Source: Saksenaea vasiformis B4078
Lineage: Eukaryota; Mucoromycota; Mucoromycetes; Mucorales; Saksenaeaceae
Assembly: GCA_000697055.1 (NCBI GenBank)
Contig: JNDT01002363.1
Location: forward strand, 1 to 64,000
Reading direction: 5' to 3'
Length of the DNA stretch: 64,000 bases
The notes beneath the pieces were generated by a model. The model was not told the origin of the DNA and did not search any database. It worked only from the letters and a program-made list of their open reading frames with translations. This document shows positions 1 through 64,000 of the stretch, in pieces. The position numbers and the translations under genes are program-made. The number at the start of each line of letters is the position of its first letter. The stretch's first letter is position 1.

Positions 1-800
1 GATGTAAGGCTGCTTCTGGAGTAAATTTGCGATTTGGGAGCGGTAGAGATGATACGCCTGCGCAAGATCGCGACTCACAGTTCTCGAACTTGGGAGTAGA
101 ACCTGGGCATCACTAGGCGCAGAATGGGCAAGGTTGAGCAGTTTTTGAAAATCAGCATTTTCGACGACGGTGAATGGCGAGGATGACGAGACCACATAGT
201 TGAGGAGAGCCTGTCGAAATGCATCTTGAGAGAACTGCACCTTCTTCAACTGGCCGGAAACCACAAAGTTATCCATGATCAGGTTCGTAGCAGAGTGCAC
301 ATCGGACTTCTTCATTGTTTCATCCAGCTTGTGCGCCTTCGTCAAATGGTTGATGATGTTACTTGTGGTGGAGCCAATTTTCTTGTACTTGATACCACAG
401 ACACGACCTGAGGATAACGGGTACTGGTAGTAGAAATAATCGGTGCCAGTCAAAGGATCCTTCTGTACTTCTACCCAGTCGTTATCGTAGACCCAACTCA
501 TTTTTGACTTCGAACGCTTCACCGTTCTACCAGTGGAACCGGAGGACCTAGTAGCCTGGCTGCTGCCGTCAAATGATTCGCCATCAGGAAAATCATCATC
601 CTGGAGCATCGAAATGTCAGAAGGCGAGTGGATCATCACAGGGGTTGAGGAACTGCAGGAGAAGTCCATTGAGTGTTCCTAGTTATATCCATTAGATAAC
701 AGTTACAATTACTTGCTAATGCACTTACGGAAGTATCTTCTGGCAGAAATTCGGCAGGACGCTTTTGTGCAGAGGCAGAGGATTCAGGTACGTCAGACAT
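1..800 (-). CDS. hAT-type transposase with BED-like zinc finger, N-terminal part (runs off left edge)
   Basis: Partial gene read on the minus strand. Exon 1 starts at the ATG at 800 (MSDVPESSASAQ...) and ends at 729. A 50-nt intron (GTAAGT...CTAG, 728-679) follows, and exon 2 is open from 678 to the window edge, 226 codons without a stop. After a Ser-rich leader and a basic stretch (RTVKRSKSK) there is a BED-finger-like block: Trp-Val near residue 80, a Cys in GRVCGIKY, then NHLTKAHKL with two His. The downstream part (FRQALLNYVVSSSSPF, then NLLQKQPYI) resembles the start of the hAT transposase core. In this family the protein cuts and pastes its own element. The RNase-H-like catalytic core and dimerisation domain lie outside the window, so intactness cannot be judged. 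The hAT-like terminal repeat at 1967, in the matching orientation, supports the call. Confidence 0.75.
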
Positions 801-1967
801 GATCAAAATATTGTAGTAAATAAACAAGATGACTTTCCTGGCCGTGATTTATCCATGCTATTTATACTTCAGAGAAATCAACGATCTGTTGATGCTGTTG
901 CGTGATATTCCTTAGATCTACTGGTAATTGCGCAATGGTATAAGATGAGCGTGTCATATACGCTCGCAAAGCAGAGATCATTGATCTATCAGAAAGGACT
1001 GCTATTATGTGATCGATGTTGATCTGTCATTGTTCTCGCATAAAATCACGTAATAGCATCTTTTTGAAAGACATAATTTATGATCAGCCAATCAAATCAT
1101 TCACGGCAGATACTGGGAAGACGTCATTATCTTTGTAGATCGATTGATGAATACTTACCTGACGTGCACGCTACGATAGCACAAAAAAAAAGATGCAACT
1201 GTTACGAGTTTAATAAAACAGTTACTATACGTGTAGTACAGAAGCAGAGGCAGACGTTTCTAAAAAGGTACCGATTGCGTTATTATTTTGCAGTCACCAT
1301 CAGCCTCAGTAGGCCTCGCATTATCTAAACTCTCGCGGTTCACTCAACCATCTTGCCGGGAATCACGTCAATCGTAGACTTCTTTTCTGCATTGCACAAT
1401 TAACAGCTCCTTTATCATTAAAAAACATACATACGGGCACGAACATCTCTTTGACTTTTAGCGTTGCACATTTTCGAAATAAACACAAATGTTACCTTTA
1501 CTTCTTTTTATTTCTTTTTTTGAATCTCTTATCAAATGCTTATGCTAAATGTTACCATTGCTACACCTTGTAATATTTCGACTAATTACTAATTCGTTGC
1601 ATGCAACATCGTCTTCGTCATTAGAGCAGAAAGAGAATCTTCTCTATTTCGTTTTCTTTCTTTCTTTCTTTCTTTCCTTCGTTCGTTTTTTAAGTGAAAT
1701 ATCAAGGAAGGCAACGAACTTATACTCTTCATAACTATGCTTCCATTGCAGTTTTTTTTTGACATTGCAGAAAGAGTCATGTTAACGATTAGTAAGCTAA
1801 TTGCTCTCAAGCGAATATTCGACGAATATTCGAATATTATTAACGGTGATTCGAATATACTTGCGAATATTCGTTACTGATTCGAACACTAAAAAACATA
1901 TTCATATTCATTCGAATACCAAAATGTACGAACGAATATGAATATTCGAATATTTTGCCGACCCCTA
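801..1967 (-). mobile_element. hAT element 5' subterminal region and terminal inverted repeat
   Basis: Read on the minus strand, the DNA starting at 1967 is TAGGGGTCGGCAAAATATTC. The TAGGGGTCGGCAA core is typical of hAT terminal repeats (C/TAGGGGTCGGCAA). From 1810 to 1950 the sequence is packed with AATATTCG motifs in both orientations, as expected for subterminal transposase-binding repeats. The transposase gene starts at 800 and points away from this end, so this is the 5' end of the element. The 8 bases outside the terminus (1968-1975) would be one target-site duplicate; the other lies outside the window. The stretch also holds a TTTC microsatellite at 1652-1680. No other gene is seen in it. 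Confidence 0.6.
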
Positions 1968-2193
1968 GTCTTGATCTCTTGTTCTGATTCGAGAATAAAC
2001 TCTCCTACACTTTAGTTTCATTGTATTCCTTGTTTTCTACACTTTTATTTCAACCTTTATGACTACAAAATACAACAAGAAGGTCTTAAACTCTTGATTC
2101 AATTCATTGAACTATTAATGACTCATTCAACTTTTTTTTTAACAATTGATAATTAGTAATAGAATAGTCATGCTAGGGCTCCTAACGGTACGG

Positions 2194-3335
2194 TGTTACG
2201 CTGTATTTTTGACTTGTCGGTAAAAATGGGTATGTTTCCTGGTAGTGCCTAAGCGTAAACTTGACGACAGAAATAGCTGGTAAGGTATAGAAAAAGTAGC
2301 TTCGGTAGATAAAAACAGTTCGGTTTGTATGAGCACCAGGTGTGGATTTGAGTCAAACACCAAGACTTGGGTAAGCGGTAAGGCTTGAGGAAAAGAAAAG
2401 AAAAGATAAAATAGAGTATCTGTTGTCTGGATCGACAATATATAAAGAGATCTGTCTGAAAAAGAGTATGATCGTTAGTAAAATCGTTGGTACAGTTACC
2501 TTTAATCTCGTATTGATTCAATCAATTAGAGATGTATGGAGATGAAATAGAGATATTTCTCGGGTGATCAGCGAGTTGGATCGGGAGAAATATAGGGTCT
2601 CGGTAAAGAGAAGAGAAAATATAAAAGAAAACGTAAAAGAAAATAAAAAGAGATAGCGGAATCAGCATCGCTAATAAATCAATTGGGAAGAATAAAAGAA
2701 AAATAGAGGAAAAGAAAAGAAAAGAATCGGCAGATTCTGGTTAACGATGGTTTCTTGAGAATAACCAACGGAGGCAGAGCAATAAAAGGCGGCTTTGAAA
2801 ATAAAAGAAAAACCTTTGGAAAAGACCTTTTGAGATGGCTAGAGATGGCTTGAGATAACCAAGAGAAGAAATGCTTTCGTAACCTTTTGATAACCTAGTA
2901 TTTTATTCATTGTATTGAAAGGGTATTTATATGAAATGAACCGATAGAAAATAGTTCCAGTAAGTGGATAAACACCTAGCCTGTAATGGCCTTAATGGAT
3001 AGTGACGGCAGGTAATTGGTCCAATCGTATGCGCTTTGGATCGTATGCACGTGGGATCATACGGATTTTGGATTGTATGCGGTTTCGATTGTGCGTGGTC
3101 TTGATTGGGTGTGCATTTAAATAAGGTTTGGGGGGTCCATTGAGGGTGATACCAGAGGTCATGTGCCGTTGTCAGAGTGGATGTCGGTTTGTATGGGATT
3201 TCGAGAGCCTAATGATAGCAGCTAGAGGATTCCACTAAAAGAAAGGAAAATAAAATAAAGTCGACGTCATTGAGAAAAGTAGAAATAGCAGGCGAGATTG
3301 CCTGAGAGTGAAAAATAGCAATCTACAACGTTACA
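2194..3335 (-). repeat. Solo LTR of an LTR retrotransposon (minus orientation)
   Basis: Read on the minus strand this 1.14-kb block matches the LTR-like sequences at 61492-62467 and 63540-63950 over long stretches. Shared marks are the block ending in CAGCGTAACA, the CAAGTCTTGGTGTTTGACTC region, a TATAAATACCC box with a downstream AATGAATAAAA, and a set of degenerate GCATACGATCCAAA units (forward 3020-3115). It runs TG...CA with imperfect 7-bp terminal inverted repeats (TGTTACG forward at the low end, CGTTACA at the high end). No gag-pol sequence or second LTR lies beside it, so it is read as a solo LTR. A clear 5-bp target duplication was not found. Boundaries may be off by a few bases. Confidence 0.65.
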
Positions 3336-3449
3336 GGAACAGTGATGTTCTTACGAGCCATTTTTCACAGCAGTCTAGATTGTATCTATTTTTTAATATT
3401 CTTTTATCATTACACAGACTGAAACACATATTGATACAAGTTGGATATA

Positions 3450-5361
3450 TTATACTGAATTAACCTCTTCCTCCAAAGGTAAATGATAATTATTAGTAGC
3501 ATCAAAGTTACAATACGCTTTGTATATTCTTCCAGTACCAAAGTCAGCCTCCATACGGATTTCAGTAAGGCCAAAATACATTCTGCTCAATAATAAGTAC
3601 TTTTCTCAAGGAATTAGAGGAGCTTACCGAATGGTATATGGAATTCTTTCTCCATGAGGTACACCTTCCATTTTGGGTATTGGAATGGTAATAGCCGCTA
3701 CCTGATGAACGTCAGGATCATCATAATACCTTGGAACATTATCGTTTTCGGTAGCATATAGCAGGATATCGGTTGATTTGAACGTTCCATAGTATACAAA
3801 CATTTCCTCACGAATACAGTGATCAAGGGGTAAAACGTCGCCCTTTTTGACAAACTGCAAGAAACGAGTTGTGCAGCGAACCTTGCCGTCCGGTCGAACA
3901 GCACGAGAGCTAGGAGGATCGAGAGCTTCATCAAAAGGAAGTCCAGCATTGATGCCATAGGTGCGGCGAGAAACACGAGATTTGATAACTCGAGGATGAA
4001 GACCAAGATGAACTGCACCACGTACAACAGCCATTGCAGCACGCGGAGGGCATACAATTTGACTGATTCGATCTTTAAATATCTCTTGAACACGTTGAAA
4101 CAGGTAATGGGACGACCCAAAGCCGCCGACTATGAATATACAATCGAGATGACCATCCGCGATCATGGAATATTGCTCCTCTATCATCGCTAACTAAGTT
4201 CTTTTTAAGAATGTAAGCATAAAGATAAGTACACTTACCACTTGACAAACGATAGGTTCGAATACCCTTTCCTTAAGTTCATCCGCTCGTAAAACTAGCG
4301 TACCGTCGTCTATACCACTTTCTTCGTTTGATGTTATCAATTGATCCAATTCCAACGAAGCTGGTAGGCTCAGGTACTGATCCTCTAAACCGTCGAATTC
4401 CGGCTTAATGTTATCAATAAACTGATCCATCATGTTATTTAACGCAGCTGCCGAAACACGATGTGCCTCCATTCCAATTTTTTCTAACAAGAGGTCTCGA
4501 AAGTTCTCGTCCAAAAAAACGCTGCCACAACAATCGCCCGTGCCTTTCGTTACTTGTTTGAGTGTATTCCTTCCCTTGTCTACGACTTCAAATGCAACCA
4601 GATCCACCGTCCCACCTCCAGCATCACAAATCAGAAACCGATCACCCTCCTTGAGATTGACTTGTTCGCACATCCGTTGGCAGTACAATGCCGCTGCTTC
4701 GGGTTCCGAGGTCAACATTAAACGATCAAATGGATCATTGGCCCTAACAATGCCAGCTTTTACGGCTGCTTGGCGCATGGCGTTCTTTGCTCTGTCAGAC
4801 CACATAGAGGGTACCGTTAGACAATAGCGAAATGTATCGGGATGATAGTTCTTGGCAAATCCCCGTGAAACTTCTGCCAAGACGTGCTTATGTATTTCTC
4901 TAAGATAGTCAGCTACTATGTCTACTGCTGATCTAATTCAATTGAATTGTATGATTTAGTAATGTTTTATAATGAGTCGTGTTACCTGCCATTACTCAGC
5001 GGTGGTCGTTCGCATTGATCATCGAGGTTGAGTTTAAAGTTGGATAGGAGGATATATTCCTTGGCAGCGTGTGGTCTGAGCATGAGTTTCTTGGCACCAT
5101 GACCCCAGTCCAAAAGTTTCTCTAGATCTGTAGCGCTATAAGCTGACAATGTAGGAGTTTTGGGATAGTAATTGCCGCTTTTATGTGGCCTATTCAACAA
5201 ACGATTGAGTATGTAATGAACTATGCATAATCCATTCACCATTTCTGAACATCGAAAATCTCTGGTTTCGTGTGCGTGAATGCATACGATGCACCGGAGA
5301 ATGTGGTTCCAAAATCGTAAGAGATGACGAGCTTATATCTCTCGTATAACATGTCTGTCAT
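3450..5361 (-). CDS. HSPA12-like Hsp70 family ATPase (paralogue 1)
   Basis: Five exons, about 572 residues: 5361-5240, 5189-4986, 4932-4239, 4193-3628, 3582-3450, all with GT-AG introns and consistent phase. The Hsp70/actin ATPase signatures are present: phosphate loop 1 DFGTTFSG near residue 15, phosphate loop 2 DAGGGTVDL, and the adenosine motif GGFGSSHYL. SEPEAAALYC is typical of the HSPA12 branch rather than classical Hsp70, and there is no C-terminal EEVD. The protein ends in a MYFGLTEIRMEA-type segment shared with paralogue 2. HSPA12 proteins are atypical chaperone-like ATPases of unclear substrate. An in-frame ATG at 5466 would add 35 residues; 5361 is chosen because it places the first ATPase motif at the same distance from the N-terminus as in the paralogue at 16482. 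Confidence 0.85.
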
Positions 5362-5469
5362 GATGCGAATTGTGAAGAAACAGTGCTTGTCTGTGGAAGG
5401 TTTCCACCGCATCATCTTACCGTAATTAAAAACCGTGACTGCCGCGTTTTGCTCAGGTACAGACAATTT

Positions 5470-6780
5470 GTGTTACTTCAAGGGAATTGCCCTCACTGCT
5501 TAATGAGTAAAAGTTTATGCTAATCTATATAAGTTCTGCATCCATAAAGATATCAAATTTTCGCTAAGGAAGGGATCGAACATGCAATCATTAATACATA
5601 AGTTCGCCACATGTTCCTCAGCCAAGATCGGTGCGGTGTCAACAAAAAATGATTACTCGGAAGAAGTCAACGTATCTTCAAAATGCACTATCCGCAGCAA
5701 CAAACATCAATTATTTGCATCATATCAGTAATTGCCTATGTGCTATCAAGGAACGGCATACATTGGATAGCTGACATGATGCTGGGAAAATGGGTTTTTG
5801 TGGGAAATAGATACTGCTTTAGTATATGAACGAGTAGAAGAAAGAAAGAAGAGAAAGACCATGGAAGGCTCAAGCAAATGCTAGACAGCAAGTAAAGGCC
5901 CGAAAAGGAATTGAAAGGGGTATAATTGGCTGACATCCGTTGGCTTTCGGGACAGCGTGCTTGTCCAATTCAATGAGGGTTTGCCACGACATTCAGAATA
6001 TAATCAGCAGAGAGTGTGGGAAGGAAGAACCTCAACTGGATATAAAGTCTAGAGTAAGTTGGCCAATAGCAAGGAGAAAATCAAGAGCTTTTGTCATGTG
6101 TCTAGCCCAAACTTTGGCAATTATTACGGCTGTGGCTCTTCCCTAAAAGTTTGCAAACCGTAGTGCATTCGAGCAATTCAAAGCTGAAATAATTACAAAT
6201 TTGTTAGTCTTTATCTACGTACTACAGGATAAATTTGTCGCATTAGCTGCATAAAGATCACTTCTCTTAGATTATGCCCAATCTCATGCGATGAAGGGTT
6301 ACTGAGACCTTTGTAAAGCAGATCTGATAATCTACCCCATAGTGCACACCTTCTGACAGCGAAATAAAGTGTTAAATGGATCCATCGTTATAGATTCTCG
6401 CCAATGCTTTGCCGGAACACAAAAAATGGTGGGGTATGATGGGTACTCCAAAGCTAAACCCTTTTTTCTTGTTCTTCGACTCTAGTTACTTTATAACCCG
6501 ATATGGTTTCTGATGGATTACATATTGAACCTTACTAACGTCGTTTTGTGTACCAGTTATTCTTCATGACCTCTGCCCAACACCATCTCAACTGCACTTG
6601 CGTAGCTTATCTCTTGCTTAATTATCTTTTTTTTTCTTTTAGAAGTGTTTTAGGAACGTGCTTTTCTATTTTATTTTGCGCGGCGGATTAGAAAGGATGC
6701 TTCAGCTGCAACTGGGAAGTCTGATATTCACTGCATCACTCACAATGGGGGGATTGCTGCGGACACCTCAGCGTCTGCCT
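5470..6780. other. Intergenic, no gene recognised
   Basis: Upstream region of the HSPA12-like gene. Only short open frames without family resemblance were seen, and no RNA gene was recognised. Confidence 0.5.
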
Positions 6781-7115
6781 CTTAGGGACACTCATGTAAC
6801 ATAATTTAGAGAACTGTTAGATAGGTAGCTTAGAATTTTCTATGAAATCTGATCGTCTGCAAATACCAACGAGTGTTTGAGTCTCTGTGGATCGACTGTT
6901 TAGGCTTAGATAGATGAAGTGACGATATCTACCTGTAGGCGCTCGATGAGGCTTAATTTAGGGACACTCAGCTCGCAGGCGCTCATCTTATGGATGCCAG
7001 CTGCACAGCTAACCCACGATTTGGTTTTTGCTTGAGGACGGTCATACTAACATTAAAATTCGGTAAGCTGTGTGTCCAGCTGCCGGTGAAAACCCATTAC
7101 ATGAGTGTCCCTAAG
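6781..7115. mobile_element. MITE-like element with 19-bp perfect terminal inverted repeats
   Basis: CTTAGGGACACTCATGTAA at 6781-6799 is the exact reverse complement of 7097-7115. The enclosed 335 bp has no usable reading frame. It also holds an internal partial copy of the end (TTAGGGACACTCA near 6957). This is the architecture of a short non-autonomous DNA transposon. The family cannot be named from this sequence, and no target duplication is obvious. Confidence 0.5.
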
Positions 7116-7279
7116 CGGTAGATCCTGAGTGTCCATAGTAATTCCCCACAATGGGCTCTCGAAACGCCTGACAGAAAACGACCGTCACATGGCGCCGCCG
7201 AAAAATCCCTTCGGACAAAAAGAATGCCTTGCTGTCCCGCATTTGCTTTTTTCGTTCCCCACAGCGCCTTTTCATCAAC

Positions 7280-8110
7280 ATGGTCAAATCAAGCATCGTT
7301 GTACCCGCTCAGACTACTATTGCGGCATCACGAAAAAGGTCGATTGATCAAGACAAGGATGATTTGCCATCCACCGCTTCAGAAGAGGTAAAAAGGAAGA
7401 TAGTAAGAGGATTGTTGGACAACAATCACTGACAAACGTACTCGTACCAAATACAGCCAAAGCGACCACGCCAAACTTTGAATGCCGATGGTAAAAAACG
7501 TGGTCAGCGCTTGTTTGGCGTGCTTCTGGGGACACTCAACAAGTTTAAGGATGATAGTCAGCAAATGAGTGAAGCGGTATTTATGTGAATCTCGCATTCG
7601 TTCATTATACTTAATTCATCGCAGGAAAAAAAACGACAAGAAATTCAGAACAAATTGCAAGAGAAACTCGACGTGGAGAAAAAAGAATTAGCAGAGGCGA
7701 TAAAAGCGGAACGAGAAAAAAGAGAAGAACAAAATATCGCACTGAAACGGAAAAGACAAAGAGAAGCAGAGGAAAAACGTGTATGTGGATATGGACTTTT
7801 TCATTGCTTTTTGCTGAACGAATGTAAATAGGAAGCTGTGTGTGTGCAGCAACGAGAATATCTCGCCAACTTCATTAGAACAGATGCCACCCCGCCATTG
7901 TATTATCGGCCCAGCAAGTTAACAGATTCATTAGCACAGCGTTTGGAAGAACAAAAGGAAGCAGCAAGAAAAGAGCGACAGTTATATGAGGAACGTAAGG
8001 AAACAAGGACAAAAGAAGAGGAAACAGAGCAAAGTTCTACGAATGAAGAGAAAGAACATACACCATCAACTGATCTGGATGACACAGAGGAAGATGCTGT
8101 CAAAGAATAA
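7280..8110 (+). CDS. Pinin/SDK/memA-domain protein
   Basis: Four exons, 225 residues: 7280-7402, 7457-7576, 7625-7780, 7832-8110, all introns phase 0 and 48-54 nt. The diagnostic block is KKRGQRLFGVLLGTLNKFKDDS (about residues 50-71), matching the pinin domain RR.RRfGlllGTLqkFk. A long charged coiled coil with many Glu/Lys/Arg follows, then YYRPSKLTDSLAQRL and an acidic tail. In animals pinin is a nuclear-speckle protein linked to the exon-junction complex and alternative splicing; a nuclear RNA-processing role is inferred here. The fungal form is much shorter than animal pinin (about 700 residues) because it lacks the long RS-rich tail. The start is the first ATG in frame, directly before the basic N-terminus. 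Confidence 0.8.
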
Positions 8111-8251
8111 AGTATTCGTTGTACCGTTAACCGTGATACTTTTTTTTCTTTTCTTTTCTGCAGATTAAAAACATATAAGAATGACAACGAAAAAAAAATG
8201 CAAGCATCTCTCTCAGGGGTTAGTGACCCTGTGTGTAAAGTAGTGTGGGTA

Positions 8252-11200
8252 TCATGCGTTATCTACGGTCCGTACATGGCCATTGCGTTCGGCATCCATT
8301 AATTCATCCAACAACTTTTTATGCCCGGGACCATTCAGGGACTCGAGTATTTCGCGTACTTTTGCTCGTAGGGCTTGTAGGTGAGGGTTTGGCGTGTTGT
8401 TGGTGACCATTTTTTGAATTAGTGCAAGGCCTCGAGCTTGATCTGTTAAGATATCCCCTAGAATTTTGTCGTTCATGAGTCCATTCAAAATAATTTCTTG
8501 AGCTCGAGAATCCTCTGTCTGGTTAACAAGCTTCAACGCAATTTGCGATCCTAGTTTATGTGTGCAGAGCGATGTCAATTGAGGAACGAGTCGAGAGGCG
8601 ATGATCTGCATGCGATTTTCGACATTGGATGAGTCTATTAGCCACGACAGAAGCAGTGCACCATTGGCATTGGTGGCGAGCGAGGTAGCATTTTGTGCCA
8701 AAGCTGCAGCCACGAATTTCTTCAAGAAACGTAATCAGAACCTAGTGTGGGTTTTCTGCAAATACGAACCTGTTGGTCGGGGGTCACATACTGACTTTCA
8801 AGTGTTCCGCGCATGGCTCTAGCACCAAATCTTCCATGAGCAATACTGAGTAATTCCAGCACCATCGCATCAAAGATAAACTGATTATTCGTTTTCCCGA
8901 GTCTCAGGCAGCATTGTACTGCGTAGTTTCCAAATTGGTCGAGAAGGAGCGATGGGACGTAAGGCTTGAGATGCTCTGCAATAACTTCGATCTAGAATGA
9001 TGTATAGGTGTTACGGCTACTATCTCTTCGACCTTGTTCTACTTACTTGGTTTGGCGAATGGACAGTATCAATGATTTTTTGGGAAGCCCATGTACCATT
9101 TTTGTGGATGCTAATCGCGGCAAGGTGAGGACCAATCTTTCCCAACATAGTCATCTTTGTCGGTTCGCTACACTTTTCGAACAAACGTTGCACGACCGTG
9201 TTGCCAATATAGTCTGTGTGCGTGTATTAGCAGCAATAACACCTCATATTATGCACACTTACCGCTACTAAGCTCAGCAATCTCATCCATACATTCAAGA
9301 GCGATAGCATCGGCGTCTTTACCGTCCAAGCTTGTGCTATCCAACCTTTTGCGCATATCTCGTAGACGACCAGCATCCAGTTTGCGGTTGGCACCAAGTT
9401 CGGGCACGGGTGGTATTGCTTGAAAAAAACCCGGCAAAGACGATTGTAGTCCTGTTAACAGACATAAGTAAAAAAAATCAACGAAGAAAATGAAATGGTA
9501 CCTTGTACAAGCATTTTCGCATTATCTTCTGCTCCCATCTGTTTCATGATGTTCCAAAGATCAGTAAGCCAGGATTCAGAATTCGCGCTCTCCACATCTT
9601 TCTCCAGTTGTCGTGACTTTGTAGCAGCAGTAGCAGTGTCGGTTGTCACTGTTGACGACTTGGACGGTGGTACTTTAGCAAAGCCTACTCTGACACCTGC
9701 AAAACCTTGCGTGGGTATCTCATTTCGAAGTAACGCGTCTCTAGCTGCCGAAGCGGATTCGACGAATTCAAAGTTGATGAAAGCGCAGTTTTTGTGGGAC
9801 AAAATTCTGACAGATTCGATAGTTCCAAAGGAAGAGAAGACACGTTGCAATGCTGATAAGCTTATATTACTTGGGATGTTTCCTAGCCCTGTACAGGAAG
9901 GAACGAGTTAATCTTTGACCGGCAAAGAACATAAACAATCTTACAAAGGGCACGCGTTGGCTGCAGCGCATTGGCTTCTGGTACTGCTGCATCTGCTTTA
10001 CCGTAGCCAATACGGATAATACAGTTACCAACTTTTCCTCCATGCCGACCCAGCACTTCTTCTTTTGCGCGTACAGCGTCCTCAACATGGAAGAAGTTGA
10101 CAAAGGCACACTCTTTCTCAAGCAACAGGCGTACGCTTTCGATAGGACCGAAAGCCGAAAACACCTGTGTCATGATTTCAACCGTGACTGACGCATCAAT
10201 GTTACCAATCCAAAGCGATCTCGTCGCCGCTTGTGTAGTAGAACTCGTTGACATTGTCACTGTCACTTGGCGATCGCGGAAGGTTGGCGTAGATTGACTA
10301 AAATGAAGGTACGGCTAAGAAGAATATGAGTGAATGGTAAGTTTCCTGGTGGCTTTCTTACCTCTGCTAAACCGTTGCCATTAGATACGGCCTCTGGTTT
10401 TGGTGGTTCCCTGGTTTGTTTTTGAAGCATGTTTGCCAATAACTCCGAGTCGCCTAATGAAAGAGGCAGACCTGAATCACTCTGTGGTGTCTGAGTCCCA
10501 CTATGGTCGTCGAACTCTTCTTCCCTAAGCGCCAAAGGAGACGATCTCTGCGTTTGCCATAAGCCTGACATCATCATGGGGCTCTTCGCAGACCGAGCAG
10601 CATCCATTCTCCCCATACTTGATGCTCTTGGCCTGTTTTGCTGCCTAGCAAATCCTTCAAGTGGGCTAGCATATGTTTTCGAGACGGAGCTGGCTCGAGA
10701 CCGACTGCTATCAGGGACGTTTTCCTGATACCTTGCAGTTGCATTGACCGAATAGGATCGGTTTCGATTAGCAGAGAGCAACGAGCGACTTGGTAGATGG
10801 AATTCTGCTGGTGCATGTTGATGGAACAAGCCATTATTCTCTACCGGGGCTCGGCTATCTTCCTCCAAACCAAGCGACCGTAGTGTTCGCGCTATCGAGA
10901 GGTCATGATCGCTCTGTAAAAGCTGTTCGGTTGACGGAGAGTGGGGGGACGTGTTCCTTCCTCTTTCGGTAGTTGGCCACGGTGATGCAAATGCAGACCC
11001 TGATGTTGGTAGCTGTATGCTTGGCATAGGAAGATTGAGCGATCCAGAACGGTTCCGACCAGATTCTGCTGAAGGAGTTAATAGAAAACTAGAATGCGAG
11101 CGGTGTGGGGTGTTTTCGGGGATGGGTGCAAACGATGGCATTGTTCCGGCACGGCCACGACGCATGGTAGGCAGGGAGACATGACAATGCACAGAAGAAG

Positions 11201-11465
11201 GGATGTCTAGGGTGCTCTGGTAGGATGGGATGGCCGTGGTTGATTTTGTTGGTGTCGGTCGCAGGAAACTCAGGGCGCTTGAAGGGTCCAGCGAATGACC
11301 AACATAGCTCATCGCTTGTTGTGAGGACATGGGGGATTCATTTTCTTCAAACACAACGCCTAAATCTCTATAATAAATTCAAGTTTAGCTAACGATGAGT
11401 TGGATAGTAGCTTGCCTTGATGAGGAGTATGCGGGCCCTGAAACGTGAGGTACAGCTTCCTTCAT
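8252..11465 (-). CDS. RRM plus Pumilio-repeat RNA-binding protein (Jsn1/Puf1-Puf2-like)
   Basis: Eight exons, 952 residues: 11465-11416, 11367-10362, 10314-9945, 9888-9502, 9451-9263, 9213-9047, 8991-8770, 8719-8252. The first 350 residues are low-complexity, Ser/Pro-rich and probably disordered. Two RRM domains follow: RRM1 near residues 370-450 (SLWIGNIDASV, then CAFVNFF) and RRM2 near 475-550 (LWLGNIPSNIS, then CAFINFEF). PUF repeats occupy roughly 600-910 (DYIGNTVVQRLFEKC; DQFGNYAVQCCLRLG; KLGSQIALKLVN). Paired RRM-PUF architecture is that of yeast Jsn1/Puf2-type cytoplasmic mRNA regulators, which bind 3' UTR motifs. The first intron (11415-11368) has a GC donor (AG|GCAAGC). The ATG at 10254 inside exon 3 would give only an RRM-PUF fragment and is not favoured. 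Confidence 0.85.
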
Positions 11466-11879
11466 CAGCCTATGAATGTATACACAACAAAACCAGAGAA
11501 AAGAGTCTCTAGCTCAGTAACTCCGGTTGTTCAAGTGAAGGTTTGATATAAGGGGTGTTCTGCAGACAAGGTACTCGTGTTCGCAAATAAAGGAGGCCCA
11601 GCTGTGTAACAGTCTATTTTGGCGTTCGTCTTTACTTAAAGGATTTTCAACTTTGAAATTCAGACAATTTGAGTAACGTGGTTCAGTGAAGTAGACGTCC
11701 ATTCTATTAGACTATAGGACTTTTCCTATGATTTTGCGTCTATTTGAAATTATTCGGCGTTACTTCCAGATGAACTCTGTGCTTTGAATTATGTCTTTTT
11801 ACATTCATCCAATTCTATCATTTGCGTGTCATACTCTTCCGTGTTACGTTTGAGTCATCGATAGCTTCCATTATCTAAC

Positions 11880-12480
11880 GCAAACGATGTGTCAGAGGCA
11901 AGGTTTTTACTGTTTCGTGCAAATAAGCGTGTTAAAGATTGGGTTCTTTGTCTCATGCAAAAGGCGTGGCAATAATCGTATCTTTTTACTTCATGCCAAA
12001 CGGTGTGTGGAGGTACTATTTTTTTTTAATCTCACGCAAAGAGATGTACCAGTGATCGGGTTCTTTTGACCCATACAAGCGGTGTCTCAGAAACGGAACT
12101 CTGGCAAAAGACATGTTGAAGATAGGTTCCTTTTATATCACACAAACAGGATGTCTCAGATAATGGAAAGTGATCAAATTTAAAGGTACCACTTCTCTTT
12201 CCTTTTTTTTTCTTCTTCTTTGGCTCTGTTTGTACAAACATCCCCGGCACGGTTGTCAACTTTTTATTACATAACCAGGATCACTCATGTTCTTTGTATG
12301 CCATTTAGGCTACATGACCGCTGGCCCGAACCGTTTCGGCTGTGGTATAGCCCCTTGTTCACCACCAGGTAAGTAACTGTTGTCACACGCCGACTCCCCA
12401 ACTTCCACGACAAAACCTTGTCAATCGACTGTACCGCTTCGAATCCTCTGCAGTGCATCACAAACAAACTGACGCAAGCG
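11880..12480 (+). repeat. Dispersed repeat family, copy a, with internal ~38-bp tandem units
   Basis: Similar, with drift, to the reverse complement of 39290-40090 and to 31080-31500. The left half (11880-12160) is a run of about seven degenerate units of roughly 38 bp, each with a core like CTCATGCAAARGGYGTG followed by a GATCGGGTTCTTTT-like stretch. The right half carries TTCTTCTTTGGCTCTGTTTG, a CCAGGATCACTCATG block and a GTACCGCTTCGAATCCTCTG block, also found in the other copies. No transposase or reverse transcriptase is visible, so it is a non-autonomous repeat of unknown class. Confidence 0.55.
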
Positions 12481-14674
12481 TCAGTATGATTCCCCCTGCC
12501 GCTTCACCGCACCGTTCGGTGAATATTTACTGATAATGTGTGCCTCGGTTTAATCAACATTAAGCCAGATTACTTTTTTGTTCTTTATCAAGGTATATGG
12601 TTGCACACTTTAATGCTGTTTATTGGTATCATATACGTTTACGACAGAAAGAGCAACGGAATCCAGTACAGGGGATACATAATACACAACCTGAATCCCA
12701 GGGGATGGCATGACACTAACAAGGCTTTCAATCCATGCAAATCAACCAATACAACCTTCCACCTTGTAGGTTTTCTCCTGGCATGTGCATTTCATATGCC
12801 ACCCGTTGCTGCAACGTTATGGCGCAGTATCGCCTCAAGGTGAACAAGACATATAATACACACATGCCCTGGAAATGGTATATGCGTTAAAGTATTCAAC
12901 GATGGGCATTACTGCGAACATATTCGTGAGAGGAGTACGTCATGTCTTTCCAAAGAAAACTCTGCAATCCATTCCGTTTGCGCCCAGTAGCCCGAAGATC
13001 GACGGCAAGCTTAACTTGATAGAGTCACAATGACTGCCATTTCTGCTACTGAAATACGTTGATTCATAAAGTGAAGGAGGTTTCTGATCAGGGGTGGGTT
13101 ATCATAGCTATTCTGTGTTGTGTGCTTAACTCTGACATAAGCTTTGCTCCGCCATGTATGATTCGCAAACTTGCCTGTCCTTAACCTGCTACTGGAACTT
13201 GTGAGCAGAATAAAGGTCCAAAGAAGCTCATGAGAATCAGTCAAAGCATTTGTTAGAAGTCCAAGGTGTTACGCCATAAGGTGCAGCAGGAAGGAGCATT
13301 GGGTGTCCCAAAAAGGATATATATATATATATATATAAAGAGCTAATTAAGGACGTGGCTATAGTCCAAATGCGGACTTGACCATTGGAGAGCTGAAAGG
13401 GCAGCGTTAGTCAATCGTCTATCTGTGTATATTAGCTATCCAGGGCGGATACAGTGAGAAGTGAAAATTCGTCATGTAGTTGCACTCCAAGGTTGCCAAT
13501 GCAGCTTGCCTTTTTCGCAAATGCTGAAAGCAATTTGAGGGCTGTTCGATCTACAGGCGCAACCAGTAAAGAGTATCAGATACGTGCAAATGGAGAAATT
13601 AGGCTTGTTAAAGCGTTTTGGCATCTCAGTTCCAGGAGAAGCTGCTACTTTCTCCAAGTCCAAGTTTGCCTATGACAGCAAACCCCTTGTCCGAACAATT
13701 AAACTTCTCGATTTATATCCTCGCAACAACCTTAGGTGCTAGTAATTCGTCTAATAGGACTCATGACATAGATTATGCCTTGTTCAGATGAAACACGCAG
13801 CTGCAACTGAGATGGAAACAAAGTTGAAACAGAATCTCTCCACATGAAGCCTCTAGGAAGATGAATACAACAAATGCGACAAATGTTATATCACTATATA
13901 TATAGCTTGAATGCTACAGTTGCCTGCGAAAAAGCGCTGTGCTGCTCCATGAATAACGCTCAATAAGGAGGGAGTCGACCACACGGACAGAGCTATGATC
14001 TATTCTTACATAGGCATATGCTTACAATGGTCTGATCGTCTTTACAGTGTTGTTAGGAAAGATCTGCAATGTACGTAAGAATATGATGATTCACGAACTC
14101 TTCTGTAGATGATGCATTGATGACGCGCTCCTCCAGTTGCATGACAGCTTGTCAACTATATGACACTGTCAATTAACTGTCTAAGTTATGTAAGGGATGT
14201 ACTCGGCAGCCAATAAGTACCATCCTCTATGACCTTCTAAACGTTCCAGTAGTGTTTAGACCAATTCAACCAAGGCTCTACTTGGCCTAGCTCATATCTA
14301 ACTTGCTAAAAGCCATTGTAATGTTGCGAGATTCTCTACGACTCCGCGTTCCGGCGGCGAAAATTTTCCGAGACGCTCACCCTTTCGGAAACAGAAACTA
14401 TCTCAGGCAAGATTCCCCATATTCTTATTGATAAAAAAAAAACAAGGAAATGTCGTTGAACCAAAAGAGGATCCCAGCTACACCTAGGTACGTAATCTAC
14501 GGCTGTTTTTGGTTTCATGGCTTCGTCATGCGGTACCAAATTATCAGGTATTGCTGCTCATACCAATCCATCTTGCTGGTAGTGACGGCAGAAATCGGTA
14601 AGCTGTTACACCGATCGTCATCATTTTAAAGCGATTACATAAAACCTTTCTGCTCTCCACCATTCTTAACTTAT
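12481..14674. other. Intergenic, no gene recognised
   Basis: Open frames up to about 100 codons occur on both strands but none resembles a known family or has convincing splice structure. An AT dinucleotide microsatellite sits at 13317-13337. Confidence 0.5.
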
Positions 14675-15609
14675 ATGACCACGGAACCGCTGAAAGTCAC
14701 TTTCGATAGTTGAAGAATCAAAATTACCGGAAGCTTGTGCCTTCCGCAAGACGCTAATCAGAAGAAGCATGCTGCTATTATTGTTTGACATCCTTTCGGT
14801 GGCGTCAAAGAGCAGACTGCAGGACTCTACGCCGAAAGATTGAGCAAGTTGGGGTTCATTGCTCTTACTTTCGATGCTGCATATCATGATGAAAGCGGTG
14901 GCCTTTCCCGCTACCTTGAGGACCCTCCACAAAGAGCAGAAGACGCCAAAAATGCTGTTTCGTATTTGTCAACATTATCCGATGTCAACTCTGAAAGAAT
15001 TGGTGCTATCGGCTTATGTGGAGGTGGCGGTTATGTTCCGTTTGCACTTCAAACTGACATGCGCATCAAGACCGTGGTGGGATCAGCACCGTTGACATTG
15101 GCGAACTTTTTAGAGAAGGCATGAACGGAAGTACCTCTATTGAGGATTTATGAAAAACTTTGCTGGAAGCTGCGAAGGAAAGGACAAAAGAAGCAAACGG
15201 TAATCCACCACACTTGGGACAATATCGTCCCTTGCTCTCTGGAAGATGCGGCGGCTCTACCTGCCTGATCGCTATAAAGGAAGTAGCTGATTACTACCGT
15301 ACATCTCGAGGTCAACGTCCGAAGTCTACAAGCGAGTATCTATTCAGGAGCTTGGACAAACTGGCGCAGTTCTCGGCTTTCGACTATTTGCACTTGATTT
15401 CTCCTCGTCCGCTCTTGTTTATTGCTGGTGCCGATGCTGACTCATGTCTTTTTTTTCAGCGAGAAAGCTATTCAGAAGGCCAAGGAACTGAATGAATTGT
15501 TCGTCCTAAAGGCGCTACGCATATTGACCTTTATGATAAACCAGCCTACGTAGACCTAGCCGTGAACAAAGTTGACAGCTTCTTCACCCGCTATTTAGTC
15601 GATGCCTGA
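14675..15609 (+). pseudogene. Decayed alpha/beta hydrolase (YcjY / dienelactone-hydrolase-like)
   Basis: Starting at the ATG at 14675 the translation follows the YcjY-type hydrolase family along its length: [18 protein letters not shown], then [19 protein letters not shown], the nucleophile elbow GLCGGGGY (Cys as in dienelactone hydrolases), YYRTSRGQRP, FDYLHLISPRPLLFIAG, and the His-loop block KGATHIDLYDKPAYV near the end. It is disabled. Frame stops TGA occur at 14711 and 14786, the frame shifts near 15110, another TGA lies at 15151, and further small indels occur near 15240-15290 and 15440. No spliced model repairs all of these. The intact ancestor would have been about 310 residues, probably a hydrolase of small esters or lactones. 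The family is common in bacteria and fungi. Confidence 0.75.
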
Positions 15610-16481
15610 CTTTGTGCTATAAATATTGCATAAATGGTAATAACCGGGATTTTTCTACTGTTGTTTCCTAATCTTTAAAGGATTTGTACTGTTTGAGAAA
15701 TAGTGTTGCGTTGAACGGAAATGGATTCTAAGCAATTCGAATAAGGCGTAAAACCTCCGGTAATGAAATAGAGGCTCTCCGCCTTGCGCCATTCTCCTAT
15801 TCCACACGCTGCAACTCATTTGGCTCGTTTGGTCTTGCCTATAGTGGCATCTTTTTCTACAAAAAAGACAGCCAGATGAATGTGTACTGCTCACTTGTCT
15901 ACTATAGTTTCATGTGAAAGTGCGATATAAATTGTGCTGCCTTAAGAACCTGTGGTGCTTCAACTTGCAACGCTAGCCAATCTTGAATATCGTATTCCTT
16001 TTTTTTTCTTTCGATATTGTGACCATATATTAGTCCTGGTTCCCACACTACGAGACTCCTCTCTGAATGCAAGTACGAACGTATGGTCTATCAGTTTACA
16101 CTTGCCGCTCAGGACTACACGCGCGCTTTGAAGACGCCTACTTTTACAAGCTCAGCCGTCGCTATATAAAACAGCAATATACACTGGTGCCACAGTTACA
16201 GCTGATCACTTATTTTTTTAAAAAAAAAAAGCCATTTCTGTTTTGCTATTCGGTCTCAAAGTAGAAAATGGAATGTCAAGAAGTGGTCATCAGAAATTAG
16301 AGCTCATTCATCGTACTACTGGATAATATATAGCAAACAATGCCTTCTTGAAAACGAAAAAGAAAAGCATTTGTACCATGCGACGTGGTCCTTGTCCCGG
16401 AAACGTTACACATAAGATGAGGCTCAGATTATTTCATGTAGCAGCAGAGCACGCCACGAGGATATCTCATTCCTTTGCTTC
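15610..16481. other. Intergenic, no gene recognised
   Basis: Lies between the hydrolase pseudogene and the second HSPA12-like gene, so it should contain that gene's promoter. No recognisable element was seen beyond poly-A/T runs (for example near 16207-16230). Confidence 0.4.
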
Positions 16482-18792
16482 ATGAGTTCAACATTTCGCT
16501 TGAACGACTACCCTGTCGTTGTAGGCATCGACTTTGGTAAACAACAATGCGCTTTATAACACCTTCCTTGTAACTTCCTTGTTGGTAATTCTCAGGCACT
16601 ACCTACTCTGGCGCGGCGTATGGTATTGTCTCGGCCGATGGCGAGAGCGAGATTTCTCACATCAATTCTTGGTAAGCGACCTTGCCTACAACCTCTAAAT
16701 GTATGTATTAACACTGCTAATAGGCCCAAGCAATCATGTTTCCGATACCCAAAAGTGTGAAACCGTGATTTGTGCTCTCAAAGCTATACTAATTCTTATC
16801 GTTTGCATCATAATCGTAGGCACCAACTATTAGTGTAAGTGTCCATTAACGCACACTGCGCTATGCTAATAATTCGTTAGTTGTATAATTATGATACCAA
16901 AGTAAGAAAAAACACGAAGACGGAAAGACAGGGCTAACTGTACCAGGCGCTGGCTTCATGGGGCAATGCGGCGCGTATCGAACGTAACAAATGTCAAAGT
17001 CGACAAAATTATCTGCTTCTTCAACAGTATAAGCTTTATCTCGATGAGAGTTTGGATGGCGTGATTCGTTCTCTCCCAGAAGGGTTTAAGCCTATTGATA
17101 TCATTGCAGGTATGCAAGAAATCATCACAACGCGCATATTTTATGCTAAAATGTGTACAAGACTATCTACGTGAATTCCATCAGCACGTTTTATCCGAGA
17201 TGCGCAAAGGTTTCGCTCAACAGTTTGAAGGCAGATATCGTTACTGTCTGACGGTAAGTCTGTTTAGCAGATGTTGACGGAGATAACCAATTAGTAATAT
17301 ATGCAGGTGCCTGCTATGTGGTCAGATAAAGCAAAGCAAGCGATGCGTGATGCAGCAATTTTAGCTGGCATCATTAACGAGGACGATCATCACGATCGTT
17401 TGATGCTAATTTCCGAACCCGAAGCAGCGGCCATTTACTGTGAACGAACCTGTGACCAGTTTAACATGGAGAATGGGGACGAATTCATGATCTGCGATGC
17501 TGGTGGTAGGTCTATATTCAATGGATACGTTGTAAAAGACGCTTAATATATATTTGTATATACAGGCGGTACGGTCGATTTGATCGTCTTTGACGTCAAG
17601 ATGGATTCCAAGGGAAATCGTCAATTCAGGGAGAGTACCAAAGGCATGGGAAAATCATGTGGCTCAGCCTTCGTCGACAAAAATATGCGCAAACTCTTGA
17701 AGAGTAAGCTTCGCAAAGTAGTTAGGGAAATTCCACCAGCAGCTCTAGAGACGATGATGGAACACTTCATTGGTATGTCTCTTTCTTTTATCGACTTTAT
17801 CTTACTAAGCAGACCATAGACAATATGAAGCCATCCTTTGATGGAACTGAGGAAATGTTTTTATCTGTGCCGATGAATGTTGGCTTGATGGAACATACAG
17901 ATGCATCCATTGGTCTGAGTGATGGTATGCTGATGTTCTCTGTTGAGGAAATGAAAGAAAAGGTCTTCGAGCCTGTTGTACGAGATGTCATCGGTTTTAT
18001 CCATAAGCAGAAGCAACAGACAAAGAACCTGAAGGCCATCTTCATGGTGGGTGGATTCGGCGCTTCGCATTACCTTTACCACCGCGTAGACCAGGAATTC
18101 AAGCCTGAAGGCATTCGAGTAATCACCCCTTATCGTGCAGGTAAGAAAAAAAGAGGAGAGAAAGAAATATTCAAGGCTATGAGGTTTTCCTGAGTAACTC
18201 GCTGCTATAGAGCTGGCGGTCTCGCGTGGCGCTGTTTACTTCGGCATGAATCCCACCAAAGTAACAACACGCGTTCCAAGATACTGGTATGGTATTGATA
18301 TCACACACACGTTCGAGGAGGGTATCGATCCTCCTGAATTCAAGATTATCAAGCCAGATGGAACTATTCGTTGTGACAATCGATTTTCTGTCTTTGTTCG
18401 CCGTGGAGAGCCATTAGGTAAGCCTCATGTACACTCAAACTTCGCTTAATAGGAGATTTGCAGATATTGACAGCTGTGTTACGAAGAAATACATGGCATT
18501 TTACCCTCGAAACACCATCTGTACATTCTTTGCTGCTGATACGGAAGACGAGCCGCGATATACCTTGCAACCAGGTGTGCGGAAGGTGTTCGATTTTGAG
18601 ATACCCATGCGTGAGCTACCAGGGGTGCGTCCTGGAGATCAAGTGGAACTGACGATCCATGTAAGCTTCTATTTTGACATATGTGGTATTTAACTGTCTC
18701 TTATCTAGATGTATTTTGGTGAGGTTGAACTGCGCGTAGAGGCTGTAATTATGGATAAAAAATACGCTGTTGTATGCAACTTCAATGTATAA
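16482..18792 (+). CDS. HSPA12-like Hsp70 family ATPase (paralogue 2)
   Basis: Thirteen exons, 555 residues, with 12 short GT-AG introns (E1 16482-16536, then up to E13 18709-18792). Motifs: phosphate loop 1 GIDFGTTYSGAAYG split by intron 1, DAGGGTVDL split by intron 8, the adenosine motif GGFGASHYL in exon 10, and SEPEAAAIYC. The C-terminal MYFGEVELRVEA matches paralogue 1 (3450-5361). The two proteins align throughout, with similar sizes (555 and 572), but this gene has 12 introns and the other four. This points to an old duplication with intron loss or gain rather than a recent copy. No signal peptide or EEVD tail is seen, so cytosolic location is likely. Start: the only ATG that places the first ATPase motif near residue 16. 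Confidence 0.87.
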
Positions 18793-18947
18793 GGGGCCCA
18801 TTTATTGGTATCAGTACAAAGATTAGTGTGAAAACTGCGCAAAAACAGGCAGTTATTTTGAAATGAGCATAAAATAATGCAATTTAGATGAAATAACAAG
18901 TGAATGCATGTGAGTTTGCGCTAAGCAAATAAATTACGATATATAAG

Positions 18948-21086
18948 CTATGCTTCTGCAGTCTTGGATTTCTCAACAGCTGCAGCTTTAGGGGGTAGTG
19001 GAGGGACGATAAAGCGCACATTTTTGATGAGGGCGCCGCAAATGACACCAAGGCCAGCAGCGGCTAGAGGAATGAGGAAGACTACACGTAATGATTCGGC
19101 ATATGCGTGGATCATTGGCAATTGAGCTTCTGATGGCATATTACGAATATACAGGTAATTCTTGAGCGCGCCATACTTCGCAGCTAGCGCAAGGACTTCT
19201 GGATCCATGGTAGCGAAATGGCTTCTTAGGTTGATTTGCAGCACCGTTTGGTACACAGCAACACCCTACAAAGAGTTATTCATATGCCAAATGAAGCGAC
19301 CAGGTCTAACTTACTACAGACGATGACAATAGAAGGAAAAATTGGTTCTGGAAAGAATGGAGACAAGTCAGCATCAAGTAGGTCGTCAAACAAGAGCCAC
19401 ACGTACCAAGCTTGTCGCCACAGCCATGTATTTTTTAGGTGCGAGCAATTGGACGCCCAAAATTGTATTTTGTTGTGCAAGTCCAGTGGCGAAACCTATT
19501 GTACAGCGACATCGGTAAGTAAATCGAGAGAAATAGTGCTTCTCTCTACAGCTTACCGCATAGGGTAAGGTAACCGGCTTGTTGACCCCAGTTACTATGT
19601 TCATTGACAGTGTAGAAAAGACCATAACCGATAACGTTGCATACGGCGGCAACAAGGATGTAAACTTTGATATAAGAAAAGTAGCGAATGACTAAGCTAC
19701 AGCCAGTGGACGATATGATCAGCAACACCATGTACGGAATTAAACGGACACCAGATTCTGTGCTGTCCGCACCAAAAACAGACTGGAAATAGATGGGGCC
19801 AAAGTAAAGCGTGCCAATAAATGCAAGGCCCAGGCAGGTGGTAAAAAGGAAGAATAATGCAATTGAAGGGTTCAAGAGGACTTCTGGAGGAATCAGCTAA
19901 TAATCGGGCGTGAGAACGCTGGTGCCACTATGGTTGTGTTTCTCTTACCGGTTCAGGGACAATCCAGATTTCTGTAATGCCGAGTAAAATCAGTGCAACA
20001 CCGCAGCCAACAAAAGCACCGATTGCGTGCGCATCGGACCATCTACATATAGAATGAATTTATATCTTGGGATTCTTGACATAGCTGTGTTTTACCCGTA
20101 AGCAATGCCCCAGTTGAGGGCCAAGAGGAGGCAGCAAATAAAGCCCACAGAAAGAATGGTACCAAGCCAGTCCACACGCTTTATCTTTGCTAAGAAGGAT
20201 GACTTTTCAAGCACGACGGGTTCCTTGAGCAAAAATAGGACCAAGAAAAAGGAGACCGCTGAGAAAATCACGTTGATCCAGAAATCCCAATGCCAGTCCA
20301 CGTGGTCGACAAATGCTCCACCTATAAACTAAGTTAATGACCATTGCTCATGTATTTGCAGTTCAACGAACCGATCAAAGGACCGACTACACTGGCAACT
20401 CCGTAGACAACAGTGAGCGTGGATTGATAGCGTGGGCGAAGGTGAAGAGGGGCGAGATCGGTGACGATAATGAAAGCCATGGTCATTACGCAACCGCCTC
20501 CGAAACCCTGAACTGTGCGCCCAGGAATCAGGACATCCATCCGTCGTGCAAGGGCGTTTGTGACACAGCCAATAAAAAAGAGTAGGGTACCTCCCAGCAG
20601 CACAGGTTTTCTGCAACCGAATATTAAAGAGACATTCTTTTCTGCTATTGCTAGTTACCTGCCAAAAATATCGGAAAACTAGAAGTGCAGGAGAAGGAAG
20701 GGCAAGAAGAGGGGGATTTTAAGATTTTGTTTGCCGAGATTTCCTTGAGTTACCTTGCCGGAAAGTGGTTGTGAAGCATTGAATGCGACTAGGTAGGCGG
20801 TGGCAATCCATGTTTGTCCTCCCAGGTCATGGAGTTCGGTTGCGATGATGGTCATAGCGGGTGCGACAACGGTTGTGTTTAAAGATACCATGAACATGCC
20901 TAGGACGATTCCGAAAATCAATGCCGCTCTTTTCACTCGAGATAGTAGTGAAGGTGATGGCGGCGCTGAAGTAACTGTATTATCCTTCTCGGGTGGAAAC
21001 ATCGTTTGCGATGATGAGGAGCGATGGTCGCTGGATCGATCCTCGTTATCGATTTCGACTAGCGAATCATTGTCTATTGTCTTCAT
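18948..21086 (-). CDS. MFS multidrug/H+ antiporter of the DHA2 (14-TM) type
   Basis: Multi-exon gene, about 550 residues, starting at the ATG at 21086. A 45-residue acidic/Ser-rich cytosolic N-terminus precedes the first helix. MFS motif C-like sequence is in MFMVSLNTTVVAPAM. Motif A (GK-FSDIFGRKPVL) is rebuilt across two introns near 20640-20750. GRTVQGFGGG and the FWIN motif (WHWDFWINV) are typical of the DHA2/Azr1-like group, and at least 12 further hydrophobic helices follow. Members export drugs, toxins or basic amino acids at the plasma membrane or vacuole by proton exchange; the substrate cannot be told. It ends 155 bp from the convergent HSPA12-like gene. The exon around 19320-19360 (EPIFPSIVIVC) is less well conserved than its neighbours, so that join is uncertain. 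Confidence 0.85.
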
Positions 21087-23660
21087 GGTAGCGGCGGAAT
21101 AGAACGCAACGAAGGAGACAGGGTAGACGCAAGAAAAAAAAACTTGTGTATCAGCTTCAGAAAAAGATCGGACTGGTTTATATAGCTATATCAAATGAGA
21201 AAAGTTGTTGTTCATCATGAGGCAAAATCATTTTTCCTAGAACGGTGTAACAGGCCAAGGTGCTCTGGCGGTCAATATTTTTTGGTTCTCGAATATAAAA
21301 ATTTAAGAGCTATCGTGTCTGTACTATCATCTATTCTGCAACGGGCCAAATTGATCACTCTTTATTTTGGATCGGCTCTTGACCATTCCTGATCTATGCA
21401 ATGGTGCTGCATATTCTTCTTTATTCATCGTGTTGGTATTACCTTAGTCACCACGCGGACCAAATATCTCAACTTTCACAAAACCTTGAATGTAATTTAG
21501 TCCATTAACTTGGCGCCACTTTCTTTCCTTAAAACTATGTATGAATACGAGGGAAAAGAGTTTTTACGCAGATCAATCAGAAGGCCGATCTGATCCGTTA
21601 CTTGTCGATCGCGCTACATAGAAAAAATTAGACAATGGAGCGTCGCATTGAAGTTATTTGCTATTGGTAACCTTTTCTATAGTGCATTTTTAAAACAGAA
21701 CTCCACTCCGTGTTTCGTCCGCTCTACCAATGTACAACTGTATTATGGTTCTACAAAGTAGATAGCTATGACTAAAAACAGAGTTTTTCACTGGATACGG
21801 CAAGGAAAGGTCATTTTTTCCCAAGACAGATTGACTCCATGTTTTGTTCATGCCAATCAAAACTTCAAAAGTCTAGACAGGCTTACTGAATGCAAAGAAA
21901 TAAATTTGAATACAGAGCTTTTTTTCTGTTTTTCATGTTTTGCACGCGCAAGTTTATTGGAGATCGTGTTAACATGGTTTCACAAGTTCAACGTACAAAG
22001 TATTGGTGACACTGTTCTTCGCTTTACCGCTTACTTAGAATATGCAAAAGGATAGTTCTGCTTTACGTTCAAGATCTTATGTGCAACAACTCGCTGTTTC
22101 AATGACACTATATGCTTTGTAGTGCAACGCAGTAGCACTTGCTGGATAAACGTTATCTTACCGACATTGGTGCACACCCTCTGTTTCGTACGCAAGCAGT
22201 GCAGTGTATTCATTTAACAACCCCTGTCTTCCATGGTGAAGTCGGACCTAGGGCCGAACCATAAAAAAGGTTTTGAGTTCCATATATTTTAGAAGCGGGG
22301 AACTTTGCGCGAATCCGTTGCTAAAACAGAACAGAACTCGGACCCTGCAGACAATTTTTAAGTTGGTCATGTTAGCGAAAAGATGTGACTATCGCAACCG
22401 TCGTCGCGATATATATCTTGCCCCAACATTCATCCCCGCTGTGGAAAGGACAGGCTAGTTTGTACTACTTGTGTTAGCGCCATCCCGGTCACTCCGTTAA
22501 AGGGTTTACTGATTTGCTAGATCAATCGGAAATTTGGTAAGAAACCTCTTCGACCTGATGATGTATAAAAAGTGCTTGCAGTGGAACGTACAGCATCATC
22601 CACACGCCTTGGGTGATCGGCGCAAATCAACCAGTGAATGAAACCTTGACGCGTGAAAGACAAATCATGGATTGATGCTTGCGCTTTATGTGAGTAAATT
22701 CATATTATATATAAATGCAATATGTGTAGCTATATCTATTGCGAACTACGATGCGATGGTTCCCTGTGAAAGAGATATTTTCGACTCGAGTGTTCTGGTC
22801 TTCTATTTATATGCGACGTTACACAATGAAGCGGTTACTGGAGACGAGGGCGGCGGAAACTTCGAACGGTGACTTTACATCACCACTTGTTACACAGGTT
22901 CTTTGTCAGCTGTCAAAAACTTCGCATAACTGCTATTATCGTAGATTCATCCAGTATCAATGAACATTGGTCCACGGACGATCGCAGAGCACGTAGCTAT
23001 TATGGCTAGTCTAGGAAATTTAGGTCCGCTTCACCGTTTAGATAGCACTCACCAACGGATTATGGTTAGAGACTCTGACTGTTTCTTTTTTTTCCTTTCT
23101 TTTTTTCAACAATTGAAATAAAAATATATTCCGGCGCTGTTTCTCTTGGTCTCGGTGTGTGAACTTTGTACACTGTGCATGCAAACATTGCTAAGATAGT
23201 TGAGTCATAAGGCAAGTTGACTTCTATTCAACAGAACGTACTTCAAAAACTTTGACTCTTACTTTTTAAATAAGATAATAAAACCTGTGAGTGTATGTTT
23301 GTCACAAACTCTCTTTTATAGTCGAGCGGAAAGCCGGAATCCAGCGGATCTCTCCGTGAGCTGGCAAGCCTTTTTAAAATCAGAGGAGCCTATCATTCTC
23401 GTTGCATAGCAAAATTTTTTGGTCTGGTGCTACGCTGTGCCAAGCAAAAAAAGTGTTTGGATCCGGTTTTATTTTTAGCTGTGGCTAAATCTGTCTTCTC
23501 CCTTTCAGACTCATGAAATAGACTGATGTGCACAGCCATATCTAACGAACAAAAAAAAAAAATACCAGAAGAAGTCTAAAGGAAGGCTTGGCAGGAGGGA
23601 GTTATAAATGGTGTAGATTCGTTCTTTTCTTTTTCTACTTCTTGTCCTGTTTATTAAAAC
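21087..23660. other. Long intergenic region, no gene recognised
   Basis: Lies between the divergent starts of the MFS transporter and a membrane-protein gene. Open frames are short (under 100 codons) and look random, and no RNA gene or repeat match was noticed. Poly-pyrimidine runs near 23085-23105 and 23540-23560 could belong to the promoter of the downstream gene. Confidence 0.45.
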
Positions 23661-24500
23661 ATGGTACCCGAAAAGGTCGTTTGGGTTGTCTATTGTATAG
23701 TATTTGTTATTCTCTCCCTTTTTCTCCTTCTAAGGATCAAATCCAACCCCCACCTGATACCTTTTTTCTTATTCGGTGTTCTTGTCGCCGTCGGTTCTTT
23801 ATGGTACCTTTGCTTGCCCGACGCCACCGGAATTCATCCTTTGTTCCTACCGGTACTCACCATCCTTCTATTCGGCGGCATAGTCGAGACACAGATGGGT
23901 TTTCTACGATACGTAGCAACAAGTCTATCAAATCGCCATCGATGGGCTAGCTTACACAATATCGACACTATTCCAACAAAGCCACCTAAACAACGACTAT
24001 GGATATATTGGGTAAATCTGGGGTTGATAGCCCTTTACTCGTGCACTGTGATTTGCACCACTATATTCGTTATCCTGGACATCGCCGTCGCCAAGGCGAT
24101 CTGTATCGCGTTAATGGCCGGTCTCGCCGGAACAAACGCGATCATTATATGGAGCAGCAGTCAATTCCGATCAATCAAACAACACCTACGGATGCTTCGT
24201 AACAATCGACGGGAACTGATCTGCCTTTCTCTTTCACCCGTGTTACTTACACTGGCACTATCCGTCATGACGGCCATGGAATGGGCCCCATATATGCCTC
24301 CCTTGGTAGAACCATTTCTTATCTATCTACCCATGGCCATTATCCTTGGCATCCATTGCTCCATGCGTCAGTTCCGTAGCTATTCAGCTTTCTACAGAAT
24401 GGACGTTGAACATAATAAGGTCCAGCCCATGACGAAGGCGACAATAAGTAATTCAACGATTGCTGTTCCAGCACCTGTAGCTGTAACTAAATCGTAAAAC
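23661..24500 (+). CDS. Unrecognised multi-pass membrane protein
   Basis: Single uninterrupted frame of 278 codons with no intron needed. About seven hydrophobic segments are visible: VVYCIVFVILSLFLLLRI, then FFLFGVLVAVGSLWYL, LFLPVLTILLFGGIVE, WVNLGLIALYSCTVICTTIF, AKAICIALMAGLAGTNAI, LICLSLSPVLLTLALSVM and PFLIYLPMAIILGIHCSM. Basic loops (SIKQHLRMLRNNRREL) separate them, and a polar tail of about 40 residues ends in VAVTKS. The layout resembles a seven-helix protein of receptor or fungal RTA1-like size, but I see no diagnostic motif and do not assign a family. A polyadenylation-like AATAAAA lies at 24538, shortly after the stop. Confidence 0.65.
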
Positions 24501-24804
24501 AACAGCGCTGTGAACTACCTTGTGTAAATGTAATGTGAATAAAACTGTGCAATATAGGCTCTTCCTCTCCATTTTCTCGATCCAAAACCTGGCTCCAAGA
24601 AGGCTACTATTGTGGCACTGTTATTCCTTGTTTTAAAAAAAGAAGGTGGCGTCATGTGGTTTTAATCTATTTTTACGGATGAGCCATAGTTATGTTCACC
24701 ACTACAGTTTGAAGAACATACAAATTCAGGGCGTTTACAAACTCGGCGCTGAATTTTTTTTTTTCATTTTCCTCGGGATTGCAACCTGCAAGCCACCTTA
24801 GCTC

Positions 24805-25971
24805 ATGTCAATGCAAATAACCTTTCTTGGCACTGGCAGTGCTCAGCCCAGCGCGACCCGCAATCATCAAGCCATTGCCCTCCGCCTGGGCAGTGACATT
24901 TGGATGTTCGACTGCGGCGAAGCGACTCAGCATCAGTTGCAGAAAAGCTCATTAAAAATGGGTCGCATCGCAAAGGTCTTTATTACTCATATGCATGGGG
25001 ATCATTGTTTCGGGCTGGCTCCTTTACTTTGCACCATGACAGACAACCTGAATGCGGGCAAACCAATGGCCGAAAAACCTCCTATCGACGTCTATGGTCC
25101 GAGCTCACTCCGTCGTTGGCTTCGGATCACGCTGCAATCCACACGATCGCGGCTGGGGAGACCCTATCGCGTGCACGAGTTTTTATTCGAGGGAGATAAG
25201 GAAGATCTGGGAGAAGATCTGCACCCTGACGAAGTAATGGGTGAAAATTTGCGATTACCCGACAACAGCAGCCATTTCACGTTGCAATGCCAACTAGAAA
25301 ATAACAAAAGCGTCGAAACTTACACCGTACAAGTGACCCCGATCAAACATACTGTGTCATCTCTAGGCTACGTTATACAGGAACCGCCTCGACCAGGAAA
25401 AATCGATGTAGATAGTATTCTGCCTTTAATCCAACGTAATGCAGAGGCAATTAAGAAAGAAGGAGGTAAGCCCATGGCCATCCTAAGCAAATTGCAGCGA
25501 AGCAACACACCTGTGCTACTGCCTGATGGGACGGCGCTTCAGCCTCCGGCGCCACGCCCCGGGCGGCAAGTCGTCATATTGGGAGATACAAGTGATGCAT
25601 CCTCTATCGTGCCGTTGTGCAATCAGCCTGACTTACTGGTACACGAAGCGACGAATGCTCTGACAAGGCTTGATCGGGAAAATCTTAAAGCCGGGGCCGC
25701 ACCACCGACAATGGAGCAAGTGGAACAACGTGCACTAGAACATGGTCACTCAACACCTCAGATGGCAGCGCGCCTAGCGAAGCAAGTCCAGGCAAAGAAG
25801 TTGATACTGACGCACTTCAGTGGAAGATACAAGGGTGATGAGAGCCAGGAAGCTCTAAGCATCATGGAAGAAATCCGTCAATTGGCGATAGAGAACCTGG
25901 ACAACAGAGCAAATGATGTTTATTGCGCCAGAGACTTCTGGTCTTTCGATATCGAAACTCCTGCCCAATAG
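24805..25971 (+). CDS. Ribonuclease Z, short (ELAC1-like) form, tRNA 3'-end processing
   Basis: Single-exon gene of 388 residues. It is a metallo-beta-lactamase-fold endonuclease that removes 3' trailers from pre-tRNA. Visible marks are FLGTGSAQPS near residue 7, the zinc motif THMHGDHCFG (HxHxDH at 62-67), a second Asp/His set in GDTSDAS (about 259) and HEATN, the HGHSTP block (about 313), and LTHFSGRY (about 335). The length fits the short RNase Z class (300-390 residues) rather than the 800-residue long form, so there is no duplicated N-terminal half. No mitochondrial leader is evident. Start: first ATG, one residue before the usual M-x-I/L-x-FLGTG opening (an in-frame Met follows two codons later). 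Confidence 0.92.
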   Translation: MSMQITFLGTGSAQPSATRNHQAIALRLGSDIWMFDCGEATQHQLQKSSLKMGRIAKVFITHMHGDHCFGLAPLLCTMTDNLNAGKPMAEKPPIDVYGPSSLRRWLRITLQSTRSRLGRPYRVHEFLFEGDKEDLGEDLHPDEVMGENLRLPDNSSHFTLQCQLENNKSVETYTVQVTPIKHTVSSLGYVIQEPPRPGKIDVDSILPLIQRNAEAIKKEGGKPMAILSKLQRSNTPVLLPDGTALQPPAPRPGRQVVILGDTSDASSIVPLCNQPDLLVHEATNALTRLDRENLKAGAAPPTMEQVEQRALEHGHSTPQMAARLAKQVQAKKLILTHFSGRYKGDESQEALSIMEEIRQLAIENLDNRANDVYCARDFWSFDIETPAQ

Positions 25972-26260
25972 AATTCGCGGTCATCGTTGCTTCTATTTTC
26001 TGCCTCGGATCACCCCAATCAATTCCAACGCATACAAGCATCCTCGTAACATGGTATGATATTGTTGCTACATGTTTTTTTTATTTGCCATGTCCATTAG
26101 CTGCACTCGATGCCTGGAATTCAATTTGTAAACTAAATTGACACATATATATATATCAACGACCTTGCATAGCACAAGATGAAACAATGAACGATTTTTT
26201 TGGTTACTTTTTTTCTTCTTCTTTGTTTGTCGCCAACATATGCTACCATACTCTCTCTTC

Positions 26261-28316
26261 TCACAATCCGCAATCCCGAGCGAGATGACCAGGCTGAAAC
26301 ACGATAACGTTATAGTCAGTTGCCGTATTGCATGGTAGTCTGCTTTACCTGGGAACATTTAAAACATATTGGACCAGCACCCGAATCATGTCTTCCGAAG
26401 CCGTATCCTTTGCCTCTTTGAAAGGGTTTATAATCACCTGGTTGTCCAAAAGAACGGCTATGGCTCGCCTGGTACTGATGATGATAATGTGGAGCAGCAG
26501 GAAGAGGATGACCTCCCGATATCCCGTGAGGCTCCCTATGATAAGCAGGCGGTGGCGGTGAATGGCGACTGTACTGTCGTCGGTTGGGCGACCGAGATCT
26601 CGACCGCTTCATATATGGAGGAGACTCTGAGCGGGAACGTGAGCGTGATCGCGAGTAACTAGGCGAACGACTACGTGAATAGCTTGGGCTACTACAATTT
26701 CCAGTAAGATCTACGGAGCGGGTTTTCGCAACACGGGTCTACCTATCGTATCGCTTGCTTCGTCTGCCGTAGCGCCGCTGAGGACTTCTTCCCCGACTTC
26801 TGCTTCGACTTCTGCTTCGTCTGTACCTATCCCTGCTAGGGCTCCTGCTATAGGTCTCTTCACGATGCCGATGCTCAGATCCTTTTCCACGTTTCGCTGA
26901 TCGGACTTTCTGTCGTTCTTCTTGTAGCTTTGATTGGAATGATTCGAGGTATCCCGGCTCCCAACCATTTCGATCTACTTTTGAATCCGTATTTTCTTCA
27001 AAACTAGTCGAGTCAGTCAAGTTTAACCCAGAATAAAAATCTTCGACAGCATCTAACAACTCTTTCGAAGGAACAGGTCGCTGTTGTGGGATCTTAATCG
27101 ATCCTGGATCAATGGGTGTGTACGGTGGAGCATCCAGCTAGATTCCTAGTTAGTTTTCGCCATGGGTATTCCCTAGAGGTACCTTGATAGCAGATACTAT
27201 GAGACCGGCAGGTAATTCGAAGTACCGTTTCTCTGCTGGTGATGGCGCTGCTGCTGGTACTGGCGACGGTACCGGCGGTGCTGGTGCTGATGCTTGTGGT
27301 GGTGGCCGAACTACTGGAGCAGGAATTGGTGGGGCGCCAACTCGCGGGGCTGCGATGGGGTTAAGCGGCCGTTGCATCACCGGGGGCGCACCGCCAGGAT
27401 AGACCGGAGGAAATGCTATCGGTGGTGGTGGCGTCGTAAGAGGTTGTTGTTGTTGTGGCATGAAAGATGGTGGTGGGGGAACCACCACATGTTCACGCAT
27501 GTGGTTGATCACGCCAGGTTCGAAGAAGTGTTTGTCACCCCATATCGTTATGACCTTCAGGGGGCGCATTCAGCGTTGGAATGTCAGATATGCGTGTATC
27601 CAGAGCATAGATCGTTGTCTGATATCGCGGTACAATGTAAGCTCTGGCATTACCTTCATCACTTTTGCTCTCATCTCCTCGTTTGATCCAGCGCTCTGGT
27701 AAGCTAACCGTAGCAGAGGCACCAGCCGCATTCGTATAATTTCTTTCATCCAAGGAATTTGTCGGCGTGTGCTAAATAACATGTACAAAAAAAATGAGAT
27801 ACAGCAGCCTCTTTTAATGCAATAAACGTTACCTATGAAATAGAATATCGTTGATGAGGTAGATCAAATGTAGCCGTTCTTCGAATGTTGATTTGGATTG
27901 GGATAGAGCAAGTAAAAAATCAGCCAACGCTTCCACATGAGGTGGCTGACGACAATGCTCAAATATCCATGTCTTCCCGGACTTTTGGCATCTTGTACAT
28001 TAACATTGCAGACTATATCTAATCAACCTCTACCTCGATGTTTGCTCTAGAGCATTCCCTCATAATAAGTTGTAAAAGTACGCGAAAATCTTCCAAAACT
28101 TTTGGATCTTCATGTCCATACTGCATTAGCGCTTCGCGCAGGGCTTCGTATCGCTTAGAAAGCATGGTCGGATCGTATTCGGGTACGGAATATGGAGGCC
28201 GACCCATGTAAGCTGCTGGAGGCCGTTGAAATCCTGATAAATGACGACAACATTGAATACATCATGTTCAGATTATCTCGTCTCTCGCGTGTCGCTTTAC
28301 CATGGTATGGTTCCAT
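26261..28316 (-). CDS. CHERP: CHERP-like splicing factor: CID domain, Pro-rich, RS-rich, C-terminal zinc knuckle
   Basis: Eight exons, 541 residues: 28316-28301, 28233-28034, 27981-27833, 27771-27654, 27554-27183, 27137-26743, 26691-26349, 26293-26261. The CID (CTD-interacting) domain covers about residues 45-180: GKTWIFEHCRQPP, LHLIYLINDILFHS, IWGDKHFFEPGVI. A Pro-rich segment follows, then ELPAGLIVSAIKLDAPPY and LLDAVEDFYSGL, which match the CHERP signature, and RNGWEPGYLESF before an RS-rich tail. CHERP is a U2 snRNP-associated alternative-splicing regulator in animals. Two differences: no SURP domain is visible at the N-terminus, and in place of a G-patch the protein ends in a CCHC knuckle (CFKCSQPGHLARDC) completed by the last 33-nt exon. 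The 16-nt first exon is inferred from frame and splice sites. Confidence 0.82.
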
Positions 28317-28459
28317 AACGGGGAAGAAAACCAATATTTGCGACAAGAAAGCTTTCACCTCGACTGAAATACGTTTAAATCTCCGTCTAGTGGCTTGCCA
28401 GACTGGCAATGGATGTAGTACCATACGCAAGTGTTCGCTATTACTCAAATCCTTCTATT

Positions 28460-28650
28460 GCTTATTGAATTATTTTCTTACACATCTCTAAATAAATCTT
28501 GCGTCTCTAAATGGCCTAGTTTGTGCTAAATAGAAGTCGTCAGAAGATCAATCAATTACATGAACTTGACGTCTCCAGTGGATGCAAAATTTGTGCTAGC
28601 ACGATAAAAAGTAACTCGTGGTTAATAAATGGAATACTTTACAAAGAGAG
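28460..28650 (+). repeat. Dispersed repeat family, truncated copy d
   Basis: Matches 39070-39260 in the same orientation with drift: CTCTAAATAAA, then CTTGCGTCTCT, then AACTTG.CGTCTCCAG and GGTTAATAAATGG. Only the distal end of the family is present. It lies just upstream of the CHERP-like gene start and may supply part of its 5' region. Confidence 0.5.
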
Positions 28651-28996
28651 AGTACATCTGGAAGCAACGCCAAATAATTTAAACTGCTAACATTGGTAGT
28701 TCGTTTCAACTTTTCAAGCGACAGCAGACCTTCGCACTGACTAGCTTCTCTGCGTCGCTGTATGAATTTGGGTCGTGGGCTCTGCAAAGCCAAGCGAACG
28801 AATGGAGACTCCTTGTGATACACCATCCAATCTGACCATTTTGGTTATTTTGGCTATTGCAGACAGTTAACGCTTTCCTCCCAATCAAATGGTCGAAATC
28901 GCAGTTGACGCGAACGCACGTGATGTAAAAAAAGGCCATGTAAATGATGAGCGGGTTCGCTCCAAGCTTGTTTAATAGTCTCATCTCTTTCGAATC

Positions 28997-29542
28997 ATGA
29001 GCGAATGTGGAGTTGGGACTTCTAGACAAGCTACTTCTTCGAATGGCGATTCAAATTCATACCCAACATGGTTCACATGGCTAGACATATCCCTTGTCGT
29101 ACCCAATGAAGTATCCACAGCGCGTGACCAACTTGCGAACGAGCGCAACTGGCTAACTTGGTTTCGGCTGTCATGCACACTCATCGTCTTAGGTAAGGTC
29201 ACAGCAGAGTACAGCGAAAAGTCTACACTGAGCTACTTGTTTTGACGAGTAGGCTTCACCATTCTGCTTCGGTTTCGTCTTCCCTCTAGGGATGACGGTA
29301 ACAATAACGACGACCACATGGATTGGGACCAAGCACGAGCCCCTATCGGCTACACTTTTATTGCCGTCGGTCTGTCTTCTTTCTTCGTTGGTCTGGGTAA
29401 ATATTTCAAAACGCAGAGACTCTTGATAAAGAAGCGCAACTTCATCCATGCTGGCTGGGGCAGCTTTACAATGGCTGGGATAGTCTTTGTAGTTGTCTGT
29501 GGCGTAATGATCATTGCTAGCAAAAGTTCGATTTTTACTTAA
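28997..29542 (+). CDS. DUF202-family small membrane protein
   Basis: Two exons (28997-29192, 29253-29542), 161 residues. The DUF202 signature ARDQLANERNWLTWFR opens the first helix (LSCTLIVLGFTILLRF, spanning the intron). A short Asp/Asn-rich loop follows (DDGNNNDDH), then PIGYTFIAVGLSSFFVGLG, a basic loop with YFKTQRLLIKKR, and a third helix GSFTMAGIVFVVVCGVMII. DUF202 is found in bacterial YidH and in the VTC1-type vacuolar chaperones of polyphosphate synthesis. This protein looks closer to the stand-alone YidH-like fungal group than to VTC1, and its function is unknown. A Ser/Gly-rich N-terminus of about 40 residues precedes the domain. Confidence 0.8.
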
Positions 29543-30895
29543 TACCCTTGTTTATTATTGTATAAATACATATATTAAAGAATGAACTGAGAAGGTAGAC
29601 CGCCAATGCATGTTACTGTCTGATTATTATGTAGACTGCACAGTGAGCCAGGCCAATAAACAGAGCAGCATGTAGACTCCAGTGGGGACCGTCTAGTCCC
29701 TACAAGAAACCATAACCTGACCTTCTATAAACTTTCTATTGATGTCAGAGCAAATTGTGAGATGATTGACAGCATCATAAAAGAGCTTGGTGTTTTTCTG
29801 TTTAGGCGGTAGTGCGGCTTCGTAGGCCCGACGAACCCGAAAAAAGGATAACTGTATCCAAAAATACCCACGGCAGAACGGGACCTGGGCAAAAGTCATT
29901 AAATAGCGTACGAATATCAGACAATACTTGTATGCCTTATTGTTGATCTTATATACCATTGAGAAAATCACCTGTCAGTATCTGACTATCTTCACAGTAC
30001 CGATGATACCGACGACATCGATGAAAAAATATCTAATCTAAGTGAGAATTCATGCTATCGAAGACATGTAGTTACTGCTATTATTCAATCGTACTTTTGT
30101 ATTATTTTCCCAAGCCAATACGAGACAGAAGTGATAAAATAGAACGTGTGCTCTGCTATAACTTTATATTCGAGCATTATAGCGATTTATATTGACGAGT
30201 ACATCGCCGATGGCACCGGTAAAATCAATAGTTACGTAGTAAAAGCAAGAACAAAGAGTAACTCATGGATGATCACGGCTTTGTTTTATAATCCATGATT
30301 TTCAAGCTGGGCCCTCCGCCATAGCTCTTAAGGCGTCCTTCCTTTTGCTCTTGGATCCAACATGATCTCCAGTTCATCCGTCCATTTCTGCTTTGAACAA
30401 TTAAATAAGCTCTGTAGCAGCTTTCTGTTCACCGTTTGTGGCTGCGTTAGGAGTTTGAGCTTTTGCTGTGATTTCCGGTGGCTCTTCCATGAGCATGATG
30501 GATCCACCAGTATCGTTGTTGCACCAAGGTTCTCAAAGTGTTACATCGCCTGCAGATCTAATGTTGAAGTGAGTAGAATGTGACAACATTTATCTACTTC
30601 AGTGAACAAAAGATACACAGGACAGTTAGGAACAGGCCACATAGTCTACATGAACAACAGGAGAACATCAATAGCCTTGTAAATGTGGACAATTGGCATC
30701 GTTACGGGGATGTTGTCAGGAATAGAGCCAAAGAAATACTGTGTTTGGAACAAGCGTTTGCGTCAGCTATATGCTCTTTTACGCTCAACCCGAATTGCCT
30801 TTAGCGCTGGAAAGTGACATGTCTTGATGCTGAGCAGTGGTTTATTTCGCGTTAATCCAAGGAATAGTTGGCATCTGGATGACCCATTTTTGCAT
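29543..30895. other. Intergenic, no gene recognised
   Basis: Short unconvincing frames only. No splice-supported model and no RNA gene seen. Confidence 0.45.
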
Positions 30896-31690
30896 TAAAG
30901 TGCTTCAGTGATGGGTTTTTCGGCATCTTTTGCGGAAAGCAGTAAAAATGTCTCAAGATCAGGAAAATGTCCCGTTGAAACAAGAAATCATCTTTGCTTT
31001 GAGGCGCTTCAGTGATGGATTGCCAGTATCCCATCGGAAAGCAGTAAAAACGTCTCATAATAGGGACATGTTCCACCTAAAATAAGCCGTACTTAAAAGG
31101 GACGCATGAAATTCCTTTTTTTTCTTTGGCTCTGTTCATTTTAGATCTCCGGTATGTACTTTTAATGGAATACCCATCCAGGATCACTCATGTCTTTTGA
31201 GGCATTGTTTAGCCTGTATGACCTTTATCCCGAACCGTCTCAGCTGTGGTGGCGCCTTTACCCATCACTTAAGTAAGTAAAATAAATGTTCTCGCGCTCA
31301 GCATCACTCATCTCGTACAATGGATCGCTGGACGTTGTATCGCTTCAAGTCCTCTGCAGTGCCTTTCAATTGGTCATTTTCAGTGCCAATCCCCTCCTCT
31401 TCTCCACTCCCACTCATCACGGTGTGGGATGCAGCCCCCATGGAATCATGGGAATACCTTTCGGGGGTAAGTAAAATGACATCCAAGTATTATTCCATTT
31501 ACTAACCATGAACAGATTTTTATGCTGTCTATATGAATTTCGCGTCCATCGAGGGGCCGCGTTGGTGTAAGTAGTGTATGAATTTGTTGCCAACTTATGT
31601 ATTAACGAACGCATACTTGATTTCTTTTTTAGCGTAACAGTGGCTCGTCATGGACGCAAAATTTATATAGATTAAATAAAAACTTGTACA
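30896..31690 (+). repeat. Dispersed repeat family, copy c, with a ~103-bp tandem duplication in front
   Basis: The part from about 31080 shares with copies a and b the pyrimidine tract plus TCTTTGGCTCTGTTC, the CCAGGATCACTCATG block, CGAACCGTCTCAGCTGTGGT, and CGTTGTATCGCTTCAAGTCC. From 31490 it holds the inverse of the end seen at 39230-39290 (CCATTTACTAACCATGAAC). In front, GCTTCAGTGATGG and GGAAAGCAGTAAAAA...GTCTCA each occur twice, about 103 bp apart (30900s and 31000s). A degraded frame is traceable at 31320-31470 (a TLYRFKSSA block also seen as TLHRFKSST in copy b), so the family may once have been coding. Confidence 0.5.
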
Positions 31691-32772
31691 ATAAACAGTA
31701 GGTTTGCTCATGACAACTCTATATAGCACAGTTACATTACCGCGCCACGATCAATTAGGCTTTAGCAATGCTACTTTTGCTGTTATACCACAACCTTCCT
31801 GGGGAAAAAAGAAAAGTGTAACGTGCAAATCACGAGTGAGGAGCTCTACATTTCAACCATTATCCTTTCTCGGAAAGCGTCAAACAGATATCTATTCAAT
31901 ATGCAGATGACAGTAGATTAATTGCCTTTTTTCCTTAGCATTTGGATCGCCCTAACGTTGACTGCACAAGTCCCACTATCGTGGTTACAAGGATATTTCT
32001 GTTTCCTGCAGTCCATGAATATGCGATGGAAGTCAGCTATCTCTCGATGTATCGGCTGACAGTATATGTTTTGCGATCTACAGGTTCCGTCAGATGGTTC
32101 TAACTAATCGATGTTTCATTTAATCTTGCATCGCAGAAAGAAACAGTATCCATACCAGATGTTTCTTAGCTACCAAATACGTGTAGCACTTATTGCTTCA
32201 TTGAACATTTGCTCCTTAGGTGCTGGCTACATGGATTGCACCGATTGTCCTTGATTTGTTTTACTTCTTTTTGGTAACTTAGGTATCCACCAAAGCCGTA
32301 GACTACCATGGTGAATATCTTTGGGATGTGTGATTAGGTGATATGGTTCTTCAGAAAACAGAACGTGAACCAAGTTTAACGAGTAGGCCTCTTATAACAT
32401 CCTTTTTCTTAGGAGCCATACCATATTCCCGGCTGTTATAACATTGGTCCTACTGCAGAACTTGTCATAGTAAGTAGATATAGTAGCTCCATCGATAGCT
32501 GTCTTGAAGGATATTTATTACGGTTTTGAAGTTGACATATTACATTCGATAAATAATGCATTTTCCCTGCTAGGAATTGGCATCTAAGCTGCCTCTTTGC
32601 TCGGTATGGCATCCATATGCAGTAAGAAAAAGTCCGACTTTTTTCCCTTCTGACTTACTGACGTCATGGGTGCTTACGTGGGGTGCGCTCTGCAAATCCT
32701 CATTCGCGAACGATTACGCGTTTAGCGGAAAGAGTGAAGGCACAGATTTCAGCTCCACTCCACATTATCACA
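31691..32772. other. Intergenic, no gene recognised
   Basis: AT-rich region upstream of the proteasome gene. The last 150 bp should hold its promoter. No recognisable coding or RNA feature. Confidence 0.45.
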
Positions 32773-33691
32773 ATGAGTCTGAAAAAAGGAGAAGTCAATC
32801 TTGGTGTATGGTTTCTCTACCATGACTTTGGAAAACCAAGCTAAAATTATGTTTTTCACTCAACTAGACATCGATTATGGCCGTCGCATTTAAAGATGGT
32901 GTCATTATTGGCGCCGACTCACGCACGACGACGGGTGCTTACATTGCGAATCGAGTAACGGACAAGTTAACAAAGGTTCACGATCGTATCTACTGCTGTC
33001 GATCGGGATCAGCAGCTGATACCCAGGCGGTAGCCGACATTGTACACTATTACTTGCAAATGTATAGGTGGGTAGATGAGACATGTAGTACTTGGTTTAT
33101 TCTCACACAGTAGTTGGCTGTAGTATGCAGGAAAATGAAGCACCATCTGTGCGTACAGCTTCCGCACTATTTCAAGAACTTTGCTACCAAAACAAGGATA
33201 ATTTGATGGCGGGCATCATCGTCGCTGGCTGGGATAAAGAGAACGGACCTTCCGTATACAACATTCCGCTTGGTGGATCTTTACATCGACAACCGTTTGC
33301 TATTGGAGGTATGTGAGAGCAATGGGGAGGGTATCATGACGAGAGCTGAACAAACATCTTCCAGGTTCCGGATCAACCTACATCTACGGCTATTGTGATT
33401 CAAAATACAGAGATGATTTCACCCGCGAAGAATGCATTGACTTTGTAAAGAACTGTGAGTTTGCGACGTGATGATTGATTATTTTCTGACTCTTCAATTC
33501 GCATAAAAGCACTGGCATTGGCAATGTCGCGAGATGGTTCCTCTGGTGGTGTGATACGTATGGCAGTCATCACACGTGACGGTGTAGAGCGTCTGTTTGT
33601 TCCTGGTAACGAGTTGCCACGTAAGTAATTCGGAAAAAGTTGTGGGGAAAACGTGATACTTAATATCAATGCAGGTCATTGGGAAGGATAA
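32773..33691 (+). CDS. PRE3: 20S proteasome subunit beta1 (caspase-like active site)
   Basis: Six exons, 211 residues: 32773-32805, 32868-33067, 33124-33308, 33365-33454, 33510-33620, 33675-33691. The 11-residue propeptide [11 protein letters not shown] ends in the Gly that precedes the catalytic Thr1 (codon at 32868, first of exon 2), giving the mature N-terminus [11 protein letters not shown]. Family marks: [20 protein letters not shown], with Lys33 in RVTDKL, then [44 protein letters not shown] and [11 protein letters not shown]. The subunit forms part of the inner beta ring and cleaves after acidic residues. The propeptide is shorter than in yeast Pre3 (19) and human PSMB6 (34). Intron 1 falls exactly at the processing site. 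Confidence 0.95.
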
Positions 33692-34510
33692 TTTTGTCGA
33701 ATAGTCGATATATTTGCTTCACAAATAACAGCATACTTAACTTGTATACATTGGATTGTTGAATGAGAATGTGTTCAATATCGGAACAGATAGAGTGTGG
33801 TTCACATGAATGATTTGAGGAGGAGATCTGCAACCAAACGTTAGGTTATGTTAGTTATATCAGATACGTCTTCTGATGCGGTTGCATTTTTTTTAAGTTT
33901 GACTTGGTACGATTAACAAACAGAAATAGGTTTCATAACAATAAAAGGTTGATTAATGCATGTTATGAATAAGTCTATCACTTTTGTGGTTTTCAGCCAT
34001 ATCTTTGTCATATCAGTACTGTGAACCGTGGAAACTTAAAAGAGTTCTGGGACCCCACGCTATGGTTGAGAGGGACTTCATACGATTGGCTATGAAGTAG
34101 CAGTCAACGTCATGGTAAGTCCGTGTAACCTGGGGCATTACGCATAGAGAAATGATAAAGTTGATGAGGAAACGTAGGAAATAAAGATCTTTTTCTATAT
34201 CGAGTAAGATATACGTGATGAAACATTGTGCTATGTTGGGCTCTGCTACACATGAAACAGGTAGCTGTTCTACAGAGAGAGGGGGAAACAAATGGGGAAT
34301 AATTTATTCTACCGGTATGAATGTGTGTCAGCGAACCGGAAAATTTCCTGCTTATGCGATAACTGACAAAGAATAAAAAGGGGTGCAGAAATCCTTTATT
34401 TACCCAGAGTGATTTTAATTTGACACTGAGCAAATAGGCATTGGCCAATCGGTTGTGAATCGGGAAAATGACAAAGCTTCTTCGTTTCCCGAGAGGAGCA
34501 AGAAAAAAAA
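33692..34510. other. Intergenic region upstream of transketolase
   Basis: No gene recognised. A minus-strand frame spanning 34110-34550 lacks family resemblance and is not supported. Confidence 0.45.
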
Positions 34511-34518
34511 TATAAAAG
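34511..34518 (+). promoter_or_regulatory. TATA box of the transketolase gene
   Basis: TATAAAAG stands 60 bp before the transketolase ATG. A CT-rich tract (about 34548-34568) lies between it and the ATG, a common arrangement at strongly expressed fungal genes. Inferred from sequence and position only. Confidence 0.55.
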
Positions 34519-34577
34519 TCCGGACCGGGACCTGAAAATGTCACCTTCACCTTCTCTTTCTTTCCTAAGTTTCAGCC

Positions 34578-37083
34578 ATGGTCCAGTCCATTCAACAGAA
34601 ATCGATCAATACCGTTCGCGTCTTGGCAGCTGATGTTGTCCGAGGTGCTAACTCTGGTCATCCTGGTGCTCCTATGGGTTGTGCTCCTATGGCTCATGTT
34701 TTGTTCAGCAACCACTTTAACGTGAACCCCAAGAACCCAAAGTTTATCAACCGTGATCGCTTCGTCCTTTCCAATGGCCATGGCTGTGCACTTCAGTACA
34801 TCTATCTCCACTTGTTGGGTTATGATGTTTCTATTGATGACCTCAAGAACTTCCGTCAGCTTCACAGCAAGTAAGTATATTTTTTTCGTGTTTTGATTTT
34901 AGAAGACGCGTTGCACCTTTTTTTGGGGGAAAGAATGAATGAATCTGTTGGGTTATCAATCTCCGGGGAAACTTGATTATCTGATAAATTGGGATTTTAC
35001 TTTTTTAAAGGACACCTGGACATCCTGAATCGACTGATACTCCCGGTATCGAAGTGACCACTGGTCCTCTCGGTCAAGGTATATTCAAAAAGATCGCATC
35101 TATTCGCGTGACTCACGTGTACTTATTTATTTAGGTATCTCCAACGCTGTCGGTTTGGCTGCCGCCCAGGCTCACTTCGCCGCCACCTTCAACCGCCCTA
35201 GTTACGAAATCTTCAACAACTACACCTACGTTATCCTTGGTGATGGCTGTCTCCAAGAAGGCGTTGCCGCCGAAGCAATCTCTTTGGCTGGGTAAGTCTG
35301 ATATACATCTGCGGTATTTGAAACGGAGAAAATATAACTTTTTTTTGCTTTTTTTTTCATCAGTCACTGGAAACTCGGCAAGCTGATTGCCCTTTACGAT
35401 GATAACAACATCACTATCGATGGCAGCACCGAAGTTTCTTTCACTGAGAACACCATCCAACGTTTTGAATCCTACGGATGGCACACTTTGTCTGTTGGTG
35501 ATGGTGATAACGACCTTGAAAGCATTGACAAGGCTATCCAACAAGCCAAGGCTGTCACCGATAAGCCCACTTTGATCAAGATCAAGACCGTTATTGGTAA
35601 ATGATACACATATGAAGCAAAAAGGAAGTTTGTTATTGACACATGATATGTGTGTGATATAGGTTACGGTTCCGTTATGCAAGGTCAAGAGAAGGTTCAC
35701 GGTTCTCCTCTTGCTGGTATGGCGGGATTTTCCTAGGAAAATCTTGGAAAAGACAAATATTTATTTACTTTATGTTATAGTTGACGACATTAAGCAACTT
35801 AAGGAGAAGTTCGGTTTCAACCCTGAAGAAAAGTATGTCGTTTCGGATGATGTAAGTAAACCAAAAAAAAAAAAAAAGAAGAAGGCAGCGAGTGGATAGC
35901 GTTCTGACCTTTCCAAATAAAGGTCCGTGAATACTGGAATGAGATCGCTCAGCGTGGTGTCAACTACGAGAGCGCCTGGAACGCTTTGTTTGAAAAGTAC
36001 AAGGCCGAATACCCCGCTGAGGCCGCTGAGATCACCCGTCGCTTTGCTGGTGAATTGCCCCAGGGCTGGGAAAGCGCTTTGCCCCGTTTCACTCCCAACG
36101 ACGCTCCTGTCGCTACCCGTAAGTTGTCCGAGGGTGTGTTGAACGCCTTGGGTGAAAAGTTGCCTGAATTGGTCGGTGGTTCTGCCGATCTCACCGGCTC
36201 CAACTTGACCCGCTGGAAGACCGCTGTTGATTTCCAGCACCCCTCCACCGGCTTGGGTGACTACACTGGTCGCTACTTGCGCTATGGTGTCCGTGAGCAC
36301 GGTATGTTTGCCATTATGAACGGTTTGACCGCGTATGGTGGTATCATTCCATTCGGTGGTACTTTCTTGAACTTCTTGACCTATGGTTGGGGTGCCGCCC
36401 GTTTGTCTGCATTGAGCCACCTTCGTGTGCTTTATGTCATGACCCACGACTCTATTGGTTTGGGTGAGGATGGTCCTACCCATCAACCTATTGAGACTTT
36501 GACACTCACCCGTGCCACTCCCAACATGCTGACCTTCCGCCCCGCTGATGGTAACGAGGTCTCCGGTACCTATCTTGTCGCTTTGGAGAACCCCCACCGT
36601 CCATCTGTCATCGCCCTGTCCCGTCAAAACTTGCCTCACCTTGCCGGTTCTTCCGTTGAAATCGTCCGCAAGGGTGCCTACGTCTTGTCCGACGTCGCTA
36701 ACCCCAAGGTCATCCTTGTCGCCACCGGCTCTGAAGTCTCACTTGCCGTCGAGTCTGCCAAGGCCCTCGTCGAAGAGGGTATCCCCACTCGCGTCGTCTC
36801 GATGCCTTGCTCTGAACTCTTTGACGAGCAGTCTGCTGAATACAAGAAGTCCGTCTTCCCTGCTGGTGTTCCCGTCGTGTCCCTCGAAGCTCTTGGTGTC
36901 TGGGGTTGGGAACGCTATGCCCACGCCCACATTGGCATGAGAAGCTTTGGTGCCTCTGCCCCCATCAAGGACTTGTACAGCCACTTCAAGATCACTGCCG
37001 AGGCAACCATCGAGAAGGCAAAGGCTACCATTGCTCACTTTGAGCGCGTTGGCTATGTCCCCGAGCTTGGCTTGGACCTCTAA
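34578..37083 (+). CDS. TKL1: Transketolase
   Basis: Seven exons, 678 residues: 34578-34870, 35011-35078, 35135-35291, 35364-35596, 35663-35716, 35781-35851, 35923-37083. It is the thiamine-diphosphate enzyme that moves two-carbon units between sugar phosphates in the non-oxidative pentose phosphate pathway. Visible motifs: SGHPGAPMG near residue 27, [27 protein letters not shown], the ThDP motif GDGCLQEG running to NNITIDG, and in the pyrimidine-binding half [30 protein letters not shown] and the C-terminal [12 protein letters not shown]. Length equals the yeast enzyme (680). Third codon positions in exon 7 are strongly biased to C/G in GCC, ATC, AAG and GTC codons, unlike neighbouring genes, which suggests high expression. 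Confidence 0.97.
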
Positions 37084-37448
37084 ATATAATCTCTCTTCAC
37101 TTTTTTTCACGTTCATATTCCCTCTTTTCACCGTGTAACTAAGTTTGATATGGCGTGTGTAATTATTAAATGATTTTTTAGTGGAATCTTGCACAATCCT
37201 GTAGGTGTGATATGCCTTTCATTTTGCCAGTTGTTGATAGCATTTGACGCATCCTGATGTCTTACACAGATAGCTTCCGTAAACCATTAATGCAGACAAG
37301 TTTTGCCTTTATGTATCGTCTCGCTACAAGATAGGCATTAGGTAGCGTCTTGCTTGTAATTCGTTGCCGTAAGTTCTTGTCCTGTCCTGAATTTCTTCAA
37401 TCGGCTTTTCGTAACCGTCGACTTTGATTTTCGCTCCTGCGATTTCCT

Positions 37449-37760
37449 TCATGATTCTAGCTTTCGGTAAGGAAATGGCAAAGGATTTGCGCTGTGAGTA
37501 AGAACTCCAATCAATTCAGCACTCGATGAATACATATCTATATAGGTATCATCAGCGCAGTATTGGAGTAGACAGCGCGTCCGAAAAGTCGACAGTTCAA
37601 GCTTAATGAAGCGTATTAACAGGCTCGCACAGTTTATGCCTATACTTTGAACGAGTTCACGCGAATAATCCTGCATAACAAAGTTTGGCGGATGTTTGTA
37701 CGAATCAATTGTAATGCGAGATTGTCGTTGCGTCTGTAGAACAGTTAGAGGATTGAACAT
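37449..37760 (-). CDS. Unrecognised short reading frame, possible gene or gene fragment
   Basis: Frame of about 103 codons on the minus strand between two convincing genes. Composition and texture look protein-like (QSRITIDSYKHPPNFVMQDY, LLQYCADDTYIDMY, LTHSANPLPFPYRKLE) rather than random, but the upstream part has no clear start or splice partner and I do not recognise a family. It could be the last exon of a small gene or a remnant. Confidence 0.3.
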   Translation of the reverse strand: MFNPLTVLQTQRQSRITIDSYKHPPNFVMQDYSRELVQSIGINCASLLIRFIKLELSTFRTRCLLQYCADDTYIDMYSSSAELIGVLTHSANPLPFPYRKLES

Positions 37761-37856
37761 CCGCTAGCAGTAACCCTTCCATTTTTTTTAGCGTCTGGCG
37801 GCGAAGAAACCTTTTTCTTTGCGATTAGACTTTACTCTCCGTTTCCTATTTCTGCG

Positions 37857-39009
37857 ATGCCTCATTCATATCTCGTTATTGGTGGCAACGGTTTCCTAGG
37901 ACGCCATGTGCAGGAGCAAATCCGTCTACGCAAAGATGGCTCTACTCTGGCCGTGTTTGACATGACCATGCCTCACACTCCTGAACCAGATGTGAAGTAC
38001 ATCGTGGGTGATCTCCGCAAGTTTGACGATGTCTACGCGGCCCTGGAAAATATCACTGCTGTCATCCACACCGCCTCACCTCCACACGTCAATTCCAGCA
38101 ATCCACCGCGCGATTTGTATTTCTCTATCAACGTTGACGGTACAGACAATGTCATTCAGGCTTGTCGACAGCGTGGCGTCGAGATTCTGGTAGTGACCAG
38201 TTCTGGCAGCGTTATCTCTACCGGCGAACCCATGGTTAACGTTGATGAATTCACACCGTATCCGCCTCAGGCTATCGACGTTTACACTGAATCCAAGGTT
38301 TGGCAGCTAGTTGCAGTAGTTTACTCCGATCTTTCTAACCTGACTAATAGATTGAATGCGAAAAGATCGTCCTGGCAGCTAATCAGAAAGGTCTACGTAC
38401 CTGCACTATCCGACCTTCTGCTATCTTTGGCCCCGGTGATCGCCAGATGATCCCTGGTATGGTAGAAGTGTGCGAACGCGGGCAACATCGCTTCCAAATC
38501 GGTGACAACACGTCATTGATGGATTTCACATACGTTGGCAACGTAGCTTACGCACATGTACTTGCTGCCGAAGCATTGACCGATCCTTCTTCACCTGCGG
38601 CTGGACAAGCGTTTAACTTGACCAATGGTACACCTGTTCCTTTCTGGGACTTTGCTTCCAAACTCTGGTATGAATATGGCAAACATATGCCCAAGTCCAA
38701 GAAGATCATCCTCTCGTACAATGCCAGTATGGTCATTGCTACGATCAGCGAAGCTATCTACAACGTCAAGGCTCTGTTCTGGGATAAGTCCCAGCTCAAA
38801 GAAGGAATGACTCGAGCTAGAATCAAGCAGGCCATGAGCTCTCGGTATTTCAATATCGACAAGGCACGCAAGCTCTTGGGATATGAGCCCCTGGTGGGGC
38901 TAGAAGAAGGCATCAAGCTAAGTGTCGAGGTAAGCTCAACTATAAGTCAATTGTGTATTTATCCGTGGATTAGTATTACAAAGCACAAAATCAATCAAAG
39001 GCGCACTGA
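37857..39009 (+). CDS. ERG26: Sterol-4-alpha-carboxylate 3-dehydrogenase (decarboxylating)
   Basis: Three exons (37857-38297, 38351-38929, 38974-39009), 351 residues, close to yeast Erg26 (349). It is an extended short-chain dehydrogenase of the 3-beta-HSD group. It oxidises and decarboxylates the C4-carboxysterol intermediate in C4-demethylation of ergosterol precursors, normally at the ER. Visible: the NAD-binding glycine motif VIGGNGFLGRHV at residue 7, VTSSGSV (catalytic Ser region), YTESK as the YxxxK pair split from IECEK by intron 1, TIRPSAIFGPGD, and FTYVGNVAYAHVLAAE. The 36-nt last exon supplies the typical YYK... C-terminus. A plant-type reductase or another 3-beta-HSD-like SDR is less likely given DFTYVGNVAYAH. 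Confidence 0.88.
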
Positions 39010-39059
39010 ATAGATAATTAGCATCGAAGCATAGAAGTCCTAATTATTTTTGTCTACTG

Positions 39060-40090
39060 ATATATTGTTTATTGAATCATCTTCTACGCTACTCTAAATA
39101 AAGCTTGCGTCTCTGAAGAGCCAAGTTTGCGCTAAAGAAGAATTGAATAGGCGGCCATCAGTACATCAATTTTACGCTAGAAGGTTAATCAACTTACATT
39201 AACTTGGTCTCTCCAGCGGCCGCAAAATTTATTCGAGCAGCATAAAAACAATTCATGGTTAGCAAATGGGACAATACTTCGATGCGCTTTCACTTACCCC
39301 GAAGGGTATGGCCGTCCAGCGTACGGGGCCTGGCCCGCACCAGAGTGTTGGGGGCGGCGAGATGGCTGGGGGGACCCAGTGGCGTAGGAGCGGCCACGTT
39401 TTGAACAGTATGTAGAGGACTTGAAGCGATGCAACGTCTGGCGATTTATTGCGGAAAATGAGCGATCCTGAGTGTGTGACAACATTTGCTTACTTGAGCG
39501 AAGGGCGTAAACCACCAACACAGCGAAGACGGTTCGGGACAGCGGGAGTGCAGCATAAACGGCATACAGAAAAATATGAGTGATCCTGGATATGTAATAA
39601 AAAGTTGACGTCTGTACCGGGGATGTTTGTACCAACAGAGCCAAAGAAGAAGGAAAAAAAGGAAAAAGAAGTGCTCGCTTTAAATATGCATCAGTTTCCG
39701 TTATCTGAGACATTTCTTTTGTGTGAGATAAAAGGAACACACTTTTTGCATGAGACGACGGGATCCTGTTTCTGACACACCGTTCGTATGAGTCAAAAGG
39801 ACCCGATCACTGATTCACCCCTTTGCATGACACGATGATGCCCTATTACCGACCACGTCTTCTGCATGAGAGCAAAAATTGTACCTTTCACACACCCTTT
39901 GGCATGATGTAAAAAACCCGATCATTGTCACCCCTTTGCATGAGATAAAGAATCCTATCTTTAACACGTTCTTAGACACAAACGTAACATGGAAGAGTAT
40001 GGCACGCAAATCATGGCATCGGATAAACGTAAAAATATGTGCTTCTAAACGCAGAGTCTGTCTGGAAGTAACGACAACTATCTTCAAATA
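39060..40090 (-). repeat. Dispersed repeat family, most complete copy b
   Basis: About 1.0 kb. The reverse complement matches copy a (11880-12480) and copy c (31080-31690); 39070-39260 matches copy d in the forward direction. The high-coordinate third (39700-39970) is a tandem set of about seven ~38-bp units with the core CCTTTGCATGAGATAAA. A 148-codon frame at 39294-39740 (minus) contains two hydrophobic stretches and TLHRFKSST, and is disrupted in the other copies. Whether it was ever a gene is unclear. No polymerase or transposase is encoded. Confidence 0.55.
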
Positions 40091-40244
40091 AACGCAAAGT
40101 CATGGAAAAAATAGAATAAATGAAAAAAAAAAATAAGGAAGTGCATTATTTTGACTTTTTGGTGAGGAAATGACATAAGTAAAAGGGCATGTCTTGTTGA
40201 GGAAAGAAAAAAACTTGTAATAGACAGCCCAATATATTCGTTTT

Positions 40245-41506
40245 TTAAAAGTTCCAGTTACCCGCGCTGTCTTGTTCTTTTGTTTCTACTTCTTCTTGAA
40301 TTTGCATTTGGACATAAGCTAGCTTATCCACCAAAGTCTTCAATGCCATGGTTACGACTTCTTCTGGCGCCAGTGATCCGACAGTCTAATACCGAAGTCT
40401 TAACATGCATGATCTCAAATCTGCTCATTACCACATTACCTCAGATTCAAAGTAGAAGCGGTCTGGTTTTGCGTTGTAATCAAAGGCTACAAGACCAGAC
40501 GAGTCGGACATGTGTGGTCATGTATATGATCTACTTACGAGCGTTTGGATCCGGTGGGGGTTCATGTTGTGCATTTTTGCTCAGAGGCCTAAATAACACG
40601 CTTAACCATGCAACTAGAGATACTATGTATTGGCTTACCATTCCTCCTCTGATTCTTCAAACCAGTACTGGGTGTGCCTTAACTTATTGTATGGATCATA
40701 TTCAAATGCTACACCACTCACTGGACTCCACTTTGCATGTTCTTTTGCAACACCCTGCAACACCAGCATTAATCTTCGTATACTATCCTTTCCATCATAA
40801 TATTCACCTTTTTCGCAATACACTTCAACTTTAGTTCATGTCCTTTACGTAATTTCACCAAAAGGATTCCAGAATCATTTTTATCTACAACGCTTATCAG
40901 AAACCTTAACAATGTCACTTAGTTTCTCTACCTTGCAAAACCGGAATAAAGGATGGATTGGATGATACAAGATCACGACTTGTCACTTCCTTTGTGCGAT
41001 CCTCCGTGCATTTGACATGCAGCGTCAATTCGACAGAACACTCAGGGCAGTATTGAGAACACGTGCAGTCCTGCAACTATATTTAACAACCATTTCTATT
41101 TTTCATGCTGTGCATTTGTTGATAATAAATCCATACTCGTGTATAACGTAATTTCTCAACATCTCGACTGTCAATGGGCACCATGCCGAGACGATGAGCA
41201 ATAAACTCATCGGCCAACACTGTCGTGTTCGTCTCGATCTCTACCATATCAATGGCTGCAATTTACGATCGTTTTAGTCCCTTCATCGATCGACAACCAT
41301 GTGACGGACCTACTGTAGGCACCTCGGCGATCATGACTCGTCGCATGGAATTAGCGACACTGGATGAACGTTAGCATCGAGATAACAGTTGGTACAGCTT
41401 GCCTTAAATCAGTATCACTCAAGATAAAGTTGATACGATCTTTCGTCAGCTCTCTGATCTGAATGTTCGGTCCTCCTAGTGCTCCATATTGCGAAGTGAT
41501 GTCCAT
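40245..41506 (-). CDS. RPB3: RNA polymerase II subunit RPB3
   Basis: Multi-exon gene on the minus strand, roughly 280 residues, starting [20 protein letters not shown] at 41506. It is the alpha-like subunit that pairs with RPB11 to nucleate Pol II assembly. Marks: [25 protein letters not shown], the alpha-type dimerisation motif built across an intron; [20 protein letters not shown]; the zinc-binding set [17 protein letters not shown] near 41050; and [33 protein letters not shown]. The intron just after SDTDL (about 41398-41358) begins with GC (AG|GCAAGC) and ends CATCCAG; using it restores the conserved [11 protein letters not shown]. The tail is Glu/Lys-rich and ends NWNF. ORFs on the plus strand over this interval are shadows. 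Confidence 0.93.
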
Positions 41507-42151
41507 GGCTATGTGTGGTCTGAGAACCAAAAAAAGAAGCTGATATTTGTGTGCGTTTCGGCCGCCAGAAAGCAGTCCCAGCACAGAGAATACTCCATTT
41601 TGCATGTAATTTTGCGCCGCTTGAAAGGTCTTTTTGCACTGGCCAATGGCATTAATTTGCGTTGTCTGGAAATGAATTTTACAATAGCCGTTGTAGAATG
41701 GCACCCTTCAGGCTGTATCATTCGTTTGATCATGCCAAGGTAACGGAGGAAGACTTAGAAATGTCCCATTATCTATATGCATGCGTACGATAATGAATAT
41801 GACCCTCCAATCAAGATGATGGAAAATTGGCCTTAGCTGATATCCTCCATGCTCAGCTATCGAAGTCGTAAGATGACTTTACACGGTGTATATATATACG
41901 CCACGAATACTACTCATCTCAATTTTTCGTACGTTGAGAAAGGTCCAGCTTGTCGTGTCTGGAGATAAACAGAGGCTGTACCTTATGTCGCTACCTGAAT
42001 ATATTTAATCTCAATCACCGACAATATAAATACCAATGTAATCTAATATTAGTTCTTGGTCTACCTTTTCTACCGAAATAAACGACACCCCTCAGTCTCA
42101 CTGTACTTCTCCAGTACCGACACAACACAGCTGCTATCCCGGGTGGCATAA

Positions 42152-42230
42152 CACTATGGAAAACCGGTTCCTGACGGATACGTTTTTACTCAACGAAAAG
42201 TAGTCAATCAGGAACCGGTTTTTCATAGTG
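42152..42230. repeat. 79-bp palindromic (fold-back) transposon end
   Basis: CACTATGGAAAACCGGTTCC at the left is repeated inverted at the right end (22 of 23 bp over the terminal arms: 42152-42174 against 42208-42230), with a 33-nt spacer. The same outer sequence, slightly changed, bounds 44021-44161, so the two blocks probably are ends or MITE derivatives of one element family enclosing the DDE transposase remnant between them. Confidence 0.6.
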
Positions 42231-42299
42231 CAAAAAGAAATTCTTTGAAATGCTTAAAGGTTTAACATATTGATCTTAGTTTACATAGCTGTCTAGTCC

Positions 42300-43041
42300 G
42301 CAAATGGAGTATCATATCGAAAAAGGTGGAAACGCCTCCCGCAGCAAGGAATTCTGATCCAGTCATAGCATTGTGAAAGGAAAGCTAAACAGCGGGAGAA
42401 AATACAGATGAGATCTCACGAAGAATTGCATCTTTACTTGATGTGCCTGGATTCAGCTTGCATACTTATAGAAATTTTAGCGGTTCTTTGGAAGCCATAT
42501 CAGCGAAAGGCACTGTACCCAGCTGGAAACGGAGTTAACAACTGATAGGGAAGTTACAATCACTGCAGTATATGGTGCCATATCTGAGGCAGAGGTAATA
42601 GATATATCTTTGAGAAAGCCTCAGGCTACATCTGTGTCCAGAAAGAGAAAGCTTAACAAAAAAAAAGGCAAAAACAGTTCATGATCGGGTCGGTACACGA
42701 CTGAACACTTCCTGCCTTTTATATCTAATGTAATGGACGTGCTGGATGAACACGATAAGAAATCCCATTACATCGTAAGGGACAATGATCCAATACACAG
42801 GCCAGCAGCTATGCGCGAGGTGGTTGAGCGCAGACGTTATAAATATCCTTATTTACTACCATATTCCCTTTTTCTAAATCCTATTGAAGAGTCTTGGCCA
42901 AAGGTAAAAGCAGGTATCAGGAGAAATACTCTAGAAGCCGATGACAGACTTACAGATCGAACTTGTGAATTGGCAAATAAGGTAACTAGATCCGATTTTC
43001 AAGCCTGGGGTCGGCATGCTATGACTTTTTTTACGCTATAA
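42300..43041 (+). pseudogene. Decayed IS630/Tc1-mariner-like DDE transposase
   Basis: The C-terminal third is open (42733-43041, MDVLDEHDKKSHYIV...) with the DDE-superfamily signature: the second catalytic Asp region VRDNDPIHRP and the third-acid block LLPYSLFLNPIEESWPKVKAG, where E of NPIEE is the final catalytic residue. Upstream, pieces of the same protein can be traced in broken frames at about 42530-42650 (GAISEAEVIDISLRKPQA and RKRKLN), with stops and indels. The normal N-D-x-P-I-H reads DNDPIHRP, so Ala at the usual DNAPIH position is replaced by Asp. The enzyme cannot be made from this copy. Confidence 0.7.
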
Positions 43042-44020
43042 AATGAAGAGCGAGAGGCGTAATATAGTTTAACACAGAGTCATAAATTATCGTGAGATCC
43101 TTACAGACAATCCCTGTTGCTATCTTCAGATAGAGAGCTCCTTCTGAAATAAGAAAACGGATTGTTAAAATCACACATCATTTTGCATGATTTCATAACA
43201 GAGCCATCTTATACCATTGCGAGATAGGAAGGATCATCCGAATTTATTATTCGATCCTGAATTGAGGAAGTTCGGAACGAAGGCATATACGTAATAGTAT
43301 TATCAACCTTCCTTCTTAAACTGAATTTAATCTCCCTATCAGCTGGTATCTAGATTGATCGCGCCGCGTAAAGTATCGATCTTCTCCTTGCTGTCAACAA
43401 GGTTTCCTCCGCTTTCTATTCCTCATCTTCTGGAACCACGTCAGATTAAAACCGTATTGACACTTTAATTTGAACCCACTCTTCAGCCCACTCGCGGCGA
43501 CGCTTGCTGAGATATTGATCCTGGTGGCGATTCTTGCGTGGATCTCGACCCTGGCTGCGGCCACCGTATTGGCCTTCATGCAGATGTAGAGCACTATGAA
43601 TGCTCCGACTCATATTGCTTCGGTTTGATATACTACAACAAACAATAAAGCCGGTGACTCTTGATTATATAGCTAGCCATGCATTGTTCTTTTTCTCTCT
43701 ATTCAGCACCCATCAGAAATTGATGCTAGCTAAATTAGCAAGCATACTTTCACTTGTTTGTACAGCATCAATTCAGGAATCAGAGATCTGTTTTCGACTT
43801 CATAATACATGATCCTCAGTAGTATCGTTCACATATGGTAGCTGTGCGTCTAACCTCTCTGATAAAACGTATTGACATAGAGATCCCCATAGATAGCTTA
43901 ATCTATGTCCAGAAACATGACCATAATGAACGCTGTGAACGATAAACATATCTTAATCGTCATTATTATAACTCATTCTATAGTAGATTAATGACGCTTG
44001 TAACGCACACATTCTTGAAA
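43042..44020. other. Remainder of the DDE element or flanking DNA
   Basis: No reading frame of note. Lies between the transposase remnant and the second palindromic end. Confidence 0.4.
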
Positions 44021-44161
44021 CACTATGAAAAATGGGTTCCTGCTTGACTATTTTTCCTTAACAAAGAAGCAGTCTATCGAGAACTGAGGTAGTACGGGAC
44101 CCTGACGGGCTATTTTTCTCTTAAGGAAAAGTAGTCAATCAGGAACCCATTTTCCGTAGTG
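44021..44161. repeat. 141-bp palindromic (fold-back) transposon end
   Basis: Outer arms of 22 bp (44021-44042 and 44140-44161) are inverted copies with two mismatches: CACTATGAAAAATGGGTTCC against the complement of the CAGGAACCC...GTAGTG end. Inner parts also repeat TTGACTATTTTTC/GAAAAGTAGTCAA. The ends resemble those of 42152-42230, giving a candidate 2.0-kb element 42152-44161. Confidence 0.55.
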
Positions 44162-44436
44162 GACATGTTAATAGAAATTGCCGTGTGACGGCTCGAGTTG
44201 AGGTACTTGAAGTCCATCAAGTTTATTTGTGACAACACTTCGGTACGTCCTTTTCTCTTCTTTCATTATGCTTCAATCTCTTTTTCAGTGGTGCTCTATA
44301 ACGATAATCAACCTACTTGCAAATTTGCTAGAATGGACCTGGCATGATCTCGTATTGCTTTTAAAGATTAAGAAATCTATCGAAAAGAGTACGAGCTGGC
44401 ACGTTCACTGGAAGGTGAGAGTAAGGCGTAAATGAC

Positions 44437-47119
44437 TTGGGATTATTGAAATACACCTGTTTAGTTACCAGCAAGGACTGTGGTGCTGCTGGCCATGCTA
44501 ATAAGCGGTTTAAGATCTGTCCCTTAAACACCAGACACGGCAAGGCGCCCGGTAAGCATACAAGGTACAGCTACTTGAAATTTCTCATCAACTCCTTTCT
44601 CTTTATAAGCTGCTTTCAAGCGAAAGCTTACCTTGACCAAACAAGCTGAGACATCGAAGGCAAAGAAACGCGGAAGATATCAGAAAGCTGAAGAAGCAAC
44701 AAATATAAGCGCTTCAGGAAAACCATGTTCGACCTGTGGTGGTACCGACCATACCCGATCGTCGTCTAAACGATGCCCCATGCATAAAGCATCGAAAAGG
44801 GACATCATTGCAGACCGGCTTGCCCAAAAAAATTATGAAACGTTCACACGCAAGCTACCCTTTTCATCTGTCGTACGCTCAGAGCACGAAGAAGCACTAC
44901 GCACGAAAATCATACGGTTGTCAAAATTTTTGCGCGAAGTAATCTTTCGTGCCCAATTACTCGTAAATTCGTATATAATCGCTAATTCCGATCGCGCAAT
45001 GCCTTCATACGTATATACGCAGAACTTCTGGTATTCCGTTAGTCAGCTGGTAATGGGAATCAACATCAGCAATAACAACAGTAACTTCCCACGCGAGATG
45101 TACGGGCATTGGGAGAATCTCTTAGCTCGTCATCCAACTGCTGTGTATCACGTTGGTGATTTTACGGGATACAGTGGTAGTCTATCGGCAGCGTGTGTCA
45201 CATTAGCATCCACGTATTCCAACAACGTAGTCGAGAACTTCGAAAGCCGAATGAAATTTTATATATCACGAAGGCTGATCAGCCTTCTACCAGTAAGATT
45301 CAAAGTCGCGAGGTACTACTGATTTATTTTGCTAATGTAGAATTTGTACAAGAGTCAAGCTAAAGCAATCGCCGGAGATTATGTATACGAACGCTTAGTT
45401 AAGGGTGATCCATACTGGCCATTTCCTGATAAGCCAATGGACTCTGAAGTTGAATCCGTCGTGGAGACCATATGTTGCGAATTTACAGGATTAATGCCGG
45501 TAGAACCAACTACTGCAGAACGACTCTCTGCACGCCCTGGAGAGTACGTGCCGGTACTGGCTTATATCCTTAGAACGCACGAAGACGAACATGAGAAGGC
45601 AGGAAAAGAGTGCAAAGATTCGCCTCGTTTGTTCTCTTTATCACCATCACCATCTACGCATTGGCAATTTGTGTCAATCAATTGCAACGTTCTTACCGTC
45701 TTAACAGGCGTTCCACGTGGACGTGATTACGATGCTCAGCTTGCTCAGTTCCATCAAGTGTTTAACTTTTCCAAGCTCGGCTATAAGACGTAAGCAAGCG
45801 CTCATTAGATAACTGTCTGATGCCATTTTCCTGTAGCTTTGAACAACTGAAAAACTCGGCGAACGAGAGCGGTACAGCATTTAAGGCTGCTGTTCTGAGT
45901 GATGGATATAGCGTTGATATACAGTTTGCTCGAGCTCGGAAACCGGAAGCTGCAATCATCGACACGAGCCTTTCAGTTGACGATCTGACTATGGAGAATG
46001 TATATGACCATTTCACACCATGCGCCATAGATCCTGGTATTAATCAGGCTTTTACTGCTGCGTACGGCCAAAACAACGAGCGTCATGAAATAAGGCGATG
46101 TTCTACGAACGAGTATTATTCGTATACGGGTTCACCGAACAGAGATATACAGATGCAAGTAGAAAAGAAAGAACAAGGAGTCGAAGAGATTGAGAGCTCT
46201 CTGGAATCCGGAAAGACGTCTGACGTCGATTCATATAACCGCTATCTGGAGTGCATTTTTCTTCATATGAATACCTTATTCGATTTCTACGTCCGGGAAG
46301 AGCAATGGCAAGGTTCCACGGCTATCAAGGGGTGCAAAGAGCAAGAGAAGAGATGGTTAACATTCTGGTATCTGGAGGCAAAAAGTACAATCGTAGAAAA
46401 CGAAAGCGCACAAGATCAAATAGGAGAACACGCAAAAAAGGTCGCAAACGTCGTAAAGACGCACGGAGTAAGAAAAGCACGGCCGATGATAAATCATTAG
46501 CTCATTGGCAAGTACTTTTAATTATACCAATTTACTACCAACAGTAACTAATGAATTGCTAACAGTGTTCCTCGACCAAACACTTCTTCCGAACGAAGCA
46601 CGCTCAGGAGAAAGGGATGCTTTCATCAATGGAGGCCCGCAAATTTCACGAATGAGGGGAAGAAGACACCTTTGATTGTATTCGGCGACGGGATGTTCAA
46701 TAACAGATGTAACTACAAGGGACATCGCAAAGGTGTGGTCAATATCCTATGGAGAAGTTTGAAGAGAAGGGAAAGACGCGGAGAGTTACTAGTTGTAACA
46801 ATTGACGAGTACCTCTCCTCGCAGGTCAGTACTATGACGCTGGCGACATCGATATGCTCAAATGTATGTTTAGATCTTTCATAATTGCTGAAACAGATCG
46901 CTTCAGAAAGTTGTAACCAGCGATCACATCTCCCACCACAGCATCTTGGAATGCAAAACCTGTAAGACGTTGTGGAATCGGGATGTGATGGCAAGCAAGA
47001 ACCTATTTCGGATTGCTGAATCGATCTGGAGGGGCCAAGCCAGACAAGCCGAATTTGCCAGGTCTTCAAGGGACAATATCGCCGGTACGAATGCGGTTCC
47101 CTCCACCGGGAAGGTTTAG
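44437..47119 (+). pseudogene. Fanzor (eukaryotic TnpB-like RuvC nuclease), copy 1, disabled
   Basis: Exon pieces: an N-terminal part from about 44633 to 45292, 45343-45790, 45832 to about 46510, about 46566-46824, 46874-47119. The catalytic set of the TnpB/Fanzor RuvC domain is traceable: RuvC-I Asp in AIDPGINQAF (codon 46030), RuvC-II Glu in TIDEYLSSQ (46807), RuvC-III Asp in NRDVMASKN (46982). The N-terminus has a zinc motif CX2CX4HX7CX2H (CSTCGGTDH...CPMH). It is broken. A single-base loss near 46291 shifts the frame before the basic block VNILVSGGKKY. In the zinc finger after RuvC-II the first Cys reads Phe (46877) and TGA follows at 46889. No ATG begins the first long exon. The 49-nt intron 46825-46873 matches the position and length of that in copy 2. 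The second zinc half ECKTCKTLW is intact. Confidence 0.8.
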
Positions 47120-47800
47120 ATTTTTACGGTAAGCTTGTCGTTACATATATAAAATTGAAATCAATTTTACTGATTGATCCTTTAGGTGCTCACACCGGTA
47201 AGTTCTTCTTCGGATCATCAAACAAGTTGCTAAATAATGAATGTTTGCTACGCTTAAAATGGTTTCTTGCGTCGTCAATCGAGAATTGTGTATATCGATT
47301 CTCAGGACGCAAAAAATCATTTTAGGCAACGCAAAACGTTCTACAACAAACAGTACTCCATGTAATACGCGCATTGCGGAACGAATTTTGCGCCAGTGAC
47401 CAGAGACTTTTGCGTTGTTTCGATCTGAATGCCCATGACCACATGAAGGCTGATGGCTCTCCATTGAATATAAATGATGTCATCTCATTGGTTGTTGATA
47501 TGTCTGACAATGATACACAAAACGAGTGGGCAGAACTGTCTCATTCAAATCCATCTGGTTTTGACTGAAAGATAGCGGGGAAGGAGGTAGTCATGTAAAC
47601 GCCGACCTTATACGAATGCGTACATTGACAGAAGCCTCATTATTTGCTGACGATAACAGAGATGAAAGCCTAACTGGCTTTGTCCACTTTCCGAACAGGC
47701 CATGTGTATAGCATGAGCATGAAGCTAGAACGAGAGGTTCATATAGGGAATACGCCCCATAGCAAATCGAAAAACTGCCTGATTTGGTGATTAAAAAATG
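47120..47800. other. 3' flank of Fanzor copy 1 with a long stem-loop
   Basis: Directly after the stop, GATTTTTACGGTAAGCT resembles the DNA after copy 2 (TTTACGGTAAGCTC near 52715). AAAATGGTTTCTTGCGTC at 47256-47273 pairs with 47306-47323 (16 of 18 bp), leaving a 32-nt loop. In TnpB and Fanzor systems the guide RNA comes from the 3' end of the gene and the element end, so this is a candidate site for it, but no RNA is demonstrated. Confidence 0.35.
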
Positions 47801-47809
47801 ACGAAGCAA

Positions 47810-48200
47810 CGCTTACGACGAGTATAAATGTCCGAACGCTCCACGTTATATCAAAATGTACAACAGGGATGAAGAAGGATCTCTACCTGGCGTTCAGAGG
47901 AAGTCTCGTACTAGATATTATAGCGGGCTGAATGAAGCTCATTCCGAGTTTCTTGTAGATTACATTGACAGAAATCCCGCTGCTATCCTGATTGATATAA
48001 AAGGAGCTTATATGAGGCGTTTGAAGACTTAGTTATCTCAGAATCAACATTGAATAGGTATTTAGTCAATAAATGTTGTATAAACCTGAAAAGCTGGAAA
48101 AGCTTCTTGCGAAAAGAGAAAGCTGCAGAATGGGAAAAAGATGCAAGACTTGGAATTCACTAACGGTGGCACAGTTATACAGTAATCACTATCATGAACG
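47810..48200 (+). pseudogene. Fragment of a DDE transposase N-terminal (helix-turn-helix) region
   Basis: Broken frames carry a readable HTH-type segment typical of IS630/Tc1-like proteins: RTRYYSGLNEAHSEFLVDYI, then NPAAILIDIK, LVISESTLNRYLV and LRKEKAAEWEKDA. Stops interrupt it, and no catalytic part follows. Likely a relic of another element of the same superfamily as the one at 42300. Confidence 0.5.
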
Positions 48201-49499
48201 CCTATCACCAAGAAGAAAGTTCACTTAAATCTGAATTCTGAAAAGACTGAACAAATATAAATAGGCAGACAAATTCACAGTCTCGAGGGATTCTATCCGT
48301 TTCCCTTTTGCTTAACTCATTCAAGTGCCACACGTGGTACTGGATAAAATCATATCATTAAACAATGAAATAAATAATATATGTATAAGGTTGCTTTTGG
48401 TGGAGTTCATCGGCCAAATACCTAAGTTATTGTTCGACAGTAGCGCGGACACAGAGATTGTCCCATCCACCTTCTCTTCTGCTCGCCTCTCTCCTTCTCG
48501 ATGATAATAATTTAGTATAGTGTACCCTAGTAATTATTGTTTCTCTCGAGATAAATAAGGAAGATGGTAACGCAATCTCTGGATCCACCTCTCGAAGGAT
48601 GATCATCATCAAAGACTAGGTTTCATTTAATTGTATTTTTTCGTGACATAATACAGTGTCCTCTCCGTTAATTCAGTCCCCCGATACCAATGTTCTATTG
48701 TTTAGAAAAGTATGAAGTTATCAAAGACCGAGATCGGCTATCCAACCACTCTTTATGGAGATCCTTCCTCGGTTTGTGGAGATGATTCTTCAGGTTTCTC
48801 CGTGTAACAATGGAGATCTGCTATGTCCAATCCACAGATGAACCACAGTGAGCTTTCTCTTTATTTCGCCCCTCGCCTATTTACAGGGTTACACTGTTAC
48901 CAAGACCTTGGATTAAGAGGAGACACCGTAAAATGTGTATTCACAGCACCCTCACTAAGAATTGTACTATAACTATCGTAAAAGCGCAATTTGTCATATT
49001 TTTAAGGCGAGCGAGCGATGGAGACTGAATGGTGAGTATGATAGTATCTGCATAAAAGTGATAGCCAACTTGTTGTGTTGAGTAGATCTTTGTGTATCAG
49101 GCGTCAGTGGAACTGTCAAGCGTAAATAACGAAGAAGTGTAAGTGTTTCCAGGATCGCTTAAATGATTAGACATGTCCCATAGTATACTGAATGGAGGGT
49201 TGTGTAGCGATTTCATAGTGTTTGACAGCGGCGCTATTGCATTGTCTGCATTTGCGCAATTTCTTTCCTCCTCAACTGTATCAGCGAGCCAAGTTGTTAC
49301 CGACCAGCTTGATGAAGATCGAAGCTAGTTGATAATGGTTGACCTCGATGCCGTAAAAGACAAATAAGAGAAAAAAGGTCTCGTGTATCTTTATTGATTG
49401 ACTTTAATATTTATATCCAATGCTTGTGTTATTATGTCTATAACACAAGTTAAGAATTCCTTCTTCGACATACACTGGCCACTCTTCCTGCCTTTGAAG
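48201..49499. other. Intergenic within the transposon island, no gene recognised
   Basis: Short random frames only. AT-rich, with no terminal repeats found by eye. Confidence 0.4.
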
Positions 49500-49880
49500 T
49501 CACACGAGCAAATATTTTAAAAGTGCTCCTACTTGATGGACGGATTCTGTTGCGCATCCGCAAGCCATCCGTTTTTCTACATGAGCAGGAAACAAGGACT
49601 GGAATTCAAAGGATACTTGACTCAGGTCGTTAACTCCTGCCTTAAATGATGTGTTCTCCCACAGGAAACGACTGAAAGCATCTGAGTAGTTGAATCTGAG
49701 GCTTTGATTGTTCTCACGGTAACGAGAGATCTCATCCATCAATACTTTGTTAAATACAATGGTCTCCTCTAAATACGCTGAAACATTGCCAATTGAAGGC
49801 AAAATTGAACACAACAGCATGTCAAATGGTGCGTCGATGTAAAGGATATCCGTGAATTTGGACTGAGGGATATTACGTAC
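49500..49880 (-). CDS. Unrecognised reading frame, probable fragment
   Basis: Open on the minus strand for about 126 codons (from a stop near 49880 to 49500). The texture is protein-like (FTDILYIDAPFDMLLCSILP, then FSRFLWENTSFKAG, VEKRMACGCATESVHQVG). The first internal ATG is at 49820. No family is recognised. Its place between two Fanzor copies suggests a transposon passenger or a relic, but nothing in the sequence proves it. Confidence 0.3.
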   Translation of the reverse strand, partial: VRNIPQSKFTDILYIDAPFDMLLCSILPSIGNVSAYLEETIVFNKVLMDEISRYRENNQSLRFNYSDAFSRFLWENTSFKAGVNDLSQVSFEFQSLFPAHVEKRMACGCATESVHQVGALLKYLLV

Positions 49881-50204
49881 AAATCACAATTTCCAAGTGC
49901 ATATGGCCTCTCATGGGTTCATCCGTCATATTCATGGAAGGCTGATCGCTGTTACAATCCCTGATCCTGGTGTTCAAGAACTATGAAGCAAATTCGTTCA
50001 ACTTATAAGTATCTATCGGATCGTACAACTTTTTATCTTTAACTCTACAAACGTGAGTTCTGGATATCTCTTCGTTAACGGATTTTAGCTTTTTAACCGC
50101 TGGAGCGGAGTACTGGGGGAGGAGGAAGGGGGGAGTACCGCGTCGCCGACAGCATGAAGAACAGAATGAGAGTGTAAAACGGTCTAAGAAACGTGGGCGA
50201 CAAG

Positions 50205-52637
50205 ATGCAGGCGAGCACAAGTAACACAAATTTCGTTCCAAAGCCATGTCCTGCTTGTAGTTCAACTACACATCGCAGCTCTAGATCGCGAGACTGTGCT
50301 GCGCATAGCAAGTCAACCCAAGAAATTCTGGAAGACCATCTTGAAAAGAAGATGAAGTTATTTACTCGGAAATGCACTGTGCACTCGGTTGTCCGAGAAG
50401 CGTATCGCGAAAGATTTTGTCAAACTACACGAGACCTTTCAGTATTTTCCAGAGAAGTCATTGCAAGGACGCAGTTATTCGTAAATCAGTACATCCTGGA
50501 TCATGAAGTGGTACCTGCGATTTGCTTTACACAGAACTTTTTTTATTCCGTTACGCAATTCGTACTTTCCAAACCAGTGACAACTACCAACGACAAGATG
50601 CCTGAAGACCTCAAGAGCGCATGGGAGGCGTTTAAAAACGAACACTCATCTTTGCAGGAAATTCCGCCTACAAGTCTCCGCTATTCTGATGTCCTAAGTG
50701 AAGCATGTATCACACTCCCCACATGCTATGTGAACAACATAGTGGAGAATTTTGAAACAAGCACTGTATCTTTGTTCAGCACAAGCTTTCTGTATCATTC
50801 CACGTAAGTCTGGTATCTTGCTGTCATACTCCACCGGGACTAATATCTATCTATAGACTCTTACGAAGAAAGACGCAATGGCTATTGCATCTAGCTATGC
50901 TTTCGAACGAATTGGTGGAGGGTCTCCCAGCTGGCTGGATTCTGTCGAGGTATCCTTACCTTTGGTGGCTATCATGGACAGTATTTGTGAGGAACTTGAA
51001 GAACTCACGCCCAAACCTGCAACATCTCAGACCATATCCGCATCTTCTTGTTCGTATTTACCTGTGTTGAAACGCATCTTGGAATCTTATGAAGAGGAGC
51101 ATCGCATAGCCGGAATTTCACAAGAGGCGTCAGATGATAGCTCTTTGGAATCTTACGAGGATGATCATTGCATAACCGGAAATTCAGAAAGAGCGTCAGA
51201 CGATACCTCTCTTCCAAGGCGTTTCGCGATTTCACCGAGGCCCACAACCGGATGGAGGTTTATCTCTATCAATGCAGAACTTCTAGCTAGCCTATTGCCT
51301 GTGAGTAGGCCGAAGAAACCTAGCGACTACCCTAAAACGTTCTTTGATGCCCTTGATTTCTCCTGTCTTAGAATTAACAGGTATGAAGCACAAAGGCTTA
51401 CCTTTCTACAAAATATTCACTTTGTTATATACTTGCATTTAGCTGGGAATCATTTACCGAGGATCCAGACTGCAAGTTCGCTTGCAAGATTCTCACGGAT
51501 GGATACACAGTTAGTTTACTATTTGCAAGAAGGGCAAGAGTAGATGTGGCGAGCACTGCGCTGGACTTGGAAGATTTCAGCATTGACGAGGTCAAGCATA
51601 ATTTTGAGCCGTGGGCTCTTGATCCGGGGCGTAATCAATTCTTTACAGCCGTAGATGGAAGTGGCTCCGGGTCGCATCAGATACGACGGGTCTCCAATAA
51701 GGAATACTACGCAATGACTGGTTCGGGGAGAAGGGCAAAGAAAATACAAAAAGAAAAAGGTGCACAAGGAATTACCGAGATAGAAACAAATTTGCTTACG
51801 AGCAAAACGGCTTCCTCCGACTGTCACCATGAATTTGTGGCATGTTTCCTTGAAAACTTCCCGGCATTAACCGCTTTCTACGGCCCTCGAATGGCGGAGA
51901 CACGGTTTAGAAACTACCAAGGCACGCAACGAGCTCCAGAAGAACTGGTGAATATACTTATCAATGGAGGCAAGAAGTATTGTAAGGGAAGGAGAAAAAA
52001 GACGAGGCACAACCGGAAGAAAAGAAAAAGGCGAGCTTGTAAACGCAAGGAAAAGCAAAGATTGCGGTGGCGCTCTGGGTAATTAATATTATACATACAT
52101 AGGTGTAGATATTGATGAAAGCCTTTCACTTCAGCCCAAGGGAATCGACAACGAGATTCACTGTCAACAAACCCCATCCACATACAAGAAAATGGAATCC
52201 GTCTTCTTTTCAAACAACCAACAAAATTCCCCTTATAGTCTTTGGATCGGCCATGTTTGGCGCGAGTGGGCATGCCACACGGAAAGGAAAAAAAGCAGCC
52301 GTGGTCAACAAATTATGGAAAACGCTTAAAAGAAGAGAGCGTCGTGGCGAGCTGGCCGCCGTGACCATAGACGAATTCTACACATCTCAAGCTGGTTCGG
52401 TTCATTTTATGTCCGTGCTTATTGAAATAGTATCTCTAGGTTTGCAGCGCTTGTATGACAAGAGACTTGAGCAAGGTAACAACAGCCGATCGCATCTCCC
52501 ACCATGGTATTGCAGTATGCAACAACTGCCATACACTTTGGCAAAGGGACGTCAACTCGGCCAAGTCCATGTATCATATTGCCGACTCGGTCTGGCGTGG
52601 GCTCAGACGCCCAGCGGAATTTTGTCGACCTGAATAA
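50205..52637 (+). CDS. Fanzor (eukaryotic TnpB-like RNA-guided nuclease family), copy 2, nearly intact
   Basis: Five-exon reading of 724 residues: 50205-50765, 50857-51380, 51443-52078, 52135-52390, 52440-52637. RuvC-I Asp is in ALDPGRNQFFTAVDG (codon 51621), RuvC-II Glu in VTIDEFYTSQ (52373), RuvC-III Asp in WQRDVNSAKSM (52548). Between II and III stands a complete two-part zinc finger, VCSACM and VCNNCHTLW. Order and spacing are those of TnpB/Fanzor, whose members are guided by an RNA from the element's 3' end. A basic block (GGKKYCKGRRKKTR...) and an N-terminal CX2CX4HX7CX2H motif occur as in copy 1. Doubts: the last intron (52391-52439) needs a GC donor (CAA|GCTGGT). The first uses GTATCT at 50766 because the better donor at 50804 would need a 1-base frameshift. 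A basic KKRGR segment upstream of 50205 lies in another frame. Confidence 0.8.
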
Positions 52638-54017
52638 TTCATCCCGAGATCGCCACTACGAATGTGGTTTGTTGTGTTGCTTTCCGGCAACAAACATTTA
52701 GATATTTACGTTTACGGTAAGCTCAACACGACTTTAGTACATTCTTCTGAACGTTTCGCCTCCCGTATTGTCCAACTATAACTTGCTATATACGTCAATT
52801 GGGTAAGTGATCATTCTTTATTCAAAGAAAACTGGATTCACACCGTTTCTCCGTATCTCTTACTTCCAGGACGCCAAACTTGCTCTATTGGTTCACGCAA
52901 AATTATTTCTGACCTGGCGTATATTGTTTTGAAAAATCCAGTAATACGCGCATAAAATTTGGTTCAAGACTAACGTTGTAACTGTTTGAATGTTGTAACT
53001 GTTTGGAGGATCAGCTTGTACAATTAGTTGTATACACTATTAGATATTTATGCAACAGAGAAGGTTGCTGTCGATATTAAAGTGAGAAGACGTCAAGAAC
53101 TTAGCAAGTCAGGTCTCTGCCAACTATCTGGGAACGGGGTCGGCAATTCATATCACTTCCAAGAACAACGAGAAGACGGATTGGAAGAGCGCATTGGAAA
53201 GCACGTATATTCGTGTTTGGAATGGATAGCGTAATCTTAGGCAGCTAATGAAGAGCCCCATTTGCCCATAAACTGTGGATTGATACAGCAGTGACTGAGA
53301 AAAGCTATTGAAGTTTCAAACAACCAACATGAGATACGTACTGTCAACAAACACAAAACCGGAAGATGCACGTTCAACTCTTTAGCAACAAATAGGTTTG
53401 TTCCTTCAATGTCTTCAGCGAATAATAGATCATGGAAGATTGCAGTTTTTGTCTGTGATCCGTGCGGGAATAGATCCTTCACCGGGATGAAAGTGTTACC
53501 CACGATACCGCAACCATCGCGGCCTCGATGCTAGCAAAATAAAGGCGCCCCATCTCATCTCATTCAGATATCATAATAGGTTGGGACACGTCATGCGTTT
53601 CGGTAGCTTTTCTCTGAAAATCTTAAATCAACTTACAGGTAATGCAAGTGCTTGTCTTTATCGGTTCTTTCCTAGTGTGAAACCCATCTCTTCACAGGTG
53701 GAAATTTATTTATAGCAGAGCGACAAAGTACTTGATAAACAATATGCAAGTTGTAATACAATGTCAGTTGCAGGCATTGCTTCAACTCAGCAAGTGTCCA
53801 ATACTTGCATGATAATTTTGTAGTCTCATCACTTTGTCGACTAAAACTATTACTCACCACGCACGATCCGGTCGTCGGATTAGTATTGACTTTTTATTCT
53901 CTTCTCGTTTAAGTCAAGGAGGTCTAGGGACGCTTAAAGTCTCGCGTTGGTAATGAAAGAAGAAAAAAGAGCAAGTGACGTAGGATGCATGTAACTCGAG
54001 CGAGAATTTCGGGGTGA
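52638..54017. other. 3' flank of Fanzor copy 2 and intergenic DNA
   Basis: The first 100 bp keep similarity to the flank of copy 1 (TACGAATGTGGTT, then TTTACGGTAAGCTC) and could contain the element's guide-RNA region and right end. Terminal repeats were not found by eye. Frames at 53028-53234 (plus), 53237-53503 and 53672-53860 (minus) are short and unrecognised. The last 130 bp should hold the promoter of the Sec7-domain gene. Confidence 0.4.
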
Positions 54018-57000
54018 ATGGGAAACCAGTGTGTTCCAACTCAGCTTTTCCCCCTTCTTCATACCATTATGAGCAATGAAGATCCGCATTCTCGTCATCC
54101 CGCGTTCGACTTGCGTAAAACCATTTCACTTCGACGTTCGGGAAACATGAAGATGGCTGGTGAAAACGAACCCAAACGATCGCTTGATGACTATGTTTCA
54201 AGCAACAAAGACGTACAGGCTGCTTTTAACCAGTTAACAAGGAATAGAAGTAGCCGAGCTGGTGGATCAGAGGCTAGTCATTCTGCGTTTGAGGGGCAGC
54301 ATGGGGTCCCGCATGCAGCAATAAATTCAGGCAGCAACAATTCATTCACACAGCGGCTTATTGATCGAGGCATAGCTGTGCCTTCCTCTATATCTCACTG
54401 GAAATCCGCTGCGTCTTCAAGCGATCCCATTCTCTCTTCTTCTACTGGATCTTATCTGTCCTCTTCAATGGGATCTTGCAATAACGACTTTGACTCAAGC
54501 GCTTACTATGGTTTGTCGCCATTCGTCACATCGTCGTCGTTCCTGATGACAAGCGAATCAACCGGTCACCTTGGTGCAGACATGGCACAAGGAGGGGTAC
54601 ATGGACGCCATGAGTCCTTAAGACACCGTTATGATAAAGAAACCGCCAATAGCACGCAGAGGGCATCTCAGAATAGTGAAGAAGAGGAGGAATATCACGT
54701 TATGTCATCACCCGAATTAGCAAAGTTACACCATCATCGCTCAAGAAGATCGCGACCAGACAGAGATGATAGTGATATTGAATTATCAGATGACGATCTG
54801 GAAGATCCTAGAAAGCAACACTCAACACCGAATCTACTTACGACAACGACACCGTTTCTATTACGAACGGCAACTGCACGACGACGGCATCACGATAGTG
54901 TCTCAAAAGCCCGTTCGCCTTCACCATTGGCGCGTACTTCTATGTCTACTGTCGAAGAAGCCGCGTCAGGCGAAGAGGAATTGGCAGAGAAAGGTGTTTC
55001 AAAACAATCTGCACCACGGCCAGGCATCTTTAACTTGCGAGATCCTGAGAGTTACGCAGACGTGTATCCCTTAAGAAGCACGAGTAAGGATGAAGAAAAG
55101 GGGAACGATATAGGAGGCGTCGGTGTTGCCCAGGAAGATGACCATGTGCAACAACACGCAGTGCTAGAGGCACGTACTACCGTTGATGCGTCGGATATAG
55201 ACGGTGGATCACGCGATCTTGCAGAAAATTATAAAAAGGCACCTGATACTCCAGAATCAGATCCACGGGAGGCCCCACCTCAGCTTTCCGCATCGATCAA
55301 CAAACTGAAAGAGATGCTTACCTCAAAGCGGCCGTCTTCCGCCAAACTTAGCGCCCTACTATCGCCAACAAGTGACTCTCACGATGCTCTCCAACGATTG
55401 GATTCGCAGGCTGCAAAAAAGCCATTTACAACACTACCACCCCCACCGCCACTTCGCGAACCACCTCGGAAACATTTGCTACAGACACCAGTATTTCAAG
55501 TAGTCAATGCCAATACCGTTAAAGATCGATACCTTTTTTTATTCAGCGACCTTCTGCTGATCTGTAAACCAATTATGGACGAAAATATTATTGTCGGAGG
55601 AAGTGTCACAAATAACCGGGAGAACAGCAGGTACCGTTTCAGGCCAAATGAAGACAGCCTGTTTCAAGTCAAGAACATTGTTGAACTTAGCAAGGTCACA
55701 TTGTATATTTCTCGTGAAGACCAGCAACAGCAGCAGTTGCAACATAGACCGTCTATCATCGTCAGTCCTGATGCTCAGTCAGTATTACCTGCTCCACGCA
55801 AGATGCATCCAGTGTTAGCATCGGCGCTACGCAAGTTTGAAACGAGTGCAGAGAACGGAATTGCTTATCTGATTGATAAACAAGTTCTCACGAACGATCC
55901 CTTAAGCATAGCGAACTTTTTATTCAAAACTCCCGACTTGAATCGGCGACAGTTAGGTCACTATCTTACAGATCCGAAAAACAGCGATGTGTATCATGCC
56001 TTCTTGGACTGCTTCCGACTCGTGGGTTTCCGACTTGACGAAGCATTGCGTATTCTACTTACGACTTTCCGATTACCTAGTAATTGGGAAGCTTTAGAGT
56101 ATCTGATTGAACGATTTGCAAAGAAGTGGCATGATGCAAACCAGAACGTTGTTAAGTTCCATGAAGACATGGTCGTCAAAGTTATTGTGGCAATGCTTTT
56201 CTTGAACGCTGAAGTCTGGTACGATGCGAACAGCGAAAGAGATGTATTCTGGTGGGCTCGTGAAAGGAAGGAACGAAGGGACAGACAACGGATGACGCGT
56301 CGGGGAAGCATGGACCGGAAGAGTCACCGCGAGAGCGTGGCTGTTGAACCTCTGCATTATATCACAGCATTACGAGCAGAGGGGAGGACGCAATCGTCAA
56401 TGTCAGATTTCTGGGATAGATGGACTCATTTCGATCAATATGCACTAGTACCGCGCGAATTCATGGAAGATATGTATCGATCTATCATGGCGGAACGTCT
56501 TGAAACGGGATGGGACAATAAACCAGGTCGCGCATCACCGGTGCAAGACAACGCTGCAGAAAATTCAGATCAATCGGAACAGGATGTAGTTATTACAGTG
56601 ACACCTCACCGGTTACCTACACGACTTACGAAGGGCGTTCCCTCTGCACCGATTACGATTTCCATTCCAGCTCCTGATTCAGGATTGCAGATTAAATTAC
56701 GTGGACAGGACCTAACGTGCGAACCAAACGTACTCGACTTTTCATTGTCATGTGTCCAGACGTTCACTATCACGGGACATACGTTGGGACGGACAAGTTT
56801 GATGTTTATCAAATCCGGAGAACATGCGGGTCACTATGTGAGTCCGACATTGCCGCGTACGAAGAGTATTGTGGTGGAACGTCCATTTATGCGATATACT
56901 TTCCAAATCGGCTTTAGCCATACAGATATGCGTGCTGTCAAAGCGGCGGCGGCAGCAGCAATGACAAGTGGAAAGAGTGCGAGTGGAGGAAGTGCAGTAG

Positions 57001-57662
57001 ATCGTAGCAGCAATTCGGTGAAAAGTCCGACTGACATGCCCTCTCCAGTGATGATGACAAATGGAGATATCGGTGCCCAAGCGGAAGCAGAGGAGTCTAG
57101 TGGCGTTATCGGACAACGAGAGCAACCAGCAATGGTAAGACGAAAATACACATTCAGCGTTGAGACAGAGAACGAGCGGCATGAATGGATCAGTCGCCTC
57201 AGAAGTTTAAGCGGCAATGTCTGTATTGGAACGGATACGACGAAGGAAAAACCGGTGAAAGCAAACAAGGACTATTCGTCGGCGGAGGAACGTGTAGCGC
57301 TCCAAGTATTGAAAGAAGTGCTACTGGCAGATGAGGTGAAAAAGGGGACAGCAAACGTGGCAGCATTACGGTCGACCATTCTGGGAAGTCGCTCAAGCGT
57401 ATTCGACCCGCATCAAAAACCTACAATCGGTTTAACGCCATCTTCAAAGAATATGGATGATCCTGGTCAAGATGATAGTAGCGTCGGGGACAAGAAGAAG
57501 GCTGAAGAAAACAAAGGGGGTGATCGGGCTTCACTCATGCCTGTGCCAGCAGGGACAACTAATGTAGTTACGAAACGAGGACATGAGATCATCAAACTCG
57601 TCGTTCAGAATTCCATGGTTCCCCTTATGCTCGGATTTCTTCGAAATCAAATACCGGAGTGA
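54018..57662 (+). CDS. Sec7-domain protein with PH-like regions (putative Arf GEF, divergent)
   Basis: Uninterrupted frame of 1214 codons. Residues 1-480 are Ser/Pro/Asp-rich and probably disordered. A PH-like strand set (VKDRYLFLFSDLLLICKP, about 500-520) precedes the Sec7 domain (about 600-760): KFETSAENGIAYLIDKQVLT, IANFLFKTPDLNRRQLGHYL, HAFLDCFRLVGFRLDEALR, ILLTTFRLPSNWEAL, VKVIVAMLFLNAEVW. A further PH-like region with long insertions lies about 850-1060, ending FSVETENERHEWISRLRSL. Sec7 proteins load GTP on Arf G proteins at membranes. Here the family motif FRLPGEAQ, whose Glu is the catalytic finger, reads FRLPSNWE, and LNTDLHN reads LNAEVWYD, so exchange activity is doubtful. The ATG at 54069 (MSNEDPHSRH) is an alternative start. 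Confidence 0.82.
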   Translation: MGNQCVPTQLFPLLHTIMSNEDPHSRHPAFDLRKTISLRRSGNMKMAGENEPKRSLDDYVSSNKDVQAAFNQLTRNRSSRAGGSEASHSAFEGQHGVPHAAINSGSNNSFTQRLIDRGIAVPSSISHWKSAASSSDPILSSSTGSYLSSSMGSCNNDFDSSAYYGLSPFVTSSSFLMTSESTGHLGADMAQGGVHGRHESLRHRYDKETANSTQRASQNSEEEEEYHVMSSPELAKLHHHRSRRSRPDRDDSDIELSDDDLEDPRKQHSTPNLLTTTTPFLLRTATARRRHHDSVSKARSPSPLARTSMSTVEEAASGEEELAEKGVSKQSAPRPGIFNLRDPESYADVYPLRSTSKDEEKGNDIGGVGVAQEDDHVQQHAVLEARTTVDASDIDGGSRDLAENYKKAPDTPESDPREAPPQLSASINKLKEMLTSKRPSSAKLSALLSPTSDSHDALQRLDSQAAKKPFTTLPPPPPLREPPRKHLLQTPVFQVVNANTVKDRYLFLFSDLLLICKPIMDENIIVGGSVTNNRENSRYRFRPNEDSLFQVKNIVELSKVTLYISREDQQQQQLQHRPSIIVSPDAQSVLPAPRKMHPVLASALRKFETSAENGIAYLIDKQVLTNDPLSIANFLFKTPDLNRRQLGHYLTDPKNSDVYHAFLDCFRLVGFRLDEALRILLTTFRLPSNWEALEYLIERFAKKWHDANQNVVKFHEDMVVKVIVAMLFLNAEVWYDANSERDVFWWARERKERRDRQRMTRRGSMDRKSHRESVAVEPLHYITALRAEGRTQSSMSDFWDRWTHFDQYALVPREFMEDMYRSIMAERLETGWDNKPGRASPVQDNAAENSDQSEQDVVITVTPHRLPTRLTKGVPSAPITISIPAPDSGLQIKLRGQDLTCEPNVLDFSLSCVQTFTITGHTLGRTSLMFIKSGEHAGHYVSPTLPRTKSIVVERPFMRYTFQIGFSHTDMRAVKAAAAAAMTSGKSASGGSAVDRSSNSVKSPTDMPSPVMMTNGDIGAQAEAEESSGVIGQREQPAMVRRKYTFSVETENERHEWISRLRSLSGNVCIGTDTTKEKPVKANKDYSSAEERVALQVLKEVLLADEVKKGTANVAALRSTILGSRSSVFDPHQKPTIGLTPSSKNMDDPGQDDSSVGDKKKAEENKGGDRASLMPVPAGTTNVVTKRGHEIIKLVVQNSMVPLMLGFLRNQIPE

Positions 57663-58544
57663 ATATGTGTAAAAGTACTCTTATGCTTCTCTCTTTCATT
57701 CTAATATGGCAGGGCCATTATTTTTTCTGCTTCCCCCCATGCCCCTGACTTTTTGCTGGATAGTACTTGAATGAGCATCAGTTGTTCATTTTATCAACAA
57801 ATACATACAAAGCTCTACATGCATGTTTGTCGTATTAATGTTTGTATTCATGTCTGTTCCTTTCTACTTCTGCCAACAAAATCATCACATCCAGAATTAG
57901 CTTTTTTCCGCCATTTCGTACCACATCCCTGAAGTAGGCAGATTTTGTTATCATTTAGCCATACTCATATCCGATTGTTTCAGTTGTTTGCTACGACTAT
58001 TTCTTCCGCTCCATGATCCTACTACCAGTAGAGTTGAGCTCAGGAGAATTGCGCTCACGCCTGATCTACCAGTAAAGTCATGAATTTAGTCCATATGAGG
58101 TAAACGTAGACTGATCAACTCCTTCCACATTGCTTTTAATCGAGAAAAAAGGACAATTGAAAAACTCTTTTAATCTGGCTCCATTGCTTATGAGTAACAG
58201 TCCAGATAGAGCGATAGACGAAAAGATCGATCTTCACTGGATAGTGCATTCCATTGGCATCTCTGCTCGCGACTTGTATGATATAACAATTGATCCCAAT
58301 CTGACGGTAACATGGCCTCTCCACTACTTGTCCTTTCTTAAGCGAAATACATTTGTCACCTTTTACCCACGATAGGGTGTTATTTTGATAACAGCTTTTC
58401 TATCCTTCCCATTAACGAAGAAAACAACTATACGCACGGTAACAATATTTGCAGAATAAAGAGATTCATTCGAGTCTGACTATTTGATATGTTGGTCAGT
58501 AGTCATTTACCATACAGCCACCTCAGCTATTCCCGTTTTTAATG
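57663..58544. other. Intergenic, no gene recognised
   Basis: 3' region of the Sec7 gene followed by unremarkable AT-rich DNA. A plus frame of 81 codons at 58130 is not supported by any family feature. Confidence 0.4.
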
Positions 58545-58980
58545 CTAGAAAAATTGACGATCAAGGTTGATATGAAACATGTCACGAAGCAGACGACCGT
58601 CATATAGAATGAAATGGCCTGTTCTGTAGATCTCATCATGACTGCAAATGTCTGAGTACGAGGAGCGCAGATTCCCGAACAGTAATGCTCGGCGTTCAAC
58701 AGGTGTAAACGATGTATTCCTCAAGGACCGCTTGATCTGTGGTAAATCCGTCGTAAATTTCTTTGAAGAAAACATAATCGAATCCTTTTGGCGTCGAAAT
58801 ACTGAGAAGAATACAATATAGCCAATTAGAAAATACATATTCTGTTTTACCTTGTCTATCGTTCTTCAGCGATCTTGTATACTGTAGGTATTTCAAATCC
58901 AAGATTGACATAACAACCTCTCTAATGTTCTCGTCATTCTTCCCGTTATCAGTTTCAATATCCGGGGAGATCATCCACAT
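58545..58980 (-). CDS. Unrecognised two-exon gene or gene fragment
   Basis: Minus-strand frame opening MWMISPDIETDNGKNDEN at 58980 joins, across a well-formed 49-nt intron (GTAAAA...TTCTCAG, near 58852-58804), to a second open stretch ending NLDRQFF and stop at 58545, about 128 residues in total. The second exon looks coding (FTTDLPQIKRSLRNT, PVERRALLFGNLRSSY, GHFILYDGRLLRDM). No family is recognised. The first exon may itself be internal, so this could be the 3' end of a larger, decayed gene. Confidence 0.4.
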
Positions 58981-59876
58981 TCTTATATTCGTTGACTAAC
59001 AATCGAGCTGCCGTATTTGTTGCTGGCTGACGGCCGGCTTTTTAAAAATATTTTGATTTTACGCAACAAGCGATTGCTATTAGAAGATAGATTGATATGT
59101 GAAATATTGATGATGTCGTTCTAATCTTGAGTCGCCACATTGGAATCCTTTTGCCAGTTGGAACCTATCTGTTTCTCCAAATATTATATAATTGTAGAAA
59201 TATCCAGTGAATAAGGATAAATCTAGAATCATTTCGGCCTTGTATGTCCTCTTGATCGGGCAAATGGAAATCCATATAACCTTTCCTGTGGCAATAGTTG
59301 AAATTCTAAAACGTTAATCAAGGATATCTTCTATCCTTCTTTTCAGTATCTTCGGGTCTAGCTAATCCTCCAGCCATCAAAAGGTATAAATGGTTCCTCA
59401 ATGTGCGTGAATAAAAAGGATGAGAGATATCTTGGAGACAACCTTGAGTCTATTTCATATCTGCGACTACAAATGGAATTTCATATCAGAAATGATCTGG
59501 TCAGACTCAGGAATCCAGTAAAATGACAAAGGATACGATCTAAATGTCGGAGCCTTACCCGCAAAATTATTTTACCGAAGTACTTCCAGGAAGTTCTCAA
59601 GTTGCAATTAACTTCCAAGAAGTTCTTAGACACTTCACGCATCTTCCCTTCATAGAAAACAATAGAAAAAATAATGTATATAAATATCCCGCGTAGTTTG
59701 TGCAATAAAGATCATCATCCGTTTATCTTATTTTTATTTCCTCTGTTTACGATTATCTTTGATGATCCCTTACCAGCTTGATTGGACTTATAGCCAAAAC
59801 AGTAGTTGTGTACGGACACCCCACGAAAACGACATCCGGGATCGATACGACATCGTTGAGATGTGCAAAAATATAT
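58981..59876. other. Intergenic, no gene recognised
   Basis: AT-rich, with no convincing frames, up to the tRNA gene. Confidence 0.4.
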
Positions 59877-59949
59877 GCTCACTACAGGGGTCGAACCTGT
59901 GACCTTGGCGTTATTAGCACCACGCTCTAACCAACTGAGCTAAGCGAGC
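59877..59949 (-). tRNA. tRNA-Ile (anticodon AAU)
   Basis: The minus strand folds into a full cloverleaf of 73 nt. The acceptor GCTCGCT pairs with AGTGAGC (one G-U). The D arm is GCTC/GAGC with loop AGTTGGTTA, and the anticodon stem TGGTG/CGCCA encloses loop CTAATAA with anticodon AAT. The variable loop has five nucleotides, and the T arm ACAGG/CCTGT carries loop TTCGACC. There is no intron and CCA is not encoded, as in eukaryotes. A44-type A34 would be read as inosine. AT-rich, T-rich DNA on the low-coordinate side can serve as the Pol III stop. Confidence 0.93.
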
Positions 59950-59999
59950 TTGATATTTTTTCTATTTGGTAAGAAAGGTATATCGCAGAATATCGGATG

Positions 60000-60560
60000 G
60001 CTAAATAGAAAAATAATTTTTTGATAAATAGTAATTTTAAATTATTAGATTCTTTTATTATTTTTTTAATATAATCTTTTATTTTTATTATAATTTTTTA
60101 TTATAATTTTTTTAATTATAAGTTTTTTTTTAATTGTAATTTTATTACTTTATTATAGTTTTATTTCTTAATTATAGCTTTTTTTTAATTGCAATTTTTT
60201 TTATAATGGTAGCTTTTTTCTTAATTATAACTCTTTTTTTTTAATTACAGTTTTTTTTTTAATTGTAACTTATTCTTATAATTGTAGTTTTTTTTTTAAT
60301 TGTAGCTTTTCTTTTTGATTGCAGTTTTTTTTCTTAATTATAATGTCTCATTAATGTAGAATAAAAAGAGATCAATAGATTTAGTGAGACTAGTTGTGAA
60401 ATTTGATTAATTGAAAGATGAATAATAATGGTATAAGTGTAGTTTTGTATAAGAGAGAAAAAAAAGAAAAAGAAAAGAAAAGAAAAGAAAAAAAAAATAT
60501 GTCATTCGGTGTAAACCTTCCATTTTTCTTTTTTTATACATAGTTATTTTTATTTTATTT
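60000..60560. repeat. AT-rich low-complexity tract
   Basis: A long run of T-blocks separated by AATTATAG- or AATTGTAG-like pieces (for example 60160-60345, recurring roughly every 25-35 bp), followed by GAAAA repeats near 60455-60500. No coding capacity. Confidence 0.8.
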
Positions 60561-60964
60561 TATATTGGATGGAGATTAATAAATGGAGATGAGAAAATAT
60601 ATTGTTATGCATAGAAAACGGCATAGTAAAAGACATATAGACACTTCAAAGGACCTGCCGCCATTTCTATTGCAACCCTGCTGATCACATGTCCATCCAT
60701 TGTTCCTGATGATGTAGGATCCCATTTTTTTATTATTTTATTTATTTTTTTTGCTTATTTTAGTTTTTTTTTCTTTTGTTATCTTTTTATTTTGTTATTT
60801 TTTTTATTTCTATTTATTTTTATCTTGAAACTACCAGTATTAAATAAATGGGGATGAAGAAAAATGATGGAGAAAAAGAATGAAGAATACTAAGATACAG
60901 CAACCGCCGCTTCAGATTAAAAACCTCCAAATCACATGGTTTATACCTTCCACATTTGTGCTGC

Positions 60965-61039
60965 GTAGCAACACAGGAAGGTTCACAACGTAGCAACACA
61001 GAAAAGTTCACAATGTAGCAACACAGGAGAGTTCATACC
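60965..61039. repeat. 25-bp tandem repeat, three units
   Basis: GTAGCAACACAGG(A)...GTTCA starts at 60965, 60990 and 61015. The GTAGCAAC core recurs at the LTR junctions near 62470, 63530 and 63550, so the array probably grew from LTR termini. Confidence 0.65.
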
Positions 61040-61491
61040 GTTGTAGCGCGTGTCGTATTCTACATACAGAATGACTAAATCATATCACGACATCTACAGA
61101 TAAACCTCACAGACGAGAAACCGGATAAATAATGATTAAGCTGAAGTACAAATCATATCAGGGTCCAATATCCGATTGTACCTGAAACCTCTTTAACATC
61201 GATCATTGGTTCATCATTGTAAAATTTTTATTTCTCAAGAACACCGCCACTGCTATAAAAGCTCCCTGTAAAACAATAATAAACAATCATCTAAGAGTCT
61301 CAACGTATTCCCGTTGTTATCCATCTCTCAATTAACCAAATTTCACAGCGCGCCGATTTTTACTCTGTGGCAATCTTGCCTTTTTATTTTCTTTTATCCA
61401 CAATATCGATTTTACTTTGTTCTTATTTTTTTATTCTTTTTCAAGTGGATCAATAAAAGATGTCGCCTTGATACAATATATCTTTCAAAGT
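61040..61491 (+). repeat. Possible truncated LTR of a related element
   Basis: Holds a promoter-like TATAAAAG at 61254 and an AATAAACAATC block shortly after, in the order expected of an LTR U3-R. It is cut off at 61492 by the next LTR. It lacks the motifs shared by the other copies, so it may be a separate family. Confidence 0.35.
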
Positions 61492-62467
61492 TGTAACACA
61501 ACTTTGAAGTCCTCTAGGTTCTTATCATTAGGCTCATGGAATCTTATACAAACCGACATCCACTCTGACAACGGCACATGGCCTCTGGTATCACTCCCAA
61601 CAAGACCCCCAAACCTTATCCAAAGGCACATCTACTCAAAACCGCATACAATCGAAACCGCATATGATCCAAAGTACATACGATCCAAGATGCATATGAT
61701 CCAAGATGCATACGATCCAAAGTGCATACGATCCAAAGTGCATATGATCCAAAGTGCATACGATTGAACCAATTACCTGCCGTCATTATCCATTCGAGCC
61801 ATGATAGACTAGATGATCATCCACTTAGCAAAATTATTTTCTATCGATCTATTTTGTATAAATACCCCTCCAATTCAATGAATAAAACATTAGGTTATAA
61901 TAGCATATTCTTCTCTTGGTTATCTCAAGCCATCTCAAAAGGTCTTTTCCAAAGGTTCTTCTCTTATTTCTCAAACCGCCTTTTATTGCTCGCCTCCGTT
62001 GGTTATTCCCACCGTTAACCCGAATCCATTGATTCCTTTTCTTTTATTTTCTTTTTATTTTACTCTCTGTCTGACAAGCGACGACAATTCCGCTGTCCTC
62101 TTTTTATTTCTCTTTTTATCTTTGACGAAACTCTTTGACGAAACTCTTTGCTGATTCAAGGTAACCATATCAGCGATCTTACTAACGGACATATTTTATT
62201 TTATCCAGATCTCCTTGGATATTGTCAGTACCGACAACAGTTACTCTATTCAAACCTTTCTTTTTCTTTCTTCAAGCTTTACCGCTTAACCAAGTCTTGG
62301 TGTTCGACTTAAATCTACACCTGGTGCTCACTCAATTCTGAACCTTTCTATCAACGAACATTACTCAACTGATACCCTTAACAACAATCACCGTCATCCA
62401 GCTTACGCTACGACAACACTTGGAACAACACTACCCATATACAGTAACCGAAAAATACAGCGTAACA
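61492..62467 (+). repeat. LTR copy A of the 2194-3335 family
   Basis: Runs TGTAACA...CGTAACA and matches the reverse complement of 2194-3335 for most of its length. Shared: TACAAACCGACATCCACTC, an array of GCATACGATCCAAAGT units at about 61637-61760, TATAAATACCC at 61857 with AATGAATAAAAC after it, and the terminal CAGCGTAACA. A perfect 11-bp inverted repeat (61484-61494 / 61498-61508) sits over its left boundary. No internal gag-pol region follows. Confidence 0.65.
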
Positions 62468-63539
62468 CCGTAGCAACATGGGTAAATTAGTAACAAGGCA
62501 ACCCGGGAGAATTTAGTTTCAAGATAGATTTCTTTTTTTGTATCAATCAATTTTTGTATAAATACTTCAACTTTTTGTTCAATAAATCAACAGGTTAAAA
62601 CAGCATCTTTCTCTTGGTTTTTCTCAATTACTCAAAAAGGTCTTTTCCAAAGGTTTTCTTTTATTTTTCAAGCCGCCTTTCTTTATCTGCTCTGGAGGAT
62701 GGTCGTGTCTCATCGGAACGTCCGAAAGTTTAGTAAATGCTGCATGTTTGCACATCACACGTCATCTCTTTCAAACGACCCTTCTAAATAAAATGAGTGC
62801 GTCCTCTTTAGAAGCGTTTATGCTATTGTACAGCGGTGATCATTTCAATCGATCATATTTCTTCGAACATCGGCGGCCGCTCAAACGTTGCATATTTATT
62901 CGTCATCTTTTGATTCAGAAAACGATCTCATATCTACAAACCTTCAGGACATCCGCCTCTGCCTCCGTTGGTTATTCTCAAGAAACCACCGTTAACCAGA
63001 ATCTATTGATTCTTTTTCTTTTTCTTTTCTTTTTCTTTTTTTTTTACTCTTTTTCCTGACAAACGACGACAATTCCGCTGTCTTCCCTTTTCATTTTATC
63101 TTTTCTTTTATTTCTTTTCTTACCGAACCTCTTTTATTCCTTCTGATCCAACCCGCTGATCACTCGAAAAATATCATTTTTTTATCTCTATTTGATATCC
63201 ATATTTGACAGATCCAACACGAGATCATAGGTAATCATACAAACGATTTAACTAACGAATCAGATTCTTTTATCAAACAGGAACTCTTCCAACCTTGTCT
63301 TTATCGACAACCTCTTTTCTTTTTCTTTTCTTTCATTTATCTTCATTGATAAATACTCCAAGTCTTGGTGTCCGACTCAAATCTACACCTGGTGCTCACT
63401 AACATCGAACCAAATTCCACGAAACTGAACTCTTATCTGAACCGAACTTTTATTCATTCTTATTTTCTTATTACCGCTTCTGTCATATCGCTGAAGTCTA
63501 CCTAAGAACTTAACTACCCGAAATTTCCAGCGTAGCAAC
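62468..63539 (+). repeat. LTR copy B, diverged, possibly carrying an insertion
   Basis: Begins with GTAGCAACATGGG and has TATAAATAC near 62569, AAAAAGGTCTTTTCCAAAGG, the CTCCGTTGGTTATTCTC block, and AAGTCTTGGTGTCCGACTCA, in the same order as copy A. About 250 bp at 62700-62950 have no counterpart in the other copies and look inserted. Confidence 0.5.
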
Positions 63540-63950
63540 GACTACCGCGTAGCAACTCGGGTTTTAAATACCTGTAGAGCACGTCGGGTTTATCTCGCAC
63601 ACCTTAATTATTTCCTTATTCTATCTCTCGATTTTTGTATAAATACCCCACCTTTTCAATGAATAAAACATCAGGTTATAACAGCACAATCTTCTCTTGG
63701 TCTACTCTAGCCATCTCAAAAGGTCTTTTCCAAAGGTTTTTCTTTTATCTTTTCCTCAAGCCTTACCGCTTACCCAAGTCTTGGTGTTTGACTCAAATCC
63801 ACACCTGGTGCTCACACAAACCGAACTGTTTTCATCTACCGAAGCTACTTTTTCTATACCTTACCAGCTATTTCTGTCATCAAGTTTACGCTTAGCCACT
63901 ACCAGGAAACATACCCATTTTTACCGACAAGTCAAAAATACAGCGTAACA
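63540..63950 (+). repeat. LTR copy C, internally deleted, possibly the 5' LTR of an element beyond the window
   Basis: Has TATAAATACCCC near 63643, AATGAATAAAACATCAGG, and then, after a deletion of the middle part, the CAAGTCTTGGTGTTTGACTC to CAGCGTAACA end. From there 2194-2430 matches it almost base for base in reverse. The next 50 bp include GGTATCAAAGATTTC, which resembles a primer-binding site complementary to initiator tRNA-Met (TGGTATCAGAG-type). If so, internal coding sequence starts just past 64000. Confidence 0.5.
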
Positions 63951-64000
63951 TCGGTTGTAAGTGAGTACCAGATACTTTTATAGTCGGTATCAAAGATTTC

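Follow-up and report, generated by a model that had tools for sequence, protein, structure and literature searches.

A Fanzor1 gene on a DNA transposon of Saksenaea vasiformis, and a candidate omegaRNA scaffold whose last hairpin may be completed by splicing in related clades

The window analysed here, a stretch of 64,000 nucleotides of Saksenaea vasiformis B4078 (contig C628 in a genome of 38.7 Mb and 666 contigs), contains a spliced gene that a preliminary description had assigned to the TnpB-like Fanzor family. This raises the question of whether the gene encodes a working RNA-guided nuclease and where its guide RNA might come from. We consider it highly likely that this gene (50205-52637, hereafter the reported gene) is a Fanzor1 that resides on a DNA transposon some 5.6 kb long, with the segment at 52650-52720 as its omegaRNA scaffold, and that this copy was probably inactivated recently. 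The preliminary description had mentioned neither the structured RNA downstream of the gene nor the second Fanzor of the window nor the ends of the element. Coordinates of the features are collected in Table 1.

Table 1. Features of the two Fanzor elements in the window
Feature	Position	Strand	Basis or remark
Element 1 Fanzor gene, broken	44609-47119	+	open reading frames; stop TAG 47117-47119
Element 1 scaffold up to 5' splice site	47079-47128	+	overlaps end of reading frame
57-nt GT-AG intron in last hairpin of element 1 scaffold	47129-47185	+	18 other loci, same position
12-nt micro-exon, completes element 1 hairpin after predicted splicing	47186-47197	+	sequence comparison
Element 1 right-end segment, last letters CAGTA	47306-47355	+	sequence comparison
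Left 13-bp direct repeat, candidate target-site duplication	47362-47374		identical to 52941-52953
Element 2, transposable element with the reported gene	47375-52943	+	right end by comparison; left end less certain
Open frame	47802-48032	+	no Pfam match
Exon 1, first reading	50205-50765	+	relatives run on to 50803
Intron 1 of relatives, GTAAGT...TAG	50804-50856	+	used by 5/5 relatives
Exon 2	50857-51380	+	spliced reading
Exon 3, TDG motif and RuvC-I DPG	51443-52078	+	spliced reading, motif positions
Exon 4, TIDEFYTSQ	52135-52390	+	spliced reading
Last coding intron, GC donor; GT in 6/6 relatives	52391-52439	+	alignment to relatives
Exon 5, zinc finger and RuvC-III, up to stop	52440-52637	+	spliced reading
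Candidate omegaRNA scaffold, 12 nt behind stop codon	52650-52720	+	covariation, covariance model
SL1 of module	52653-52656 pairing 52664-52667	+	structure coordinates
SL2 of module	from 52670, 3' arm 52687-52696	+	structure coordinates
SL3 of module	52706-52720	+	UUACG-UUUA-C(G)GUAA
Stretch with intron-like letters (GTAAGT...TTCCAG), behind the scaffold and ahead of the right end	52803-52869	+	splice-site letters only
Right-end segment, last exon if 52803-52869 is a real intron	52870-52943	+	sequence comparison
Right 13-bp direct repeat	52941-52953		first three letters overlap terminal CAGTA

Translation of the exons gives a product of 724 residues followed by a stop, from the ATG at 50205 to a stop codon ending at 52637 on the forward strand; start, stop and exons are as the preliminary description had them. 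The RuvC-I, RuvC-II, zinc finger and RuvC-III motifs that it named are likewise borne out. Residue 422 is the first of DPG and residue 654 the glutamate of TIDEFYTSQ; the CX2C pairs lie at 661 and 686, and RD is found at 695. A TDG motif, which PMC10711439 gives for the WED domain of Fanzor1, lies at residue 380; relative C582 has SDG instead. The published Fanzor/TnpB motif pattern, D-X(125,275)-[TS][TS]XX-[C4 zinc finger]-X(5,50)-RD (Bao and Jurka, PMC3627910), is found in the form D-234 residues-TSQV-C4-5 residues-RD. The fingerprint of Fanzors given in PMC10711439, a RuvC-I DPG and a glutamate six residues ahead of the zinc finger, is also present, and the spacings differ from those of the search pattern in that paper (229 residues versus 120-160, and 21 versus 12-18).

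The preliminary description had proposed a profile search as a check on the family, and this search returned a match. The spliced protein scores 33.8 bits against PF07282 (TNB; cut-off 26.3, E 3.7e-8), and exon 5 alone scores 18.1 bits, below that cut-off. A profile built from two sequences, the reported protein and C582, gave five matches in the PDB at E values up to 1; the top two were both Fanzor1 proteins, GtFz1 (E 2.5e-4) and SpuFz1 (E 3.1e-3), and PpFz1 was not among the five. With the reported protein as a single query, the PDB search reached only E 0.045. The NCBIfam model NF040570 (guided_TnpB), which was made for prokaryotic TnpB, gave 24.1 bits against a cut-off of 100, and none of 7989 candidates from a large protein database scored with the 724-residue query had E <= 1. 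Within the genome, 137 PF07282 matches (E <= 0.001) were found among the 150 scored of 388 candidates, and 133 stretches match the reported protein, the window's own included. Since one genome holds so many of both, the reading is not a chance one. Assignment of the reported gene by its sequence to the Fanzors, and to Fanzor1 in particular, is thus well supported. Taken alone, the reported gene adds no new kind: it is one slightly damaged Fanzor1 among the many of this genome. Two of the best PF07282 matches (L002 and L004) are Fanzor/TnpB-like genes of a different kind, with the motif LDRDLNGARNI and without the RNA module described below.

The right end of element 2 was placed by comparison with C569b and with subfamilies A-D at a terminal CAGTA (52939-52943); the alignment of the window copy to C569b stops at ...CCAGTA. 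Among 18 copies of subfamilies A-D, 11 end in CAGTA, five in a one-letter variant of it and two diverge earlier, and beyond the CAGTA or variant ends the flanks are unlike one another. The left end was set by adjacency to a 13-bp direct repeat. Eight copies were tested for such a duplication, and this repeat alone was a convincing candidate; C651 and C184 have uncertain right ends, and C582 and C436 gave 9-mers, that of C436 lying off the right end. A left copy of the right-end terminus was not found: a 35-mer of it had 10 matches within 3 mismatches, all 10 at right ends. The open frame near the left end (47802-48032) appears to resemble the N-terminal part of a Tc1/mariner-type transposase. 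Of 87 candidate matches in the genome to the region around it (47340-48120), 40 were scored, and 39 of these lie at other places. When the Tc1/mariner hallmarks of terminal inverted repeats and a TA duplication are considered, the right ends read CAGTA or CTGTA, but element 2 has a 13-bp repeat. Judged from these comparisons, the reported gene sits in a eukaryotic DNA transposon.

Between the left end and the gene, the stretch 49690-49948 is 78% identical to C492 sequence upstream of the Fanzor of that copy. A 127-codon open frame without a Pfam match overlaps it on the reverse strand (49500-49883). In other copies a small frame (HALIWSMFMLSLTAYSA...) lies upstream of the Fanzor gene (L025, about 1100-1282; L072, about 1559-1733; and L073); C582, C354 and C577 have it in common, with a DNA identity of about 69%, and it is either a separate small gene or a 5' exon.

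A second Fanzor, that of element 1, lies about 5.6 kb upstream on the same strand, and element 1 ends 20 bp before element 2. Its gene is broken, in that the RuvC-I part and the stretch behind it are in different frames (the frame change was judged by eye). A similar arrangement of two Fanzor elements in tandem on one strand is seen at C459:1-6200 (L074, L035, L070). Upstream of the element 1 Fanzor, a Tc1/mariner-like frame at 42685-43041 (+) matches the DDE_3 transposase domain (E 5.6e-11) and is possibly part of element 1; no firm tie was obtained. Both Fanzors of the window carry a zinc-knuckle-like CX2C...H...C stretch at the N-terminus (residues 13-34 of the reported protein; 44609-45322 in element 1), and that of element 1 matches PF15288 at E 0.011. 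These N-termini may provide an extra nucleic-acid-binding part.

Conservation continues behind the stop codon of the reported gene. A DNA search with 52560-52800 found 23 places including the window, and 18 of the 23 alignments stop at 52724-52727. The module so delimited varies in length between copies, from 70 to 80 nt. In 16 distinct copies, 93.5% of cells are paired in a structure that RNAalifold predicted from the same 16-copy alignment, versus 84.8 +/- 1.2 in shuffles (0 of 500 reaching the observed value) and 34-50% in slid controls. Both sides have changed at 10 of the 14 pairs, and two helices of the module covary. The inner pair of SL3 is G-C in the reported gene and A-U in L096, L101 and L111 (by eye); SL3 is partly broken in C569b, C533 and C631. 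Folding of six single sequences lends weak support (z of -0.12, -1.74, -1.02, -3.36, -2.95 and -1.32), and the minimum-energy fold of the L029 type differs from the module structure.

A covariance model run over 23 sources found the module behind both Fanzors of the window, behind the training copy L074 and behind 13 of 13 further family loci. Six of these 13 are nearly identical to C459_1, another training copy; among the remaining seven, L026, L028, L029, L031 and L032 are mutual near-copies, and L020 and L034 are similar. The window segment behind the reported gene, itself a training sequence, scores 98.5 bits. No further module was detected in the 64-kb window, and none at the eight loci with the best PF07282 matches of the genome (L001-L008, other clades). 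Of 22 further short stretches, nine match at E up to 5, the weakest at 0.053, and the rest look like other Fanzor clades. An Rfam search of the window found only a tRNA. From its structure and position, we regard the module as a candidate omegaRNA scaffold of the reported gene. Several places appear to hold a scaffold and right end without a Fanzor gene (L114-L117, C533:129490-129623 and C632:74450-74548), like the ghost loci of Spizellomyces.

In clade 2, the clade of element 1, the module breaks off at ...TACG (TACA in L090) and continues with GTAAGC, GTTAGT, GTAAGT or GTACGT. The intron that opens with these letters is 49-59 nt long and closes with AG; behind it stand a 12-nt micro-exon (11 nt in L090 and L091) and GTAAGT or a variant. 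In L026 the letters after the micro-exon are changed. A GT-AG intron inside the last hairpin is present at 19 of the 20 clade 2 loci (element 1, 11 further loci and 7 of C459 type), a count from which L034 was dropped as it is rearranged behind the donor. L106 lacks exactly the intron, and the hairpin is contiguous there. When SL3 is assembled from the predicted spliced sequences of eight distinct types (L026, L090 and L091 stand outside this count), 64 of 64 expected pairs form, versus 17-44% on sliding by one or two positions. One pair position, within the micro-exon, varies between G-C, G-U and A-U, whereas pairs spanning the junction do not vary within this clade. Most types have loops of their own. 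Four of the eight SL3 pairs draw on the GTAA that follows the micro-exon, and a second splicing event would take these letters away. The predicted fold of the unspliced element 1 RNA lacks SL3.

Clade 3 comprises six copies behind more distant Fanzors (L099, L102, L103, L104, L105 and L107) together with L113-L117; several of these 11 copies are near-identical. Here the scaffold ends TTACAG and is followed by GTAAGCC...TTTTGTCAG, four letters and CTGTA, from where the copies diverge. A search with the 3' region of L102 gave 39 other matches, of which 25 end at 172-176, position 172 being the last base of CTGTA, and this places the right end of the clade 3 element at CTGTA. The other 14 end earlier, mostly at 121-137; one of them, L107, still has the terminal CTGTA. 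Among the 11 copies, TACAG is kept in 10, CTGTA in 11, the GNRA loop in 10 and the donor GT in nine. After splicing, the clade 3 RNA would finish UACAG-N4-CUGUA and then run into flanking DNA. By analogy, this is what should be expected of a TnpB-type guide RNA, except for the intron in the last hairpin. The same split hairpin may occur in two more clades, represented by L109 and L100 (by eye; L109 also appeared in the scan of junction stems described below).

We lean towards the view that in several Fanzor1 clades the omegaRNA gene is split by a spliceosomal intron in its last hairpin, that the last exon of clade 3 consists of the 9-nt 3' side of that hairpin and a guide taken from flanking DNA, and that a working guide RNA would form only after the host spliceosome joins scaffold to guide. 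It is also conceivable, though we think it unlikely, that the matching arms (TACAG...CTGTA in clade 3, TTAC...GTAA in clade 2) are inverted repeats acting at the DNA level, for example as transposase sites, and that the intron letters are coincidental. CTGTA does form the extreme terminus of the element, the place at which a transposase binds, and the donor GT has been lost in two of the 11 clade 3 copies (L116 and L117). A general scan for stems across donor and acceptor pairs in 99 candidate introns was moreover not significant (six observed; control means 2.1 and 2.9, maxima 7), so the case for split hairpins rests on the conserved clades and on the intronless L106. Against coincidence, however, the arms lie flush against GT and AG, a pyrimidine tract is present, and the loop that splicing would create is GNRA in all but one clade 3 copy. 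The clade 2 intron, with its near-constant presence and its exact absence from a locus with a contiguous hairpin, is also difficult to accommodate as a DNA-level repeat.

In the most likely mode of action, a transcript would start at the Fanzor gene, pass through the module and the right end and continue into host DNA, and the Fanzor protein would bind the module, take the RNA behind it as guide and cut matching DNA; in a working copy, such guided cutting would favour persistence of the element. For clade 3, splicing would bring the flank into direct contact with the terminal hairpin. For clade 2, it would complete SL3, leaving further element sequence, partly intron-like, before the right end. 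SL3 is not split in the clade to which the reported gene belongs, and there scaffold and right end are about 220 nt apart, with the stretch between them similar in related copies. Here the guide may be internal, or removal of the intron-like stretch at 52803-52869 may move the right-end segment nearer. An internal guide would lie directly behind SL3 and be inherited with the element rather than derived from the flank. The distance of the scaffold from the element end and the similarity of the following stretch between copies would suit this, but when up to 3 mismatches are allowed, the 23 letters that follow the scaffold match only the window and two family copies in the genome, and no fixed target outside the family was found; we consider an inherited internal guide improbable. 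The stretch behind the scaffold was likewise rejected as a guide with a fixed target, for want of a match outside the family.

The structure of the coding region is shared with relatives, and intron 2 is normal and conserved in all seven aligned. Two splice sites that the preliminary description had singled out as unusual are both non-ancestral by comparison with relatives. The donor equivalent to 50804 is used in all five aligned relatives (C492, C552, C571, C459 and C582, which hold two mutually close pairs). The window copy retains GTAAGT at 50804 and is 1 nt shorter than all five in exon 1, just upstream of this donor. Since the relatives splice there, the donor at 50766 appears to be a way round the length difference, at a cost of about 13 residues. 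The donor of the last coding intron (52391) is GC in the window copy versus GT in the six relatives compared.

Ratios of dN/dS between the reported gene and C492, C552, C569a, C569b and C60 range from 0.17 to 0.35, and the lineage is under purifying selection; for C571, C459, C582 and C485 synonymous sites are saturated and no ratio was obtained. Three pairs of near-identical family copies gave 0.40, 0.62 and 0.73, as expected of decaying copies. Relative C582 has a stop in frame, the second C459 copy has lost the frame in exon 3, and exon 3 of C485 is one base shorter than that of C582. No undamaged copy was found among the few relatives examined, and errors in the draft assembly may contribute.

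The preliminary description had left it that this copy might still make a guided nuclease or might be only recently dead. Because exon 1 is out of frame relative to all five relatives and the last coding donor has changed, the reported copy is probably recently dead. Use of the cryptic donor at 50766 together with GC-AG splicing could still yield the 724-residue protein, with the frame kept and the catalytic residues present; given the uniform donors of the relatives and the residues lost, we think it quite improbable that this copy still works.

It is very improbable that the module, together with the introns that follow it, merely belongs to an ordinary 3' UTR of the Fanzor mRNA and serves stability, export or 3'-end formation. 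In clade 2 the module does overlap the last part of the reading frame, and the splice sites of the introns are ordinary ones, but two helices covary, size and position match known Fanzor1 omegaRNAs, C533 holds a module without a gene, as ghost loci do, and the clade 3 terminal hairpin finishes at the right end of the element. In the sections of the cited papers that describe them, known Fanzor1 omegaRNAs are 75-150 nt long (PMC11423790) and sit at or behind the stop codon (PMC10432273). It is likewise already known that fungi have Fanzor1 genes, that these occur in many copies and with ghost loci, and that an omegaRNA is encoded behind them (PMC3627910, PMC10432273).

SpuFz1 (Spizellomyces punctatus, PDB 8gkh) of the Spu-1 element, as presented in parts of PMC10432273, has the same motifs and conserved C-terminal end as the reported Fanzor. 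Spu-1 is also alike in its omegaRNA of about 75 nt and guide between stop codon and right end, its many copies and its ghost loci. However, one uninterrupted reading frame encodes SpuFz1, and its element measures 2.1 kb and carries inverted repeats of 30 nt, whereas the reported gene has five exons in a 5.6-kb element. Element 2 further differs in lacking recognisable inverted repeats and in the extra sequence between scaffold and right end. GtFz1 (Guillardia theta, PDB 9cer), the best PDB profile match, has an omegaRNA that overlaps the gene end, as in clade 2; unlike the reported Fanzor, it is a longer protein with a 150-nt omegaRNA, and no inverted repeats are described for it. PpFz1 (Parasitella parasitica) and the Rhizopus, Phycomyces and Mucor elements are similar in being early-diverging fungal Fanzor1 (excerpts of PMC3627910 and PMC11423790), and the PpFz1-type omegaRNA is likewise short with a small last stem, according to the relevant section of PMC11423790. 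The duplications given for the Rhizopus, Phycomyces and Mucor type in that part of PMC3627910 are 9 bp or 11-12 bp, compared with the 13-bp repeat of element 2. Prokaryotic TnpB (IS200/IS605, IS607) shares the order of RuvC and zinc-finger motifs and an reRNA/omegaRNA encoded behind the gene; the reported Fanzor differs in its DPG with shifted glutamate, its coding introns and its eukaryotic element.

In the passages of PMC3627910, PMC10432273, PMC10711439 and PMC11423790 that deal with omegaRNAs or reRNAs, the scaffold runs straight into the guide. Known omegaRNAs run into the flank; the reported gene's clade is unlike them, with about 220 nt separating its scaffold from the right end. The word "intron" is absent from the main text of these four papers. 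An intron-interrupted omegaRNA was not found in the literature searched on Fanzor and splicing, a search that lay outside preprint servers and most subscription journals. Within these bounds, what is new here, on sequence grounds, is a Fanzor transposon with a covarying scaffold module, a predicted scaffold intron in clade 2 and a predicted split terminal hairpin in clade 3. If the spliceosome does finish the scaffold, a mobile-element system of bacterial origin would now depend on a step found only in eukaryotes. A split omegaRNA would also be relevant to the question of how a single transcript can act as mRNA and as guide RNA. Searches for eukaryotic omegaRNAs would then need to be changed, because the unspliced sequence hides the last hairpin.

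Just downstream of element 2 lies a long open frame with Sec7 and PH-like domains (54018-57662, +). Farther along, the window contains an A+T-rich repeat tract (60050-60830) and a 16-bp tandem repeat of 7.6 copies (61644-61764).
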